In this document: in pieces, positions 1 through 64,000 of the stretch
How the letters are laid out: the number at the start of each line of letters is the position of its first letter
Numbering within the stretch: position 1 is the first letter of the stretch
Origin: Gammaproteobacteria bacterium
GTDB lineage: Bacteria > Pseudomonadota > Gammaproteobacteria > GCA-001735895
Length of the DNA: 64,000 nt
Reading direction: 5' to 3'
Assembly (NCBI GenBank): GCA_029862005.1
Contig: JAOTYD010000017.1
Span: forward strand, 1 to 64,000
The notes under the pieces: generated by a model
Told to the model about the DNA's origin: nothing
Seen by the model: the letters and a program-made list of their open reading frames with translations, nothing else
The model's database searches: none
Position numbers and translations under genes: made by a program

Positions 1-73
1 CGACAAAGCGGTGGAAATCGTGCAACAAATCAAGGGCGTGAAATCCGTCAAGAACGATATGAAGCTTAAGTGA
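1..73 (+). CDS. BON domain protein, C-terminal end only
   Basis: The first bases of the window read in frame 2 as the last 23 codons of a gene ending in TGA at 71-73. The peptide ends in ...IKGVKSVKNDMKLK, which fits the closing strand of a BON domain, where a GV-x-x-V-x-N motif precedes the last hydrophobic strand (as in OsmY-like periplasmic proteins). The start, any signal peptide and any further domains lie outside the window, so only the family suggestion is supported. Confidence 0.6.
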   Translation, partial: DKAVEIVQQIKGVKSVKNDMKLK

Positions 74-140
74 CGTTGACTCTCATCTAATCCGTTAAGG
101 GCTGCGAGGGCAAAACGTGGGCGTCCGTATATGGACTCCA

Positions 141-368
141 CCTATTTTACAACGCTAATTTTGCATAAAAACGTAAACTGCTTGGGTATATACGGCTTCT
201 TGTTGAGGAAGCTACCCTCTAGCCCTAGATGTTTGCGCACCTACCATCCTCTTCGCTTTTGTAGCCTCTAAGGGCTTGCAGACGCCACAGGTTTTGGGCA
301 GGTTGGTCTTACCTTTTATGCAGCGTTATCGTTGTAGATCTCTTTGGTGCTATTTCTAAATTGGTTTA
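141..368 (-). ncRNA. Candidate bridge RNA region of the IS110/IS1111 element
   Basis: About 230 bases lie between the transposase stop and the far inverted repeat with no convincing gene. IS110-family elements encode a structured bridge RNA in a non-coding end; in the IS1111 group it lies downstream of the recombinase, which is the arrangement here. Visible pairing supports structure: 195-199 pairs with 208-212 (gcttc/gaagc), and 221-226 pairs with 271-276 (agccct/agggct) around an inner stem 241-244 with 261-264 (ctac/gtag). The boundaries and the target- and donor-binding loops were not resolved by eye. Because the transposase is interrupted, the RNA may be a relic. Confidence 0.45.
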
Positions 369-1406
369 TTACGATCTGCCAAGCAGGACAGGTTCGTACG
401 ATTTCCCGGTGGACAATAATGCCCAGGCGGTTCTGACCGTCTTATTCGCCAGGGCAATACAGGTACGTTTAACCCCGGCTCGTTTTACTAATTCGATTAA
501 CCAGGCTTCTTTGAGCGTTCGGGGCTCACTGGGCAATTTATAAATAACCGATAAGGCGCCCTGATAAAGCGCAGCCCGTAATTCCTTGTTGCCGCCCTGT
601 TTATCGATCCCCGTGAAATACGTTTTACCACCAGAGCTATGTTGCTTTGGGGTTAAGCCAATATAAACCGATGCCTGGCGACCATTTTTAAATTCGCTGC
701 CATCCCCAATATTCGCATACAGCATGGATGCGCAGACTTTCCCAATGCCTTCCAGATCCATTAGCCTCTGGCAGGGTTCTAGCTGACTAACAAGAGCAGC
801 TTTATATTTTTCCGCTTCGGTTAACTGTTCAACGGTTAATTGATATCGCGCCCACAGTAGATCCAGGGTATTTTTGAGGCATGTCGGCAACCGCGTATCC
901 AGGTCATCGAGGACTAGGCCCATGGTTTCTCTTAAACTTTTGCGTCCTCTTCTCACCGTGATTCCATATTCGTACAGGTAAGCGCGAATATGATTATTTA
1001 ATGCGACCAGTTCTTTGTCTAAAAACTTACGGCTGGTTTCCAGGGTTTGCAGTGACTGCTGCGCTTCTGTTTTTATTTGGCTGAACTTCATGCCGAGCTG
1101 GATCGATGCAACCGCAATGGCTAAAGCGTCATTGGCATCTGTTTTATGGCCTTGCAGATAACCTTTGACCTTTTTCGGGCTAATGACGCGTACATCGTGA
1201 CCATGCTTTTGCGCCAGCCTTGCCCAGTAATGACAAGCACCACAGCCCTCCATCGCAACAATTGACGGGACCGTTTTGGCTAGCAACTCTTTTAACTTGC
1301 TGGGGCTAATGGCTTTGTTGGAGATTAGCTCACCGTGTTAATCTATCTTACATACCTGGATGACATGCTTTGCTAAATCAATACCAATTACGTTAGACTT
1401 TTTCAT
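369..1406 (-). pseudogene. IS110-family transposase broken by an in-frame stop
   Basis: The frame encodes an IS110-type DEDD recombinase. The N-terminal RuvC-like part begins MKKSNVIGIDLAKHVIQV with the first acidic residue, and continues with AMEGCGACHYWAR and HKTDANDA. The C-terminal Transposase_20 part carries LMDLEGIGKVCASML and GLTPKQHSSGGK. The natural ATG is at 1404-1406, but codon 23 is TAA (1338-1340) within the context KID-stop-HGEL. A single C-to-T change from CAA (Gln) would explain it. The remaining frame from 1286 downward encodes about 305 residues but lacks the first catalytic Asp, so the protein is unlikely to be active unless the stop is read through. Confidence 0.85.
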
Positions 1407-1470
1407 TGTATGGACTCCATTGTTTTCGTCGACACCAGCCTACTGAGGTAGGTTGGTGGAGCCCATACAT

Positions 1471-1545
1471 CGCTTATGGCCGAAGGTCGTCTCTGAAGTA
1501 GCTAACTTGTGTGTCCGCTTTGGAGAAAGCCGATTCTTAAATCCA
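1471..1545. repeat. Dispersed intergenic repeat, copy 1, split by the IS element
   Basis: This begins cttatggccgaaggtcgtc and continues to gtgtccgctttggagaaagc, matching both halves of the repeat family seen at about 2.4, 4.4, 6.2, 6.8, 8.1 and 9.8 kb. Its first bases (gcgtccg, 121-127) are on the other side of the IS element. The internal part is more diverged than in the copies at 2.4 and 8.1 kb. The remainder of the gap up to 1642 shows nothing recognisable. Confidence 0.6.
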
Positions 1546-1642
1546 TAACACCAGTAGCCTGGTTCGATCCAATATAAATACTCACCTGAAGACGAAATTT
1601 TTCCGCATCAGGGCTGAGATCTACACCTGGCAGCTTATCTTT

Positions 1643-2074
1643 TTAAAACTGGACGCCGGCAGCAACAAAAACAAAATCTCGGCCATCATCGATTTCTTCT
1701 GGATCGCTTATGTGTCGAAGACCCATGCGAAAGCGAAACCCACCAAGGCTGTACTGGATACCGCCTTGTACTTCGGCTACCGAGTTAGTGGCCAATAACG
1801 GGACCTCATCTTCGAGGCGCCCTACCCCGCCTGAGATGAAAAATAGCTCGCTTTGGACCCCAATATAAATAGAGACATATTCCGTATCCTCCATATCAGC
1901 GGCACGAAGACCAAAATATATACCGCCGTCTGATTCGATCGATAGTGAGTCGATAGTCACGTCGGGGTCAAATTCTCCAAATACTTTGCGGCTCTCGCCG
2001 GAATCCACAAAAATCGTTGCAGCATTGGTGGCCCCCATCATTACTAGAAATAACAAAAAAGCAGTGATCCTCAT
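1643..2074 (-). CDS. Small exported protein, possible outer-membrane beta-barrel
   Basis: The 143-residue protein starts with a clear signal peptide, MRITAFLLFLVMMGATNAA, with cleavage likely after NA-A. The ATG at 2074 is chosen because a ggag Shine-Dalgarno sits 8 bases upstream and the signal peptide begins there; an upstream extension to 2152 adds only low-complexity residues. The mature part has alternating hydrophobic and polar residues (FRFRMGLRHIS, DFVFVAAGVQF) and ends in phenylalanine, as many outer-membrane beta-barrels do. It is short for a barrel, and no family was recognised. It stands alone between the IS element and the antiporter. Confidence 0.6.
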   Translation of the reverse strand: MRITAFLLFLVMMGATNAATIFVDSGESRKVFGEFDPDVTIDSLSIESDGGIYFGLRAADMEDTEYVSIYIGVQSELFFISGGVGRLEDEVPLLATNSVAEVQGGIQYSLGGFRFRMGLRHISDPEEIDDGRDFVFVAAGVQF

Positions 2075-2374
2075 GTTGCCAGCTCCATCTAGATAGTTAA
2101 TGTAGTAAATTAAGATATTAACCAAAAGCGCACGGGAAGTATAAACGACCATATATTACATAACCACAAGATACCCGGGGCTATTTCTGATGCAAACGGG
2201 CGCCCTCGGTGCAGAGCGGGCCTGAAACATCAGAAATATAGTTGAGTCTGTTTGGCTTTCTCTGAAACTCTACATGTTTTAACAAAAAAACGCTCGATCT
2301 TAGTTGGATTCGAGTTTTTCCGTTTCAAATTGATTACCGAATTGCCTGAACCTTTATAAATAAAAATATACGAG

Positions 2375-2488
2375 GGTCTGCAAATGGCCGATGATTGCCT
2401 CCCAGGTCAGCTTATCGAGCGTCTCCTTTGGAGAAGGCTGACCCTGAAATCTCCAATATTAGCGGTAGAGAACGACCCATAAGAGACG
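2375..2488. repeat. Dispersed intergenic repeat, copy 2
   Basis: This copy reads gggtctgcaaatggccgatg, then tcagcttatcgagcgtctcc and tttggagaaggctgacc, ending near agcggtagagaacgaccc. Over about 110 bases it is nearly identical to the copy at 8084-8196, apart from scattered substitutions, although they lie 5.7 kb apart. It occupies the 509-base gap between the small exported protein and the antiporter. The rest of that gap is AT-rich with no gene seen. Confidence 0.8.
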
Positions 2489-2583
2489 CTTACAAAGATT
2501 AGGATTGTGGTTGTATGTACCTGGCATAGAAGTCCTGCGTTTGCTCGGTATTAATCACCGCTGTCAATTCATTAACGAGTCCT

Positions 2584-4278
2584 CTATCCATCATCGAGAT
2601 TAATCCTGGTACTTGAGTGGTAGTCTTTCCTGAATTGATCTATTACCGTATCATCTTCCATCTTATCCCCCCCAAGTACTGTCATGGCTGCCTTGGCAAG
2701 CGCAATACTTGCTTCTAAATTTTCAGAGACGGCTAACCGTGCGCCTTGTTTTTGCAATGTCTGGCAGCGTTCTTTATCATGCGCTCGGGCCAAGATATTC
2801 AAGTCCGGAAAATCACGGTGAAGAGTTGACACCAGGTGTTCTGCTGCCTGAAAGTCATCAACAGTAACAATGACCAGTTCCATGTCTGCTATACCTAGAC
2901 TATGCAGGACGCTGGGCTGCAAAGCGTCGCCATACACTACAGACCGGCCTTCGTTGCGCTCTAGCCTGACTACCTCGGCCTCATGCTCGACAGCGATATA
3001 CGCCAGGCCTCGTTTTTCGAGTATCTGCCCTACCCTGTGTCCCACTCGTCCAAAGCCAATTACAAGTATCGATGCCGGTTTCACGAACGATTCTGTTAGT
3101 TCATCCTCGATAATTTCGCTGCCAGGTTTGGTGACCAGCCGATGGGCGATGCGAGCGAGGGGTGGGGTTGCGAACATACTGAGTATCACTATAACCAGGA
3201 GTTGTTGAAACAATTCCTCGTTAATCAAGGTGGCATTGAAAGCCACCGCAAAAAGTACCAGTGCGAATTCACCGCTTTGGGCTAGCAACAGGCCGATCGC
3301 GGGTGCAGTTCCACCCTTTTGCCTAAATAACAAGGCGAATATCCAAAGCAGCGTGGCTTTCGTCGTCATTAGCAGGATAACCATGCCAATGAAATACAGT
3401 GGATTTTCAAAGAACGGCAATAGCTCGAGGGACATACCCATCGACATAAAAAACAGGCCAAGCAAAAGGCCTCGGAAAGGCTGAATCTCTGCCACTACCT
3501 GGTGACGAAATTCCGAGTCGGCTACTAGAAGCCCCGCTACAAACGCGCCCATGGCCATGGATAGGCCGATTTGTGCCATGAGAACTGCACTACCGAGAAC
3601 CAGTAGCACTGCGCAGGCCGTAAAAATCTCGGGTGTCCCATAGTGAGCAACGCGCTGAAGTAGAGGTTGAAGCAAATATCGCCCCCCGAGAATTATAAGC
3701 GCAAGAATAACCATCGCCTCAATGAGTGCGAGCCCAATATCTTCCTCGATGGTGAGGTCCGCGACTGTTAACAGGGATGCCAGGGCAAGCAACGGCACCA
3801 CTGCCAGATCCTGGAATAACAACACGGCTACAGATGAGCGCCCATACCTGGAAGTTAGCATCCGTTGTTCGGTTAGCAGCTGTAACACAAAGGCCGTCGA
3901 TGAGAGCGCCAGGGCAGGGCCAATCAAGATAGCGGCGCGCGGCTCTAGCCCGAAAATAAAGATTGCGGCTACAGAGATAATCGCCCCTGTAACCGTTACC
4001 TGGAGTGCGCCCAACCCGAAGACCATATGCCTCATCAACCATAGGCGTGAAGGCTTGAGTTCAATGCCGATAACAAATAGGAGCAACACCACTCCCAGTT
4101 CCGCCAAATGGCCAATCTCGACGCTATTGTCGATCAGACTCAGAGCTGACGGCCCAACCACGATCCCGGCAATAAGAAAACCCGGAACGGTGCCGAGCCC
4201 AATAATCCGCGATAAAGGCACCACAACGACAGCTGCTACCAGGAGAATTATTATATCTGTGAGATATGCGAGATTCAT
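2584..4278 (-). CDS. CPA2-family monovalent cation:proton antiporter with RCK domain
   Basis: This inner-membrane exchanger of the KefB/KefC/YbaL type has 564 residues, close to YbaL. Residues 8-385 form a Na+/H+-exchanger domain of about 12 membrane helices; FQDLAVVPLLAL at 155-166 holds the conserved Gln-Asp pair of CPA2 proteins. Residues 402-520 form a TrkA-N/RCK nucleotide-binding domain with the dinucleotide fold IGFGRVGHRVG at 407-417 and Glu at the end of the second strand. No C-terminal TrkA-C domain is evident. It is monocistronic. Family knowledge suggests K+ or Na+ efflux coupled to proton entry and gated by a nucleotide; the ion cannot be told from sequence. Confidence 0.9.
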   Translation of the reverse strand: MNLAYLTDIIILLVAAVVVVPLSRIIGLGTVPGFLIAGIVVGPSALSLIDNSVEIGHLAELGVVLLLFVIGIELKPSRLWLMRHMVFGLGALQVTVTGAIISVAAIFIFGLEPRAAILIGPALALSSTAFVLQLLTEQRMLTSRYGRSSVAVLLFQDLAVVPLLALASLLTVADLTIEEDIGLALIEAMVILALIILGGRYLLQPLLQRVAHYGTPEIFTACAVLLVLGSAVLMAQIGLSMAMGAFVAGLLVADSEFRHQVVAEIQPFRGLLLGLFFMSMGMSLELLPFFENPLYFIGMVILLMTTKATLLWIFALLFRQKGGTAPAIGLLLAQSGEFALVLFAVAFNATLINEELFQQLLVIVILSMFATPPLARIAHRLVTKPGSEIIEDELTESFVKPASILVIGFGRVGHRVGQILEKRGLAYIAVEHEAEVVRLERNEGRSVVYGDALQPSVLHSLGIADMELVIVTVDDFQAAEHLVSTLHRDFPDLNILARAHDKERCQTLQKQGARLAVSENLEASIALAKAAMTVLGGDKMEDDTVIDQFRKDYHSSTRINLDDG

Positions 4279-4440
4279 TGCGACCCGTACGCACCTATCA
4301 TATTCAGTGAAATTCCATATAAAAGTAAACTTGAAAATAACTGTTCGGCGAATTCTACTTCACGCGACACTTGAAAATCGATTTTTGCAAAATTGAAACG
4401 AACTCATCGATTTGATAGCAATTAATGCATATTACCGAAC

Positions 4441-4552
4441 GTCCGTTCCTGGCCGAAGATTGCCTCCTACCTTGACCTGACGAGGGTTCGCTTACGAGAA
4501 AGCTGCCGCTCATATTCAATGAATCAGCGGCGATAAACAACCCATAGCGGAC
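4441..4552. repeat. Dispersed intergenic repeat, copy 3
   Basis: This copy begins gtccgttcctggccgaagat and has the second half gttcgcttacgagaaagctg, ending near aatcagcggcgataaacaac. It belongs to the subtype also seen at 6797, which has cttacgagaaagctgccgct where other copies have tctcctttggagaaagc. It occupies part of the 468-base gap between the antiporter and the Crp/Fnr gene. Nothing else recognisable was seen there. Confidence 0.75.
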
Positions 4553-4746
4553 TCCGAGACCGGTGAAGTATTGATTGCCGACGACGATTGCGACTAATCC
4601 TTAAGTCTGCTGAATAACAATAAGCAGGCTTGTCCCGCCCACTCGGAGGCTGGATTTCTTCTTAAGCTGAAATAGAAAATCCCAATTTGTGTATTCGCAA
4701 GGAATACACTAGTTTAGCTCTTATAGTATTTAAGACAAACAGGGCT

Positions 4747-5397
4747 ATGCTGGATTTTCTAGGAACGGTAAACCCGTATGACACCCTCGATGAACGAGAT
4801 CTTCAGTCGCTTGCGAGTATCGCTATCCGGCGGAACTATAAGAAGAATATGTTGGTTATACAGCAGGGTGATGATACCAACACGATGTTCATATTGATCG
4901 AGGGGGAAATGCGGGTTTACGTTGAAGACGAACAGGGGAAGCAGCTAACGATCCGAATCCTCAAATCCGGCGATTTATTTGGTGAAGTTGCGCTGATCGG
5001 GGACATTCCCAGAACCGCTAGTGTCGTGACGATAACCGACTGTGTGGTAGCGGCGTTCGCGCGCGAAAAATACCTGTCTTTTCTGAAACAACATCCAGAG
5101 ATTTTACTTGCGCTCGCTAAAGCCCTGGCCAACATGGTGGGTGATATCACCGAGGAACTCGGCAGTATCGCGTTGTCCGATGTGTATGGCCGCATTACCC
5201 ACATTTTCGAAAAGTATGCCGTCGAGGCTGAAGATCATCGGCTAGTCCCCAGATTTACCCACCGCGAAATTGCAGGCATGATCGGATCCTCACGCGAAAT
5301 GGTCAGCAAGATTCTTAAGGATCTCGAGAACGGCAGTTATATTTCGATAACCGATAAGCACTACGTGATCAACAAGAACCTGCCTGCCAACTGGTAA
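4747..5397 (+). CDS. Crp/Fnr-family transcriptional regulator
   Basis: The 216-residue regulator has an N-terminal cyclic-nucleotide-binding-like beta-roll (about residues 10-115, with GDLFGEVALIG and RTASV in the phosphate-binding cassette position), a dimerisation helix (about 115-145) and a C-terminal Crp-type winged helix with FTHREIAGMIGSSREMVSK as the recognition region. The N-terminal cysteines of oxygen-sensing FNR are absent. The ATG at 4747 is preferred over a TTG 60 bases upstream because the family fold begins here. RTASV and the Glu in FGEVAL suggest a nucleotide ligand could bind, but this is inference. The small genes just downstream are possible targets. Confidence 0.88.
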   Translation: MLDFLGTVNPYDTLDERDLQSLASIAIRRNYKKNMLVIQQGDDTNTMFILIEGEMRVYVEDEQGKQLTIRILKSGDLFGEVALIGDIPRTASVVTITDCVVAAFAREKYLSFLKQHPEILLALAKALANMVGDITEELGSIALSDVYGRITHIFEKYAVEAEDHRLVPRFTHREIAGMIGSSREMVSKILKDLENGSYISITDKHYVINKNLPANW

Positions 5398-5715
5398 GCC
5401 GCAAGGCTTGCCGTCAAGTCACCCGTCAACGACTCCGATTTCCGGTTTGGCGCGACATCACCGAATACGAGTTGGTTGCATCGATAGTAAAACTACCCAT
5501 TAAATTGGCGATTTACTCCATGCCGACTCGGGTAATTTTTCACAAATACCGGGGTAATCGGTAACAGGGTAATTTATCCCCCTTACCTACAATTGTGCTC
5601 AACACGAAACGGAAATCACGGTGAAAGAGATTCAGGATTTACCGGTTCACCAGGGCTTCTAATCAATGACCAATCGGCAATTAAAGATTGCCATAAACCA
5701 AGAGGGAACAAGACG
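5398..5715. promoter_or_regulatory. Intergenic region with three GGGTAAT motifs
   Basis: This 318-base gap holds no gene. Three copies of gggtaat stand at 5530-5536, 5552-5558 and 5567-5573, the last being part of a near-palindrome gggtaatttatccc (5567-5580). They precede the pair of small genes starting at 5716 and follow the Crp/Fnr gene, so an operator role is possible. No clear minus-10/minus-35 pair was identified. Confidence 0.3.
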
Positions 5716-5898
5716 ATGAAAAAGCGCAATACGGCAAAGCAACAAAAAGGTTTTTTTGATCTGGGTTTTTCGCTGGCGATTTTGGCGCTATTCGGCGCAT
5801 TTGCCTATGCTGTTACGCCAGATCAGGACGCCAGGGTCGCAGTGCAGCAACCGCAAATTGAGGTCGTGGCTAATTACCAAGAGGGAGAAAGAAGATGA
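5716..5898 (+). CDS. Small single-helix membrane protein
   Basis: This 60-residue protein begins MKKRNTAKQQKGFFDLGFS, followed by one hydrophobic segment (about residues 17-33, ending in AFAYAV) and a polar tail. The ATG at 5716 has an agaggga ribosome-binding site about 9 bases upstream. The basic leader followed by KGF and a hydrophobic helix resembles a type IV prepilin N-terminus, but Glu5 of true prepilins is missing (Gly there) and the rest is far too short, so this is a resemblance only. The stop overlaps the next start by ATGA, indicating translational coupling. No family recognised. Confidence 0.55.
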   Translation: MKKRNTAKQQKGFFDLGFSLAILALFGAFAYAVTPDQDARVAVQQPQIEVVANYQEGERR

Positions 5899-6137
5899 AA
5901 AACAAACACATCAAAAACAAAACTTGTGACGAATCACTTCTGGAATACGCCACAACCACCTTCGTACCAATAACAAAGCCCGCAGTTAACGACAGCTACT
6001 CTGAAACAAGAAAGGATATGACAGAGGCTGAGGACAACGGGCAGGTTAAACCGGAAAAACGTGAGCGGGTTTATCTGCACTCGATTGGTCGATTTAGCAA
6101 GCTTAAAAAGCTGCAGAAGGGCGCTTACGAAGATTAA
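5895..6137 (+). CDS. Small basic hypothetical protein, coupled to the preceding gene
   Basis: This 80-residue soluble protein is rich in Lys, Glu and Thr, with no membrane segment. It ends in a conserved-looking stretch, RVYLHSIGRFSKLKKLQKG. Its ATG overlaps the stop of the 60-residue membrane protein (ATGA at 5895-5898), and a gagggag ribosome-binding site lies just upstream at 5881-5887, so the two are probably made together. No known domain is recognised. With the upstream Crp/Fnr gene it forms a small accessory cassette whose role cannot be read from the sequence. Confidence 0.5.
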   Translation: MKNKHIKNKTCDESLLEYATTTFVPITKPAVNDSYSETRKDMTEAEDNGQVKPEKRERVYLHSIGRFSKLKKLQKGAYED

Positions 6138-6189
6138 CTGGTTTGCTTAATAATTGGTGAATGTTGGGAGGACATTTGATTAGAGCCGA

Positions 6190-6301
6190 GAGTCCGTATT
6201 TGGCCGAACTGAGATCCTCGGCACCTGCGTTTCAGCGTCTCCTTTGGAGAAAGCAGGCGCTCGAAATCCAGTAATTAGCGGCGATTTACGACCATAGCAG
6301 T
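6190..6301. repeat. Dispersed intergenic repeat, copy 4
   Basis: This copy begins gagtccgtatttggccgaac and contains cagcgtctcctttggagaaagc and attagcggcgatttacgacc. It shares both boxes with the copies at 2375 and 8084 but has a different spacer. It lies between the 80-residue protein and the riboswitch. Confidence 0.75.
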
Positions 6302-6377
6302 CACCCGGGATTTTAATAGATTAAATCACTTGGACTCTTCCAACGACGGGGCGTATAAAGTGAATCACAATATACAA

Positions 6378-6490
6378 TGATAAAGCCAAACCCGTCTAAA
6401 GACGGGGACGGAAAGCCACGGGTCCTCGCTTCCTCCGAGAAGCCACAGAAAAGCTCCCGGAGGACCCAAGACCGCCGGACTGCCACTTCT
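6378..6490 (+). ncRNA. Cyclic di-GMP riboswitch, GEMM-I class
   Basis: The region matches the GEMM-I aptamer in order: gataaagccaaaccc, a P2 hairpin cccgtc-taaa-gacggg (6391-6406) with GNRA-like loop context, the joining segment gggacggaaagccacggg, a P3 stem gggtcctc (6420-6427) pairing with gaggaccc (6460-6467), and the 3' segment aagaccgccggactgcc. Known GEMM-I RNAs bind c-di-GMP between P1, P2 and P3. The joining segment has ggaaagcc where the consensus has gcaaagcc, and the P3 arm carries an extra hairpin (6428-6443). It stands directly upstream of the 76-residue gene, whose ribosome-binding site is 10-25 bases beyond it, which would suit translational control. Assignment is by eye. Confidence 0.72.
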
Positions 6491-6516
6491 ATACAACAGT
6501 AGAGAGGGGGACGGCT

Positions 6517-6747
6517 ATGAATGTGTCACTGCAAATCGAACCCACTTCAACGAATCGATTGTTAACCTGCTTGGGTTTAGCAATCGATGAGGCTAAGCTG
6601 GTAAGGTCAATCATCGAATCCAAAGACTTGGCCCATAAGTTAAAAAATGAAAAGCCGTTGTCTGAAAAACTGCGCCGTTTAAATAGGGAAATAGAGTATC
6701 TTGAGGCGAAGTTAGCGAAGGTAAGAAGTCGTGCAAACAAGAGCTAA
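6517..6747 (+). CDS. Small helical protein under a predicted c-di-GMP riboswitch
   Basis: This 76-residue protein has no signal peptide or membrane helix. Residues 20-72 are rich in Leu, Lys and Glu, with a heptad-like run (LSEKLRRLNREIEYLEAKLA) suggesting a coiled coil. The ATG at 6517 follows an agaggggg ribosome-binding site, and the GEMM-I aptamer ends about 25 bases upstream. It is the only gene behind the switch before a repeat copy. GEMM-I targets often concern motility, attachment or extracellular structures. No family is recognised, so the function is unknown. Confidence 0.55.
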   Translation: MNVSLQIEPTSTNRLLTCLGLAIDEAKLVRSIIESKDLAHKLKNEKPLSEKLRRLNREIEYLEAKLAKVRSRANKS

Positions 6748-6796
6748 ACATAGCCAGGTATATGCAAAGTGTAGTTTGTGATTTTAATTGTGTGAG

Positions 6797-6890
6797 GGTC
6801 CGCTGTTGGCCGAAGATTGCCTCCCGTCAGGATATTACAAGGGTCCGCTTACGAGAAAGCTGCCGCTCAAACTCGATGCATCAGCGGCAC
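6797..6890. repeat. Dispersed intergenic repeat, copy 5
   Basis: This copy begins gtccgctgttggccgaagat and contains ggtccgcttacgagaaagct and gatgcatcagcggcacacag. It is closest in its second half to the copy at 4441. The rest of the gap to 6988 shows no gene; overlapping open frames there run through the repeat and were not accepted. Confidence 0.75.
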
Positions 6891-6988
6891 ACAGTGCGCG
6901 CGCAGCGGGCACCTAGTCCGATCGACTGCATGCGTTTGTTATGCGGTGGAGTGTATTAGTGATTTCAAACAATCTGGTGATCGCTTGC

Positions 6989-7963
6989 TCATTCTTTACC
7001 GCGTACAACTATCTTCCCACCCGCCTGATTGTCATCCATTAGATTATGAGCTTCTACCAACTCCTCAAAATCAAAAACAGCTCCCGTCTTTACTTCTAGC
7101 TCTCCTTTCTCAACGAGACCGATATATTCCTGTAGTTGTGTGGACGTCAGATCCGCTGCCTCACCGCTATATGAAGTCAGCTTTACCGCTGTAGGTATAT
7201 CTCCCATTGGATGGAAGTCATCGAGTACCCATTTTCCACCAAGAATTCCTGTCATACAAACGATACCACCGCGCCCGACACAACGCAGCGAGTCGAGCAA
7301 AGTGCTGGCGCCGATTAACTCAAGTACTCGATCATAGGGCTTGCCACGTTCATCTTCGATTTGCTGGTGGATTTCGCCATTGTCGATCCAGACTTCGTCT
7401 GCACCTGCAGCTTTGAGTTCACCAATTTTTCCTGAACCGCGAGTAGTAGTACCAACTTCCAACCCGGCGTGCTTGGCCAAGGCCAGGGCAGCCATTCCAA
7501 TCGAAGACGTTCCGCCCCGAATCAATAGAGATTTCGCTCGATTGATCTCGAGTCCGATATGTAACGACCCGTGAGTGGTCTGAAGCATCTCAGGTAGAGC
7601 AGCAAGTTTTTCCCAAGGCAATTGAGTGCGAATCGCGAAAACACACTCATGTGGAACCAAGGTGTATTCTGCATAGGAGCCATCAAATTCACGGCCCATA
7701 CCGCCCATTATCGCAGCAACTGAGGTACCGGGGTCCAAATCCAAACCGCCCGCGTCCACGATTTCTCCCACGCATTCAATTCCAAGGACGCGCGGAAACT
7801 GCACGGTAGGGGAATCTCCTATTCGTGTAAACCACTCTGATCGGTTCAGCCCAAATCCACGAATTCGGATTAGTGCCCAGCCCTTTCGCGGGCTTGGCAT
7901 TTCCGCGTCCTCAAGTTGAAATTGCTCTGGTCCACCAGCTTTCCGAATAATCCAAGCTTTCAT
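6989..7963 (-). CDS. Zinc-independent medium-chain dehydrogenase/reductase, quinone oxidoreductase-like
   Basis: The 324-residue protein starts with the GroES-like domain of MDR enzymes (MKAWIIRKAGGPEQFQLED; GLNRSEW; FPRVLGIECVGEI) followed by a Rossmann domain with LLIRGGTSSIGMAALALAKHAG (about 146-167), the AxxGxxG-like NADP-binding loop of quinone reductases. The structural-zinc cysteine cluster and catalytic-zinc ligands of alcohol dehydrogenases are absent, so it belongs to the zinc-free quinone oxidoreductase/enoyl reductase branch. Its substrate is not predictable. It is monocistronic, between two repeat copies. Confidence 0.85.
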   Translation of the reverse strand: MKAWIIRKAGGPEQFQLEDAEMPSPRKGWALIRIRGFGLNRSEWFTRIGDSPTVQFPRVLGIECVGEIVDAGGLDLDPGTSVAAIMGGMGREFDGSYAEYTLVPHECVFAIRTQLPWEKLAALPEMLQTTHGSLHIGLEINRAKSLLIRGGTSSIGMAALALAKHAGLEVGTTTRGSGKIGELKAAGADEVWIDNGEIHQQIEDERGKPYDRVLELIGASTLLDSLRCVGRGGIVCMTGILGGKWVLDDFHPMGDIPTAVKLTSYSGEAADLTSTQLQEYIGLVEKGELEVKTGAVFDFEELVEAHNLMDDNQAGGKIVVRGKE

Positions 7964-8083
7964 ATTGCGTATCGTTGTTCCTTGGTATGTTGAGATTTCA
8001 TCCTAACCCTTTATCGTTCTGTACCGCATAACAGCACGATTAAAAGGTAGTTGACCTGATAATATATTATGTGTTGCCGGGTT

Positions 8084-8196
8084 TCCGCTACTGGCCGAAG
8101 GTTGCCTCCCAGGTCAGCTTATCGAGCGTCTCCTTTGGAGAGAGCTGGCCATGAAATCTCCAATATCAGCGGCAGAGAACGATCCAAAAGAGACTC
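8084..8196. repeat. Dispersed intergenic repeat, copy 6
   Basis: This copy begins tccgctactggccgaaggtt and continues gtcagcttatcgagcgtctc, then tttggagagagctggcc and atatcagcggcagagaacg. It is the closest relative of the copy at 2375-2488. It fills about a third of the 313-base gap 7964-8276; nothing else was seen in that gap. Confidence 0.8.
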
Positions 8197-8276
8197 TGAT
8201 ATTGCTTCTGTTTAAGGAATCTCTATCCGGTAGCCTGCATAGCTCCAAAGAGTTATATGCGGACTATTTAGAGGCT

Positions 8277-9620
8277 TTAATGACTGAGCTTGTTTTTAAA
8301 TCGTCGGGTTAACGGACTGAATGGTTTGTGTACGCTACGCTCATTGATAAGATTTGATGCCAGGCCGGTTTGACCATCGCGAATTGCAGCCTCAATCAAC
8401 GTCTGAGTTAGAATGTCACGTTGTGCGTTACTGCCTCCGAAACGACAGGCAATAGTACGAATCGGAAATATTTGCGCGACAACCTCGTCATAACGCCCTT
8501 CACCAAAAGCGATCATAGCGGCGCAGGCTGGCACCCCGACATCATTCGCCATCATGCGAGTCAATTCAGGATTGTTGACTGCTGCCTGGGTTAAATCCCG
8601 ATGGACTTCTCTTGCCTCGTTAAGTCTCCCTGCTCCAACCAGTGCCACAATGGCATGCAGATCATTAAACGCGTAGTAACCATTCTCGACGGGCGTTTTA
8701 CGAGCCCATAGATCCGCAATTGTCTGCCATCGAGAGCCAACATCAACTTCCTGTAAATGCACTCTCCAAAGTAATGCCGAGGCATCAAGCATCTGCATCG
8801 AAACATCAGAATCTCCGGGTAGAATTTGCTCGTCGTACAATTTCAATGCACCATCAAAGTCTTCCTGCTCGATATGAAACAAGCCAAGATGCCACCAGTT
8901 ATGAAACGCGAATCCGTTGTTGGGAGCCCAGTTATCGGTTGTAGACTGCAGGAACTCCTGGCCTTCCTCGTATCGATTCTGCATTTCCATCACATGGGTC
9001 AGCGCATGTACAGACCATCCATCGCGCGCTTCGATATCGAGCGCTCCCCTCGCAGCTTCTTCCGCCTTGTCAAACTGATTACATTCTTCGAGACCGAAAG
9101 CCTGCATTCCAAGAATATATGAGTAGCCTGGAGTATCCCGGTCCCAATGTCCGATAACCCGGCCAATCCGGTCGCGTAAATTAACCGCATCACCCATCAA
9201 GAAGTCGGTCAGATGGGCGCATTGAATCGCCATCGCATCACGGGGATGTTCGCCAAGCACCCGATCCCAGATTACACCCGCCTGATCCCAGCGTCCTTCC
9301 ATCCAGTTTCGTGCCGCTGCGGTTAACGCCTTTTCCCGATCATTTGATTTACTTGCCAGCGATTCTGCAGTTTCGATACTTTCCTGAACCATTGGCAGGT
9401 ATTGGCGCTCACTCATCATCAACATGGCACTGGCGTTAAAAATATGACCCATTACAAATTCGGGATCATTTTCGATGGTACTTGTCAGCGTTTCAGTCGG
9501 ATCACCGAAATAACTCTGGAATTGATAAATTGCCGTCTCATAGTCGTTCAACGATTCGGGTTTACAGCTTGACACAGGTACCCCGCGGGCATCTGTTTGT
9601 ATTTTTTCACTTGGTACCAT
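8277..9620 (-). CDS. TTC38-like tetratricopeptide repeat protein
   Basis: This 447-residue soluble protein is made of helical repeats and resembles the TTC38 family (tetratricopeptide repeat protein 38), found in bacteria and animals. Diagnostic stretches are GEHPRDAMAIQCAHLTDFLMGD, GYSYILGMQAFGLEE, RDGWSVHALTHVMEMQ and NGFAFHNWWHLGLF, with conserved His and Trp residues that are unusual for a pure scaffold. The start at 9620 has ggagctaact upstream. Molecular function in the family is not established. It is monocistronic. Confidence 0.82.
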   Translation of the reverse strand: MVPSEKIQTDARGVPVSSCKPESLNDYETAIYQFQSYFGDPTETLTSTIENDPEFVMGHIFNASAMLMMSERQYLPMVQESIETAESLASKSNDREKALTAAARNWMEGRWDQAGVIWDRVLGEHPRDAMAIQCAHLTDFLMGDAVNLRDRIGRVIGHWDRDTPGYSYILGMQAFGLEECNQFDKAEEAARGALDIEARDGWSVHALTHVMEMQNRYEEGQEFLQSTTDNWAPNNGFAFHNWWHLGLFHIEQEDFDGALKLYDEQILPGDSDVSMQMLDASALLWRVHLQEVDVGSRWQTIADLWARKTPVENGYYAFNDLHAIVALVGAGRLNEAREVHRDLTQAAVNNPELTRMMANDVGVPACAAMIAFGEGRYDEVVAQIFPIRTIACRFGGSNAQRDILTQTLIEAAIRDGQTGLASNLINERSVHKPFSPLTRRFKNKLSH

Positions 9621-9686
9621 AGTTAGCTCCTGAATGAATTTGCTAAAACACAGATCTTTCGGGCCTTACTCATTTTGAATCGTTAC

Positions 9687-9761
9687 GAATTCCGGGGACA
9701 GTATACCTATTTAATCCCCATTCTTTCTGATCGAAAAATAACTGTACAGTCCCCGGAATTC
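9687..9761. repeat. REP-like palindromic unit
   Basis: The ends form an imperfect inverted repeat: gaattccggggacagtatac (9687-9706) and gtacagtccccggaattc (9744-9761), separated by a 37-base AT-rich spacer. The sequence ccggggacagtatac belongs to a type of palindrome scattered through many gammaproteobacterial genomes. A related unit with a different loop lies at 10179-10247. No RAYT transposase gene is present in the window. Confidence 0.65.
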
Positions 9762-9784
9762 CAGAATTAAGAGTATCGGAGGAG

Positions 9785-9872
9785 AGTCTGCAATTGGCCG
9801 TAGTAAGACCAACGGTGCGACGAATATGAGTGTCCGCTAACGGGAAGCAGACACTCATTTACCGCCGGAGGC
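9785..9872. repeat. Dispersed intergenic repeat, copy 7 (diverged)
   Basis: This copy begins gagtctgcaattggccgtag and contains gtgtccgctaacgggaagca and taccgccgga. Both conserved boxes (tctgcNNttggccg and gtccgctaacggga) are present but the spacer is unlike the other copies. It abuts the stop of the gene at 9873. Confidence 0.55.
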
Positions 9873-10157
9873 CTAATCGTCGCTTGGCGGGGCGAACCGT
9901 ACGCACGCGATGATGAGCTTCGACACATAGTCGGAGGGTTCGCGCGGATCCAGCTTATCACCTGCTTTTGCAACGGCCTCGATTCTGGCCTGCAGATTCG
10001 CCAGGTGGGAATCTACAGGATACGCCTCCAGACCTGTTAGCTCGCGAATATCGGGGGAGACATTCGGGTCAGGGGCGAAGTCCAGCCTGCTTTGGTCAAC
10101 CTGCTTCAACAGGTCAAGGGCTCTTTCCAGGTCGGCCGATAATGGAGTACGCGCCAT
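9873..10157 (-). CDS. Hypothetical small protein
   Basis: This 94-residue soluble acidic protein (starting MARTPLSADLERALDLLKQ) has a predicted helical N-terminal half and no membrane segment. The ATG at 10157 has a strong aggaggagg ribosome-binding site, which argues that it is real. It lies between the diverged repeat copy and a REP-like unit. No family is recognised. Confidence 0.55.
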   Translation of the reverse strand: MARTPLSADLERALDLLKQVDQSRLDFAPDPNVSPDIRELTGLEAYPVDSHLANLQARIEAVAKAGDKLDPREPSDYVSKLIIACVRFAPPSDD

Positions 10158-10178
10158 ATTCCTCCTCCTGCGATTCCA

Positions 10179-10247
10179 GAATTCGGTGACAGTATACCTG
10201 TTTGGGTCTCAAGCAAGAGACCTAATCAGGTATGGTGTCCCCCGAAT
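10179..10247. repeat. REP-like palindromic unit with inner hairpin
   Basis: The arms are attcggtgacagtatacctg (10181-10200) and caggtatggtgtcccccgaat (10227-10247), which are imperfect reverse complements. Between them a perfect inner stem, ggtctc/gagacc (10205-10210 and 10217-10222), closes a 6-base loop. The arm sequence is related to that at 9687-9706. The unit lies just upstream of the gene at 9873-10157, reading away from it. Confidence 0.6.
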
Positions 10248-10387
10248 AAGAGATTTTGAAGGAGCTCGATCCCACAATTTTGGTATTATGCTAACCGTCA
10301 CCCCGGTTATATTGCAAACAGCGTTGACAGATGTAAAAACTATGGCATCCTTGGCGCCATCAGTAACAACATAAAGGGGGTGATCTA

Positions 10388-10444
10388 GTGTCTACAGAGA
10401 TATTGGAGAAAGGTTTCGAAACACCAGGAGTAACCGGGACCTGA
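10388..10444 (+). CDS. Possible 18-codon leader or micro-protein
   Basis: A GTG at 10388 follows a strong aaaggggg ribosome-binding site (10373-10380) with seven bases of spacing. It opens an 18-codon frame, read as MSTEILEKGFETPGVTGT, ending in TGA. The region after it folds into several short hairpins (ccgg-ttttt-ccgg near 10480-10492) and ends in a strong terminator at 10531. No gene follows in the same transcript, so an attenuator is unlikely; it could be a micro-protein or part of a structured RNA. Conservation is unknown. Confidence 0.3.
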   Translation: MSTEILEKGFETPGVTGT

Positions 10445-10530
10445 AGGGAAGCTGAAAGGCTAGTACCCTCTTGATCTGGTCCGGTTTTTCCGGTGGTGAT
10501 CTCGATGGCCTTTCTCCCAAGTAACTCGGA

Positions 10531-10563
10531 GGGCCGCCAAATTCAGGCGGCCCTTTTATTTTC
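10531..10563 (+). terminator. Rho-independent terminator
   Basis: A perfect 8-bp GC stem, gggccgcc (10531-10538) with ggcggccc (10546-10553), closes a 7-base loop and is followed by ttttatttt. It ends a plus-strand transcript that contains only the 18-codon frame and hairpins upstream, since no other plus-strand gene precedes it nearby. Confidence 0.85.
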
Positions 10564-10824
10564 CGGCTTGGCAAGCGACCGCATATGACCGCGGGCCGTT
10601 TTCTGGATCTGCACCCTGAGGGCCTGCTTCGGAGAAAATCGTTTTTCTTTAGCGAGCCAGGGAAAGCAGCTTAACCTTTGGACAAATTTAGTATGAAGCC
10701 CCGCCGCCGTGCGTCGCGGGTTCGACCTAAGTTTCCTGAACATCGTGCGAAACCGGGATTGAACAGGATCGGCACCCAATGTAGTATCTCGCGAATAATA
10801 ATTAAATTTATACGGAGAGCAGTG

Positions 10825-11040
10825 ATGAGCGAGTTAGTCGGGCGTCTGGAAACGCTTACGTCCAAACAACGAAATCTGATAATAAAGCTGGAGCGTGAGA
10901 TTCGGCATTTGAAATTGCAGAATCAGGCTTTGAGTAGACGAGTCCAGGACCTGGAAGAGACACACGTGGTGATCGACAGGGAGATTGCGGAGATACCCAT
11001 TGGCTTCGATCTAATCCCGGAACGTGACCTCAACAGATAG
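10825..11040 (+). CDS. Small coiled-coil protein
   Basis: This 71-residue protein begins MSELVGRLETLTSKQRNL and is almost wholly a predicted coiled coil through residue 55 (LEREIRHLKLQNQALSRRVQDLEE). The tail is short and non-helical, with two prolines. The ATG at 10825 has cggagag upstream; an upstream extension to 10678 is Arg-rich, has no ribosome-binding site, and was rejected. No family recognised; oligomerisation is the only inferable property. Confidence 0.5.
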   Translation: MSELVGRLETLTSKQRNLIIKLEREIRHLKLQNQALSRRVQDLEETHVVIDREIAEIPIGFDLIPERDLNR

Positions 11041-11125
11041 CAGTTTTTAAAAGGGGTATCACCAGGATTGACCCATTGTTCGATGGCGTCATGATTGTTC
11101 ATTGCAAACGCCTCTTTCCGTTAGC

Positions 11126-11671
11126 TTACTTACTGGTGAAATATTCGATCGCCCCATCGTGATGTCGGGTCGCAATATAGACCACGCCATCGTAGGAAGT
11201 TGACAGCGCGGTAGACGTTCTTGCTGCCAATTCTGCGCGGAATGATTTTTCGGCTGCCTGATTTCCCTTCTGACCATAACTGATTGGCGTACTGTGCAAT
11301 AACCCCCAGCTGTCGACGGCACCCACGCGTCGAACGGTATTATCGAGCAACTTCAGCATGATTTCCTTGCGCCCGTCGGCCTCCAGGTCCACGAAATCAT
11401 CCATTGCCTCGGCGCCGGGCAGTACGCGAAAAAAAGCAGACAGTATATTCTTGTCGACATCGTACTTGATCGTGGTGAGACACAAATCGGCTTCGTCCGA
11501 GTTCACGTTTTTAACCACATTATTGCACTTGGCTGACTCATAAAGTCGAAACAGAAACATGTCGAATGCCGTAGCTGGCGTTTGCATCATTTTTGTTATC
11601 GCCGGACCGGTTTGCGCAAAAACCGGTTGCGCTAACAGGATACCGAACAGGATTATCACGATTTTTTTCAT
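11126..11671 (-). CDS. Exported hypothetical protein
   Basis: This 181-residue protein starts with the signal peptide MKKIVIILFGILLAQPVFAQ, with cleavage after AQ or FA. The mature part of about 160 residues is mixed alpha/beta with two cysteines (CNNVV and DLCLTT) that could form a disulphide in the periplasm. The ATG at 11671 has aaaggagc upstream. No domain was recognised. It is monocistronic, on the minus strand before the PhyH-like gene. Confidence 0.65.
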   Translation of the reverse strand: MKKIVIILFGILLAQPVFAQTGPAITKMMQTPATAFDMFLFRLYESAKCNNVVKNVNSDEADLCLTTIKYDVDKNILSAFFRVLPGAEAMDDFVDLEADGRKEIMLKLLDNTVRRVGAVDSWGLLHSTPISYGQKGNQAAEKSFRAELAARTSTALSTSYDGVVYIATRHHDGAIEYFTSK

Positions 11672-11737
11672 CTCTAAGCTCCTTTGCCGCTTTTAGTCGC
11701 GGGGTCAAGTATACGTGATCAGAGAGACCGGCAGGAC

Positions 11738-12535
11738 TCAGGGATTATGCAACCATTCGTAGGGTCCGAACGGGTCGGGCCGGAAATAACAAATCATGCG
11801 GGCATCGGGTCCCGCGCGGGCACCCTCACGCCATGGCGCCATGCCATGCAACACCAGCCGATGCGCAAGGAAAGCCTCACCCGGTCGCGCATGGATCTCA
11901 ACACGATTGCAGTCGGTGAAGGCCTGCTCACGGGCCGCATGATAAACCTCGGTTACATCCTGCTCACCCCACTGTTCGACCGGGATACCGCTAAAGCGGG
12001 CAGTAAAAATTTCACGCATGATTTCGTGAGAACCCTCCCAGACGACAAAGGGTGACGCACCGGCATCGAATTCCACCAGCGGAAGGCCCAGGATAAATCC
12101 GTGATGCTCGCGTAAGTGCCGACGACGCTGCGGGCCTTCAGGCAACAAGCCGTCTACGTGGGCCGCGTCGCGCTCGCGCCGGTAACGCGTTTTGGCCGCG
12201 GATTCGCCCGCCATTGGTTTTGGATATCCCGGGTAACAAACCGAAACCTGGGCACGGTCCCAGGAAAAATGTGTCAATTCAAGTTTTCTGCCGATGAATT
12301 CGACTGCGCTGCCACGCAGGGCACCACTGCTATCGACAGCACCATTTTCGTCATTCGACAGCGCATTTACGCCGGCGAACCATGTCCCCTGGTAACGCAG
12401 CCATTTTTTCTGTTGCGGGTCGCGCAAGCATGCGCGCGCCGGTGCCAGTGCGGCATTGATCCAGCTATGTAATTCTGGGTCATGATCAAACCGGCACCAG
12501 CCCCGGGTAAAGAATTGCTTCGCGAGATTGCGCAT
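11738..12535 (-). CDS. PhyH-like Fe(II)/2-oxoglutarate-dependent oxygenase
   Basis: The 265-residue protein shows the phytanoyl-CoA dioxygenase-type facial triad: H126-V-D128 in DAAHVDGLLP, a distal His at 225 or 230 (AHRLVLHGMAPW), and R246 in ARMICYFRP as the likely 2-oxoglutarate partner. Such enzymes hydroxylate small molecules in the cytoplasm using oxygen. It is transcribed away from the kinase gene at 12587 with only 51 bases between, so they may share a control region. The substrate is unknown; overall similarity to named members looks distant. Confidence 0.7.
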   Translation of the reverse strand: MRNLAKQFFTRGWCRFDHDPELHSWINAALAPARACLRDPQQKKWLRYQGTWFAGVNALSNDENGAVDSSGALRGSAVEFIGRKLELTHFSWDRAQVSVCYPGYPKPMAGESAAKTRYRRERDAAHVDGLLPEGPQRRRHLREHHGFILGLPLVEFDAGASPFVVWEGSHEIMREIFTARFSGIPVEQWGEQDVTEVYHAAREQAFTDCNRVEIHARPGEAFLAHRLVLHGMAPWREGARAGPDARMICYFRPDPFGPYEWLHNP

Positions 12536-12586
12536 GGTGTTGCCGATGCTATCATGCCTCGATCAAGACTTTGAATCGGCCGGAAC

Positions 12587-13471
12587 ATGAGTGATTCTGA
12601 CAAAACCCGCATCGCCGGCCTGCCCTGCTGGCAAGCTGCGATCGACATCGAACCGTTGAGCGGCGGCATGACCAATCTTAACTACAAGGTAACCGACGGT
12701 GACGAGCAGTACGTAGTGCGTTTCGGCGAGGATGATCCCGTTCATCTCATTTCCCGCGCAAATGAAATAGCAAGCTGCCGGGCGGCTTTCGAAATTGGTG
12801 TCAGCCCGGAACTGGTGCATCACGAGGCAGGTATCCTCGTGGTCAGGTTTATCGAGGGCAAGGTATTTGACGAGGCCGATGTGCGTGTCGATCAAAACCT
12901 GGAACGTATCGTGGCGCTGTTGAAACGATTCCACCACGAACTCCCCGGGCACTTCAGCGGAGTGGCGGTCATGTTCTGGGTATTCCAGGTACTGCGTCAC
13001 TACCACAACCTGCTGGTGCAGGGTAAAAGTGCCCACGCCGCACGGCTACCCGGACTCGCCACCATTGGAGCTGAGCTCGAAGCGGCGGTCGGACCGGTTG
13101 AAATCGTGTTTGGCCATAACGATTTACTGCCCGCCAATTTTATCGATGACGGTGATAAGATCTGGCTCATCGATTTCGATTACGCTGGTTTCAACAGCCC
13201 TCTATTTGACCTGTCAAACCTGGCATCGAACAATGAACTGAGTGACCTGCAGGAAAGGGCAATGCTGGAACAGTATTTTGATGTCCGTCCGGACCACGCA
13301 ACACTCAGCAGTTACCACGCGATGAAATGCGCCTCGCTGTTACGCGAGACCATGTGGTCGATGGTCTCGGAACTGAACTCGCGCGTGGACATGGATTTTG
13401 CCGACTACACGCAAAAAAACCTGATGCGCTTCGAATCGGTATATACCGAATATAAAAACAATTACCATTGA
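12587..13471 (+). CDS. Choline/ethanolamine kinase-like phosphotransferase (APH fold)
   Basis: The 294-residue protein has the two-lobed aminoglycoside-phosphotransferase/choline kinase fold. The N-lobe has the Gly-rich LSGGMTNLNYKV (24-35). The Brenner motif GHNDLLPANF (176-185) supplies the catalytic Asp179, and LIDFDYAGFNSPLFDLSN (194-211) the metal-binding Asp196. The GGMTN and DYAGFN motifs are typical of the LicA/choline kinase branch, so an amino alcohol such as choline or ethanolamine is the likeliest substrate. It is followed after 22 bases by the class V aminotransferase, likely one operon. Confidence 0.8.
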   Translation: MSDSDKTRIAGLPCWQAAIDIEPLSGGMTNLNYKVTDGDEQYVVRFGEDDPVHLISRANEIASCRAAFEIGVSPELVHHEAGILVVRFIEGKVFDEADVRVDQNLERIVALLKRFHHELPGHFSGVAVMFWVFQVLRHYHNLLVQGKSAHAARLPGLATIGAELEAAVGPVEIVFGHNDLLPANFIDDGDKIWLIDFDYAGFNSPLFDLSNLASNNELSDLQERAMLEQYFDVRPDHATLSSYHAMKCASLLRETMWSMVSELNSRVDMDFADYTQKNLMRFESVYTEYKNNYH

Positions 13472-13493
13472 AAAATTCCACCGGAGTCCATTT

Positions 13494-14729
13494 ATGAAAC
13501 TCGACATCGACTATGTCAGAAAACAATTCGATCAGCTCGCCGATGATCCAGAGTTTGCCTTTGCTTCCAATGCCGGGGGCAGCTACGTCTGCAACCAGGC
13601 TAACGAGGTACTCGAACACTATAACCGTCACATGCGCGTACAACCCTATTCGCGTTATTCGCCCTCAGCAGAAGCAGGCAAGGCGATGGACCGGGCCCAT
13701 GCCGGCTGGGCGCAGGCACTCAATATCCGGCCCAGCGAGCTGACCATCGGTCCTTCGACGTCAATGAACACCTACGTCATGGCGCAGGCGATTGGCGACA
13801 TCTGGAAACCGGGCGATGAGATCATCGTGACCAACCAGGACCACGAAGCCAATAGCGGGGTCTGGCGGCGCAAGGCGATTGAAAAAGGCGTCACCATCCG
13901 GCAATGGGAAGTGGAGCCCGACACCGGGCTGCTCAATATCGAATCACTGTTCCCGTTGCTGCGCGACAATACGCGCTGGGTATATTTCACGCATTGCTCG
14001 AATATCGTCGGCACGGTCAACCCGGTTGCCGCAATCGTCAAGACCATCAAGTCGGGCAGCAACGCACGGGTATTTATCGACGCAGTTGCCTATGCACCGC
14101 ATCATATTTCAGATATGAAAGCGCTCGACGTCGATTGCTACGCGTTCAGCCTTTACAAGGTCTATGGCCCGCACCAGGGCCTGCTGTACGTTAACCGGGA
14201 CGTTCACGGCGATTTGACATCGCAGGCTCACTATTTCAACAGCAGCAATCCGGCCAAGGATTTTGCCCCCGCCGGCCCGCAGCACGCCCAGATCGCCGGT
14301 TGTGCCGGGGTCCTGGATTATTTTGACGAACTGCACCAGCACCATTTCGGCGTCAGTGAAGAAAAACGCAACACCAAACTGGAGCAACTCCACCAGTTGA
14401 TCGTGCAGCATGAAAACGAACTGGCGGCGCCGCTGCTCGAGTTTCTGCATCACCATGCTGACGTGCGCCTGCTCGGCAAAACTCATACCAGGGACAATGA
14501 TCGCGCACCGACAATTGCATTCCAGCCGCTCAAGCAGAGCGCGCAGTCAGTGACCCACAAACTGCAGGATCTGGGCATTGGCACCGAGAACGGCAATTTT
14601 TATGCCCACCGATTGATTAGCGACCTCGGCATTGACCCGGATGATGGCGTGGTCCGCCTGTCACTGGTGCACTACAGCAATCAGGATGAGGTGAACCGCA
14701 TTTTACGGGCATTAGATACCGCACTATGA
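13494..14729 (+). CDS. Class V aminotransferase, VC1184-type cysteine desulfurase-like protein
   Basis: The 411-residue PLP enzyme has the fold-type I aminotransferase V pattern: Ser/Thr phosphate-binding residues (IGPSTSMNTYVMAQ, 86-99), D197 in VFIDAVAYAPHH contacting the pyridine ring, and the Schiff-base Lys222 in SLYKVYGPH. It resembles the VC1184 subfamily annotated as cysteine-desulfurase-like; the active-site Cys loop of true IscS/SufS is not evident, so sulfur transfer is unproven. It follows the choline-kinase-like gene by 22 bases. The ATG at 13494 is preceded by ccggagtcc. Confidence 0.82.
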   Translation: MKLDIDYVRKQFDQLADDPEFAFASNAGGSYVCNQANEVLEHYNRHMRVQPYSRYSPSAEAGKAMDRAHAGWAQALNIRPSELTIGPSTSMNTYVMAQAIGDIWKPGDEIIVTNQDHEANSGVWRRKAIEKGVTIRQWEVEPDTGLLNIESLFPLLRDNTRWVYFTHCSNIVGTVNPVAAIVKTIKSGSNARVFIDAVAYAPHHISDMKALDVDCYAFSLYKVYGPHQGLLYVNRDVHGDLTSQAHYFNSSNPAKDFAPAGPQHAQIAGCAGVLDYFDELHQHHFGVSEEKRNTKLEQLHQLIVQHENELAAPLLEFLHHHADVRLLGKTHTRDNDRAPTIAFQPLKQSAQSVTHKLQDLGIGTENGNFYAHRLISDLGIDPDDGVVRLSLVHYSNQDEVNRILRALDTAL

Positions 14730-14771
14730 AGTAACGGTGATTATCCTGACACTGTGCAGTCGTACTCAAAA

Positions 14772-15461
14772 ATGACCACCTGTTTGCGCGACCTGATCCT
14801 GATAGTCAGTATCGTCGCGTCGTCTATCGCGGTTGCGCAAACCCCACCCAGCGATATCGAAATGGAAAAATATCGTGTTTTATTTCGCGCCGTACTAGAA
14901 CGCGACACGGGCACGCTTGAAGAGCTCTTGAATTCGGGCGCGGATACCGATCGGCGTGATAGTCACGGACGCAGTGCGCTTCATGTAGCCGCTTATTTTC
15001 AGAATCACGCAGCCATGCGACATCTGGTGGCAGCCGGCGCTGATGCGAATGCGCTCGAAGACGATTTTTATGACATCGTTACCATTGCAGCCGTCGCTAA
15101 TGATCTCGCGACCATGAAACTGGCGCTCACGCTGGGCTGTCGCGCCGACAATGTCACCAGCCGTTATGAGGGCACCGCATTGATTGCCGCAGCACATCTC
15201 GGGCATTTCGCCGTCGTCGAAACTTTGATCCAGGCTGGTGCGCCGCTCGACCATATTAACAATCTGAACTGGACCGCGCTGATCGAAACCATCGTGCTCG
15301 GTGATGGTGGTCAGCAACATATCGCAACGCTCAAGGCCCTGGTCGATGCAGGTGCGGACGTCAACCTGGCTGATGGCAGTGGCAGCACACCACTGCAATT
15401 AGCACGCAGGCGTGGCTACCAGAGTATGGTTAAAATCTTGCTGGATGCGGGTGCGAAGTAA
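14772..15461 (+). CDS. Exported ankyrin-repeat protein
   Basis: The protein of about 229 residues begins with a signal peptide (MTTCLRDLILIVSIVASSIAVAQ) and continues with about five ankyrin repeats, including DSHGRSALHVAAYFQN, YEGTALIAAAHLGHF and DGSGSTPLQLARRRGY. Ankyrin arrays bind other proteins, and here they would do so in the periplasm. Neither the ATG at 14772 nor an in-frame GTG 18 bases upstream has a clear ribosome-binding site; the ATG is preferred because it gives a cleaner signal peptide. It sits 42 bases after the aminotransferase stop. Confidence 0.8.
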   Translation: MTTCLRDLILIVSIVASSIAVAQTPPSDIEMEKYRVLFRAVLERDTGTLEELLNSGADTDRRDSHGRSALHVAAYFQNHAAMRHLVAAGADANALEDDFYDIVTIAAVANDLATMKLALTLGCRADNVTSRYEGTALIAAAHLGHFAVVETLIQAGAPLDHINNLNWTALIETIVLGDGGQQHIATLKALVDAGADVNLADGSGSTPLQLARRRGYQSMVKILLDAGAK

Positions 15462-15481
15462 AACGGGTTGGGCAAGGACGG

Positions 15482-16378
15482 TTAAACCGGCGAAGATGCG
15501 GCCGCCTGAATCCTGTTGCGACGTGCCGCCACCGCTTCGCGGTGCGTAAGGTAGCTGATCGCGCCCACGATCATCAGGGCACCGGCAATAACCCAGTTAT
15601 CCGGAATCTCGTCAAACAGCCAGTAACCAAATAAGATTGCCCATACCAGCTGCAGGAATGAAAGCGGCTGGGTAACCGTCAATGGAGCGTATGCGATCGC
15701 GCGCGTAAGCGCATAGTGTCCGGTGGTGGCAAACACGGCGACCAGCGCCAGCCAGCCGATTTCGATCCAGGTCGGTTCGCGCCAGTAGTAGATGGCGCCG
15801 GGCAGCAACGCCAGGGTGCAGAAAATCGTCAGCATCACCAGGATATCGCCTGAATTCTCGCTACGGGTCATGTGCTTGGCGAGCAGGAAGGATCCGGCAA
15901 AACAAAATGCCGCGATCAACTGCGCCAGCGAACCGGCCTCGATCGTCTGAAATCCGGGCCGCAGAATGATCAGCGTACCCACAAAACCGGCGACGATCGC
16001 CAACATGCGACGCAGTCTCACTTTTTCATGGAAAATCAGGATTGCACCGATCGCGGTAAACACCGGGGTCGAAAAGCCGATTGCGGTCACTTCTGCTAGC
16101 GGAATACGCGCCATCGCAAAGAACCACAACATCACGCCGACGCCGTGTACGATTCCGCGGTAAAAATAAAGTTTGAAACTGCCGGGTCTGATCCCGCGCC
16201 AGCGCATGCGCCACAACAGCGGCAGCACCAGGATGAGGCCAATCGAATAGCGGATAAAAGCGGCCTGTACCGCGGGCATATCCGTGCCCAGGTGGCGCAC
16301 CAGCACGGTCACGGCGACAAACAGCAGCCCCCCGGCTACCATCCACAGGCAGCCCAGTAGATTTGATTGTTGCGGCAT
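15482..16378 (-). CDS. EamA/DMT-family transporter
   Basis: The 298-residue inner-membrane protein contains two EamA repeats of five helices each (roughly residues 7-140 and 150-280), typical of the drug/metabolite transporter superfamily. Recognisable stretches are FYRGIVHGVGVMLWFFAMAR, EVTAIGFSTPVFTAIGAIL and FLQLVWAILFGYWLFDEIPD. The basic C-terminal tail is cytoplasmic. The substrate is unknown. It is divergent from the Rieske gene with 31 bases between the starts, and a related transporter is encoded at 18607. Confidence 0.85.
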   Translation of the reverse strand: MPQQSNLLGCLWMVAGGLLFVAVTVLVRHLGTDMPAVQAAFIRYSIGLILVLPLLWRMRWRGIRPGSFKLYFYRGIVHGVGVMLWFFAMARIPLAEVTAIGFSTPVFTAIGAILIFHEKVRLRRMLAIVAGFVGTLIILRPGFQTIEAGSLAQLIAAFCFAGSFLLAKHMTRSENSGDILVMLTIFCTLALLPGAIYYWREPTWIEIGWLALVAVFATTGHYALTRAIAYAPLTVTQPLSFLQLVWAILFGYWLFDEIPDNWVIAGALMIVGAISYLTHREAVAARRNRIQAAASSPV

Positions 16379-16409
16379 AGCCTGGATTGGAACATCATCT
16401 CACGTGGAA

Positions 16410-17486
16410 ATGCAATCTTTCACCGCTGATTCGATTATGACCACGACCTTAGCCCATCACCACTACCACGATCCCGCAACCTACGCCTATGAATGCGAGC
16501 ACATTTTCAGCAAGCACTGGTGGCTCGTCGGAGTGGAATCGGCCGTCGCCGAGGCCGGCAATTACCTGGCACTGAATTTGATGAAATGGCCGCTGGTGGT
16601 GGTGCGCGATCAGCAATCGACGTTGCGGGGGTTTTACAACCTGTGTCGGCACCGCGCCGGCCCGCTGGTGCTGGAGGGTGAAGGACATTGTCGGGATTTC
16701 GTCTGTCGATATCACGGCTGGCGCTACGCCTGCTCGGGCGAACTACTGAAAACGCCCGGCTTCGAAAATGACGCGATTGCCGATCCGCAAGCGATGGGCC
16801 TGATACCGATCCGAGTCGACAGCTGGAATGGAATGGTGTTCGCATGCCTCGACGAATCCGCACCTGACCTGGTCACCTGGCTGGGCGATATTGTGCCAAT
16901 CGCGGCAAAATTTGATGCAACTTCGAGCATGCATTATGACGGCGATGTCACCCGGGAGGCCGCGGCAAACTGGAAGACTTACGGCGATAATTCCTGCGAG
17001 GGATACCACGTCGGCATGGTACACCGCGACCTGGGATCGTCGATGCAGCGCGAGTCGGTTCGCATCGACACTTACGATAACGGCAAGTTTGTCGGGTTTG
17101 ATGTCAACTATGACGCCGGACGCGATCAAAGTCGTGCCGGCAAGGGATTCTGGATTTACAAGTTTCCGGGGTTACTGATGCATTTTGCCGACTACGCGTT
17201 TAACGCCGAAACGGTGCTGCCGCTTGGCGCGAATGCGATACGAATACACCGCTGGTTCTGGTCGCATAGCGAAAAAGCCGGCGCAAGCGGAATCGATACT
17301 GCATTAATTCGCCCAAACTCAGAGCAGGTTATCGACGAAGATATTGCAATTTGCGAACTGGTACAGCGTAACCTCGCCTCGGGTGCCTACCCGGGAGGCG
17401 CGCTTTCCCCGGACCAGGAACCCGGTACGATCTATTTTCAGCAGCTGGTGCGTAACGCTTTAAGCGGGTTTGCCGAGCCTGAATAG
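16410..17486 (+). CDS. Rieske non-heme iron oxygenase, alpha subunit
   Basis: The 358-residue protein has an N-terminal Rieske [2Fe-2S] domain with ligands C79-x-H81 and C99-x2-H102 (CRHRAG and CRYHGW), followed by a catalytic domain with the mononuclear iron motif NSCEGYHVGMVH (H200, H205). This places it with ring-hydroxylating or demethylating oxygenases, a group that includes choline- and betaine-type monooxygenases. The ATG at 16410 is chosen because upstream codons overlap the divergent transporter. The reductase and ferredoxin partners are not adjacent. The 3' end overlaps the convergent MFS gene by 27 bases. Confidence 0.85.
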   Translation: MQSFTADSIMTTTLAHHHYHDPATYAYECEHIFSKHWWLVGVESAVAEAGNYLALNLMKWPLVVVRDQQSTLRGFYNLCRHRAGPLVLEGEGHCRDFVCRYHGWRYACSGELLKTPGFENDAIADPQAMGLIPIRVDSWNGMVFACLDESAPDLVTWLGDIVPIAAKFDATSSMHYDGDVTREAAANWKTYGDNSCEGYHVGMVHRDLGSSMQRESVRIDTYDNGKFVGFDVNYDAGRDQSRAGKGFWIYKFPGLLMHFADYAFNAETVLPLGANAIRIHRWFWSHSEKAGASGIDTALIRPNSEQVIDEDIAICELVQRNLASGAYPGGALSPDQEPGTIYFQQLVRNALSGFAEPE

Positions 17487-18614
17487 CCCGGCACTGATCG
17501 CCGAACCAATCGCGATCAATGCTGCAATCAACATTGCCAGGCCATAACCATTGCTCAGGTCATAAACCAGGCCGGCGCACCAGGGTGCAACCAGCCCGGC
17601 AAATCCCCAGGCAATAAATACCTGCCCGTAGGCCTGTGGACCGCGTTCACCGAAAGTGTCCGATATCGCCACCGGGTAAATCGCGATTATCGAACCGTAA
17701 GCCAGTCCGACCAGGGAAAGTAAAGCGACCACAAGCGGCGCACTGTACGAAGCACTTATCGCCAGCAGTGCAAACGCCGATAGCAGGGGCAGACCAACGA
17801 GAAAGCGATTGACCGGCCAGCGATCTACCAGCCATCCTGCGAGAAATCCACCCAGGGCACTGCCGATACCGATGGTGATTGCCGCCAGCGTAGCGAGTTC
17901 CGTAGTGGCGTTTTTCGACAGGGCGATACCGGCGGCGTGTCCAATGGCCATCAGCCCCGCAAAAACACTGGCCATGTATGCGAACCAGAAATGCAATATC
18001 TTGCGCCTGTCGATGCCAGGACTATCAAGAAGGGTGTCAGTCGGCGCTAGCCCGTAGCGTGCGTCGGCAAACCGCAGCATGATTGCGGCGAGTGATCCGA
18101 AACCAGTCAGCGCCAGCGCGATCGCCAGCAGTGCCGATTCCAGCGAAACCAGCTCGATGCGCCACGCAAATATCCTGGCGAACGCAATCGATCCCACCGC
18201 GTAAGCAGCGGTGACCGCACCCATTGCCAATCCCTTGATCTCCGGCATGACCCGACCTACCAGCTGCAGGCTAAAGCCATAACCGACGCCGTTGCTAAGC
18301 CCGAAGGCGACACTGTAGCCGAGGAAAAATTGCCACCAGCTGGTGGCCTTTGCCGCCAGCAACAAGCCCGCAGCCGCGACCAGGCAGGTTACCAGTACCA
18401 GCCACCAGGACGGCAACAAGTTGTAAACCCGATAACCCATTAACACCGCCAGCGTAATCCCAACCAGCGCGAACGAATAAATCAGGCTGATTTCAGAGCG
18501 TGGCAGTTCGAGCAGCTTTTCCAGGGGTACAATAAAAACCGAAAACGCGTGCACCGAACCCAGCACAAAGGTGACCAGCATCGATGCCAACAGTGTTGTC
18601 AGGCGCTTATTCAA
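17460..18614 (-). CDS. MFS transporter, OFA-like
   Basis: The 384-residue protein has 12 predicted membrane helices and resembles the oxalate/formate antiporter-like branch of the major facilitator superfamily (GSVHAFSVFIVPLEKLL, FGLSNGVGYGFSLQL, GFLAGWLVDRWPVNRF). The start is a TTG at 18614 overlapping the stop of the upstream EamA gene by 8 bases, which suggests translational coupling; the next internal Met would remove part of helix 1. It converges on and overlaps the Rieske gene. It probably moves a carboxylate, but no substrate can be assigned. Confidence 0.8.
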   Translation of the reverse strand: MNKRLTTLLASMLVTFVLGSVHAFSVFIVPLEKLLELPRSEISLIYSFALVGITLAVLMGYRVYNLLPSWWLVLVTCLVAAAGLLLAAKATSWWQFFLGYSVAFGLSNGVGYGFSLQLVGRVMPEIKGLAMGAVTAAYAVGSIAFARIFAWRIELVSLESALLAIALALTGFGSLAAIMLRFADARYGLAPTDTLLDSPGIDRRKILHFWFAYMASVFAGLMAIGHAAGIALSKNATTELATLAAITIGIGSALGGFLAGWLVDRWPVNRFLVGLPLLSAFALLAISASYSAPLVVALLSLVGLAYGSIIAIYPVAISDTFGERGPQAYGQVFIAWGFAGLVAPWCAGLVYDLSNGYGLAMLIAALIAIGSAISAGLFRLGKPA

Positions 18615-19539
18615 TGACCACGGATTCCGGCGGTTTATTCGTTTTCATCCGTTTCTGTCGCCGCACAAAAATAAACAGGCCGCTTGCAGCAATGATACCG
18701 GCGCCGATCCAGGTTGTTAAAACCGGCACTTCACCCCAGAACATATATCCGACAATCGCCGCGAAAACCATGGCCAGGTATTCAAACGGTGCCAGCAGAC
18801 TTGCTTCTGCATAACGAAACGAAACCGTTAACAACCATTGCTGCATCCCGCAACCCAGACCAAACCCGAGGAACAGCCATAAATCGCCGCCACGTGGCGT
18901 TAACCATCCCGACAACAGCACCCAGGCAAGGCACACCAGGCAGCCGAGATTATTGTAATAGATACCGATCGTGACCGACTTTTCGCTGCTGCTGAGCTTA
19001 CGCAGCCAGATCGCTACCAGGGCACCGGTAAAGGCCGAGCCTGCGGCTGCAATCACCCCGATATCCCCCCAGCCACCTGCCCCTGGTTTTGAGATCAGCA
19101 AGACCCCGACAAAACCGGCGATTACCGCTAACCAGCGCCGCAACCCGATCACCTCGCCGAGCAGAAAAATAGACAACACGGTTATGAATATGGGTGCGGC
19201 GTAGGAAATGGCGGTCGCGTCTGCAATCGGTATCCGGGTAAGCGCGAAATAAAGCAATCCCAGGCTGACAATACCACTGACGCTGCGAATGGCATGGTCC
19301 AGTGGACGGCGAGTGGCAAGCGCGGTCAAGCCCGCGGTTGAAAACAGAATAATCCAGAAAAATCCGCTCGCGAACAGGTAGCGAAACAACAGGACCTCGC
19401 TCAATGGGTAATCCCGGTTGACCAGTTCGCGTACCGCAGCGCTCAGCAATGCCATCAGCAGCAGGTTTCCAATAAAGGTCGCTATACCGAGCGAGGGATG
19501 GTCGTGGTGTCGGCTAACCAGGCTGGAAGATAATGCCAT
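18607..19539 (-). CDS. EamA/DMT-family transporter
   Basis: The 310-residue protein carries two EamA domains (about residues 18-150 and 165-295) and ten helices, with a basic Arg/Lys-rich C-terminus (FVRRQKRMK). It is a distant paralogue of the transporter at 15482 (compare ATAISYAAPIFITVLSIFLL with EVTAIGFSTPVFTAIGAIL). It is the first gene of a two-gene minus-strand operon with the MFS transporter, overlapping it by 8 bases. Substrate unknown. Confidence 0.82.
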   Translation of the reverse strand: MALSSSLVSRHHDHPSLGIATFIGNLLLMALLSAAVRELVNRDYPLSEVLLFRYLFASGFFWIILFSTAGLTALATRRPLDHAIRSVSGIVSLGLLYFALTRIPIADATAISYAAPIFITVLSIFLLGEVIGLRRWLAVIAGFVGVLLISKPGAGGWGDIGVIAAAGSAFTGALVAIWLRKLSSSEKSVTIGIYYNNLGCLVCLAWVLLSGWLTPRGGDLWLFLGFGLGCGMQQWLLTVSFRYAEASLLAPFEYLAMVFAAIVGYMFWGEVPVLTTWIGAGIIAASGLFIFVRRQKRMKTNKPPESVVIE

Positions 19540-19671
19540 TTCGCGGTCTCGAATCGGGCTTTCGTGCGTATCGCAGGTGGGCCAACAGACAGCAAAGTAT
19601 ACTCAAGCCGACCTCGTGCCGATAGGTTAGCTAACGCAATCGTCTCAGCATGCAGCAGCTTCGGACATTAT

Positions 19672-21171
19672 CTAAATGGAGGTTTCGTCTTTGAAAAAGC
19701 CGAAGTTATTCTTCCCCTGGCGCTTGATCTGGTACATCGCTTTATCCGCCGCTCGTATCAACGCTTCCGCGGTCGTGCCATTTTCCGGATAAATTGAAAT
19801 GCCGATACTTGCGCTAACCACTACCTCGACTTTTTCAACCCGAATCGGTTGTACTATTTGCTTGATCAAACCAGCAGCGATGCGCTCAGCAATGGCAAAC
19901 TCCGGCAGGCTCGATAAAATAATAATGAACTCATCACCACCAATGCGCGCGACGGTATCGGTTTCGCGAATTTCAGCTTTAATACGGAGCGCTGTAGCCT
20001 GCAATACCAGGTCACCGAATTCATGGCCATGCTCATCGTTAATGGCTTTAAATCCATCGAGGTCCAGGAACATGACTGCTGACATGTGTCCCCTGCGACG
20101 CGCCTCGGCGAGCGACTGATCAAGCCGGTCCTTGCAAAGACGCAGACTCGGTAGTCCGGTTAAGGCGTCATGATTCGCCAGGAAGTGGAGCTCGGCAGCG
20201 ATTTTTTCACGTTCCTTTATCTCGCCTTCGAGTTGTTTTACCGTGTCGGCGAGTTTACGGGTCCGGGTCTTTACCATCGCCTCGAGCGAATCACGGGCTT
20301 CGCGCAAACTCCGTTCGGTCTGGGTTTGCTGGGTGATATCCTGTACCACCCCAATCGACTGAACCACATCGCCGCTTGCAGACCGTAACGCGGTGCCCTG
20401 CTCGCGCACCCAGCGCATTTCGCCGTCGGACCGGTGTATCCGGTATTCCACGCTGTAATTCTGGCCGTCCTCTTCATGCCGACTGTATGTTTCCATCAGA
20501 TTTTCCTGGTCTTCAGGGTAAACGTCCTCGATATAATCTGCCCGCGAAGAGACCATGCTCTGGTATTCATCAACCGTGGCGCCGTGAATTCTGGCGAGCC
20601 CCTCGCTGAGGTCGGCATAGGTTGCGGTGATCGGATCATAGGTAAAATGACCGATATCGGTAATCGCCTCGACCTGCTGCGCGATGGCATCGCGGTTTTC
20701 AAGCATTTGCTCGTAGATCCTACGTTCGGTAATGTCCTGCAACAGGCAAAACGAGGAACTTATTTTGCCGTTATCACCCTTTTCAACCATGCCAATTTCA
20801 TAGATGAACCTGACCTCGCCATCGTTACGCAAAATCCGATACTCGATATCGTGCGCACCGGCATTTCCCTGTGAATTATAGGATTGGGTATATAGCGCTC
20901 TGTCCTCCGGATGCACGGTATTTAGCATCAGATCCCAGGCATTTTGCGACTGCATTATCTCGGCGACGGTCTGGTCGAATATACCTGCATAGCCGTTGGA
21001 GCAGGATTTAAGAGATCCGGTTTCGTAATCCCACTCGCAGTGCCCGATATGCGCCACCTGCTCGGTCGCATCGAGAAACAGTTCCTGATGGCGCAGTCTT
21101 TCGACTTCAGCTTCGAGTTCAGAAGTATCCGGGTAATTCTTCGTTTCTGCGGGCAGGCTTAGATCGTTCAT
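19672..21171 (-). CDS. PAS-PAS-GGDEF diguanylate cyclase
   Basis: The 499-residue soluble protein has two PAS/PAC sensor domains (about 35-150 and 160-285), a coiled-coil linker (285-330) and a GGDEF domain (about 333-495). The active-site motif GGDEF is intact at 411-415, and the inhibitory I-site RETD stands at 402-405, five residues before it, so the enzyme should make c-di-GMP with product feedback. No membrane segment is present. It lies 32 bases behind a longer paralogue with a nearly identical GGDEF domain. The riboswitch at 6378 could respond to its product. Confidence 0.9.
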   Translation of the reverse strand: MNDLSLPAETKNYPDTSELEAEVERLRHQELFLDATEQVAHIGHCEWDYETGSLKSCSNGYAGIFDQTVAEIMQSQNAWDLMLNTVHPEDRALYTQSYNSQGNAGAHDIEYRILRNDGEVRFIYEIGMVEKGDNGKISSSFCLLQDITERRIYEQMLENRDAIAQQVEAITDIGHFTYDPITATYADLSEGLARIHGATVDEYQSMVSSRADYIEDVYPEDQENLMETYSRHEEDGQNYSVEYRIHRSDGEMRWVREQGTALRSASGDVVQSIGVVQDITQQTQTERSLREARDSLEAMVKTRTRKLADTVKQLEGEIKEREKIAAELHFLANHDALTGLPSLRLCKDRLDQSLAEARRRGHMSAVMFLDLDGFKAINDEHGHEFGDLVLQATALRIKAEIRETDTVARIGGDEFIIILSSLPEFAIAERIAAGLIKQIVQPIRVEKVEVVVSASIGISIYPENGTTAEALIRAADKAMYQIKRQGKNNFGFFKDETSI

Positions 21172-21203
21172 GTTTTAGCTAAATCGAATTTATACGTTTA
21201 AAA

Positions 21204-23123
21204 CTAAAGACTCACGGATCCTACGAATCCGAAACTGTTCTTGCCTTTACGCTTGATTTCGTACATGGCCTTGTCAGCCGCCCGAATTAATTTTTCAGCG
21301 GTGGTGCCATGTTCGGGATAAAGTGAAATGCCGATACTCGCGGTTATCGTGACTTCAACGTCTTTGATTTTAAGGGGTTTCGCAACCTGCTCGATCACGG
21401 TTGCCGCGATTCTTTCGGCGATCGCCGTTTCCGGCAAGCTGGACAGGATGATTACAAATTCATCTCCACCGATTCGCGCGACCGTATCCGTTTCGCGAAT
21501 TTCTGACTTGATACGCTCCGCTGTCGTCTTCAATACCATGTCCCCGAAATCATGGCCGTATTGATCGTTAATTTCCTTGAATCCATCCAGGTCCACGAAC
21601 ATGACCGCCGAGGTTTGGCGATTACGGCGCGCTTCTGCGAGGGACTGGTCGAGACGATCCTTGCACAGGCGCAAACTCGGCAGCCCGGTGAGGGCATCGT
21701 GGTTGGCCAAAAAGTCCAGTTCGGCCGCAATTTTTTCGCGTTCTTCAATTTCGACCTGTAGCTGCTTGACGGTATTCGCCAGCTCGCGGGTGCGTTCAAC
21801 GACCTGCTGTTCGAGCGAATCCCTGGCACTTATGATTTCCTGCTCGGACTGTTTCTGCCGGGTGATATCCTGCAGCACACCGATCGATTGCTCCGGTATA
21901 CCATGTGTCATCAGGTAAGCCCGGCCTACCTCACGCACCCAGCGCAACTCTCCGTCGCCACGCTTGAGACGGAATTCCACCTGCCATTCACCCCCCTCGG
22001 AAAGAAACTTGTCGTAAGCCTTTTGTACCCGGGCAAGATCATCGGCATGTATGATTTCGCTGGCACCCTCCGTTGGCACAAGCCTGGTGACAATCTGCTC
22101 GCCGTCCATACCGTAGATACGAGCCAGGCCCGGACTAACGAAGAGGTACTTTTGCTTGATTTCATCGTAGATAAAGTGTCCGATCTCGGTGATGGCCTCG
22201 GCCTGGTTAGCCAGCGCATCCTTGTACAGCAGTTCCTGTTCGCGTGCGACGCGCTCGGTGATATCCTGAATCACACCGAGTGTCTGCTGCACCCCCCCAT
22301 TACTAAATTGCTTGGCCCGGGTCAGTTCGCGCACCCAGCGGATTGAACCATCGGCGCGCTTGATGCGAAATTCCAGTGCGCAATCCTGCCCTGTCTCTAT
22401 GTAGTGGCGATATTCGTCGGCCACGCGCTGGCGATCCTCGCTAACGATATCTGCAAGATCGTCTTCGACGCTGCGCATTTTCTCCTGGTAAGCCTCGGCC
22501 GTGGTTCCGAAAATGCGCGCGCAGCCATCACTGATGTAGACATAGCGCTCCTTGTCCTCGTCGTAGATAAAATGACCGATGTCAGTGATGGCCTCGGTCT
22601 GGCTTGAGAGTTCATCGCGATACTCCAGGTCACGTTCGTACCTGACCTGATCAGAGATGTCCTGCACAATCCCGAAACTACCGTGCTCATTCCCATCATC
22701 GTCAGTTACGATGACTGCAAACTCGCGGATATGCTTTATCGCGCCATTATCCAGTACGATGCGATAGCGGGCATCCAGTATCTTTTTATCCCGTAATGTC
22801 TCCCAGGAATGCCGATAATGTTCCTCGTCATCGGGATGGATTTGCTGCACTGTTTTTTCCCAACTATCCTGATGGGCCAGCGCCTCTTCGATGCTCATGC
22901 CGTAGAGGTTTGCATACTCCTTCGAACAGGATTCAAGCCGATCGAGTTGATAGTTCCACTCGTAGTGACCAATCTTTGCCGCCTGCTCGGTTGCGTCAAA
23001 CAGGCTTTCACGACGCCTCAGCTTTCCCAGTTCGACCTCGAGCTCTTCCCGGGTCAGACTAGAAAACTCTGATGTTGGTGCTTGCTGTGCCTGCGCTACC
23101 GCTAACACATCTATGGTCGGCAT
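21204..23123 (-). CDS. PAS-PAS-PAS-GGDEF diguanylate cyclase
   Basis: The 639-residue protein has three PAS/PAC domains (about 45-155, 180-290 and 310-420), a coiled-coil linker (425-470) and a GGDEF domain (about 473-635). GGDEF is intact at 552-556 and the I-site RETD at 543-546. The linker-GGDEF segment (NHDALTGLPSLRLCKDRLDQ and onward) is almost the same as in the downstream gene, so the two arose by tandem duplication with loss or gain of one PAS domain. No signal peptide or transmembrane helix is present, so it senses a cytoplasmic cue. Confidence 0.9.
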   Translation of the reverse strand: MPTIDVLAVAQAQQAPTSEFSSLTREELEVELGKLRRRESLFDATEQAAKIGHYEWNYQLDRLESCSKEYANLYGMSIEEALAHQDSWEKTVQQIHPDDEEHYRHSWETLRDKKILDARYRIVLDNGAIKHIREFAVIVTDDDGNEHGSFGIVQDISDQVRYERDLEYRDELSSQTEAITDIGHFIYDEDKERYVYISDGCARIFGTTAEAYQEKMRSVEDDLADIVSEDRQRVADEYRHYIETGQDCALEFRIKRADGSIRWVRELTRAKQFSNGGVQQTLGVIQDITERVAREQELLYKDALANQAEAITEIGHFIYDEIKQKYLFVSPGLARIYGMDGEQIVTRLVPTEGASEIIHADDLARVQKAYDKFLSEGGEWQVEFRLKRGDGELRWVREVGRAYLMTHGIPEQSIGVLQDITRQKQSEQEIISARDSLEQQVVERTRELANTVKQLQVEIEEREKIAAELDFLANHDALTGLPSLRLCKDRLDQSLAEARRNRQTSAVMFVDLDGFKEINDQYGHDFGDMVLKTTAERIKSEIRETDTVARIGGDEFVIILSSLPETAIAERIAATVIEQVAKPLKIKDVEVTITASIGISLYPEHGTTAEKLIRAADKAMYEIKRKGKNSFGFVGSVSL

Positions 23124-23281
23124 TTAGTACCCGGTTAAATTTCGTTTCGTATAAGCATCAAGTATAGGAGTGATACCCTGTTTTTCCATGCGCCGGGCGC
23201 TCCACCGCGTTTACACCAGAGTGGTAAAAAATCTGCGCTGTAGCATAATTCAACCTGGCATCGGTAACCGGCAACCAGGCT

Positions 23282-24679
23282 ATGAATCATCCGGCAGCGA
23301 ATGTTCCCCCCAGGGAAACCCTGATCGAGCGACTGCGCACAATCCTGGGTGACCGGGTCAGCACCAGCAGTTCGGTACTTGAACAGCATGGTCATGGTGA
23401 ATCCTGGCACCCTGTACAGAAGCCCGATGCGGTCTGTTTCGTGCAAAGTACCGAGGAAGTCGCCACTGTCGTCAAGCTCTGCGCAGAGACCGCAACACCG
23501 GTGATCGCGTTTGGCACCGGCACGTCGCTCGAGGGCCAGGTGCAGGCCGTAAAGGGCGGTATTTGCATCGATCTCTCGCAGATGAATCAAGTCCTCGAAG
23601 TCGGAAACGAGGATATGGACTGCCGCGTGCAGGCCGGCGTCACGCGCCGTCAACTCAACCAGTACCTGCGCGATACCGGGTTGTTCTTCCCGATCGATCC
23701 CGGTGCCGATACCTCGATCGGCGGCATGGCGGCAACACGGGCTTCCGGAACCAACGCGGTACGCTACGGTACCATGCGTGAAAACGTGCTCGGTTTGACC
23801 GTGGTTACCGCTAGCGGCGAGATCATAAGAACCGGAACGCGCGCGCGTAAATCCGCGGCCGGCTATGACCTGACGCGCCTCTTCGTCGGCTCCGAGGGTA
23901 CGCTCGGCGTTATTACGGAGGTTAGCCTGCGACTCTATGGCCTGGCGGAAGCCATTTCGGCCGCCATCGTCAATTTCCCCGACGTACGTTCGGCGGCGGA
24001 AGCGACGATTCAGACCATCCAGATGGGCATTCCGATGGCGCGCATCGAAATTGTCGACAGCGCTTACATCAGGGCGATCAACGCCTACAGTAAAACAGAT
24101 TACCCGGAACTCGATACACTGTTCCTCGAATTTCATGGCACCCGTGCGGGCGTCGCCGAGCAGGTACAAATGTTTAACGAAATTTCACAGGACTTCGGTG
24201 CGACCGGCTTTCAATGGGCGGAGCAAGAGGAAGATCGTCATCGACTCTGGCGCGCACGACATGACGCCTACTATGCAGGTCTCGCGGTATACCCGGGCTA
24301 TCAGGGTTACGTTACCGATATCTGTGTGCCGATTTCAAGGCTTGCAGACTGTATCGCCGAGACCCAGGCGGACATCGCATCCTCCGGGTTGTTCGCGCCG
24401 ATCATCGGTCATGTCGGCGATGGAAACTTTCACTCCACCATGTTCATCGATCCGGACGATGACACCATGCTGGCCAAAGCGCTCGAACTCGACCATCGCA
24501 TGGTGCAGCGTGCGCTGGCCATGGGTGGCACCTGTACCGGCGAGCACGGCATCGGTATCGGTAAGCTCAAACACATGCGCAACGAGCACGGTGACGGCGC
24601 GGTGGATGCTATGAAAGCGATCAAGGCGGCACTGGATCCACAAAACATCATGAACCCCGGCAAGATTGTCGATTGCTAG
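23282..24679 (+). CDS. FAD-linked D-lactate/2-hydroxyacid dehydrogenase (LDHD/GlcD-like)
   Basis: The 465-residue flavoprotein has an N-terminal FAD_binding_4 domain (about 45-185, with FGTGTSLEGQ at 77-86 and GADTSIGGMAATRASGTNA at 141-159) and a C-terminal FAD-oxidase domain with GHVGDGNFH (376-384) and TGEHGIGIGK (419-428), which carry active-site and metal-binding His residues. This matches cytochrome-linked D-lactate dehydrogenases and the glycolate oxidase GlcD subunit. No GlcE or GlcF gene is adjacent, favouring the single-subunit LDHD type. It converges on acpH with a 4-base overlap. Confidence 0.88.
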   Translation: MNHPAANVPPRETLIERLRTILGDRVSTSSSVLEQHGHGESWHPVQKPDAVCFVQSTEEVATVVKLCAETATPVIAFGTGTSLEGQVQAVKGGICIDLSQMNQVLEVGNEDMDCRVQAGVTRRQLNQYLRDTGLFFPIDPGADTSIGGMAATRASGTNAVRYGTMRENVLGLTVVTASGEIIRTGTRARKSAAGYDLTRLFVGSEGTLGVITEVSLRLYGLAEAISAAIVNFPDVRSAAEATIQTIQMGIPMARIEIVDSAYIRAINAYSKTDYPELDTLFLEFHGTRAGVAEQVQMFNEISQDFGATGFQWAEQEEDRHRLWRARHDAYYAGLAVYPGYQGYVTDICVPISRLADCIAETQADIASSGLFAPIIGHVGDGNFHSTMFIDPDDDTMLAKALELDHRMVQRALAMGGTCTGEHGIGIGKLKHMRNEHGDGAVDAMKAIKAALDPQNIMNPGKIVDC

Positions 24680-25266
24680 CGAGTCTCGATCGCCTGGTTC
24701 TCGACGTATTGCTGCAGCTGCGGGTAAAACTCAAAAAAACCATCGCGTATCGATTCATGGTTGCGCTGCAAATCCTCGATTGCATTGTCAAACTGGTTGG
24801 CAAAACGGATGCGCCCCGCGACCCGATCAAGTGCCTCGGCAACGGCGTCAAGATCGCGGTAGGAACCAAACCAGTCATAGTCAATCATGCGCAGGGTTAC
24901 CCGCCGCATGTTTTCAGCAGGCATCAATGCCTGGCCGTTCGACATGTGCCGATAGAAACTGGCGATCAGATCCTCCAGATTCCGGGCTTCGAATTTTTTC
25001 CAATGGATTATCAGCAGGTGATCGAAATAGATATCCAGCGCGATGCCGGCAAAGCGGCGGCGATCGGGGCTGAATCCCTGCTTCATTTCTCTGATCAGTG
25101 GATGTGTATCGGTAAAACGATCGACCGCACGGTGATTATTCAAACCCGCCCTGACCGCCCCGGGCAGTAATTCCGGGTCGATTCCGCGCGCAAAATCACC
25201 AAGCAGATTACCGATCGTGGATTCAACCGTCGGCTGTGCTAACACCAGGTGCGCAAAGTGATTCAT
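24676..25266 (-). CDS. acpH: Acyl carrier protein phosphodiesterase
   Basis: The 196-residue protein matches AcpH, which removes the 4'-phosphopantetheine arm from holo-ACP. Diagnostic stretches are MNHFAHLVLAQPTVESTIGN, NHRAVDRFTDTHPL and FAGIALDIYFDHLL, whose His and Asp residues fit an HD-like metal site. Length agrees with the E. coli protein (193). It converges on the LDHD-like gene, sharing 4 bases at the stops, and its start faces the aldolase-like gene at 25379. Confidence 0.88.
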   Translation of the reverse strand: MNHFAHLVLAQPTVESTIGNLLGDFARGIDPELLPGAVRAGLNNHRAVDRFTDTHPLIREMKQGFSPDRRRFAGIALDIYFDHLLIIHWKKFEARNLEDLIASFYRHMSNGQALMPAENMRRVTLRMIDYDWFGSYRDLDAVAEALDRVAGRIRFANQFDNAIEDLQRNHESIRDGFFEFYPQLQQYVENQAIETR

Positions 25267-25378
25267 GAGCGCTACTATAAATCAAAAACTTGCATGGCGG
25301 CGATCAGGAAAAATGTATTGCTAGGACCAGTTTCCTGCGCTTTAATCTCCTATTACCCCAGATCAACAGGAACGAATC

Positions 25379-26155
25379 ATGTCCATTTCCGCCGTCGGTA
25401 CCCGTTCTGTAACCCCCGAAAGCGATCCGCATTACGAAGATCGGGTCAATCTCGCCGCAGTCTTTCGCATGACCGCCAGGCTCGACATGCATGAGTCGGT
25501 TGCCAATCATTTCAGCTACGCGGTATCAGAAGACGGCAGCCAATTCCTGGTGAATCCACTGGGACGTCATTTTTCCAATATCCGCGCCAGCGAACTGTTA
25601 ATGCTCGACGCCAATGATGGCTCAACCATGGACAAACCCAACGCACCCGATCCGACTGCCTGGGCGATTCATGGTGCAATGCATCGCAACGTACCACAGG
25701 CTCGCTGCGTACTGCATGTGCATTCGAAGTACGCCACCGTGCTGGCATCGATACAGCAGCACGGCCTGCCCCCGATCGACCAGAACACGATGCGCTTTTT
25801 CAACCGGGTATCGGTTGACGACGGATTTGACGGTATGGGGCTCGGCGATGAAGCCGAGCGTTTGACCACTACCCTGGGCGATAACCGGGTATTAATCATG
25901 GGTAATCACGGCGTAATGACGGTCGGCGAGACCATCGCGATCGCATTCGACGAGCTCTACTATTTCGAACGTGCCTGCTGCAATTATATTACCGCGTTAA
26001 TGACCGGCAAACCGTTGCGCGTTGTCAGCGATGAAGTGGCCGAGAAAACGGCAGGTCAGTGGGATGACTATATAAACCATTCCCGTTATGCCGAGGCCCA
26101 CCTGCAGGAAGTACGCGCCATCCTCGATCGCGAAGAACCCGATTACAAACTGTAA
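25379..26155 (+). CDS. Class II aldolase/adducin family protein
   Basis: The 258-residue protein has the zinc-dependent class II aldolase fold, with metal ligands in CVLHVHSKY (H113, H115) and a third in IMGNHGVM, and an N-terminal substrate loop ANHFSYAV. It lacks features that would point to fuculose-, rhamnulose- or ribulose-phosphate substrates, and belongs to the generic branch common near carboxylate and amino-acid catabolism genes. A caggaacg ribosome-binding site precedes the ATG at 25379. It is followed by a decayed ferredoxin gene. Confidence 0.82.
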   Translation: MSISAVGTRSVTPESDPHYEDRVNLAAVFRMTARLDMHESVANHFSYAVSEDGSQFLVNPLGRHFSNIRASELLMLDANDGSTMDKPNAPDPTAWAIHGAMHRNVPQARCVLHVHSKYATVLASIQQHGLPPIDQNTMRFFNRVSVDDGFDGMGLGDEAERLTTTLGDNRVLIMGNHGVMTVGETIAIAFDELYYFERACCNYITALMTGKPLRVVSDEVAEKTAGQWDDYINHSRYAEAHLQEVRAILDREEPDYKL

Positions 26156-26160
26156 CCAGC

Positions 26161-26355
26161 GGTGACCAGGTCACGAACAAGCCGACGCCCACCAACGCGG
26201 CCTCGTCGGGCGTTGTCATCGACAACGTGATCGAGTGACCGCTGCACCAGGGTCGCTTCGCCGTGCGCACCGGCAAGGCGCTAAGCGCCCCGGTTTGCAT
26301 CGACCTGGAAACCTTCCCGGTGCAAATCCATGATGGCGCCATCTACATCCAAATC
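26161..26355 (+). pseudogene. Decayed Rieske-type ferredoxin
   Basis: Reading the plus strand in frame from 26209 gives VVIDNVIE-stop-PLHQGRFAVRTGKALSAP and then ETFPVQIHDGAIYIQI. This matches the second half of a Rieske ferredoxin, where the ligand motif is C-P-L-H; here the Cys codon TGC has become TGA (26236-26238). The part before it (26161-26208) fits the CTH-type half only with a frame slip, and no start codon or ribosome-binding site remains. Downstream the frame runs into a palindromic element. It follows the class II aldolase gene by a few bases. Confidence 0.6.
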
Positions 26356-26401
26356 CCCACCTGGCAATCTTTCCCGGTCAAGCGGGTATCTTTCAGAACG
26401 C

Positions 26402-26527
26402 CGCCACGGGAAATATCCCGCAAAAGACGCTCCCAACCGGCGCAGGCGCCGGTTGGTCCATCCATGGAATCGCTTGGAGCTCGGCATCCATGCCTCGCTA
26501 CACTTTTGCAGGATATTTCCCGTGGCG
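26402..26527. repeat. Palindromic MITE-like element, copy 1
   Basis: The ends are near-perfect inverted repeats, cgccacgggaaatatcc and ggatatttcccgtggcg. Inside are caaaagacgct, a hairpin ccaaccggcg/cgccggttgg, the palindrome tccatccatgga, and acacttttgc. A second copy in opposite orientation stands at 47793-47937. It has no coding capacity and lies in the 451-base gap between the aldolase gene and the PA2778-like gene, immediately after the ferredoxin remnant. Confidence 0.75.
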
Positions 26528-26606
26528 ACTAAACACAAATGAGACAATCGAAGGAAAAACTCATGATGGTTCGAATGTCCGCCGCGTTCGCATCGATTTT
26601 GTGGGC

Positions 26607-27554
26607 TTATTGCCAATGGGAGAGTTCGTGATAGCTGTCTTTGTAGTTCTGGTTGACGGGATCGAGTTCGAGCGCGCGGTTGATCGCGCCGATGGCAGCT
26701 TCGTGTCGGCCCTGCTGGGCCAGCGCATAGGCGAGATTGTTCCAGACATCCGCCTTTTCCGGGTCGATTTGCAGCGCCGCGCGATAAGCCGATTCGGCCT
26801 CGGCAAATTCCCCCAACGCGTAGGCGGAATTACCCAGGCCGCTGTGGGCCACCAGGTTTTCGGGCCAGCGCCGTAGCGCCGTGGTATAGGCACGATGGGC
26901 AGTGTTTATTCGGCCTACCTGCTCCAGGCCGATAACGGCTTCGAGGTAAGCACTGGCGCTGACCGTCTGCGGAATCGAATCTGCCGGCACAATCGCGAGC
27001 GCCCAATGACCTGCCCGCTGCCAGGTTTTTTCAAACAGTGCAAAGGAACGGGTCACCCGGGGCTTGAGGCCGGAACGCATAATCATAATGCGTTGATCAA
27101 AGTCGTAGCCGACGACTACCTCGTAGTGCCACACTGGAACCAGATCCAGACCAAGGTTCTGCAACACGAAAACCGGATTGCCGGCGGCGATCTCACGTAA
27201 CAGGGATTCGAGAGTGCCATCGAGCTGAACCGGTAGTAATTCAAATTGCCGCGTTGCCGCGATTACCTCGGCCTGCAAGCTGCCCTTTAGTTCGGGTACA
27301 TAAATAAGCGGTACTATCTGCTCGGGTTCTACCGCGGTGCCCCGATAGGAGATGATGCTGGCCAGCGATGCGGGCCCGCAGTGATACTCCTGCTGGGGGA
27401 AAAACGGGACTTCGGTCAGTTCGGCTCGGGGAGGAATATCCGGGGGATTATCCAGCAGCGACCGGGTTTGCGGAGAGGTCGCACAGCCGCCGAGGAAAGC
27501 CAGTAAAACCAGCGTGCACGTAATCGCGCGTGCACGCCTGTTAGCAAATTTCAA
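26607..27554 (-). CDS. PA2778-family cysteine peptidase with TPR repeats (lipoprotein)
   Basis: The 315-residue protein begins with a lipoprotein signal (LLAFLGGC, lipid-attachment Cys24), followed by a C39-like papain-fold peptidase domain with catalytic Cys59 in EYHCGPASLAS and His143 in VWHYEVVVGYD, then two or three TPR units (about 215-310; AHSGLGNSAYALGEFAEAES). This order matches Pseudomonas PA2778. The start is TTG at 27554, directly after the TAG of the PA2779-like gene; no ATG precedes the lipobox. The two genes form a conserved pair; C39 domains often process or bind Gly-Gly-type leaders, but no substrate is seen here. Confidence 0.85.
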   Translation of the reverse strand: MKFANRRARAITCTLVLLAFLGGCATSPQTRSLLDNPPDIPPRAELTEVPFFPQQEYHCGPASLASIISYRGTAVEPEQIVPLIYVPELKGSLQAEVIAATRQFELLPVQLDGTLESLLREIAAGNPVFVLQNLGLDLVPVWHYEVVVGYDFDQRIMIMRSGLKPRVTRSFALFEKTWQRAGHWALAIVPADSIPQTVSASAYLEAVIGLEQVGRINTAHRAYTTALRRWPENLVAHSGLGNSAYALGEFAEAESAYRAALQIDPEKADVWNNLAYALAQQGRHEAAIGAINRALELDPVNQNYKDSYHELSHWQ

Positions 27555-27923
27555 CTACTCGGAGGCAGGCCAGTTGGGGACGATATCGGTGTACCCCATC
27601 AGTTCAGTAATGACCAGAATCAGGATGACAATTACCAGTGCGTCTGCACCCCCCGCGGGGGCCTCGTCAATGCGTTGGTGAATTTTTATCACCTGCGCAT
27701 CGGTCATTGACGCGACGCGAGTCTCGGCATCCATGGCTTCGACACCGCCGAGAACCAGCTGCTGCTCAATCCAGTCCCGTTTCGCGGCAATACTACCGAG
27801 ATCGACAGACAACAGGCTGTCTTGCAATTGTGCGGTACCAACCATTCCTGCCTGACCCGGTAAACTCACCGCCAGGGCAGTAAAAGCTACCAGCAAGCAG
27901 CGCATAAACTTCGATTTCAGCAT
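27555..27923 (-). CDS. PA2779-family small membrane protein
   Basis: This 122-residue protein has a signal peptide (MLKSKFMRCLLVAFTALAVSLPGQA), a helical middle (residues 35-85, SVDLGSIAAKRDWIEQQLV) and one C-terminal membrane helix (ADALVIVILILVITELMGYTD). The architecture and the abutting PA2778-like gene identify the PA2779 family, whose function is not known. The ATG at 27923 has an aggag ribosome-binding site. It is the first gene of the two-gene operon. Confidence 0.82.
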   Translation of the reverse strand: MLKSKFMRCLLVAFTALAVSLPGQAGMVGTAQLQDSLLSVDLGSIAAKRDWIEQQLVLGGVEAMDAETRVASMTDAQVIKIHQRIDEAPAGGADALVIVILILVITELMGYTDIVPNWPASE

Positions 27924-27981
27924 GGTGTTCTCCTCAGTTTTGATGGGCTTGGTTAACCCGAATAGTATAGCCTAGTTTTGA

Positions 27982-28320
27982 TCAAGCGAGTTTCGCGCCA
28001 TTCGGTACCTCGCGGTCGGGGTGCGCCAGCACTACGGCGCCATCCTCGCGGTGAAATCCGGTGACGAGACATTCCGAGCGCATCGGTCCAATTTGTTTCG
28101 GCGGGAAATTCACGACGGCGATTACCTGGCGCCCGACCAGGTCCTCCTTCTGGTAAATATCGGTAATCTGGGCGCTCGATTTTCGCAGCCCGAGTGCATC
28201 ACCAAAATCAATTTTCAAACGGTAAGCGGGCTTGCGCGCCTCGGGAAAATCCTCGACCTCGATGACGGTACCAACCCGTAACTCGACCTTTTCAAAATCA
28301 CTCCAGTCAATGGTATTCAA
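27982..28320 (-). CDS. csaA: CsaA-like tRNA-binding-domain protein
   Basis: The 112-residue protein is a single EMAP/tRNA-binding OB-fold domain: [20 protein letters not shown], then [10 protein letters not shown] and [20 protein letters not shown]. This matches CsaA, described as an export-related chaperone in Bacillus and structurally as a tRNA binder. The start is TTG at 28320 with a well-placed gaggaaa ribosome-binding site. It is the last gene of the minus-strand run creatinase, acyl-CoA dehydrogenase, CoA-transferase, csaA, with 11 bases to the gene before it. Confidence 0.85.
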
Positions 28321-28331
28321 TGTATATTTCC

Positions 28332-29450
28332 TCAGGAAAATTCAACACGAATCGCGTCACTGTGCTCGCCAATAGCTGGCACTTTGCGCGGTTTCTCGGT
28401 GCGGTCGGATCGCAGTGCCGCGACCGCGACCACCTGCGCGTCTCCACTTGGGGTATCAACCGTATTGCGACGCAGTTGGGGATGGGTGGACAGGCCTGCA
28501 ATATCGTTTATTCGGCCATAGGCGATGGCGGCCTCGCGCAGGCGCACAGCCACTGCAGCCTGGTCGAGCTGTGCAAACACATCGCCGATAAGTTGGTCGA
28601 CGTATTGGCGGTTATCGACACGCACATGGTTGGACTCGAGCCTGGCGTCATCAACCAGGCTGGCATCACCCAGCACCTGCGTACAGAAGTTTTTCCACTC
28701 GCGTTCATTCTGGATCGCAATGACTATATCGACACCATCGCGACAGCGGTAAGCGCCGTAAGGCGAAATCGTCGCGTGATTGATGCCGACGCGTGGCTGA
28801 ATTTTGCCGGTGTAATCATAGTTTAACAGGGGTACCGCCAGCCACTCGGCCATGCTATCGAACAACGAGACCTTGATAACACAACCGCTACCGCTATGCT
28901 CACGTTCAATCAGGGCTTCAAGAATCGCGGCATAAGCCTGCTGTCCGCAATTGATATCGCAGGCCGACACGCCGATTCGGCCCGGTGCATCCGGGGTTCC
29001 GGTGATCGAGGCCATCCCGGATTCGCACTGCACCAGTAAATCGTAGGCTTTCATGGTGCTGTATTCGCCCTGGTCCCCGTAGCCCGAAATATCGCAACAA
29101 ACTAATCGTGGATATCGTTCCAGCAGGCCCTTGCTGCTAAGGCCGGCACGCTCGGCCGCCCCGGGAGCCAGGTTTTGGATAAACACGTCAGCACGAGCGA
29201 GTATCCGATGCAGCAGCTCGACATCGGCAGTCGCCTTGATGTCCATCACGAGGGACTCTTTTCCCTGGTTTAACCAGACAAAATAAGCCGACTCGCCGTG
29301 CACTACGCTGTCGTAAGCGCGCGCAAAATCACCTTCTTCGCGTTCAATTTTTATCACCCGCGCCCCGGCATGCGCGAGCCGGTTGGAACAAAAGGGCGCC
29401 GCCACCGCCTGTTCCAGCGAGACCACAAGAATATCCTTCAAGTTCAGCAT
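28332..29450 (-). CDS. CaiB/BaiF-family CoA-transferase
   Basis: The 372-residue protein is a class III CoA-transferase. Family marks are the N-terminal [38 protein letters not shown], and the segment [13 protein letters not shown], whose Asp is in the position of the catalytic aspartate that forms the acyl-CoA anhydride. Members activate carboxylic acids by CoA exchange; several act on itaconate or mesaconate, but the substrate is not readable here. It follows the acyl-CoA dehydrogenase gene after 15 bases, so the two likely act on one CoA ester. Confidence 0.85.
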
Positions 29451-29465
29451 GCCGTTATGGATCGC

Positions 29466-30623
29466 CTAGAAGGATTTGGGCAGGCCGAGTACATGCGTCG
29501 CAATATTCGACAGGATCAGGTTGGTCGATATCGGCGCAACCTGGTAAAGCCGGGTCTCCCGAAACTTGCGTTCGACATCGTACTCGACCGTGAAGCCATA
29601 ACCACCATGAGTTTGCAGGCACATGTCTGCGGCAGCCCACGAGGCATCGGCAGCCAGCAGCTTTGACATGTTGGCCTCCGAACCGCAAGACTCACCGGCA
29701 TCAAACATGCGACAGGCCTTGTCGACCATCAATGCCGCGGCTTCGGTTTGTACGTGGGCACGAGCAATCGGAAACTGGATACCCTGGTTCTTGCCGATTG
29801 AAGCACCAAAGACTTCGCGGTCGCGGGCGTAACGGGTGGCACGGTCGATGAACCAGCGGGCGTCACCGATACATTCAGCGGCAATCAGGATTCGCTCTGC
29901 ATTCATGCCATCGAGAATATAGCTGAAACCTTTGCCTTCCTCGCCGACGAGATTTTCCGCCGGCACCCGTAACTTGTCGAAAAAGAGTTCGGTGGTCGCA
30001 TGATTTAGCATGGTTTCGAGAGGTTGCACCGTTAAACCGTTACCCACTGCTTCACGCAGATCAACCAGCAACACCGACATACCCTGGGTCGGTTTTTCGA
30101 CTTCATCACGGGCCGTGGTGCGCACCAGCAGCAACAGTAAATCGGAATGCTCGACGCGTGATATAAACACCTTTTGCCCACTAACGACATAGTGGTCACC
30201 ATCGAGATGCGCGCGCGTTTTGATACGCGTGGTATCGGTTCCGCTGGAGGGCTCGGTTACACCGAAGGCCTGCAGCCGCAGCGCGCCCGTCGCGATTTCG
30301 GGCAGGTACCTCTGTTTCTGGACGTCACTGCCGTGACGCAGCAGCGTGCCCATGATATACATCTGGGCGTGGCAGGCGGCGCCGTTGGCCCCGCTACGCT
30401 GGATCTCCTCGAGTACGGCACAGGCAGCCGCCAGGTCCATACCGGCACCCTGGTAGGCTTCCGGTATCAGTACTGACAGGTAACCCGCGTCGGTAAGGGC
30501 CTGCACGAATTCGGTTGGATAGGCCTTGTCGCGATCCTTTTCGCGCCAGTATTCATCGGGATACTCAGCGCAAAGGCGCGTGACCGCGGCCCGTACTTCG
30601 GGATGTGACTGTTGTTCTGGCAT
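29466..30623 (-). CDS. Acyl-CoA dehydrogenase
   Basis: The 385-residue flavoprotein has the three-part acyl-CoA dehydrogenase fold. The beta-domain signature reads AFGVTEPSSGTDTTRIKT, with GQKVFISRVEHSD after it; the C-terminal region has THGGYGFTVEYDVERKFRE, with a Glu in the position of the usual catalytic base. It lies between creatinase (43 bases upstream) and the CoA-transferase (15 bases downstream) in one minus-strand operon. The chain length or branching of its substrate cannot be told. Confidence 0.88.
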   Translation of the reverse strand: MPEQQSHPEVRAAVTRLCAEYPDEYWREKDRDKAYPTEFVQALTDAGYLSVLIPEAYQGAGMDLAAACAVLEEIQRSGANGAACHAQMYIMGTLLRHGSDVQKQRYLPEIATGALRLQAFGVTEPSSGTDTTRIKTRAHLDGDHYVVSGQKVFISRVEHSDLLLLLVRTTARDEVEKPTQGMSVLLVDLREAVGNGLTVQPLETMLNHATTELFFDKLRVPAENLVGEEGKGFSYILDGMNAERILIAAECIGDARWFIDRATRYARDREVFGASIGKNQGIQFPIARAHVQTEAAALMVDKACRMFDAGESCGSEANMSKLLAADASWAAADMCLQTHGGYGFTVEYDVERKFRETRLYQVAPISTNLILSNIATHVLGLPKSF

Positions 30624-30666
30624 CTGGCCTCACCTGGTTAATAATTGTCGGCCCGGCTGACGTTGT

Positions 30667-31884
30667 TCAAGCCGCGATGATATTGTGCTCGGGGCCGTAG
30701 GGGAAGCCGGTTATATTATCCGCACCGTCCCCGGTAACCACGAGGATATCGTGTTCGCGGTAGCCACCGGCTCCGGGTACACCCAGTGGCAACGTCAGCA
30801 TCGGCTCGATCGAGACCACCATTCCAGGCTCCAGTACCGTATCGATGTCTTCACGCAGTTCAAGCCCTGCCTCGCGACCATAATAATGTGACAGTACACC
30901 GAAAGAATGTCCGTAACCAAAAGAGCGATACTGCAGCAAATCTTTTTCCTCGAACAAGCGATTAATTTCGGCACAAATGCCCGAGCAGGTCGCACCCGGC
31001 CTGATCAGCGATAACCCGAGCTCGTGTGCCTCGACGTTGGCCTGCCATATCTTGAGCGATGCGGCATCGGGTTCACCGAGAAACAACGTGCGTTCGAGGG
31101 CGGTGTAATATCCCGATATCATCGGGAAAGTGTTCAGGCTCAGAATATCGCCCGCTTCAAGCTTCGCCGTGGTCACGGGATTATGCGCACCATCGGTATT
31201 GAACCCGGCCTGGAACCAGACCCAGGTATCCCGCAGCTCACTGTCCGGGTAAGCGCGAGAAATTTCAAGCTCCATCGCATCCCGACCAGCCATTGCCACA
31301 TCGATTTCACGGGTGCCGACCCTGATTGCATCGCGGATCGCCTCACCGCCAACATCGGCGGTTCGGGCACCGCCCCTGATGAGCTCGATTTCTTCAGCCG
31401 ATTTAATCATGCGCAAACCCATGATCTGCTGGTTCAAATCGACGACATCGATATCGCCCAGCATGTCGGTCATCAACTGGCGAGTTGCCAGTGTCATGTG
31501 ATCTCCCTCGATACCGATGCGTTTGCTGTGGGGAATGATCGATTTTACGGCACGCCAGTAATTATTGCGCTTCCAGTCGGTGTAGATCAGGTTTTCCGCG
31601 TAGCAGCGCCGCCACGGCTGGCCACCATCGATATTGGCCGAGACGGTAACGCAGCGCTCGGCAGTGACGACACAGGCGTAGGGGCGGCCGAAAGAACAGT
31701 AGAGAAAGCCCGAGTAGTAAGCAATGTTGTGCATCGAGGTCAGTAGCATGGCATCGACCCCGGAACTGGCCATCAGCTGGCGCAGACTGCCGAGGCGATT
31801 TTCATACTCGGTGTCAGTAAAAGGCAGGGTGGCCTTGGAACCGTTTTGCAGTTCGAAGAACTCGGGACGTGGGATTTGAGACAT
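30667..31884 (-). CDS. Creatinase (creatine amidinohydrolase)
   Basis: The 405-residue protein closely matches Pseudomonas creatinase (EC 3.5.3.3, about 403 residues), a pita-bread M24 fold enzyme that hydrolyses creatine to sarcosine and urea without metal. Long shared stretches include SFGRPYACVVTAERC, SANIDGGQPWRR, NTDGAHNPVTT and GYGHSFGVLSHYYGREAG. The residues equivalent to catalytic His232 and to Glu262, His324, Glu358 and His376 are H234, E264, H326, E360 and H378. The ATG at 31884 has cggag upstream; a GTG nine bases earlier is less likely. It heads an operon with acyl-CoA genes and is transcribed away from the GNAT and soxBDAG genes. Confidence 0.9.
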   Translation of the reverse strand: MSQIPRPEFFELQNGSKATLPFTDTEYENRLGSLRQLMASSGVDAMLLTSMHNIAYYSGFLYCSFGRPYACVVTAERCVTVSANIDGGQPWRRCYAENLIYTDWKRNNYWRAVKSIIPHSKRIGIEGDHMTLATRQLMTDMLGDIDVVDLNQQIMGLRMIKSAEEIELIRGGARTADVGGEAIRDAIRVGTREIDVAMAGRDAMELEISRAYPDSELRDTWVWFQAGFNTDGAHNPVTTAKLEAGDILSLNTFPMISGYYTALERTLFLGEPDAASLKIWQANVEAHELGLSLIRPGATCSGICAEINRLFEEKDLLQYRSFGYGHSFGVLSHYYGREAGLELREDIDTVLEPGMVVSIEPMLTLPLGVPGAGGYREHDILVVTGDGADNITGFPYGPEHNIIAA

Positions 31885-32040
31885 CGCAATCACTCCGAAA
31901 TCATCCGGGCGTACAGGACCAGATTACCCGCTATATCGGCATCGACGCCATCGCTACCAGCGGGCAGCGATTTTAGCCATCGCGCCGATGCCAGGCAAGA
32001 TATAATTAATCCTTCGAACGCGAGCTAAAGATATCAAACC

Positions 32041-32517
32041 ATGACAAATCCCGAACACAAGATCAGGCCCGTCACCGAATCGGACCGACTTCAATGGGAC
32101 CCGCTATGGCAGGGCTACCTCCGGTTTTACCAGTCGAGCCTGGCGGATGAAGTCACGGACCTGCTGTGGCAGCGCATCATCGACCCGGCGCACGATATTC
32201 AGTGCCTTGTGGCCGCAAATGAAAAAGGTGATCTTGTCGGACTGGTGCATTTTTTCCCGCATCCACATACCTGGTATGCAAACCCGGTCTGTTATCTCAA
32301 TGACCTGTTCGTGCTGCCGGCTATTCGTGGCGCAGGTATTGGCAAAAAGCTGATCGACGCCGTGGTAGATGTAGCGAAACAACAGCAGTGGAACGAGGTT
32401 TACTGGCACACACAGAACCATAACGCAGTCGCGAGAGGCCTCTACGACAAGATAACGGGTGGCACTGATGGATTTGTCAACTACACCATAGATGTAGCCC
32501 GACTGGCTGCTCGATAA
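32041..32517 (+). CDS. GNAT-family N-acetyltransferase
   Basis: The 158-residue protein has the GNAT fold. The acetyl-CoA pyrophosphate loop is LPAIRGAGIGKKLID (motif A, R/Q-x-x-G-x-G/A), preceded by the strand CYLNDLFV and followed by VYWHTQNHNAVARGLYDKI (motif B). It acetylates an unknown amine. It lies in the 860-base interval between creatinase and soxB, starting 156 bases from the creatinase start. Confidence 0.85.
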   Translation: MTNPEHKIRPVTESDRLQWDPLWQGYLRFYQSSLADEVTDLLWQRIIDPAHDIQCLVAANEKGDLVGLVHFFPHPHTWYANPVCYLNDLFVLPAIRGAGIGKKLIDAVVDVAKQQQWNEVYWHTQNHNAVARGLYDKITGGTDGFVNYTIDVARLAAR

Positions 32518-32617
32518 CCAGACGAAAGCGTCGTAAGTCAGGAGTTGATTCGTTGACAAAGCTATTTATTGCTTGCCGAAGCATGTCGTTTATGCACTCT
32601 GGCAAGTCGTTTAACGG

Positions 32618-32646
32618 TTGACTGCGGCCAATACATTCTGTTTAAA
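32618..32646 (+). promoter_or_regulatory. Possible sigma-70 promoter for soxBDAG
   Basis: A minus-35-like ttgact at 32618-32623 and a minus-10-like tttaaa at 32641-32646 are separated by 17 bases, about 100 bases before the soxB ATG. The match is 5/6 and 4/6 to consensus. The surrounding gap 32518-32747 contains no gene. Confidence 0.35.
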
Positions 32647-32747
32647 CTTAAAACACGCATTGAACACCCCTACTTGCCGGCAATTTCACTGGCACAGGGT
32701 GGCTGACACCGGGTATTCTCTGCACAGACCCAACCAACTCAACGCTT

Positions 32748-34001
32748 ATGCATTATTCAGGATTCAGCCTGCTCAAACAGGCACTCACCGGAAACCGCGG
32801 CTGGACCAGGACGTGGCGCAACCTCGAGCCGAGGAAACGCTATGACGTCGTCATCATCGGCGGTGGCGGTCACGGTTTGGCCACGGCCTATTACCTCGCA
32901 AAAATGCACGGCATAACCGACGTCGCGGTTCTGGAGAAAGGTTACATCGGTAGTGGCAACACGGGTCGCAATACCACCATTGTGCGCTCCAACTACATGC
33001 TTAACCCGAACGCACAGTTCTACGAGCACTCAATGAAATTGTGGGAAGGACTAAGCCAGGACCTGAACTACAATGTGATGTTCAGCCAGCGGGGTGTGTT
33101 AAACCTGATTCATAACGATGCCCAGCGCGACGCTTTCGCACGTCGCGGTAACTCGTTACGATTGAACGGCATCGATGCCGTCATGCATGATCTGGAAGGC
33201 GTCAAGAAACTGATGCCACATCTCGATTTCTCGAAAAATACGCGTTTCCCGGTTCAAGGCGGACTGGCACAGCCGCGCGGTGGTACTGCGCGTCACGATG
33301 CGGTCGCCTGGGGTTACGCGCGTGCGGCTGATCGCCTCGGGGTTGAAATATTTCAAAAGTGTGAAGTTACCGCCATCAAACGTAAAGGTGACAAGATCAT
33401 CACTGTTGAAACGACGCGCGGTCCAATTGAAGCGGGCCAGGTCGGCGTTGCGGTTGCGGGTAACTCGAGCCGTTTGTTTAATATGGTCGGCATGAATCTG
33501 CCGATTGAATCACATGTACTGCAGGCCTTTGTTACCGAGGGCATCAAGCCGTTGGTAGACACCGTATGCACCTTCGGTGCGGGCCACTTTTATATCAGCC
33601 AGTCGGACAAGGGCGGCCTGGTTTTCGGCGGTGATCTCGACGGCTGGAACACCTATGCGCAACGCGGCAACCTGCCGACCTTCAATCACGTGGTCGCCGG
33701 TGGCGTGACGATGATGCCCTGCCTTGCACGCCTGCGTGTATTACGCCAATGGGGTGGCGTTATGGATATGTCGATGGATGGCTCGCCGATCATCGGCAAA
33801 ACCCCGATAGATAATCTCTACCTGAACGGGGGTTGGTGTTACGGTGGTTTCAAAGCCACACCGGCCTCGGGCTGGGTGTTTGCGCACACCATAGCGCACG
33901 ACAAGCCGCATGCGCTGAACGCGGAGTTTACGCTGGAGCGTTTTCGTGAAGGTAACCTGATCGACGAAAAAGGCGTGGGCGCCTCACCTAAATCACACTA
34001 G
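32748..34001 (+). CDS. soxB: Sarcosine oxidase beta subunit
   Basis: The 417-residue DAO-family flavoprotein has the FAD-binding VVIIGGGGHGLATAYYL (34-50) and the segment GGTARHDAVAWGYARAA, whose His183 corresponds to the residue that covalently carries FMN in characterised heterotetrameric sarcosine oxidases. Near the C-terminus GGWCYGGFKATPASG completes the flavin site. It oxidises sarcosine to the imine, with electrons and the methylene group handled with SoxA. It begins the operon soxB-D-A-G. No clear Shine-Dalgarno precedes the ATG at 32748. Confidence 0.93.
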   Translation: MHYSGFSLLKQALTGNRGWTRTWRNLEPRKRYDVVIIGGGGHGLATAYYLAKMHGITDVAVLEKGYIGSGNTGRNTTIVRSNYMLNPNAQFYEHSMKLWEGLSQDLNYNVMFSQRGVLNLIHNDAQRDAFARRGNSLRLNGIDAVMHDLEGVKKLMPHLDFSKNTRFPVQGGLAQPRGGTARHDAVAWGYARAADRLGVEIFQKCEVTAIKRKGDKIITVETTRGPIEAGQVGVAVAGNSSRLFNMVGMNLPIESHVLQAFVTEGIKPLVDTVCTFGAGHFYISQSDKGGLVFGGDLDGWNTYAQRGNLPTFNHVVAGGVTMMPCLARLRVLRQWGGVMDMSMDGSPIIGKTPIDNLYLNGGWCYGGFKATPASGWVFAHTIAHDKPHALNAEFTLERFREGNLIDEKGVGASPKSH

Positions 34002-34012
34002 GGGGTATTGAT

Positions 34013-34294
34013 ATGCTGAGAATCGATTGCCCCTGGTGCGGGGTACGCAACGAAGACGAGTTTTCCTATGATGGCGATGCAACGGTCAAACGGCCCGCAG
34101 ATAACGCCCCCGGGGACGACTGGTATCACTACGTTTATACGCGTAAGAACCCGGCCGGCCCACATCGCGAATACTGGCACCATGTGAATGGCTGCCGCGC
34201 CTGGCTCGTGGTAGAGCGCGATACCGTCACGCACGAGATTTTCAGTGTCGCACCGGCCTCACCCCACCTCCCGGTCCCCGGCAAGGAGTCCTGA
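34013..34294 (+). CDS. soxD: Sarcosine oxidase delta subunit
   Basis: The 93-residue zinc subunit begins MLRIDCPWCGVRNEDEF; C6 and C9 with His56/57 and Cys61 in EYWHHVNGCRAW fit the Cys-Cys-His-Cys zinc site of SoxD. It lies 11 bases after soxB and 5 bases before soxA, preceded by aggggg. It binds the catalytic subunits in the heterotetramer. Confidence 0.93.
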   Translation: MLRIDCPWCGVRNEDEFSYDGDATVKRPADNAPGDDWYHYVYTRKNPAGPHREYWHHVNGCRAWLVVERDTVTHEIFSVAPASPHLPVPGKES

Positions 34295-34299
34295 TCGAT

Positions 34300-37293
34300 A
34301 TGAGCCAGCAATTCCGTACCAGCAGCGGTGGGCAAATCGATCGCGGTCGTACGCTCAGCTTTACCTTTGATGGTAAATCGTATCAGGGCTACGAGGGTGA
34401 CACTCTAGCGTCGGCGCTACTAGCCAACGGCGTGCGCCTGGTGGGACGCAGTTTCAAGTACCACCGGCCACGCGGAATCCAGACTGCTGGCTCGGAAGAG
34501 CCCAACGCGATCGTCGAGTTGCGCACCGGCCCGCGCAAAGAGCCAAATACCCGCGCAACGACAATCGAGTTGTATGAGGGCCTGGTTGCCAACAGCCAGA
34601 ACCGCTGGCCTTCGCTGAGCTTCGACGTGATGTCGATCAACAACCTGTTTTCTCCATTGTTGTCGGCCGGCTTTTACTACAAAACCTTTATGTGGCCGGC
34701 TTCATTCTGGACCAATGTCTACGAACATGTAATCCGCCGTGCGGCTGGTCTCGGTACCGCGCCAACCGACCCGGACCCTGATTTTTACGAGCAGTGTCAT
34801 GAACACTGTGATGTGCTGGTGGTCGGCGCAGGACCCGCCGGGTTATCGGCCGCGCTGGCCGCGGCCCGGGCTGATGCTCGGGTCATTCTGGTGGACGAAC
34901 ACCCGAGGGTGGGCGGATCGCTCAACGACGAAAACGTTTCCATCAACGGCAAACCCGGCAGCGACTGGGCACTTGAAGTTTATGAAATACTTCAGCAAAT
35001 GGAGAATGTGCACGTTTTCACGCGCACAACCCTGTTCGGTTACTACGACCATAACGTGGTCGCGGCGATCGAAAAGGTCAGTGACCATGTGCCGGTCCCG
35101 CACAAGGGTCACCCGCGCCAGCGTATGTGGACTTTTTACCCGGGTCGGGTAGTCCTGGCAACCGGCGCAACCGAGCGACCACTGGTTTTTGGCAACAACG
35201 ACAAGCCAGGCGTCATGCTCGCCTCGGCCGCGAGGGCTTATGTGAATCGCTATGGCGTCAAACCCGGCAGGCGCGCCGTGATTACGACCAACAATAATGA
35301 TGCCTACCGTACCGCGATCGACTTGCATCATGCCGGGATTAGCGTTGCCGCGGTTGTCGATTCACGCCGGCACCCCGACGCGCCCCTGGCAGCAGAACTC
35401 GAAAAACTCTCGATCCGCCTGCTGACCGGCAGCACCGTCGGTTCAGCCGAGGGTGGTCGACACGTCACCCATGCCCAGATTGTCACTACCCTCGGAGACA
35501 CGCTTGAACCCGAACGTATTGACTGTGACCTGATAGCCTGCTCCGGCGGCTGGAATCCGAACGTCCATCTGCATAGCCAGTCCGGCGCAAAACCGGTTTA
35601 CGATGATTCAATCTTGAGCTTTGTTCCCGGTAAATCATGCCAGGCAGAAGTATCGGCTGGCGCTGCTAATGGTAGTTTCAGCCTGCAGGAATGCCTCGCG
35701 CAAGGCACCACCGCGGGAACCGCCGCGGCCAGGCAGACGGGTTACCCGTCCAGAAAAATGCCGGCCGCGAAGACTGAACATGAGGGTGAATACGAAATCG
35801 AAGCTTTGTGGATTTCACCGACACCGTACAACAAAAACTACAAACAATTCGTCGATCAGCAAAACGACGTCAAGACCAGCGACGTGGTACAGGCCTCGCA
35901 GGAGGGTTTCGACTCGGTCGAGTTACTCAAGCGCTATACCACCCAGGGTATGGCGACCGACCAGGGCAAGACCAGTAACGTCAACGCGTTGGCAATACTT
36001 GCCTGTCAACGTGGTGAACCCTTACCTGAAGTTGGTATTACTACCTTTCGACCACCCTACGTGCCCGTCGCGATGGGGGTTTTTGCCGGGCACACCGTCG
36101 GTTCTGATTTCATGCCGGTACGGCGTACCGCCATTCATGACTGGAATACCAAGCAGGGTGCTGTCTTTGTCGAAGCCGGCCTGTGGCTGCGCGCACGTTA
36201 TTATCCGCAAATGCCGGGCGATACGATGAATGATTGCTACATTCGTGAAACCGAGGCAACCCGTAATAATGTCGCGATCGTCGACGTGACCTCGCTCGGC
36301 AAGATCGACATCCAGGGACCCGACGCATCCGAATTTTTAAATCGGCTTTATATTAACAACTGGCTCAAGCTACCCGTGGGCAAGGTACGCTATGGCGCGA
36401 TGCTGCGCGAAGACGGAATGGTTTTTGACGATGGTACGACTTCGCGCCTCGGCGAGCATCACTTCTTCATGACCACCACGACGGCCAATGCTGCATCCGT
36501 GCTGGCGCACATGGAGCAGTATCACCAGATCGAATGGCCGGAGCTCGACGTCGTGTTTTGCTCGGTAACCGAGCAATGGACCGGAATCGCGGTCGCGGGA
36601 CCCAACAGCCGTAAACTGCTGGAACAGGTAATCGATATCGACATCAGCAACGAGGCCTTCCCCTTCATGAGCGTCAGCGAATGCATGATGAAGAATATTC
36701 CCGGGCGCCTTTTCAGGATTTCGTTTTCAGGTGAACTGGCCTATGAAATCAACGTGCCCGCCGACTATGGCGAGCAGGCATGGCTCGATCTGCTCGAAGC
36801 CGGCAAGGAGCTGGGTGTCTCGGTTTACGGTACTGAGGCGCTCGGTGCCATGCGTATCGAGAAGGGCCATGTGGCGGGCTCCGAACTCGACGGTCGCACC
36901 ACTGCGAAAGACCTGGGTCTTGAAGGCATGGCCAACCGGCAAAAACATTTCATCGGCAAGCACAACTCCGAGCGACCGGCCCTGGTTGGAGAAGGGCGTT
37001 TGCAGGTGGTAGGACTCAAGTCACTGGTACCGGACAGGAACCTGCGCATCGGTGCGCACCTGGTCGACCCAAAGGCCAAGCTGGAGACCGTGAGCCAGTC
37101 ACAAGGTCATGTGACCGCGACAACCTACAGCCCGCAGCTTGGCTGCGGTATCGCGCTTGGTCTGCTGCGGGATGGTGCATCAAGACACGGTGAACAAATC
37201 GAGGCAGTCTTTCCGCTCGATGACGAAACGCTCAGCGTCGAGGTCTGCCACCCGATATTCATCGATCCCGAGGGAGAACTCGTTCGTGCCTGA
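34300..37293 (+). CDS. soxA: Sarcosine oxidase alpha subunit
   Basis: The 997-residue subunit has an N-terminal ferredoxin-like domain (about 15-100) without iron-sulfur cysteines, a FAD/NAD-binding domain starting at VLVVGAGPAGLSAALAAARA (172-191), and a C-terminal aminomethyltransferase (GcvT-like) region from about 600 (ATRNNVAIVDVTSLGKIDI onward) that transfers the methylene group to tetrahydrofolate. Full length matches known SoxA (about 965-1000). Products are glycine, 5,10-methylene-THF and peroxide. Its stop overlaps the soxG start. Confidence 0.94.
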   Translation: MSQQFRTSSGGQIDRGRTLSFTFDGKSYQGYEGDTLASALLANGVRLVGRSFKYHRPRGIQTAGSEEPNAIVELRTGPRKEPNTRATTIELYEGLVANSQNRWPSLSFDVMSINNLFSPLLSAGFYYKTFMWPASFWTNVYEHVIRRAAGLGTAPTDPDPDFYEQCHEHCDVLVVGAGPAGLSAALAAARADARVILVDEHPRVGGSLNDENVSINGKPGSDWALEVYEILQQMENVHVFTRTTLFGYYDHNVVAAIEKVSDHVPVPHKGHPRQRMWTFYPGRVVLATGATERPLVFGNNDKPGVMLASAARAYVNRYGVKPGRRAVITTNNNDAYRTAIDLHHAGISVAAVVDSRRHPDAPLAAELEKLSIRLLTGSTVGSAEGGRHVTHAQIVTTLGDTLEPERIDCDLIACSGGWNPNVHLHSQSGAKPVYDDSILSFVPGKSCQAEVSAGAANGSFSLQECLAQGTTAGTAAARQTGYPSRKMPAAKTEHEGEYEIEALWISPTPYNKNYKQFVDQQNDVKTSDVVQASQEGFDSVELLKRYTTQGMATDQGKTSNVNALAILACQRGEPLPEVGITTFRPPYVPVAMGVFAGHTVGSDFMPVRRTAIHDWNTKQGAVFVEAGLWLRARYYPQMPGDTMNDCYIRETEATRNNVAIVDVTSLGKIDIQGPDASEFLNRLYINNWLKLPVGKVRYGAMLREDGMVFDDGTTSRLGEHHFFMTTTTANAASVLAHMEQYHQIEWPELDVVFCSVTEQWTGIAVAGPNSRKLLEQVIDIDISNEAFPFMSVSECMMKNIPGRLFRISFSGELAYEINVPADYGEQAWLDLLEAGKELGVSVYGTEALGAMRIEKGHVAGSELDGRTTAKDLGLEGMANRQKHFIGKHNSERPALVGEGRLQVVGLKSLVPDRNLRIGAHLVDPKAKLETVSQSQGHVTATTYSPQLGCGIALGLLRDGASRHGEQIEAVFPLDDETLSVEVCHPIFIDPEGELVRA

Positions 37294-37897
37294 TCAACAA
37301 GACTTGCCTCGACGCGTTTCGCCATTGTTGCCGGCGGAAGGTGATTTTATTATCGACTACAAGAATGTACGCCTGGCTGAACGCAAGTCGTTGACCGCGA
37401 TCCAGGTGCTGGCCTTCAACGGCAGGTACGCGGAGGTCGCAGCGGCAGTCGGTTCGGCACTCGGCATCACGTGCTCGACCCGGCCCGGCATCGTCAATTC
37501 GGATGGTAAAACCCAGGTCTGCTGGAACGGGCCGAATAGCTGGATGATCGTGTGCAGTGACGCAGAAACCGGGCGCGCGCCCGGCGAATTGTTCAGGATA
37601 CTACAGGATGGAGTAAGCGATCTCGGGGCAGTGATCGATCAGAGCCATGGCCGCTGTAGTTTGCGCCTGAGCGGTTCGCACGCACGCCAGGTGATGGTAA
37701 AAAACACGGCTATCGATCTACATCCACGCGCGTTCGGCCCGGGTCAATGCGCAATGACTTCAGTGGCGCACATGAATGCCACGATCGTCCAGGTTGACGA
37801 TACCCCGACTTACGACCTGTTCGTGATACGCAGCCTGGCGCGTTCCTTTGCGCATTCCATCGAGCACGCCTGCCACGAATTCGCAAGCGAAGAGTAA
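37286..37897 (+). CDS. soxG: Sarcosine oxidase gamma subunit
   Basis: The 203-residue protein matches SoxG, with RKSLTAIQVLAFNG and the C-terminal THITYG-type region replaced by HPRAFGPGQCAMTSVAHM and TYDLFVIRSLARSFA. The start is taken as GTG at 37286, overlapping the soxA stop by 8 bases; a longer frame reading back to 37139 lies wholly inside soxA and was rejected. It is the last gene of the sox operon; no glyA, purU or folD gene follows, unlike many sox clusters. Confidence 0.88.
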   Translation: MPDQQDLPRRVSPLLPAEGDFIIDYKNVRLAERKSLTAIQVLAFNGRYAEVAAAVGSALGITCSTRPGIVNSDGKTQVCWNGPNSWMIVCSDAETGRAPGELFRILQDGVSDLGAVIDQSHGRCSLRLSGSHARQVMVKNTAIDLHPRAFGPGQCAMTSVAHMNATIVQVDDTPTYDLFVIRSLARSFAHSIEHACHEFASEE

Positions 37898-37902
37898 TCC
37901 GA

Positions 37903-38166
37903 TTATCGGAGCGCTTTCAGGTTGGAAATCAACAGGTTTTGCTTGCGAATCATTTCCTCCTGGATCTGGTGCGCCAGGTCAAGTTCAGGACCGCAGCAGC
38001 TGGCCGCAGTCTTGAGCTGATTCTTGGTTGTCTTTTTGACTGTCTTTACCAGGAGTTGACTGACGATGTCTCTAACCTGCTCTTTTTCCGAATCTGACAG
38101 GTCATGGCTCGACAGTGCCGACAAAATCGACTCGGTGGTATGTTCGATAGAACTTTCAACTGACAT
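37903..38166 (-). CDS. Small helical hypothetical protein
   Basis: This 87-residue protein is nearly all helix, acidic at the N-terminus (MSVESSIEHTTESILSALS), with a KKTTKNQLK segment and adjacent cysteines (SCCGPELD). It has no signal peptide. It converges on soxG with five bases between stops and lies 18 bases downstream of the PLP-enzyme gene on the same strand, so it is probably cotranscribed with it. No family recognised. Confidence 0.6.
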   Translation of the reverse strand: MSVESSIEHTTESILSALSSHDLSDSEKEQVRDIVSQLLVKTVKKTTKNQLKTAASCCGPELDLAHQIQEEMIRKQNLLISNLKALR

Positions 38167-38184
38167 AAGTTTTTCCCCATTTAT

Positions 38185-39333
38185 TCAGAGCGCTTCGAGG
38201 CTCTGCTCAAGATCGTTGATCAAATCCTGACAATTTTCAATTCCAACTGACAGACGCAGCAGGTTCGGTGGTACCGAACTATGCGGACCTTCCACCGACG
38301 CGCGATGCTCGATCAGGCTTTCCACGCCTCCCAACGAAGTTGCAGGCACGAACAGGCGGGTACTGCCGGCAATTCGTTTTGCTGCCTTCACGCCCCCCTT
38401 GACCAGCAATGATAACATGCCACCGAAGCCGCGAGTCATCTGCCGTTTTGCGACCTCGTGCCCGGGATGGCTTTCGAGGCCGGGATACAGCACACGCTCC
38501 AGACGGGGATGGTCTTCAAAATGCTGCGCCAGGCGTAAAGCGCTCTGCGATGCCTTGTCGAAACGCAGGAACAGGGTGCGCATACTGCGTAACAGTAACC
38601 AGGCTTCAAAAGGTCCCAGCACCCCACCCGTCAGGGTTCTTACCAGCTTGATCTCTTCCCAGCGTTCGTTCCTTTTAGCGGTCACCAGGATGCCGGCCAT
38701 TACGTCACTGTGACCGTTCAAGTACTTCGTTGCCGAGTGAAATACGATATCGGCGCCGTGCTCGAGCGCGCGGGTTGTCACTGGCGACGCAACCGTTCCA
38801 TCAACCGCTAAAATTGCGCCGGCATCGTGTGCGATCTCTGCTGCAGCGGCGATATCAATCACCTCCCAGGTTGGATTAACCGGTGATTCAATCCATACCA
38901 CCGTTGTTTTCCCGGGCTGAACCGAGCGTTTCAGATTCTCGATATCACCGGCGTCGAACAAGGTCAGACCGATCGAGCGCTTTTCCGAAATTCGACGTAA
39001 CCAGTCCTGCGAACCGTGGTACATGATTCTCGGCGCCACCACGTGCTCACCGGAATTCACGGTTTCGAAGAATGCACATACCGCCGCCATGCCCGATGCG
39101 AAGCAACTTGCTTCAGCACCACCATCGAGTTCGGCACAAACTTGTTCGAGCAGTTCCCAGGACGGGTTACCCGAACGGCTATAGCTAAACTTGCTTAGGT
39201 ACTGGTACTCGGAATCCCTGGCATAGGTCGTTGAAAACTGCAGCGGCGGGCTGACTCCACCGGTTAACTCGTCAATATAGTGGCAGGCCTGTACGACGCG
39301 CGATTCGAGCGAATCTTGATTATCGTTATTCAT
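38185..39333 (-). CDS. Cys/Met-metabolism PLP enzyme (cystathionine gamma-synthase/lyase family)
   Basis: The 382-residue protein has the family pattern: YSRSGNPSWELLEQ (phosphate-binding Tyr/Arg from the neighbouring subunit), FASGMAAVCAFF, VWIESPVNPTWEVID, Asp in ILAVDGTVASP, and the PLP Lys in VFHSATKYLNGHSDVM. The C-terminus has SLGGVESLIEHRAS. The family covers cystathionine synthases and lyases and methionine gamma-lyase. The usual Cys of methionine gamma-lyase cannot be assessed reliably by eye. Next to a DMSP lyase gene, a role in sulfur-compound catabolism is plausible but unproven. Confidence 0.85.
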   Translation of the reverse strand: MNNDNQDSLESRVVQACHYIDELTGGVSPPLQFSTTYARDSEYQYLSKFSYSRSGNPSWELLEQVCAELDGGAEASCFASGMAAVCAFFETVNSGEHVVAPRIMYHGSQDWLRRISEKRSIGLTLFDAGDIENLKRSVQPGKTTVVWIESPVNPTWEVIDIAAAAEIAHDAGAILAVDGTVASPVTTRALEHGADIVFHSATKYLNGHSDVMAGILVTAKRNERWEEIKLVRTLTGGVLGPFEAWLLLRSMRTLFLRFDKASQSALRLAQHFEDHPRLERVLYPGLESHPGHEVAKRQMTRGFGGMLSLLVKGGVKAAKRIAGSTRLFVPATSLGGVESLIEHRASVEGPHSSVPPNLLRLSVGIENCQDLINDLEQSLEAL

Positions 39334-39441
39334 GGGCTATGTTCTGCAAATATATGACTAAACTAGTAAAAAAATGATTTATCTTAACATCATTAATCCC
39401 TTATTCTTGCAATAGTTCTGCATCCTTGATTGAGATTCATT

Positions 39442-40785
39442 ATGGCCGCATCACCGTATTCCATCGATAGCTCCAAGCGCAAAATCGATCCTTATAAAAA
39501 TCCGGATGCCGCGTTAAAACCCGACGGCACCCCGGATGATAATGACCGGGTCGAAATCGGTCCCACCGCGCTCGCATTTGCCGAGTGGAAGACGCTTGGC
39601 CTGGAGATTCCGCACCTGGATACGATGCGCGAATTCCGGCTGCAACGCCTGATGCAGGAATTGCAGGCGCGTGACTATGGCGGCATCGTTTTATTCGATC
39701 CGCTTAATATTCGTTACGCCACCGACTCCACCAACATGCAGCTGTGGATCACGCACAATCCGGCGCGCGCCTGTTTCGTCTCGGCTGACGGTTACATCGT
39801 GTTGTTCGATTTCCACAGCTGTGAGCACCTTTCCGATCATTTACCGTTGGTCAGGGAGCGACGTCACGGCGCGTCGTTTTTTTACTTTGAATCAGCACAG
39901 CGTAGCGAAGAGCACGCACTGCATTTTGCCAGGAATATCGACGAGTTGATGCGCACCCATTCGGGTACAAATCGACGCTTGGCCGTCGATAAAATAGAGA
40001 TTGCGGGCCTGCGTGCGCTCGAAAAAATCGGCTTCGAAGTATTCGAAGGCCAGGCGGTCACCGAGGAAGCTCGCGTTATTAAAGGTCCCGATGAAATCAA
40101 GGCGATGCGCTGTTCGATTGCAGCCTGCGAGGCCGCGATGTATGAAATGGAAGCTGCCTGTGAAGCGGGCAAGAGCGAAAATGAAATCTGGTCGGTGCTG
40201 CACGCAGGCAACATTAAACGCGGTGGCGAGTGGCTCGAAACGCGAATTTTTTCGTCCGGGCCGCGCACCAATCCCTGGTTTCAGGAGTCGGGGCCACGTA
40301 TCGTCAGCGACGGCGAGCTGCTCGCGCTGGATACCGACATGGTCGGCACCTACGGCATTTGTTGCGACATCTCGCGCACCTGGCTGTGCGGTGATGTCGA
40401 ACCAACAGAGGCACAAAAACGTATTTACCAGATCTCCTACGAGCACATCATGACTAACATGGATTTGCTCAAGCCGGGGGTAACGTTCAGCGAGATAACG
40501 CAAAAAGCGCATCGCTTACCCGACAACTGTATTCCGAATCGCTACGGGGTCGTGATGCACGGCGTCGGCCTGTGCGATGAATACCCGGCAATACGGTATC
40601 GCGAGGATTACGACGCCCACGGATATGATGGCGTGGTCGAACCTGGCATGGTGTTTTGCGTCGAGGTTTACGCCGGTGAAGTCGACGGCAAGGAGGGCGT
40701 CAAGCTCGAAGACCAGGTGCTGATCACCGAAGATGGTTACGAGAACCTGATCAAGTATCCTTTCGAAGAAAGACTGCTGAAATAA
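39442..40785 (+). CDS. dddP: DMSP lyase DddP (M24 fold)
   Basis: The 447-residue protein matches DddP in length and in long stretches such as FDPLNIRYATDSTNMQLW, SSGPRTNPWFQESGPR and MHGVGLCDEYP. All six metal ligands known from Ruegeria DddP (D295, D297, D307, H371, E406, E421) appear here with a constant +2 shift: D297, D299, D309, H373, E408, E423; the catalytic Asp377 is D379. DddP cleaves dimethylsulfoniopropionate to dimethyl sulfide and acrylate. The ATG at 39442 is preferred to a TTG four codons earlier. It is divergent from the Cys/Met PLP enzyme. No acrylate-use gene is adjacent. Confidence 0.88.
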   Translation: MAASPYSIDSSKRKIDPYKNPDAALKPDGTPDDNDRVEIGPTALAFAEWKTLGLEIPHLDTMREFRLQRLMQELQARDYGGIVLFDPLNIRYATDSTNMQLWITHNPARACFVSADGYIVLFDFHSCEHLSDHLPLVRERRHGASFFYFESAQRSEEHALHFARNIDELMRTHSGTNRRLAVDKIEIAGLRALEKIGFEVFEGQAVTEEARVIKGPDEIKAMRCSIAACEAAMYEMEAACEAGKSENEIWSVLHAGNIKRGGEWLETRIFSSGPRTNPWFQESGPRIVSDGELLALDTDMVGTYGICCDISRTWLCGDVEPTEAQKRIYQISYEHIMTNMDLLKPGVTFSEITQKAHRLPDNCIPNRYGVVMHGVGLCDEYPAIRYREDYDAHGYDGVVEPGMVFCVEVYAGEVDGKEGVKLEDQVLITEDGYENLIKYPFEERLLK

Positions 40786-40800
40786 TCGCTGGCTATTTAC

Positions 40801-40983
40801 TGTCATCCCCGGCCAGTCTGTCATACCCCGCCAGGCTGTCATACCGCGGCTTGACCGCGGTATCCAGTGATATTAAGGATAAGTCAGGCATTGCTGGGTC
40901 CCGCCGCTCCGACGCATCGGATCAAGTCGCGGGACGACAGACTCTGTATGGCGTGCCGGCCAATTCGCAGGATGACGGGCGCT
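40801..40983. repeat. Palindromic intergenic repeat cluster
   Basis: This is a mosaic of short palindromes: three tgtcat-ccccg-like starts in a row (from 40801, 40819 and 40837), a hairpin ccgcggcttgaccgcgg (40845-40861), and an arm pair gtcccgc/gcgggac near 40909-40936, ending gcaggatgacgggcgc. The ccgcggcttgaccgcgg type is scattered in many proteobacterial genomes. It fills the 218-base convergent gap between dddP and the methyltransferase gene and could help end both transcripts. Confidence 0.6.
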
Positions 40984-41003
40984 CGGGCTATTTACGCGGA
41001 GCG

Positions 41004-42554
41004 CTAAGCGGTCGGTTCGAGTAACGGTTCTGCGCCACCCAGTTCCTCCTTGCGATGGGCCATATAGGCCTGCAGTGCTTCCTCGATGGCCGGGTCTACC
41101 GGTGGTGGCTCAAATTCTTCGAGAATTTTTGGCCATAACTCGGTGGCGCGGGTGGTGGCATCTTTGGCACCGGCGATGACCCAGTTTTCACTGTTTTGCC
41201 AGTCGCTGATAAAGGGCTCGTAAAACGCGTGCTTGTAGCGTTCCATGGTGTGTGCGCAGCCAAAGAAATGACCGCCCGGTCCAACCTCGTGCATCGCTTC
41301 GAGCCCGGTCTCTGCCAGATCGATCTTGAGTGGCTCTAACATCTTGCTCATGTGCTGCAGCATTTCACAATCGATAACCAGTTTCTCGAAAGACGCAACC
41401 AGCCCCCCCTCGAGCCAGCCGGCAGTGTGATAGATCAGGTTACCGTGACCCATGACAGAGCCCCACAGGGCCATCTGGGTTTCGTATGTCGCCTGCGCAT
41501 CAACCGCGTTCGACGCATTACAGGCGCTAGTGCGGTAAGGCAGCTTGTACCTCCGTGCCAGCTGGCCACCCGCGATATTGGCGAGCGCGTTTTCAGGCGT
41601 GCCAAAAGCCGGCGAGCCGGAACGCATATCGACATTGGAGGTAAAACCGCCGTAAACCACCGGGGTACCTGGATTGGTCAACTGCAGCAGCGCGATGCCG
41701 ACCAGCGCTTCCGCATTCTGCTGTGCCAGCGCACCGGCCATCGTCGATGGTGTCATTGCGCCCATCAGGGTAAACGGGGTCACCGTCACCGGCTGACCGA
41801 ACATCGCCATCTGCATTGAGCCATAGGCCATCGCATCGTCGAGCTTGCGCGGCGAATTCACGTTGATATTGGTCATCACGCTCGGATTGGTCTTCATTTC
41901 CTCCATGCTCAAGCCGCGCGCAATTGCGCTCATTTCGATCGCGTCGCGCGCGCGCCCGCCACCGATTCCGGTGGCAAAAAACGGCTTGTCGGAAAGTGTC
42001 AGGTTGATATAGGTCGTGTCCAGATGACGAGAATTTGCCGGCATATCGGTCGGTGCTGTCGCCTGGTTACCAAAGAAGGTCAGTACGTTGAAATACTGCC
42101 CGAAGCTTATCAGCTTCTTGTAATCCTCGTAGTTTCCGGCGCGGCGACCATTAATATTGTCGTGGACATTGGGGGTTCCCGACACCAGCCCGAAATTGAT
42201 GACGTTACCGCCAACCAGCAGGGTTTGCTCCGGATTGCGCGAAACTACCTCGAAAGTCTCGGGTGCCAGGCCAACCGTTTCGAGTAACAGTTCCCGGTCC
42301 ACGCGCACCACGCCCTGCTCATCGACGCTTGCGCCAGCCTTGCGAAACAATTCCAGGGCCTGCTCACCCAGCACCTCGATGCCTTCTTCCTCGACGATAC
42401 GCAGCGAGACATCGTGAATAAATTCTAGTTGCTCCTCGTCCAGCGGTTCCAGCGGAGCAAATCGATTGCGCAGTACTTTACGGTCGATTTGACGAACCGC
42501 TACCTGTGGCTCGCCAGGCAGCTTGCGATTGCGCCGACGGCTTGTTCTGGTCAT
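41004..42554 (-). CDS. MttB-family trimethylamine/betaine-type methyltransferase
   Basis: The 516-residue protein belongs to the MttB superfamily (TIM-barrel methyltransferases that move a methyl from a quaternary or tertiary amine to a corrinoid protein). Recognisable stretches are LRIVEEEGIEVLGEQALELF, INFGLVSGTPNVHD and YGGFTSNVDMRSGSPAFGTPE. There is no in-frame TAG, so it is a non-pyrrolysine member, the group that includes glycine betaine methyltransferase MtgB. No corrinoid protein (MttC) or RamA gene is in the window. It is divergent from the ATP-grasp gene with 104 bases between. Confidence 0.85.
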   Translation of the reverse strand: MTRTSRRRNRKLPGEPQVAVRQIDRKVLRNRFAPLEPLDEEQLEFIHDVSLRIVEEEGIEVLGEQALELFRKAGASVDEQGVVRVDRELLLETVGLAPETFEVVSRNPEQTLLVGGNVINFGLVSGTPNVHDNINGRRAGNYEDYKKLISFGQYFNVLTFFGNQATAPTDMPANSRHLDTTYINLTLSDKPFFATGIGGGRARDAIEMSAIARGLSMEEMKTNPSVMTNINVNSPRKLDDAMAYGSMQMAMFGQPVTVTPFTLMGAMTPSTMAGALAQQNAEALVGIALLQLTNPGTPVVYGGFTSNVDMRSGSPAFGTPENALANIAGGQLARRYKLPYRTSACNASNAVDAQATYETQMALWGSVMGHGNLIYHTAGWLEGGLVASFEKLVIDCEMLQHMSKMLEPLKIDLAETGLEAMHEVGPGGHFFGCAHTMERYKHAFYEPFISDWQNSENWVIAGAKDATTRATELWPKILEEFEPPPVDPAIEEALQAYMAHRKEELGGAEPLLEPTA

Positions 42555-42658
42555 GGCTTCTGGGTCTTTTTGATTAACGGGTGATTTAAGCCCAGCAATC
42601 TTATATTATCGCTGGTCCTTTATCGATCCATATCATTTCACTTTACGGGGGAAGTAAA

Positions 42659-44110
42659 ATGGGCAGAAGCGCCAAGGTTCGTGGATTATCCGACATTCTG
42701 ACTTTTTTTCGGCGCAACGAAACCCCGATCTTTTTCGTCTCGCCGACCGCGTTCAACCTGCTCGGCCTCGAAAAATTCGTCAACCGCTTTTTTCACATCA
42801 ATTATTTCGATTCTTTTGATGGCACCCACCCGCGCGTATTCGTGCCCTCGGAAAAAGGCCATGCAGAGTTTGAATCGATGGAGGATGTGTGCAACTACAT
42901 GCTGATGCACAAGGAGGTCATCGATAAGATAAAAAAAGCCGGCAATGGCCCGGCCAAGTTACTGTTCGTCATGCTCGACGAAAAAACCGAAGAGATCTGC
43001 CGCGACCTGGGCGTCGACATCGCCTTGCCCCCGGTGGGGTTGCGTAAAAGACTCGACTCCAAGATCGAGCTGACCCGGCTCGCCAGCGAGGCCGGAATCG
43101 ATAGCGCACCCAATGTACTCGGCAAGGCCGACAGTTTTGACGAGCTCATGAAAGCTGCCACCGATGCCAGGCTGGGCAATGACCTCGTGGTACAAACCCC
43201 TTACGGTGATTCCGGCCGCACTACCTTTTTTATCAAGTCTGAAGCTGACTGGCAGAAGAACGCCGACGACATGAAAGGCGAGCAGCTGAAAATCATGAAG
43301 CGCATCGATCATATGCCCGGAACCCTCGAGGTATGCGTCACCCGTCACGGCACCCTGTCGGGCCCGATCCAGACCGACATCACCGGCTTCGAGGAAATCA
43401 CCCCTTACAAGGGTGGTTGGTGCGGCAATGACGTCTGGCCGAAGATATTTAACGCGAAGATTCGCAGAGAATTGCGCAACATGGCCTCGGCTTTGGGGAA
43501 CAAGCTATACAAGGAGGGTTACAAGGGTGTTTTTTGCATGGATTTCCTGCTCGACACCAACGATGGCACGCCTTATCTCGGCGAGGTTAACCCGCGTATC
43601 AGCGGCGCGAGTCCCCTGACCAACCTGATCACCGCACACTACGGCGGTGTGCCATTGTTCCTGTTTCACTTGCTTGAATATCTCGATGTCGATTACGAAA
43701 TCGATCTGCGCAAGGTACAGAATCGCTGGAACGAGTACGATTTCTGGAGCCAGCTGGTATTGAAGCAGACCGAGGACAAGGTGAAGCAGCTGACGCATGC
43801 GCCGAGGAGCGGTGTCTGGACGATGGACCACCACGGCAGTATTAGCTATGACCGACCCGATCTCGACTGGACCAACGTTATCGATAACGACGAGGCTTAC
43901 TACCTGCGGGTTTATCGCGAAGGTGATTATGTTTACAAGGGCGCCGATCTCGGCATCATCGTTTCGCGCGGTCGCATGCAGACCGAGCAGCGCGAGTTGC
44001 GGGAACGCGCCAAGCTCTGGACCGCGGCGATAAACGCCGAGTTCCATGGCGTCGAACCCCAGGCGGTCCCGGATCTTTACCAGGATCCTTTCGGTTCCAA
44101 ACTTTTCTAG
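42659..44110 (+). CDS. ATP-grasp ligase of unknown specificity
   Basis: The 483-residue protein has the ATP-grasp fold: a preATP domain (1-125), the lid/B-subdomain (about 150-220, VVQTPYGDSGRTTFF) and the Mg-binding GEVNPRISGASPLTN (308-322, with E309, N311 and R313). The C-terminal 130 residues are extra and unmatched. Such enzymes form acylphosphates and join a carboxylate to an amine or thiol, or carboxylate a substrate. The ATG at 42659 has a strong ggggga site. It faces away from the MttB-like gene and overlaps the amidase by 4 bases at the stops. Confidence 0.75.
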   Translation: MGRSAKVRGLSDILTFFRRNETPIFFVSPTAFNLLGLEKFVNRFFHINYFDSFDGTHPRVFVPSEKGHAEFESMEDVCNYMLMHKEVIDKIKKAGNGPAKLLFVMLDEKTEEICRDLGVDIALPPVGLRKRLDSKIELTRLASEAGIDSAPNVLGKADSFDELMKAATDARLGNDLVVQTPYGDSGRTTFFIKSEADWQKNADDMKGEQLKIMKRIDHMPGTLEVCVTRHGTLSGPIQTDITGFEEITPYKGGWCGNDVWPKIFNAKIRRELRNMASALGNKLYKEGYKGVFCMDFLLDTNDGTPYLGEVNPRISGASPLTNLITAHYGGVPLFLFHLLEYLDVDYEIDLRKVQNRWNEYDFWSQLVLKQTEDKVKQLTHAPRSGVWTMDHHGSISYDRPDLDWTNVIDNDEAYYLRVYREGDYVYKGADLGIIVSRGRMQTEQRELRERAKLWTAAINAEFHGVEPQAVPDLYQDPFGSKLF

Positions 44111-45501
44111 GCGCTTTGCTGTCCCAGGTCGTCGGTAGCGGGAGTGACAATCGAATTATCCCAGCCGACCAGTTTCTCGATCGCCTCGGCAACGCGCAGA
44201 ACTTCGTAATCGCTGCCCTTCGGCCCCAGTATCTGCAACGATAGCGGCAGGCCCTCATCACCAAGGCCCATCGGTATCGCACAGGCCGGCATGCCCGCGA
44301 GATTGGCATCGTAAAGAAAGCTCGCCCAGTCCAGCCACGGGAGTTCGATATTCGTATCATCGATCTTGTGGGGATGAATACTGCCATGCGGAAAAGCTTC
44401 ACAACCGAGGGTGGGCGTCACCAGGATGCGAGCATCGTGGCGGGCAAACATTTCGGCATAGTGACGACGAATGACTTTACGATGGGCCTGTGCTGCGTCG
44501 AATTCCTTGGCGCTGAACTGCTCGCCAAAATCGAAAAAGCCCTTGGCCACTTCACCCAGGTAATCGATATTGTAGGCACTACCGCGCGCATTTTCCGCGG
44601 CATCGTAGCAGGCGGTGACCGCCCAGGTGATCACCGACGAAGAGAGTCCGGGATTATCCTCCACCAGGTCGAAATCCGCTTGCTGCATCATGCCAATGAC
44701 CTTGCGAAACGCTTCGCGCACGTCACTGTTTACTGGCGCGAATCCAAGATCCTCCGAGTAAATAATCCTGGACCCGGTCGATTTCGGCCCCGAATCCGCA
44801 GTAAAACCTTCACTTAAAATCTCGAAGAACAGGCGAGCATCGGCTACGCTGCGCGTCATCGGGCCGTAGGCAACCAGCGATTGCCAGGAGGGGAAGCAGG
44901 GTTCGCGCGGGATTACCCCGAAACTGGGTTTGAAACCGACAATGCCACAAAAGCCTGATGGAATGCGGATCGAGCCTCCTCCGTCACCACCCAGTGAAAA
45001 AGAACCCAGCCCGGTCGCCACCATGACCGCGGCCCCACCCGACGATCCGCCGCAGGTACGTTCAATATTCCACGGATTCGACGTCAGTCCGTAGATCTCC
45101 GAATCGGTGACCCCGGTGAGACTGAATTCGGGGCAGGTGGTTTTGGCAAAAATAATCGCGCCTTCCTGTTCCAGCAGTTCCACCGCGCGGCAGGTTTCGG
45201 TTGGAATAAAATCGCTCAGTATCTGCGATCCGTTGGCACAGGGATAGCCAGCAAGAAACTGTGAATCCTTGATGGTGATCGGCAACCCGCAAAGTCGGCC
45301 ACCTTTGCCACTGGCGCGTAACTTATCGGCTTCCTGGGCGGCCTGGCGGGCGCGGCTGTATAGCTTTAACGCAATTGGATTTAATAGCGGCCCGATGGCC
45401 TCGGCACGCGTGATCGTTTGTTCGAGTAGTTCGACGGCGTCGATCTTTCCTTGCGCGAGTGCTTTTAATTGCTCTGTTGCGGTCAGAGAATGTTCTTCCA
45501 T
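44107..45501 (-). CDS. Amidase-signature family amidase
   Basis: The 464-residue hydrolase has the Ser-cisSer-Lys triad of the amidase signature family: Lys78 in LPITIKDSQF, Ser153 in CGGSSGGAAVM, and the nucleophile Ser177 in GGDGGGSIRIPSGFCG. No signal peptide, so it is cytoplasmic. GatA is unlikely, as GatB and GatC are absent and the C-terminus is different. It converges on the ATP-grasp gene with a 4-base overlap. Being next to a ligase, it could hydrolyse or condition the same type of amide, which is inference. Confidence 0.85.
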   Translation of the reverse strand: MEEHSLTATEQLKALAQGKIDAVELLEQTITRAEAIGPLLNPIALKLYSRARQAAQEADKLRASGKGGRLCGLPITIKDSQFLAGYPCANGSQILSDFIPTETCRAVELLEQEGAIIFAKTTCPEFSLTGVTDSEIYGLTSNPWNIERTCGGSSGGAAVMVATGLGSFSLGGDGGGSIRIPSGFCGIVGFKPSFGVIPREPCFPSWQSLVAYGPMTRSVADARLFFEILSEGFTADSGPKSTGSRIIYSEDLGFAPVNSDVREAFRKVIGMMQQADFDLVEDNPGLSSSVITWAVTACYDAAENARGSAYNIDYLGEVAKGFFDFGEQFSAKEFDAAQAHRKVIRRHYAEMFARHDARILVTPTLGCEAFPHGSIHPHKIDDTNIELPWLDWASFLYDANLAGMPACAIPMGLGDEGLPLSLQILGPKGSDYEVLRVAEAIEKLVGWDNSIVTPATDDLGQQSA

Positions 45502-45518
45502 ATACGGCGTTTTTTAGA

Positions 45519-45548
45519 GAAAGGGCCGGGAGTAATCCCGGCCCTTTC
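45519..45548 (-). terminator. Terminator-like hairpin after the VOC gene
   Basis: A perfect 12-bp inverted repeat, gaaagggccggg (45519-45530) and cccggccctttc (45537-45548), closes a 6-base loop. It lies between the VOC gene stop and the amidase start on the minus strand, separating two same-strand genes. The tail on that strand is tct-ctaaaaaa, a poor U-tract, so it may work as a processing or pause hairpin rather than as an efficient terminator. Confidence 0.55.
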
Positions 45549-45571
45549 AACAGGTAACGAAAGTCCGCAGC

Positions 45572-46138
45572 TTAGACAGCTACGTTATCGTTCGCAACCG
45601 TTTCCTCGGCCAAATAAGCTTCGACCGGAGTCCCAACGTCAACCGGTACCTCGGCGGTTACCTGGTACCACGCCTTGGCACGTCGGGAAATCTCGTCCTG
45701 AGATACGTTTTCGATCTTGCTGGCCATCGACCACAGGTATCCATTGCCATCGACAAGTACACCGGTGCGGTCGCCCCAGTACGCATCATAGAGCGGTGTA
45801 TGGACCTTGGCGCCGGCTTCGAGCGCGCGTTCCCAACTGAGGTCGACATCGTCGACGTAAAGATGAATCTGTCCGGTGCAAGCCCCCAGGCGCAGGGGTG
45901 AAAAAATACCCTGCTCTGGAGATTCGACGTTCAGGGCTATAATGCTGTTGCCGATTTTCACGGTTGCATGAATCGCGATTGCGTCATCTGCACCGCTTTG
46001 GCGCGTCAGTACCTCGGCACCGAAAACTGCCAGGTAGAAGGCGATGGCGGCATCGACATCGAAAACTGTCAGGCAAGGTGTCGCAGTTCTATAACCACGT
46101 GGGATAGGGGAAACTTTTTTACTCACAGTATGCTCCAT
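45572..46138 (-). CDS. VOC-superfamily protein, PhnB-like
   Basis: The 188-residue protein carries one vicinal-oxygen-chelate domain (residues 15-145, in two beta-alpha-beta-beta-beta modules: TPCLTVFDVDAAIAFYLAVF and GQIHLYVDDVDLSWERALEAG, then DRTGVLVDGNGYLWSMAS) and a 40-residue tail. The pattern resembles PhnB/YcgI-like proteins of unknown activity rather than glyoxalase I. No ribosome-binding site was found for the ATG at 46138. Its stop lies 24 bases before the terminator-like hairpin. Confidence 0.78.
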   Translation of the reverse strand: MEHTVSKKVSPIPRGYRTATPCLTVFDVDAAIAFYLAVFGAEVLTRQSGADDAIAIHATVKIGNSIIALNVESPEQGIFSPLRLGACTGQIHLYVDDVDLSWERALEAGAKVHTPLYDAYWGDRTGVLVDGNGYLWSMASKIENVSQDEISRRAKAWYQVTAEVPVDVGTPVEAYLAEETVANDNVAV

Positions 46139-46260
46139 AATATGAATTTTGCGGAATAAGGATAAAATTCTTTCTGATACAAAAAACGCAGAACGGAAAA
46201 ATTGCAGCCATCTACATTATGAACCATAATGTAGGCAACTAATTTGAATTTGTCAACACC

Positions 46261-46656
46261 ATGAATCAAGATGTCAGCCTCGGGATTAGTGGCTCGGTCA
46301 CCCAGGCCGACCTGGCGCCGTTGCGTGAAAGTGCACGGCTCGGCGAGTTTGCAGTGGTTTACCGCATCGAACGCCTGCACCAGGGTGGCGGCTATGGCGA
46401 CCAGGGTAAACATCCACTGGCCTGGGCAGTGGCGGTTTATGTCGACAACCAGCTGTGCCGGGTATTCAACGCGCGCGGGGCTGGCCGTGAATGGAACAGT
46501 ATCGACCGTCTCAGCACCTGGTTGCGTGAGCAGGGTTTCTGGTACTGGTGGACGCGTAACGATCTGGAACCCGTGGGCAACGCGCTCACTGAGCCAGATG
46601 ATACGCCTGATCCACCCTCACCCACCATCATCGACCCACCATTTTCACCCTTTTAA
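46261..46656 (+). CDS. Hypothetical protein coupled to the C45-type enzyme
   Basis: The 131-residue protein is compact through residue 105, rich in aromatic residues (GFWYWWTRNDLEP), with a proline-rich tail (DDTPDPPSPTIIDPPFSPF). It has no signal peptide. Its TAA overlaps the next ATG (taatg at 46654-46658), which implies coupled translation and perhaps a complex with the following enzyme. No family is recognised. Confidence 0.6.
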   Translation: MNQDVSLGISGSVTQADLAPLRESARLGEFAVVYRIERLHQGGGYGDQGKHPLAWAVAVYVDNQLCRVFNARGAGREWNSIDRLSTWLREQGFWYWWTRNDLEPVGNALTEPDDTPDPPSPTIIDPPFSPF

Positions 46657-47720
46657 TGAGTCATCCAACCCATATGGATTTCACCTTCCACGCCTTCGCG
46701 GAAGAGACACCCGGACCAACCTGGCAACAGCATTTTAAAAACCTGTGGCCCGCTTATCGTCGCTGGTTTCTGCGCTACGGTGAAGGCGATCGACCCACTT
46801 ATCATGAGTCGGTGCAAGCGCTTAGACGTCATATGCCCGAATTCGAAGCGATATACGAAACCATGGTCGACCTTGCCGGTGGCGGCGATCATGCGGCACG
46901 TTTCCTTGCCCAGTATTGCCCGCCGCCGTTATTTCGCGGCTGCTCGCAGGCGATTTATCACGCCGATGAGATCGTCATGGTGCGCAGCTACGATTATTCG
47001 CCCTACGTGTTTGATGGCCTGATCATGCGCAGCAAGTTCGCGCAGCGCCAGGTCATCGCCATGCTTGACTGTATGTCCGGGGTGCTCGACGGTATCAATG
47101 ACGACGGGCTTGCGGTATCGATGTCATTTGGCGGTCGTGAAGAATTCGGCGAGGGCTTCGGGATTTCTATTCTGCTGCGCTATCTGCTCGAGTTTGCGGG
47201 CGATGTCAAAGAGGCCTGCGAGTTGATTAAAAGGGTTCCGGTCCAGGGTGCCTATAACATCATGCTGCTCGATCGCGAAGCTAATTTCGAAACTGTCGAA
47301 CTTGATGCGGGTCGTACCCCGAACTTCGTCGGCAGCCGGGTCGCCACCAACCATCAGGCAGACAGTAGTTGGCCACTGTATGAAGAAAAGGTGTTTACCC
47401 ACGCCCGATTCCAGCATTTGCATAACGTGACTGCGGATCGCGAACATACCGCTGCTGCGTTCGCCCGCGAATTCCTGCAGTTTCCACTCTACCAGACCCG
47501 ATTTGGGCGTGGATTCGGTACCCTGTACGACGCCGCATTCTTCCCACAACGCAATTCCTGTGAATACTTCTGGCCGCACAATAGCTGGGCGTTCAACTTT
47601 CGAAATTTCAGCGCACGTGACTACCACATCGCCTTTGTCGATCCTGAGGGCTACCCGCCGAAGAGCCAGGCTTACGGCGAGGTATACACCAGCCAGCCGG
47701 TACCTGTTCTGAAGTTCTAA
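46656..47720 (+). CDS. C45-type acyltransferase/hydrolase (penicillin acyltransferase-like, Ntn)
   Basis: The 354-residue protein resembles acyl-CoA:6-aminopenicillanic-acid acyltransferase-like (peptidase C45) Ntn hydrolases. Cys96 in LFRGCSQAIYH, preceded by Gly, fits the autoprocessing nucleophile; it is followed by VMVRSYDYSPY, GVLDGINDDGLAVSMSFGG and ATNHQ, all in family order. These enzymes cleave or exchange N-acyl groups. The gene is coupled to the upstream unknown protein, and the 133-base span after it is partly filled by the palindromic element. Confidence 0.75.
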   Translation: MSHPTHMDFTFHAFAEETPGPTWQQHFKNLWPAYRRWFLRYGEGDRPTYHESVQALRRHMPEFEAIYETMVDLAGGGDHAARFLAQYCPPPLFRGCSQAIYHADEIVMVRSYDYSPYVFDGLIMRSKFAQRQVIAMLDCMSGVLDGINDDGLAVSMSFGGREEFGEGFGISILLRYLLEFAGDVKEACELIKRVPVQGAYNIMLLDREANFETVELDAGRTPNFVGSRVATNHQADSSWPLYEEKVFTHARFQHLHNVTADREHTAAAFAREFLQFPLYQTRFGRGFGTLYDAAFFPQRNSCEYFWPHNSWAFNFRNFSARDYHIAFVDPEGYPPKSQAYGEVYTSQPVPVLKF

Positions 47721-47792
47721 ACACCATAGTCCCGGTTCAATCGATCGAATCGCGCATTCCAGATACATCGGTGACCACAGCTTTGATACTCA

Positions 47793-47937
47793 GCCACTTC
47801 GGGAGTAATCTCGCAAAAGTGTAGCGCGGCAAGAATGCTGCGGTCCGACGCATCGGGCGACAAGCGGATCCATGGATGGACCAACCAACGCAAGCGCCGG
47901 TTGGTAGCGTCTTTTGCGGGATTACTCCCGAAGTGGC
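47793..47937. repeat. Palindromic MITE-like element, copy 2
   Basis: This inverted-orientation copy of the element at 26402-26527 has ends gccacttcgggagtaatc and attactcccgaagtggc, internal caaaagtgtagc, tccatggatgga, ccaaccaacgcaagcgcc and gcgtcttttgcgg. The two copies share the core but their terminal arms differ in sequence while staying self-complementary. It lies in the 274-base convergent gap between the C45-type gene and the decarboxylase. Confidence 0.75.
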
Positions 47938-47994
47938 GTATAAATCGAAAGCTTGACCAAAGTGATCGGAACGGGATTTGCGATGATGCTGGTG

Positions 47995-50766
47995 CTATTG
48001 CTGGAATTTTACCAGCGCTTCCTCGGTAAACAGTTGCAGACCTATTTCGGCGTTGTAGCCATGGATTTCCTTGACATCCAGTGCACGCATAAATGCCAGT
48101 ATTTCCTCGCTCACCACCTGTCCCGGAACCAGCACCGGAAAACCAGGCGGATAAGGCGTTACGAAGCTGGCAGACACTAACTCACGGCCGGACTTCATAG
48201 CAACGCCAATGGTTTTCTCGTCGATGGTCATGTACTCACAGTTCTCATCGTCGTAGGCTAAAAAAAACGCGCTACGAATATCACCTTCGCTTGTCTTGAT
48301 TTTGTTTGCGGCGCCGGGGCTGAAGGCTGCATGAAAGTAACTGAAATCGGGCAACGGTGGCAAATCTTCCGAAAGCGACTTGACTCTATTATCGATCAAC
48401 TTGCGCTCAACCCTGCCTGCGTCTTCGCGCTCATGCTCCAGATCTGTAGCAATCTTGACCAGTACCTCGATTAAAAACGCGACCGAGCTACGAGTAGTAC
48501 CGATATTGGTCATGAACAGTACGGTGTTACGCGAGGTCTTGTTGATCTGGATGCCGTATTTATCCATCAAGTACTCGTTTTTGAAGGTATCGCCGTCGAC
48601 ACCCGTCTTACCGATGTAAAGCGTCAAGCGTGACAAATCGATGACAAATTCATCGATAGCCCAGGCCTCTTCCATGCGTGTGTTGCGCCAGCCTTTTTCC
48701 TTATCGAAATAACAATCAATACCGGATGGTCGGTATTCTTCCGGGATCATGTCTTTGGCGTTTAAAAATCGAAAATAGCGACTCAATAATGGATGCGACA
48801 CGACGCGTTCGCGGATTGCCATCGCCAACTCGATTTGTTTTTGTACCATTTCGAATCCCTCAAGTTCGACCTGGCGCCGACCAATATCGAGCGAGGCCAG
48901 GATCTGGTAATTCGGCGAGGTCGAGGTGTGGGTCATGAAAGCCTCGTTAAACGGTTCCTGCACCTTGTGATTAAATTCCTGGTCAGCGACATGGATCATC
49001 GAGCCCTGGCGTAACGAGGTCAGCGATTTATGCGTAGATTGCGTTGCATAAACGCGAATTTTGACTTTGTCCGGATCCGGCAGCAAAGGCTCATCAACCA
49101 GATCAGCATCTTTTAATTTGGCGATACGCTCTTTATGTTCGGCATACTGCTGCGCGTAATCATCGCTACGATATTTTGCCCTTAAATACTTGGCGGTCAC
49201 CATCGCGGTGCGGCGTCGATAAGCCGGGGTGAATCCGGCGAAAGCGAACCAGGCTTCGTCCCAGAGAAAAATCAGGTCGGGCTTAATCGCGAGGCACTCT
49301 TCCATTACCCGTTTGACGTTATAGACCACGCCATCAAAGGTGCAGTTGGTCAGTAACAACATCTTGACCATGTGCAATAGACCGGCCTTTTTATAAAGCA
49401 ACAGATTTCGCTTGATTTCCTTAAGCGGCACCGCGCCATACATGGAGTAATTATTCAGCGGGTAAGAATCAAGATAGCAGACATGGGCGCCAGAAAGCAC
49501 CATGCCATAGTGATGTGACTTGTGACAATCGCGATCAACCAGGATGATATCGCCCGGTTTAACCAGCGCCTGCACCACAATCTTGTTCGCGGTGGAGGTA
49601 CCGTTGGTGACGAAGTAGGTACGCTTGGCGCCAAACGCGCGGGCCGCCAGCTCCTGGGCTTTCTTGATCGGCCCATGCGGTTGTAGCAGTGAATCGAGTC
49701 CGCCCGAGGTGGCCGAGGTTTCGGCGAGAAATATATTCATGCCGTAAAATTGCACCATGTCCTTGATCCAGTGCGACTTGGTGATCGATTTGCCACGCGA
49801 TATCGGCATCGCGTGGAATACCCCGGTGGGTTGTCGGCTGTATCTGCGCAGTGCGGTAAAAAACGGGGTCTGGTAACGAGCCTGGATGCCCCGCAGGACA
49901 TTCAGATGCAGATCGAGGTAGTCTTCCTGCTGGTAAAAGATGCGTGCAAATTTTTGCGTGACATTTCCGGCAATATCTTCCACTGCGGCATCGGTAACCA
50001 GGTACAAGTCGAGTTCCGGCCGCAGTTCGGATAACCAGTTGCCGAGCAGCGGACCACGCTCGATGCCGAGTGCTTCTTCGTATTTCGATTCATCGATACG
50101 CGCCAGGTAGCGTTGCAGAACTTCGAGATGATTGGCCGAGCGCAGCGGAAATCCGTAACGAATCACCACTGCCTGGATATTGTAGTTAAACAGGACTGCA
50201 ATCAGCGCATCTTCAAAACTCGGCACCACGACGATGTCGTAGATAAATTGATCTTCCGGGCGTCGTAGTGCATGCAGGCTTTCACGCAGTCGCTTGACGT
50301 CCTCAGGTCCGCTTTCATCGACAAACAGTAGCTCGAAATAAGGTCGCTGCTGCTGGCGCTCTTCGTCATAGTACTGGTTGACCTCATCCTTGTCCTCAAG
50401 CTCGGTTGGCACGCGCAGGTTAATTTGCCGTGAGCGATAAGTGCCTCCGGTTAATGCGCGCACAATCCTCGAGACTACACGCGAAAGCAGGTCAAAATCC
50501 TGTTGCTCGAACAGATGCCACAGCAATTTGAAATCTTCATGTGATGGAAAAGCGGTATAGTCTTCGATGCTCTGCAAAACGGACATGGCATCGCCGGTTT
50601 TCTTGATTAATGCAGCGACATCCGCTTTGCGCAACTGTTTTTCGGCCAGGCGATGGGTGTGTTCCTTGAGTCGATTCCAGGTATCGAAGCGCAGTTGTGT
50701 GGGACTATGATAAAAGTCCAGCGTAGTCCGCGATTTCCTGTTGGGAGGGGCGCCAGTGTCAGGCAT
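47995..50766 (-). CDS. Orn/Lys/Arg decarboxylase with extended N-terminus
   Basis: The 923-residue PLP enzyme is of the fold-type I ornithine/lysine/arginine decarboxylase family. The PLP core starts near residue 290 (residues below counted from the start at 50766): FVTNGTSTANKIV (about 384-396), WDEAWFAFAGF (about 502-512) and the Schiff-base Lys580 in YATQSTHKSLTSLRQ. Standard members have 710-755 residues; here about 290 precede the core, so the response-regulator-like wing region is longer. The ATG at 50766 has ggag upstream; two ATGs ten codons earlier have none. Product is putrescine, cadaverine or agmatine, unresolved. It is divergent from gabD. Confidence 0.88.
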   Translation of the reverse strand: MPDTGAPPNRKSRTTLDFYHSPTQLRFDTWNRLKEHTHRLAEKQLRKADVAALIKKTGDAMSVLQSIEDYTAFPSHEDFKLLWHLFEQQDFDLLSRVVSRIVRALTGGTYRSRQINLRVPTELEDKDEVNQYYDEERQQQRPYFELLFVDESGPEDVKRLRESLHALRRPEDQFIYDIVVVPSFEDALIAVLFNYNIQAVVIRYGFPLRSANHLEVLQRYLARIDESKYEEALGIERGPLLGNWLSELRPELDLYLVTDAAVEDIAGNVTQKFARIFYQQEDYLDLHLNVLRGIQARYQTPFFTALRRYSRQPTGVFHAMPISRGKSITKSHWIKDMVQFYGMNIFLAETSATSGGLDSLLQPHGPIKKAQELAARAFGAKRTYFVTNGTSTANKIVVQALVKPGDIILVDRDCHKSHHYGMVLSGAHVCYLDSYPLNNYSMYGAVPLKEIKRNLLLYKKAGLLHMVKMLLLTNCTFDGVVYNVKRVMEECLAIKPDLIFLWDEAWFAFAGFTPAYRRRTAMVTAKYLRAKYRSDDYAQQYAEHKERIAKLKDADLVDEPLLPDPDKVKIRVYATQSTHKSLTSLRQGSMIHVADQEFNHKVQEPFNEAFMTHTSTSPNYQILASLDIGRRQVELEGFEMVQKQIELAMAIRERVVSHPLLSRYFRFLNAKDMIPEEYRPSGIDCYFDKEKGWRNTRMEEAWAIDEFVIDLSRLTLYIGKTGVDGDTFKNEYLMDKYGIQINKTSRNTVLFMTNIGTTRSSVAFLIEVLVKIATDLEHEREDAGRVERKLIDNRVKSLSEDLPPLPDFSYFHAAFSPGAANKIKTSEGDIRSAFFLAYDDENCEYMTIDEKTIGVAMKSGRELVSASFVTPYPPGFPVLVPGQVVSEEILAFMRALDVKEIHGYNAEIGLQLFTEEALVKFQQ

Positions 50767-50918
50767 TGCAACTCCATTCCTATCCTCTGTCATCATTCTA
50801 ACAGATGATGTCTGTGAACGATCGCTACTTTTACCGCTTGTTCTCTAAATTTATTGTCGCCCAGGGGCGAAATCGTTATGCTGCACGCCTTTCCGGCAAA
50901 TTTCTTGGGATCAAGCAT

Positions 50919-52382
50919 ATGAGTATTCAACTAACGGACCAGGCACTGCTTAAAACAAAAGCCTATATCAATGGCCAATGGGTGGACGCTGACAACAGCG
51001 AAACCGTGCCGGTGACCAATCCTGCCAATGGTGAAGTTATCGCTGAAGTTGCGAAATGCAGCACCGCGGAAACCCGCCGCGCGATCGAAGCAGCCGGCGC
51101 CGCGTTTCCCGAATGGAGCAAAAGGACTGCTAAAGAGCGCGCCGCCTGTTTGCGCAAGTGGTTCAACCTGATGATGGAAGCACAGGAAGACCTGGCGATG
51201 ATCATGACTGTCGAACAGGGTAAGCCGTTGGCCGAGTCGCGCGGTGAAGTCGCCTACGGTGCCAACTATATCGAATGGTTTGCCGAGGAAGCCAAGCGCA
51301 TCTACGGCGACACCATCCCGCAGCCTTCCAATGACAAGCGCATCGTCTGTATCAAGCAACCCGTGGGTGTCGTCGCCTGTATTACACCGTGGAATTTTCC
51401 CAACGCCATGCTGACGCGCAAAATTGCGCCGGCGCTTGCGATCGGCTGCACTGTGGTCTGTAAACCTGCCAACGCAACCCCGTTATCCGCCTACGCGTTC
51501 GTCGAACTGGCCGAGCGTGCCGGTATTCCGCCGGGCGTCATCAATATGGTCACCGGTGAAACCGCTGCCATCGGCAAGGAACTGACATCCAATCCAACCG
51601 TGCGCAAGTTGACCTTTACCGGATCTACCCCGGTTGGCAAGCAACTGATGGCCGAATGTGCACAGACGGTAAAACGTACCTCGATGGAACTCGGTGGTAA
51701 CGCGCCTTTCATCGTCTTCGACGATGCCGATCTTGACGCAGCCGTCGCCGGTGCACTGATCAGCAAGTATCGCAACGCCGGGCAAACCTGCGTTTGCGCC
51801 AACCGTATCATGGTTCAAGCCAGCTGCTATGACGCCTTTGCCGACAAACTGGCAACTGCCGTCAGCGGCCTCAAGATGGGTGACGGCACCGAGGAAGGTG
51901 TTACGGTTGGACCCCTGATCACCGAACAGGCCGCAAACGATATGGAAGCTTTTGTCGCTGACGCGGTCAGCAAGGGCGCAAACATGGTGGTCGGTGGTAA
52001 CCGTTCCGAGCTCGGGACCCATTTCTTCGAACCCACCATTTTGACCAACGTCAATGGCGAAATGCGGGTATTCCGTGAAGAAATCTTCGGGCCGATCGCA
52101 CCCCTGTACAAGTTCGACACCGAGGATGAAGCCATCCAGATAGCGAACGATACCGAGTTCGGCCTCGCCTGTTATTTTTATGCGCGCGATATCGGGCGCA
52201 TCTGGCGGGTTGCCGAAAGCCTCGAATACGGCATCGTCGGTATCAACGAAGGCATCATCTCCAATGAAATGGCGCCGTTTGGGGGTGTCAAGGAATCCGG
52301 ACAAGGCCGCGAAGGCTCGAAGTACGGTCTCGATGATTATACCGAGATCAAGTACCTGTGCATGGGAGGAATCGACAAATGA
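50919..52382 (+). CDS. gabD: Succinate-semialdehyde dehydrogenase, NAD(P)-dependent
   Basis: The 487-residue aldehyde dehydrogenase matches GabD (482-488). It has CITPWNFPNAMLTRKIAPAL (cofactor entry), FTGSTPVGKQLM, the catalytic Glu in MELGGNAPFIVF and the catalytic Cys in AGQTCVCANR; the C-terminus has GVKESGQGREGSKYGLDDY. It oxidises succinate semialdehyde to succinate. The ATG at 50919 gives family length; codons back to 50805 are an artefact. The gabT ATG overlaps its TGA (atga at 52379-52382). Confidence 0.9.
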   Translation: MSIQLTDQALLKTKAYINGQWVDADNSETVPVTNPANGEVIAEVAKCSTAETRRAIEAAGAAFPEWSKRTAKERAACLRKWFNLMMEAQEDLAMIMTVEQGKPLAESRGEVAYGANYIEWFAEEAKRIYGDTIPQPSNDKRIVCIKQPVGVVACITPWNFPNAMLTRKIAPALAIGCTVVCKPANATPLSAYAFVELAERAGIPPGVINMVTGETAAIGKELTSNPTVRKLTFTGSTPVGKQLMAECAQTVKRTSMELGGNAPFIVFDDADLDAAVAGALISKYRNAGQTCVCANRIMVQASCYDAFADKLATAVSGLKMGDGTEEGVTVGPLITEQAANDMEAFVADAVSKGANMVVGGNRSELGTHFFEPTILTNVNGEMRVFREEIFGPIAPLYKFDTEDEAIQIANDTEFGLACYFYARDIGRIWRVAESLEYGIVGINEGIISNEMAPFGGVKESGQGREGSKYGLDDYTEIKYLCMGGIDK

Positions 52383-53698
52383 GTAACCCAAAACTGAAAG
52401 TGACCGAATTTGCAGGTCTTTCCAACAAAGAGTGGCAAACTCGTAAAGAAGATGCCGTGGCCCGCGGTCAGGGAAATATCGCGCCGGTTTATGTCGAACG
52501 TGCGCAGGGTTCGGAATTGTGGGACGTGGAGGGCAACCGCTACATCGATTTCGGTACCGGTATCGCCGTTTGTTCGGCAGGTCATTGCCATCCGAAAATC
52601 ACTGCAGCGGTGGCCGAGCAGCTCGACAGGTTCAGCCATACCTGCGTCATGGTCACTCCCTACGACAGCTCGGTACGCCTGGCCGAAAAACTGAATGAAC
52701 TGGCGCCCGGGCCGAGCAAGAAAAAGTCAATTTTCGTCACCACCGGTGCCGAGGCGATCGAAAATGCAGTCAAGATCGCGCGCGCGCATACCGGACGACG
52801 CGGCGTGATCGCCTTTAACGGCGGCTTTCACGGCAGAACCATGCTCGCGATGGGGTTGACCGGCAAGATTACTCCTTATAAAAATCTGTTCGGTCCGTTT
52901 CCGGCAGAGATTTACCACGCTCCGTTCCCGATCGAGTATCACGGCGTCTCGGTGGCTGACGCACTCAAAGGAGTTGATAACCTGTTCCAGGCCGATATCG
53001 CAGCCAGTGATGTCGCCGCGATCATCGTCGAGCCGGTGCAGGGTGAAGGTGGCTTTTACCCGGCGCCAGTGGAATTTTTACAGGCGCTGCGAGCACTTTG
53101 TGATGAGCATGGAATCGTTTTGGTCGTCGATGAAATCCAGACCGGCTTCGCACGCACCGGCAAGATGTTCTGTAGCGAATATGCCGATATCGAGGCCGAC
53201 CTGATGACGGTGGCCAAGGGCATGGCCAATGGTTTTCCGATTGCCGCGGTTGTCGGTAAAACCGACATCATGGACGCGCCACTACCCGGCGGTCTCGGCG
53301 GCACTTATGCCGGTTCACCACTTGGCTGTGTCGCAGGGTTGGCGATGATTGACGTAATCGAAGAAGAAAACCTGGTCGACTCTGCGAGCCACGTAAGCAA
53401 GATATTTGCCAGTCGCCTCGAAGCCTTGCAGGCGAAATTCCCGGCAAACATCGGCCACCTGCGCACCAGTCACGGCGCGATGATGGCAATGGAGCTGGTC
53501 AAGAACGGCGATGCCGAGCAACCGGACCCGGACCTGACCAAAGCATTAATCGGTGCTGCCTATGAAAATGGTCTGGCACTGCTCAGTTGTGGCGCACGCG
53601 GTAACGTCATTCGCTTCCTGCCCGCGCTGAACATCAGCGACACACTGATCAACGAGGGTATGGATATCCTCGCAAGCTGCCTCGACGATCTGGTCTAA
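52379..53698 (+). CDS. gabT: 4-aminobutyrate aminotransferase
   Basis: The 439-residue class III aminotransferase matches GabT: GTGIAVCSAGHCHPKI, FVTTGAEAIENAVKIAR, AFNGGFHGRTMLAMGLTG, the Asp in IVLVVDEIQTGFARTG, and the PLP Lys in TVAKGMANGFPIAAV. It moves the amino group of GABA to 2-oxoglutarate, and the product feeds the coupled gabD. The preceding divergent decarboxylase and the downstream glutamine-synthetase-like and PuuB-like genes suggest use of GABA from polyamines, by inference. Confidence 0.9.
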   Translation: MSNPKLKVTEFAGLSNKEWQTRKEDAVARGQGNIAPVYVERAQGSELWDVEGNRYIDFGTGIAVCSAGHCHPKITAAVAEQLDRFSHTCVMVTPYDSSVRLAEKLNELAPGPSKKKSIFVTTGAEAIENAVKIARAHTGRRGVIAFNGGFHGRTMLAMGLTGKITPYKNLFGPFPAEIYHAPFPIEYHGVSVADALKGVDNLFQADIAASDVAAIIVEPVQGEGGFYPAPVEFLQALRALCDEHGIVLVVDEIQTGFARTGKMFCSEYADIEADLMTVAKGMANGFPIAAVVGKTDIMDAPLPGGLGGTYAGSPLGCVAGLAMIDVIEEENLVDSASHVSKIFASRLEALQAKFPANIGHLRTSHGAMMAMELVKNGDAEQPDPDLTKALIGAAYENGLALLSCGARGNVIRFLPALNISDTLINEGMDILASCLDDLV

Positions 53699-53712
53699 GC
53701 ATCGACTCCTGA

Positions 53713-53786
53713 CGTCATTGCGAGGCGCATAGCGTCGAAGCAATCTCTCGAATCTATAAGATTGCCCCGCTACGCTCGCAATGACG
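53713..53786. repeat. GCAATGACG-type palindromic repeat
   Basis: The ends are perfect inverted repeats, cgtcattgcgag (53713-53724) and ctcgcaatgacg (53775-53786), with secondary partial pairing between (gcgtcgaagcaatct and agattgccccgctacgc). This palindrome type is widespread in proteobacterial intergenic regions. It sits in the convergent gap between gabT and gloA. Confidence 0.75.
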
Positions 53787-53790
53787 AAAG

Positions 53791-54207
53791 TTAAGAGTTT
53801 CCGAGCGGTTCGTTAAGTTCGATAACGTAGCCGTTTGGATCCTTGAAGAATGCGATGATGCGTGTGCCCGCGTTCATCGGGCCGGGCTCGCGCACAAATT
53901 CAACACTTTCTGACTTTAGATACTCTGCGGTCGCATAGACATCGGATACCTTGAGCGCAAAATGCCCCCAGGCATTGCCGAAATCATAAGGTTCCGTCTG
54001 ATCCCAGTTGTAGGTCATTTCGATCGTCGTACCCTCGTCCTCACCCTGGTAACCGACAAAGGTATTCGTAAAGCGGCCGTCTGGATACTCGTTCTGACGC
54101 AGTATCTTCATACCCAGGATGCGGGTGTAAAAATCCAGGGTCTTTTCCTGGTCGAATACGCGGATCATAGTGTGATCGAGTCGGAAATCGGGTTTTTGAT
54201 CGCTCAT
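53791..54207 (-). CDS. gloA: Lactoylglutathione lyase (glyoxalase I)
   Basis: The 138-residue VOC protein matches GloA, with the metal ligands in family positions: His12 (LDHTMIRV), Glu63 (TTIEMTYNW), His82 (WGHFALKV) and Glu130 (YVIELNEP). It converts the glutathione hemithioacetal of methylglyoxal to S-lactoylglutathione. A gagg site precedes the ATG at 54207. The gene is preceded by the Rieske oxygenase on the same strand, 16 bases away, so cotranscription is likely. Confidence 0.9.
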   Translation of the reverse strand: MSDQKPDFRLDHTMIRVFDQEKTLDFYTRILGMKILRQNEYPDGRFTNTFVGYQGEDEGTTIEMTYNWDQTEPYDFGNAWGHFALKVSDVYATAEYLKSESVEFVREPGPMNAGTRIIAFFKDPNGYVIELNEPLGNS

Positions 54208-54223
54208 GGTTTGCCTCTATTCT

Positions 54224-55333
54224 TTATAGTGCGGGTCGGATCGCGTCAGCGATCATCTCCTGGAATCGGCGCACGCTGTTTTCCCAGTAGGGTGATAATA
54301 CCCCGCCGTCGGCGGCAAGCGACGATTGCCGCCCCTGTTGCATACGCATGCACATTGCATGATCTTCGAGATGAACTCTATGCCACAAATCCCTTAACTG
54401 CTGAATTTCGGCGTCACTATAGTTCGCGTCCTTGTGGGTGTAAATAACCCGGCGCTGGCGTGTATGGCCGGCGTCAATCGGCTGGTGCAGGTACACACCA
54501 AGCTGGTCGGGTTGATAGGTGCCAAGGATGAAACTCGGAAACAACGTCAGGTAGTGCGATGTCACGCCGAGTGCGCTCAAGTTTGCTCTGGCCTGTTGTT
54601 CGGCGTTGAGCTCCACCACGCTACCGACGCAGTGCGCCTCGATAAAAGTGCGATGATCCTGCAACGGCTGATTGGTCGTGGTCTGGTGTACGAATTGCAC
54701 GTGGTAAGGCTCGATGAAATTTTCCATCAACAGCTTCCAGTTACAGGCAATTTCACCAAAATCGATGGTCATAACCGGTTTATAGTCTTCGACCTTATTG
54801 CCGCCGAGCATTTTCCTGATCGGTGCAAGGAAATCCTCGAATGGAGTTGGATCTTCGGACAGGTTGACAAAAATCCAGTCATGCCAAATTGCGCAATGTA
54901 CCGGTATCAAGCCATGCTCGGTAAAATCGAAATTTTCGGGCTGCTGCTGTGCGCCACCACCAAAATAGGGGGCATTTATGAGGTTACCGCACAGATCGTA
55001 ACTCCAGCTGTGGTAAGGGCAGCGGATCAGTTTGCCGCAGTTGCCATCACCATCGATTAGTTTCAGGTTGCGATGTCGGCAAACATTGTGAAAAGCCCGA
55101 ATTCCACCCTTGGAATCGCGCAACAGGAAAACCGGCAGTCCGGCTATCTGGATGGGTTTTGTGTCACCCGTATTTTGCAGGTCATGTGAAAAACCGGCGA
55201 ACACCCAGTGTTTGGCAAACAGATGCTGATTTTCGAGCTGCAGAAATTCATCGCTGGTATAGGCAAGCGCCGGTAAACCACAGGGTACCGATTCAACCGC
55301 ATCAAAATCGCGAAATAATGACTGAGTCAGCAT
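54224..55333 (-). CDS. Rieske non-heme iron oxygenase, alpha subunit
   Basis: The 369-residue protein has the Rieske ligands C85-x-H87 and C105-x2-H108 (VCRHRNL and CPYHSWSYDL) and the iron motif NFIEPYHVQFVH (H211, H216). It differs clearly from the oxygenase at 16410 (shared motifs only). Members with the NFIEPYHV pattern include choline- and betaine-type oxygenases (GbcA-like) and aromatic ring hydroxylases; neither is assigned. It is divergent from the Lrp-type gene at 55487. No reductase subunit is adjacent. Confidence 0.85.
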   Translation of the reverse strand: MLTQSLFRDFDAVESVPCGLPALAYTSDEFLQLENQHLFAKHWVFAGFSHDLQNTGDTKPIQIAGLPVFLLRDSKGGIRAFHNVCRHRNLKLIDGDGNCGKLIRCPYHSWSYDLCGNLINAPYFGGGAQQQPENFDFTEHGLIPVHCAIWHDWIFVNLSEDPTPFEDFLAPIRKMLGGNKVEDYKPVMTIDFGEIACNWKLLMENFIEPYHVQFVHQTTTNQPLQDHRTFIEAHCVGSVVELNAEQQARANLSALGVTSHYLTLFPSFILGTYQPDQLGVYLHQPIDAGHTRQRRVIYTHKDANYSDAEIQQLRDLWHRVHLEDHAMCMRMQQGRQSSLAADGGVLSPYWENSVRRFQEMIADAIRPAL

Positions 55334-55486
55334 GATTCAGAACTTGTCAGAACGCGTTAAATTAGCACAGAGTTACCCATTCGCGAAACAAATATTATTG
55401 ATTATTTTACGCTTTGCGCAATAATTTTTGCAATATTCTCCGTTTTCATCAATAATGCCGCGCTTTCAATCGCGAAAACTATAAAT

Positions 55487-55996
55487 ATGGCTTCTGAAGC
55501 TGCAGTCTCCGCTGAACCCAGGGTGCGTGGCATCGCCTCCACCGAGGATGATCTTAACCGCGCCATTATCAAGATGTTGCAACAGGATGGCCGTTTACCT
55601 TACAAGGATATCGCCAAGGCGCTCAAGGTTTCGGAAGGCACGATCCGCAACCGCGTGCAGTCGATGAAACGTGGCGGCGCACTCAAGATTGTCGCACTGG
55701 CCGACCCGATGGCAATTCGTTACCAGGCCGATGCGATGATCGGGATCAAGGTCGCAAGCCCGGCAACACCACGCAGCGTCGCTCACCGCCTCAGCGAACA
55801 CGGCGAAGTCGTCTACGTACTCTGGGTTTCTGGCCGCTACGATTTACTGATCGAAGTGGTTTGCGAAACCAGTGGCGCATTTCAGTCTTTCCTGGAACAA
55901 CACTGTTTCGGTCACGAAGACATCGATCAGATAGAGGTCATGAGCGGTATCGAAATGTTTAAAAACCAGTTCCTGCTGAAACGGCAGGCACAGTAA
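55487..55996 (+). CDS. Lrp/AsnC-family transcriptional regulator
   Basis: The 169-residue regulator has an N-terminal winged helix (about 22-68, LPYKDIAKALKVSEGTIRNRVQSMK) and a RAM/AsnC ligand domain (about 78-165, AMIGIKVASPATPRSVAHRL and RYDLLIEVVCETSG). Lrp-type regulators sense amino acids. It is the first gene of an apparent operon, 20 bases before the glutamine-synthetase-like gene, and faces the Rieske gene, so it probably controls both. Confidence 0.88.
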   Translation: MASEAAVSAEPRVRGIASTEDDLNRAIIKMLQQDGRLPYKDIAKALKVSEGTIRNRVQSMKRGGALKIVALADPMAIRYQADAMIGIKVASPATPRSVAHRLSEHGEVVYVLWVSGRYDLLIEVVCETSGAFQSFLEQHCFGHEDIDQIEVMSGIEMFKNQFLLKRQAQ

Positions 55997-56016
55997 TCAC
56001 ACAGAGGAGCACAACA

Positions 56017-57435
56017 ATGAGCAGCACGTACTACGAGAGTATGGAGAAATCTTTTCCCAGCAAGACGCGTATCAGAAAAGAACAAAAAAAACTCGAGGAT
56101 GCCGGCGTCAAGTACATACTATCCTGCTGGATCGATATGCTCGGCGTACCCAAGACCAAGCCTGTACCCATTTGTGACTTCGAACCGCTATGCCTCGGCA
56201 AGGGACCTCAATTCGCCGTGCACTCGGTGTCTTTCGTGCCTGAACTCGGCCCGGCTGACTCCGACCAGATCCCGGTGCCCGATCTCGACAGCCTCGTGAT
56301 CTGCCCCTGGGATCCGACCTGTGCCTGGGTATTCGCCGATCTCTGGTGGGAGGACAAACCCTACAACCTGTGCCCGCGCCAGGCGCTGAAACGCATCATC
56401 CGTGATGCTGCCGACCAGGGCTACGCGATGATGGCCGGCATCGAGCCCGAATTCATTACCATGCAGTGGGATGAAAACGGGAAACCCGTTAAGGCCTTCG
56501 ACGACGATCCCGCCGAAGGCGAAGGCATACGGCCGCGGCGTCAGGCTTTCGGCTACGATGTTGAATACTCGATCGACGCGATGGGTTTCCTCGGTAATTT
56601 GATCGATATTCTGAACGACCTCGGCTGGCAACTGCACGACGTTGTCGCTGAAGGTGCCTATTCGCAGTTCGAGCTCGATTTTCACTATACCAACGTACTC
56701 GAAATGGCGGATCGAATGGTTTTCCTGAGAGTTCTGCTGAAGGAAATTGCCAAGAAGCACGGCATGTTCGTTACTTTCATGCCCAAGCCGACTACCGGCG
56801 ATTGGCGCTCGGGTGCACATATGAATACCTCGCTGGTCAGGGTTGGCAAGCCAGACAATAACCTCTATGCGGACAGCAAGGGCGGCTGGAGCCAAACCGC
56901 TTACCACGCCATTGGCGGTATTCTCAAACACGGCGCGGCGATTACCGCAGTAGCTTGTAGTACAGTCAATTCCTACAACGGGCTGGTGCCCAAGGTGGGT
57001 GGTTTCGAGGGTGGCGTTTACACCTGGGCGCCAACGCATATCACTTACGGCTCGAATAACCGCTCGGCGATGCTGCGCATGCCGCAAAGCCGTTTCGCAC
57101 TCGAAAATCGCGCCGCCGACATGTGTATGAATCCCTACCTCGGCCTCGGTATGATGCTGGGGGCAACCATCGACGGCGTGGTCAATAAGATCGATCCGGG
57201 TAAATCGGTGGACGAAGACCTCTACGTCATGGATGATAAGAAACAGCAAAAGCTGACCGCGCTACCGCGTAACCTGCTGGAAGCAACCGAGCAACTCGGC
57301 AAGAGCAAACTGGCGAAAGAGGTGCTGGGCGAGCAGATGCTGTCATCTTTCCTCGCCTACAAGGTCGACGAATGGGAGCGTTACCACCAGGTCACTACCG
57401 ACTGGGAAGTACAGGAATACCTGCGCCTGTTTTGA
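56017..57435 (+). CDS. Glutamine-synthetase-family ligase
   Basis: The 472-residue protein has a GS beta-grasp N-domain and catalytic domain. Family motifs include AGIEPEFITM (catalytic Glu pair), EGAYSQFELDFHYT, SGAHMNTSLV and SNNRSAMLRMP, with PYLGLGMMLGA near the end. It resembles the branch with GlnT and gamma-glutamylmethylamide synthetase more than housekeeping GlnA. The substrate amine is not determinable; PuuA-like gamma-glutamylation of a polyamine is also possible. It is second in the Lrp-led operon and overlaps the next gene by 4 bases if that gene starts at TTG. Confidence 0.8.
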   Translation: MSSTYYESMEKSFPSKTRIRKEQKKLEDAGVKYILSCWIDMLGVPKTKPVPICDFEPLCLGKGPQFAVHSVSFVPELGPADSDQIPVPDLDSLVICPWDPTCAWVFADLWWEDKPYNLCPRQALKRIIRDAADQGYAMMAGIEPEFITMQWDENGKPVKAFDDDPAEGEGIRPRRQAFGYDVEYSIDAMGFLGNLIDILNDLGWQLHDVVAEGAYSQFELDFHYTNVLEMADRMVFLRVLLKEIAKKHGMFVTFMPKPTTGDWRSGAHMNTSLVRVGKPDNNLYADSKGGWSQTAYHAIGGILKHGAAITAVACSTVNSYNGLVPKVGGFEGGVYTWAPTHITYGSNNRSAMLRMPQSRFALENRAADMCMNPYLGLGMMLGATIDGVVNKIDPGKSVDEDLYVMDDKKQQKLTALPRNLLEATEQLGKSKLAKEVLGEQMLSSFLAYKVDEWERYHQVTTDWEVQEYLRLF

Positions 57436-58439
57436 AAGATTACAGCGTCTACGATCTCGGCGAATTCGAACTGCAGTCGGGTGTGGTTCTGCCCGACGCG
57501 CAGCTCGCGTATAAAACCTATGGTGAGCTGAACGCAAGCCGGGATAACGTTGTGGTACTGCCGACTTTTTACACCGGCAATCATATGCGTAACGAGGGTT
57601 TCTTCGGACCGGGAAGGGCGATCGATCCGGCACGCCATTGCGTGGTTTCGGTCAACCTGTTCGGCAACGGGATTTCGTCGTCCCCGAGCAATACCCCGAC
57701 CCCGTATAACGCTGCCAGCTTCCCCGATATTACGCTGTACGACAATGTTCGCGCACAGTATCGATCGCTCACCGAGAAACTTGGTGTTGACAAAATTGCG
57801 CTCGTTACCGGCTGGTCGATGGCGGGCTGCCAGTCGTTTCAATGGGCTGCACAGTACCCGGATTTCGTCGACGCGATACTGCCGTTTTGCGCCTCGGCGA
57901 AAACTTCCGAGCATAATATTGTCTTCCTCGAGGGCGTTAAAGCGGCACTGCAGGCGGATGCAGACTATGCAGATGGCAACTATACCAGCCCGCCGGTAAA
58001 TGGATTGAAGGCATTTGGTCGCGTCTATGCCGGCTGGGCCTTTTCACAGACCTTTTTCCGTGAACAAATGTATCGCCTCAAGGGTTTCGATACCGCGGAG
58101 GCGCTGTTGCAGGACTGGGAACAGGATCACCTCGGCTGGGACGCCAATGATTTATTGTGCAAACTCAAGACCTGGCAACTGGGCGATATCAGTGCCAACG
58201 ATATCTATCAGCATGATTTCAGGGCGGCCCTGAACGCGATCAAGGCGAAAACCATCGTCATCGCCTGCAATAATGATCTGTATTTCCGTCCCGAGGATAA
58301 CCAGCTCGAAATCGAGCACATCACCGACGGTGAACTGCGCATCTACGAATCAGCCTGGGGCCACTGCGTGGCGTCACCGGGTAACAGCCCAGAATTCGAA
58401 CGCTATCTCGACCAGGCAATTTCCGAGTTGCTTGACTAA
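57432..58439 (+). CDS. Alpha/beta hydrolase, MetX/homoserine acetyltransferase-like
   Basis: The protein of about 335 residues has the MetX-type alpha/beta fold: LPDAQLAYKTYGELNASRDN, FTGNHMRNEGFFGPGRAIDP-type oxyanion region, the nucleophile Ser129 in TGWSMAGCQSFQW, and a catalytic His in ESAWGHCVASPG. The start is taken as TTG at 57432 (four-base overlap with the GS stop), where homologues usually begin; an ATG at 57372 would overlap the GS gene by 64 bases. True homoserine acetyltransferase activity is unproven; the branch is often hydrolytic. Confidence 0.75.
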   Translation: MKDYSVYDLGEFELQSGVVLPDAQLAYKTYGELNASRDNVVVLPTFYTGNHMRNEGFFGPGRAIDPARHCVVSVNLFGNGISSSPSNTPTPYNAASFPDITLYDNVRAQYRSLTEKLGVDKIALVTGWSMAGCQSFQWAAQYPDFVDAILPFCASAKTSEHNIVFLEGVKAALQADADYADGNYTSPPVNGLKAFGRVYAGWAFSQTFFREQMYRLKGFDTAEALLQDWEQDHLGWDANDLLCKLKTWQLGDISANDIYQHDFRAALNAIKAKTIVIACNNDLYFRPEDNQLEIEHITDGELRIYESAWGHCVASPGNSPEFERYLDQAISELLD

Positions 58440-58471
58440 ACCAGTTTCACTTTAAAAACCTGGAGAACAGC

Positions 58472-58876
58472 ATGACTGCACCAAGCGTATTTAGAATCGC
58501 CGATATACAGGATCGTATTGACAACCTGCCCGAGGACGGTACTTACATCAAGCCTTTCGTGACCACTGAAATCAGCGAATCGATGGCGGGTGGCATTAAC
58601 GCGCTGAACAAGATTTCGGTACCCTGGGATCTAACTTGCGATGAAATGATTTATTGTCTCGAGGGTACCTTCCGGCTCGTGGTCGACGAGATCGGGTATG
58701 AACTCAATCCGGGCGACCTGATGTTCGTGCCGAAAGACAATCACGTCAAATACGAGTGTGACAACAAGTGCGTCATTTTTTATACGGCTTACCCGGTTGA
58801 CTGGAAACAGCGCGCCGGCATCACCCACGTGCCCGGTATTGATGCCGATGAGATGCCCGTGCCCTACGAACGGTGA
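58472..58876 (+). CDS. Cupin-domain protein, EutQ-like
   Basis: The 134-residue protein is a single cupin barrel with DEMIYCLEGTFRLVVDEIGY and the second motif GYELNPGDLMFVPKDNHVKYE, resembling the EutQ cupin domain of ethanolamine utilisation. The usual His pair of motif 1 is replaced, so a metal site is uncertain. It is the last gene of the Lrp-GS-hydrolase-cupin run (32 bases after the hydrolase). The 79-base gap to the iron-binding protein holds no convincing gene. Confidence 0.75.
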   Translation: MTAPSVFRIADIQDRIDNLPEDGTYIKPFVTTEISESMAGGINALNKISVPWDLTCDEMIYCLEGTFRLVVDEIGYELNPGDLMFVPKDNHVKYECDNKCVIFYTAYPVDWKQRAGITHVPGIDADEMPVPYER

Positions 58877-58955
58877 AACAAATGCAAACTGAAGAACGCC
58901 ACGACTCCGCTCTCGACCCGGGAATCGCTGATCGACGGCCAGGCGAAGCTGCAAC

Positions 58956-59993
58956 CTAGCGCCAGCCCGCGCGATCCATCAATTGCACCGCGGCGCGGTT
59001 ATTTTCACCGAGCAGTGTGAGGTTGAGGGAATCACTCCTGAATTCTCCAAACGCGTTCAAAGTCGCAGGCGTTTTCGCGTCGGCTACCACCGGGTATTCA
59101 TTATTGACCTCGGCGTACCAGGCCTGAGATTCGGGATTGACCAGAAACTCAAGCAGGCGCTCCGCCGCCTCTGGATGACTGGTATACCGGGTGATAGCGG
59201 CGCCGCTGACATTGACGTGTGCGCCCCGCTCCGCCTGGTTAGGCCAGAACAGGCCCAGGCTGGTGGCTACCTTTTGATCATCTTCCTTGGCGCTGTTGAC
59301 GAGACGTCCATAGTAATAAGTGTTGGCTATCGCGATATCGCATAACCCGGCCGCGGCGGCGCGCAATTGATCGGTGTCACCGCCGGCGGGTTTGCGCGCG
59401 AAGTTGGCAACCAGCCCGCGCGCCCAGGTCTCGGTTTTTTCAGCCCCATGCGCTACGATCATCGACGCCACCAGCGACTGATTGTAAATGTTACCGGAGG
59501 AACGGATGCAGATCCGCTGCTTCCATTTTGCATCGGCCAGTGCCTCGTAGGTCGACAGTTCAGCTGGATCGACCCTGTCTTTCGCGTAGAAGATTACACG
59601 GGCGCGTTGCGATAACCCAAACCAGTAATTCTCTTTGTCCCGTAAATTTTCCGGGATCCTGGCGTTCAGGGTTTGGTTATCAACGGGTCGTAAAACCCCG
59701 GCATCCTTGGCACGTTGCAAGCGCCCGGCATCGGTGGTGATAAAGATGTCGGCGGGTGTCGACTGGCCTTCCGACTCGAGACGCTTTAACAGGGCATCGG
59801 CCTTGGCAGTGATCAGGTTAAAACCGATCCCCGTCTGCTGCTTGAACTTTTGCAGCAACGGCAGGATGAGCGCTTCCTTACGTGCTGAATAGACATTGAC
59901 GTCCTGGGCCTGTGCGATGCCATGTCCGAAAACAAGGGACAGGCAAAAGGCGGTTAATAGCAAAGACCTGTGGCCAATTAAACTGCGGTACAT
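58956..59993 (-). CDS. Fe(3+) ABC transporter substrate-binding protein (FutA/IdiA-like)
   Basis: The 345-residue periplasmic protein has a signal peptide (MYRSLIGHRSLLLTAFCLSL, cleavage near AQAQD) followed by the two-lobe ferric-binding fold: VNVYSARKEALILPLLQKF, ITTDAGRLQRAKDAGVLRPV and IANTYYYGRLV, whose tandem Tyr residues fit the Fe(III)-binding tyrosines. It would deliver iron to an FbpBC-type transporter, which is not adjacent. The ATG at 59993 has ggagatttagag upstream. A Fur-box-like palindrome lies at 60041-60069. Confidence 0.88.
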   Translation of the reverse strand: MYRSLIGHRSLLLTAFCLSLVFGHGIAQAQDVNVYSARKEALILPLLQKFKQQTGIGFNLITAKADALLKRLESEGQSTPADIFITTDAGRLQRAKDAGVLRPVDNQTLNARIPENLRDKENYWFGLSQRARVIFYAKDRVDPAELSTYEALADAKWKQRICIRSSGNIYNQSLVASMIVAHGAEKTETWARGLVANFARKPAGGDTDQLRAAAAGLCDIAIANTYYYGRLVNSAKEDDQKVATSLGLFWPNQAERGAHVNVSGAAITRYTSHPEAAERLLEFLVNPESQAWYAEVNNEYPVVADAKTPATLNAFGEFRSDSLNLTLLGENNRAAVQLMDRAGWR

Positions 59994-60040
59994 TTCTCTA
60001 AATCTCCAGTGTCAAGGTGGAATAAGCTAGCAAATCCTTA

Positions 60041-60069
60041 ATGCGAATGCAAATGTTAATCATTCGCAT
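60041..60069 (-). promoter_or_regulatory. Fur-box-like palindrome upstream of the iron-binding gene
   Basis: A 9-bp perfect inverted repeat, atgcgaatg (60041-60049) and cattcgcat (60061-60069), flanks aaatgttaat, which resembles the Fur consensus half-sites (gataatgataatcat). It lies 48 bases before the start of the iron-binding gene and is suited to iron-dependent repression of that gene. The match to consensus is partial. Confidence 0.5.
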
Positions 60070-60208
60070 TTAAAATATCATTACTGAATATCCTAACCTC
60101 GCCTGTGCGCAACATAGTTGACTGAAGTCAAGTATTGACGTGACGTATTGCCGGCAACCGGAATCGTCCTTATCATGCTTTCACCAGATTACTGATTGCG
60201 AGCGACTT

Positions 60209-60544
60209 ATGAGCTTCGGCATTACCAAGACCATTCCCGCATCAGCCGGGGTTGAAACTCTAGACTCGCTGTACGACGGCAGCCGCAAGGAGTACGAATT
60301 TCACATGGTGGGCACCGAACCCAAACGGCTCAAGGTCGGCGACTACGTCTACACGATTTTCAAGGACCAGCTACACGGGCGTCTCAAGATCAAAAAATTC
60401 ATCACCGGCGCAACCAACCCGGGATCGGGAAAACCCCGCATCCTGATCATCGTCGATGCGCCGGGAGAGCGACTGCAGACGACGGTTGCCAAACGGGGCC
60501 ATCGCGGTACACGGTATACCGACGGCGAGGACTGGCCTGCATGA
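60209..60544 (+). CDS. Hypothetical protein coupled to the PhyH-type gene
   Basis: The 111-residue protein begins MSFGITKTIPASAGVETLDS and has a KVGDYVYTIFKDQLHGRLKI strand-rich middle and a basic C-terminus (KRGHRGTRYTDGEDWPA). The ATG at 60209 gives a compact protein; codons back to 60140 are unlikely. Its stop overlaps the next ATG (atga, 60541-60544), so it is probably cotranscribed and translationally coupled with the dioxygenase. No family recognised. Confidence 0.6.
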   Translation: MSFGITKTIPASAGVETLDSLYDGSRKEYEFHMVGTEPKRLKVGDYVYTIFKDQLHGRLKIKKFITGATNPGSGKPRILIIVDAPGERLQTTVAKRGHRGTRYTDGEDWPA

Positions 60545-61404
60545 TCGAAATTTCGAATGCTGAACGTGACAGCTTCGGTAGCGACGGTTTCTTAATTGTC
60601 GATCGCTTGATCGACAGCACTATCGTTCCGGGTCTTCACCAGGCCTTTACCGACCTGTTTAGCGGCAAGTTCGAAACCGGCGTTCGCCCCGACGAGGTCA
60701 ATTGGCAGGAAGCAACCGGAGATCCCGCCTTATCGCGCCAGATCTGTAACGGCTGGAAGGCCAACCGCGAAATTGCGCAAGTGGTTTTGGACCAGGTGCT
60801 CGGTGAGGCGATCGCGAAACTTGCGGGTTGGCCCGGCGTGCGCATCATGATCGATAACGTGGTCTGGAAACCCCCTGCTACGAAGTCGTTCGGTTTCCAC
60901 CAGGACAGCGCCTACCTCTCCTGGTTTACCCCGTCAGATTTATTGACCTGCTGGATCGCGCTGGATGACACGCACGCCGACAGCGGAACCATCGAGTTCG
61001 TGCGCGGCTCGCACAAATGGCACTTAAGCGAACCCGAAGGCGAGTTTCATGCCCCGGAAGATTATCGCAAGCCGATGCGAGAAGCGGCGGCACGCGAAGG
61101 CACCGAACCGGAAATCGTTTATGTCGAGGTCAAGGCGGGTGGCGGATCGTTCCATCACGGCTGGACCTGGCATGGATCCGGTGCCAACCGCAGTCCCAAC
61201 CCGCGGCGCTCACTGGTGCTGCACGCGATGCGCAGCGATGTCGAGTATATGCCCGAGAATTTTGGGCAAGGTATCGGCCCTATCTATAGTCGCTACAAAC
61301 GTCTCGGCGACAATCAACTGGATGAAAACTATTTCCCGGTGCTGTGGCGCGAGGACGGCTATCGCACGCCACAGATCGAAGATTACCTGGCCGACCATCG
61401 TTAA
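60541..61404 (+). CDS. PhyH-family Fe(II)/2-oxoglutarate dioxygenase
   Basis: The 287-residue protein has the phytanoyl-CoA dioxygenase fold, with facial triad His120-Gln-Asp122 (GFHQDSAYLSW) and distal His211 (HGWTWHGSGANRS), and the 2-oxoglutarate Arg222 or Arg223 in NPRRSLVLH. It hydroxylates an unknown small substrate. It overlaps the 111-residue gene by 4 bases. It is unlike the PhyH-like gene at 11738, whose spacing of the triad and lengths differ. The DAO-type oxidoreductase follows 105 bases later. Confidence 0.82.
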   Translation: MIEISNAERDSFGSDGFLIVDRLIDSTIVPGLHQAFTDLFSGKFETGVRPDEVNWQEATGDPALSRQICNGWKANREIAQVVLDQVLGEAIAKLAGWPGVRIMIDNVVWKPPATKSFGFHQDSAYLSWFTPSDLLTCWIALDDTHADSGTIEFVRGSHKWHLSEPEGEFHAPEDYRKPMREAAAREGTEPEIVYVEVKAGGGSFHHGWTWHGSGANRSPNPRRSLVLHAMRSDVEYMPENFGQGIGPIYSRYKRLGDNQLDENYFPVLWREDGYRTPQIEDYLADHR

Positions 61405-61509
61405 CGGTCTTAACAACGGATCAATTTGGCACCTGCCTGATACGGTAAAAGCTAAGTGATTGGTGATACCATCGATGCATGATATCGGGAACCATCGGAA
61501 TCCAGTGTA

Positions 61510-62919
61510 ATGGTTGACACAGTCCAACAGGCGCTAATTGCACTCTCCGATACCCGGTTTACGACTTACTGGCTGGATAGTCTCGATCCGGTTACGGATG
61601 AATCGGCGCTGGATCAGGATACCAGTTGCGATCTGTTGATCGTCGGTGGCGGCTTCTGCGGTCTGTGGGCGGCGATTCAGGCGAAGGAGCAAAACCCGGC
61701 GAGGGATGTCGTGCTGATAGAAGCGAAGAGTGTCGCCAACGGCGCTAGCGGTCGCCCTGCCGCGATCATGTCGACTTCGGTCATGCACGGCATCGATAAC
61801 ACCGAGCGGATCTTTCCACACGATGTGGCCGAACTCGAAAGGCTGGGGCGTGAAAACATGGACGGGTTTCGGCGAACGGTAGAGCGCTATGGAATCGACT
61901 GTGACCTCGAATGGGGCGGCGAATTGAAGGTATCGATTGGCGACGAGGGCCTTTCCCGGGTCGAGGAAGAATACCAACTTTACCTCAAGTATGGCCACGA
62001 AGCGGTCAAGCTTGACAAAACCGGTGTGCAGGCTGAAATCAATTCACCGATTTTCCACGGCGGTGCGTGGTCAACAAAGCGCTGCGGCACCGTGCACCCG
62101 GGCAAGCTGGTTAGAGGATTAAAGCAAGCGGCACTCGAGCTTGGCGTGAGACTGTTTGAAAATACTCCCCACCTGGAAAATCATAAGACCCGGGAAAGCA
62201 TCGTTGTTAACACACCGGGGGCAACGATTACCGCGCGCAAGGTTTTGCTCGCGACCAATGCCTGGGCCGCGGGCCACCGGCATATCAGTCGACGGGTTGC
62301 TGCGATTCGCGACCGGATTGTCGTCACCGAGCCGCTGACGGAGGGACAGATGCAACGGGTCGGATGGCAACATCGCCAGGGTATCTACGATACGCGTACG
62401 CAACTTAACTATATGCGCCTGACCGCAGACAATCGCATTCTTTTCGGTGGACGACTGGATTATTTCTTTGGTAACGACACCGATCCGGCACTCGATAAAA
62501 CACCACAGCCATTTATTCGCCTGGTGCAATCTTTTTACCGCACCTTCCCGCAACTGGCAGACGAAATTAGATTTTCACATGCCTGGAGCGGTCCAATCGG
62601 TTTGACCACGCGCATGGCCGTGCACTACCAGAAGTACCACGACGGCGACATGGTGTTTGCGGGCGGCTATTCAGGCTTCGGCGTGACCGCATCACGCTTC
62701 GGCGCGCGTATAGGCCTTGCAATCCTGGACCAGCTCGACATCCCCGAAACCCGGATGCAATTTGCACGGACCATGCCTAACTACATCCCGCCGGAGCCGT
62801 TTCGCTGGATCGGCGCCAAAATCACGATGTACGCACTAGACAGCTTCGACGAAAAAGGCGGATGGCGTAAACTCTGGATCGCCATGGTGCAGAAAATGGG
62901 CTTCCCGATTACGCTGTAA
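61510..62919 (+). CDS. FAD-dependent oxidoreductase, PuuB/DAO-like
   Basis: The 469-residue protein has a DAO-type FAD fold: CDLLIVGGGFCGLWAAIQA (GGGFCG at 46-51), SGRPAAIMSTSVMHG, the substrate-side AWAAGHRHISRRV and GYSGFGVTASRFGARIG at the C-terminus. It resembles gamma-glutamylputrescine oxidoreductase (PuuB, 426 residues) and related amine oxidases, with a longer C-terminal extension. It would oxidise an amine or N-methyl group to an aldehyde. The substrate is not determined. It converges with the cysteine-synthase gene at 12 bases. Confidence 0.8.
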   Translation: MVDTVQQALIALSDTRFTTYWLDSLDPVTDESALDQDTSCDLLIVGGGFCGLWAAIQAKEQNPARDVVLIEAKSVANGASGRPAAIMSTSVMHGIDNTERIFPHDVAELERLGRENMDGFRRTVERYGIDCDLEWGGELKVSIGDEGLSRVEEEYQLYLKYGHEAVKLDKTGVQAEINSPIFHGGAWSTKRCGTVHPGKLVRGLKQAALELGVRLFENTPHLENHKTRESIVVNTPGATITARKVLLATNAWAAGHRHISRRVAAIRDRIVVTEPLTEGQMQRVGWQHRQGIYDTRTQLNYMRLTADNRILFGGRLDYFFGNDTDPALDKTPQPFIRLVQSFYRTFPQLADEIRFSHAWSGPIGLTTRMAVHYQKYHDGDMVFAGGYSGFGVTASRFGARIGLAILDQLDIPETRMQFARTMPNYIPPEPFRWIGAKITMYALDSFDEKGGWRKLWIAMVQKMGFPITL

Positions 62920-62931
62920 AGCTTCCAGAGC

Positions 62932-64000
62932 CTACCGGGGATGCAACCAGGTCGGCAGAAAACTGTACGGGTCTCGATTGATCGTCTCGTTATAGGGAAT
63001 GTTGCGTGCCGCAAGCTTGGGCTGCAATTCTCCGGCTTTGCCGACATCGAACAGGTCTGTTGCCCCACCGACGAATTCGCCGCCGACATAAATCTGCGGG
63101 ATCGTGGGCCAGTCATTTTTCTGGTTTAACACCGCCAGGATTTTTCCACCACGGTCGTTGTCCTGAAAAGCGACCGAATCGAGATCGACGGTGACGTAAG
63201 GAATGTCGCAGGCGGTCAACATTTTGCGTACCGACCAACAGAATTCACACCACTCCAGCGAAAACATGAGTACCTGGTCCCGGTTTTGTTCGATGATCGA
63301 TTCAACTTCGGCAAGCGCCGCTGGATCCAGTTCAACCTGTACTTCTGGTTCCGGTTCACCAACCTCCTCGGCAGGCGCATCGCTGATATCGAAACGATAG
63401 CCCGGGGTTGAGCGTGAAATCTCGATCTCAGCTTCGTTCATGTCTTCAGCAATGCTTTCAAATAGCGGAGTCGAGAGATAACGTTCACCGGTATCCGGCA
63501 GCATACACAGAATGTTCGCTCCCTCGGGCGCGGTCTCTGCGACCTGCAGCGCACCGGCAAAGGTGGCCCCGGAACTGGTACCGACGAAGATTCCTTCTTT
63601 TTGCGCCAGATCCATCGTGCACTGGATAGCGTAGGTGCCGTTGATCGGTATTATCTCGTCGATATGATTCGCTTTAAGCGCTTCTTCGGCAAATTTGGGG
63701 ATGAAGTTCGGTGACCAGCCTTGCATCAAATGTGGCCTGTAGTTCGGGTGCGTCTGGTAAGAGCCATCGGCATTGCGTTGCTGGCTAATACCACTGCCCA
63801 GAATCTGCGAGTTGTCCGGTTCGCAAACCATGATTTTGGTGTCGGGGCTCTTTTTCCTCAACACCCGTGAGACCCCCGCCAGCGTGCCGCTGGTGCCGAA
63901 ACCGGTCACCCAGTAATCGAGACCGATATCGGCGAAATCGTCGACAATCTCGACCGCCGTGGTGCGTTCGTGCATTTTGGCATTGGCGGGATTATCGAAC
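62932..64000 (-). CDS. Cysteine synthase fused to a C-terminal glutaredoxin (partial)
   Basis: The gene enters from beyond the right edge: the frame continues upstream of the internal Met at 63975 as FDNPANAKMHERTTAVEI, a sequence typical of cysteine synthase. The visible PLP domain includes GFGTSGTLAGVSRVL (PLP-phosphate loop) and EGIFVGTSSGATFAGAL. After an acidic linker (EEVGEPEPEVQVELDP) comes a glutaredoxin domain with the active site WCEFCWSVRK, a cis-Pro strand TIPQIYVGG and the GG-type glutathione site. The Lys of the PLP site lies outside the window. Fusion could couple cysteine formation to glutathione redox. Confidence 0.82.
   Translation of the reverse strand, partial: FDNPANAKMHERTTAVEIVDDFADIGLDYWVTGFGTSGTLAGVSRVLRKKSPDTKIMVCEPDNSQILGSGISQQRNADGSYQTHPNYRPHLMQGWSPNFIPKFAEEALKANHIDEIIPINGTYAIQCTMDLAQKEGIFVGTSSGATFAGALQVAETAPEGANILCMLPDTGERYLSTPLFESIAEDMNEAEIEISRSTPGYRFDISDAPAEEVGEPEPEVQVELDPAALAEVESIIEQNRDQVLMFSLEWCEFCWSVRKMLTACDIPYVTVDLDSVAFQDNDRGGKILAVLNQKNDWPTIPQIYVGGEFVGGATDLFDVGKAGELQPKLAARNIPYNETINRDPYSFLPTWLHPR

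Follow-up and report, generated by a model that had tools for sequence, protein, structure and literature searches.

A c-di-GMP-I riboswitch with a conserved P3 extension has probably captured a gene for a predicted helical-hairpin protein

The ligand pocket and the helix-packing contacts of c-di-GMP-I (GEMM-I) riboswitches are described residue by residue (PMC4744006, PMC3764141). One of these RNAs, the Vc1 riboswitch of gbpA in Vibrio cholerae, has no apparent terminator or anti-Shine-Dalgarno sequence, and the gbpA product is secreted and was detected in the culture supernatant (PMC4744006). Here we describe a member of this class ahead of a 76-codon gene in a window of 64,000 nucleotides, which is the whole stretch of DNA that we analyzed. 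Our reading of the locus, to which we assign a probability of roughly 0.7, is that a long-P3 c-di-GMP-I riboswitch exerts translational control over a single captured helical-hairpin gene, and that the two were joined by rearrangement. The features are as follows:

6182-6293, + strand: upstream copy of a dispersed repeat (~100 bp), within which synteny with the congener G030 breaks, at ~6205 and ~6225-6234
6330-6359, + strand: candidate promoter, TTGGAC-18-TATAAA, unchanged in G030 and also retained in a second congener, G013; a weak match to the consensus
6376-6488, + strand: GEMM-I (c-di-GMP-I) riboswitch aptamer, by Rfam score
6385, + strand: G20 equivalent, a ligand contact, from the Rfam consensus alignment and the residues named in PMC4744006
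6386-6411, + strand: P2 arm with inner pair CC/GG and a UAAA terminal loop, from a 19-sequence alignment
6412-6414, + strand: equivalents of A47-A48-A49 (J2-3, ligand pocket); A47 is canonical, and the RF03167 consensus has G
6415-6482, + strand: P3 arm, including its extension
6425-6469, + strand: conserved P3 extension with helix UCCUCCG/CGGAGGA and competing complementarity GGGUCCUCG/CGGAGGACCC, from the 19-sequence alignment
6474-6516, + strand: P3 3' strand GCCGGAC and short leader, with a linker, CGGC before the AUG and a predicted hairpin at the ribosome-binding site (RBS)
6483, + strand: C92 equivalent, a ligand contact
6501-6510, + strand: Shine-Dalgarno sequence AGAGAGGGGG, inside which DNA similarity to G013 stops, at 6508
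6517-6747, + strand: 76-aa gene of a lineage-restricted paralogous family, predicted to form an antiparallel helical hairpin
6793-6900, + strand: downstream copy of the dispersed repeat, in the same orientation as the upstream one

The riboswitch at 6376-6488 belongs to a known class, GEMM-I. The one Rfam match over threshold in the whole 64-kb window is RF03167 at 6376-6488 (+), with 62.7 bits (gathering score 59; E 1.9e-12). The RF01051 model matches 6375-6487 with 54.8 bits, against a curated cut-off of 35. The initial annotation had placed a GEMM-I aptamer ahead of the small gene and anticipated a match to RF01051 at 6378-6490, and the scores over both curated cut-offs agree with this. A permissive Rfam scan of 6300-6560 returned nothing further that was credible. 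When the RNA is aligned to the Rfam consensus, the ligand-contact bases G20, A47, A48 and C92 (Vc2 numbering) fall on G6385, A6412, A6413 and C6483, as in ordinary c-di-GMP-I RNAs, and the C44-G83 interhelical pair is present as C6409 and G6474. Judged by its sequence, the c-di-GMP-I riboswitch looks functional and its ligand pocket is canonical, and we infer that its ligand is c-di-GMP.

The inner pair of P2 is swapped, being C21:G46 rather than the canonical G21:C46. This position covaries among the 19 long-P3 RNAs described below (GC in 10, CG in 9). Because a pattern scan of GTDB genomes found the swap to be common in Deltaproteobacteria and others, we do not consider it special to this RNA. 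The P2 terminal loop is UAAA here and GAAA or NAAA in relatives; in the Mg2+ riboswitch, a CAAA loop adopts a GNRA-like fold (PMC3764141). One P3 pair is C.A in the window RNA and C-G in most relatives. Since the loop is UAAA instead of GNRA and this pair is C.A, the affinity of the window RNA for its ligand may be reduced. Across the 19 RNAs, 92.2% of cells are paired and six pairs show double changes. The double-changed cells number 31, compared to 11.1 in shuffles, with none of 500 shuffles reaching as high a count; the double changes sit in P2, in its inner pair and in the extension, and none are in lower P3.

The P3 extension is 44 nt long and conserved in sequence, starting with GGGUCCUCGCUUCCUCCG and ending with CGAAGGACCC. 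It is carried by the window RNA, by the congeners G030 and G013, by G046 (from another family), by G206, and by three or four named draft genomes (L087, which is labelled Poribacteria, L119, L121 and L150). A covariance model built from seven RNAs yielded 19 long-P3 RNAs, with L041 a weak one among them. They come from several lineages, and 10 of the 19 are paralogues in one genome, G206. The 5' half of the extension is nearly invariant across the set, while P2 varies freely, with strong covariation in P2 and in the swapped pair. The extension helix, UCCUCCG/CGAAGGA, contains a C.A mismatch in 16 of the 19, a C-G pair in two (the window RNA included) and a U-A pair in G030. Conservation extends to a mutually exclusive second helix, GGGUCCUCG/CGAAGGACCC, which is the one that RNAalifold favors. 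Two 5' repeats, UCCUCG and UCCUCCG, therefore compete for a single 3' strand, CGAAGGA, and one of the repeats competes with P3 itself as well; that they constitute a working switch is conjecture. A limited literature search did not return a description of the extension, and as far as we could find, the long-P3 RNAs are an undescribed GEMM-I sub-type. Elsewhere, the genes downstream of long-P3 RNAs mostly encode exported proteins (ankyrin-repeat proteins with signal sequences, a TonB receptor and lipoproteins, the signals being judged by eye).

Several observations concern individual relatives. G206 holds ten copies of the long-P3 riboswitch (L232-L241), mostly ahead of genes for exported proteins, and the insert apex in these copies takes one of two forms, GAGAAGCC or GCGACGCC. 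Two members of the sub-type, L039:216-322 and L240:3041-3147, have A at position 20. G046 contains truncated or rearranged GEMM-I-like leaders (L041, L043 and L044) in which the P2 arm is kept and P3 is lost; by eye, a putative lipoprotein gene lies downstream of L043 and a putative metallopeptidase gene downstream of L044.

We then considered how the RNA might act on the gene. A promoter scan of the + strand did not recover the candidate promoter at 6330-6359. The end of the aptamer and the start of the 76-codon ORF are 29 nt apart, and a scan of the + strand found no intrinsic terminator in the leader, which led us to reject a transcription terminator. Because the 29-nt leader holds a Shine-Dalgarno sequence and no terminator, control would most likely be exerted at translation initiation. 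Ligand binding would keep the 3' strand of P3 (GCCGGAC) within the aptamer; without ligand, this strand would be free to pair with the CGGC that precedes the AUG. In unconstrained folding of the window and G013 RNAs, lower P3 is broken and its 3' strand pairs just 5' of the AUG, and on the basis of these modelled folds we lean slightly towards an ON switch. We rejected pairing between the P3 strand and the RBS as the expression platform. The window, G013 and G030 RNAs hint at such pairing, yet over 14 loci the complementarity (mean -10.3 kcal/mol, versus -9.6 and -9.9 kcal/mol in shuffles) was not above chance, and enforcing P3 in the energy model did not expose the Shine-Dalgarno sequence (unpaired probability going from 0.31 to 0.28).

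The 76-codon ORF is a real gene, since it has homologues (34-64% identity) and a pN/pS far below 1: against the nearest relative, L017, pN is 0.23 and pS is 0.93, with an excess of changes at third positions. Purifying selection on the ORF is clear. AlphaFold2 predicts two antiparallel helices (pLDDT 87). The lone small coiled-coil gene that had been proposed downstream of the riboswitch is present, as a predicted helical hairpin at 6517-6747. It is not the orphan it was taken for, being one of four paralogues in this genome (in the window and on contigs C5, C2 and C30). Its members occur in 35 of 190 genomes, which all belong to two genera of the same bacterial family as the window, and a genome can carry as many as six copies. 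The accompanying statement that the protein matches no known family holds for the databases: Pfam gave at best 13.9 bits (cut-off 30.8), NCBIfam 15.4 (cut-off 336) and PHROGs nothing, and a PDB profile search returned designed or generic coiled coils alone, with E 0.0012 or worse. It does not hold for the lineage, which has a family of its own. Foldseek matches were likewise confined to generic coiled coils of two helices (best E 0.64), and we therefore assign no function from the fold. A viral or phage origin was also rejected, as neither viral contigs nor PHROGs contained a match. The protein has no signal peptide. In the protein tree, the window copy is not firmly placed; the nearest rows are L017 and L018, both without riboswitches, and an Rfam riboswitch was found within about 1.5 kb at none of 19 homologous gene loci. 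Further downstream, the first gene-sized frame with an assigned family (6989-7963) runs on the other strand, so that the 76-aa gene is most likely the sole target of the riboswitch. That the protein is a new c-di-GMP effector is conjecture, the one argument for it being its linkage to the riboswitch.

The genome encodes enzymes for c-di-GMP. The two I-site diguanylate cyclases that the initial annotation had pointed out 13-17 kb away are indeed encoded there, as PAS-GGDEF proteins at 19672-21171 (-) and 21204-23123 (-) with RETD, the RxxD I-site motif, five residues before GGDEF. However, these are two of about 33 GGDEF domains in the genome, so their proximity is uninformative, and we rejected a functional link to them. 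Four further GEMM-I RNAs score 74-83 bits with RF01051. Three of these precede genes whose products, read by eye, are lipoproteins or exported proteins bearing Ig-like or fibronectin-like repeats, and the frame that follows the fourth, on contig C13, starts like a lipoprotein. On contig C61, two GEMM-I riboswitches (L014:4265-4350 and 5221-5306, -) lie about 960 bp apart, each heading its own gene for a secreted repeat protein, with a C-terminal domain in common with the one on contig C45. By eye, CRP-like TGTGA-N6-TCACA elements can be seen 5' of canonical GEMM-I riboswitches at L002:1440-1470, L003:890-915 and L004:1630-1650 (-).

The origin of the pairing is suggested by the congeners. The module made up of promoter region, aptamer and Shine-Dalgarno sequence is 83-92% identical in two of them. 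In G013, identity is 82.8% over 180 bp (6330-6508), ending inside the Shine-Dalgarno sequence, and the module heads a gene for an exported ankyrin protein at a spacing equal to the window's. In G030, identity is 91.7% over 264 bp (6234-6496), and the module precedes a decayed frame that has no start codon at the equivalent position. The genes upstream in the window lie elsewhere in G030, on contig C8, and are 88% identical to about 6205, where similarity ends. Both G030 breakpoints fall in the dispersed repeat, which flanks the riboswitch-gene cassette on two sides. The genome contains at least 40 copies of this repeat, which is also found in the congeners and goes with synteny breaks; its copies in the window are at 1471-1543, 2376-2466, 4441-4531, 6182-6293, 6793-6900 and 8083-8173. 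Repeat-mediated rearrangement would be the simplest reading. A rearrangement, probably between dispersed repeats, would have put the helical-hairpin gene behind a ready-made promoter-riboswitch-RBS module. Because the module heads other genes in the congeners and the G030 breaks fall in the flanking repeat, it is probable that the riboswitch captured the gene. Among the 31 genomes of the genus, six have any GEMM-I RNA and the pairing occurs in this one only, a single draft assembly; it is probably derived and species-specific. Upstream, and downstream of a Crp-family regulator, two small ORFs overlap (5716-5898 and 5895-6137), one of them with a transmembrane segment. The DNA of the former is 82-88% identical in six congeners, that of the latter is matched in G030 and G009, and neither ORF has a database family.

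Capture need not mean regulation. A real riboswitch could sit in front of the gene by accident, with no selected output, the gene being expendable there or expressed regardless. The restriction of the pairing to one genome of 31, the decayed reading frame behind the G030 module, and the export of the products of the other riboswitch genes, which the 76-aa protein does not share, are all consistent with this. On the other hand, the aptamer pocket, promoter-like boxes, Shine-Dalgarno sequence and reading frame are all intact, and the codons are constrained, although not testably since the capture. We regard such a passive arrangement as possible but doubtful. A spurious ORF, with the riboswitch acting on some other target, is extremely improbable: the ORF is small and lacks a database family, but it has homologues in 35 genomes, its pN/pS and third-position changes are those given above, and the gene that follows it lies on the other strand.

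The remaining alternatives concern the RNA. In GEMM-I RNAs, A at position 20 goes with cGAMP specificity, and the A20 of L039 and L240, together with the higher score of the window RNA with RF03167 (62.7 versus 54.8 bits), could suggest that the ligand is 3',3'-cGAMP or that of the c-di-GMP-I-GGC variant class. Yet the window RNA has G20, A47 and C92. At the A47 column, the RF03167 consensus has G (GACGCGAA) and the window RNA has A6412 (GACGGAAA); that G at this position defines the GGC class is our own reading of its name and printed consensus. Moreover, L037 scores best with RF03167, but L038, L039, L041 and L043 do so with RF01051, including the close relatives L038 and L039. We therefore rejected a GGC-variant sensor; the RF03167 label is probably a scoring effect, perhaps of that model's long open P3 loop, and another ligand is quite improbable. 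Somewhat less remote, but still unlikely, is that the P3 extension serves as an additional regulatory element (a site for a second ligand or a protein, or a strand-exchange switch), such that the RNA integrates two signals. The near-invariance of its 5' half while P2 changes freely would fit this, as would the competition of UCCUCG and UCCUCCG for CGAAGGA and of one of them with P3. Against it, GEMM-I RNAs commonly have extended P3 arms, a single genome accounts for 10 of the 19 RNAs as paralogues, and no Rfam family matches the extension. On a similarly speculative footing, the long-P3 sub-type might be a distinct architecture in which the two insert repeats, vying for one strand, couple ligand binding to the ribosome site, with the module spreading by dispersed-repeat recombination and the hairpin protein now under c-di-GMP control.

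Translational control of one captured gene by a long-P3 c-di-GMP-I riboswitch remains our preferred reading. Riboswitch re-wiring becomes testable here, since sister species have unrelated genes behind a single promoter-riboswitch-RBS module, and the locus draws attention to a conserved GEMM-I P3 extension and to a multi-copy family of uncharacterized proteins.

Compared with the RF01051 riboswitches Vc1 and Vc2 of Vibrio cholerae, the window RNA has the same P2/P3 architecture, G20, A47-A49, C92, the C44-G83 pair and a single gene downstream, but differs in having C21:G46 rather than G21:C46, a UAAA loop and a 44-nt conserved P3 extension. c-di-GMP-I-GGC (RF03167) is the best-scoring covariance model and tolerates a long P3 loop, whereas its consensus reads G where the window RNA has A47. 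The 3',3'-cGAMP riboswitches of Geobacter (GEMM-Ib) share the scaffold, and the sub-type members L039 and L240 share A20 with them, in contrast to the window RNA, which has G6385 at that position. Like the Vc1 riboswitch of gbpA, this is a c-di-GMP-I RNA with neither a terminator nor an anti-Shine-Dalgarno sequence apparent; the gbpA product, however, is secreted, whereas the 76-aa protein carries no signal peptide.
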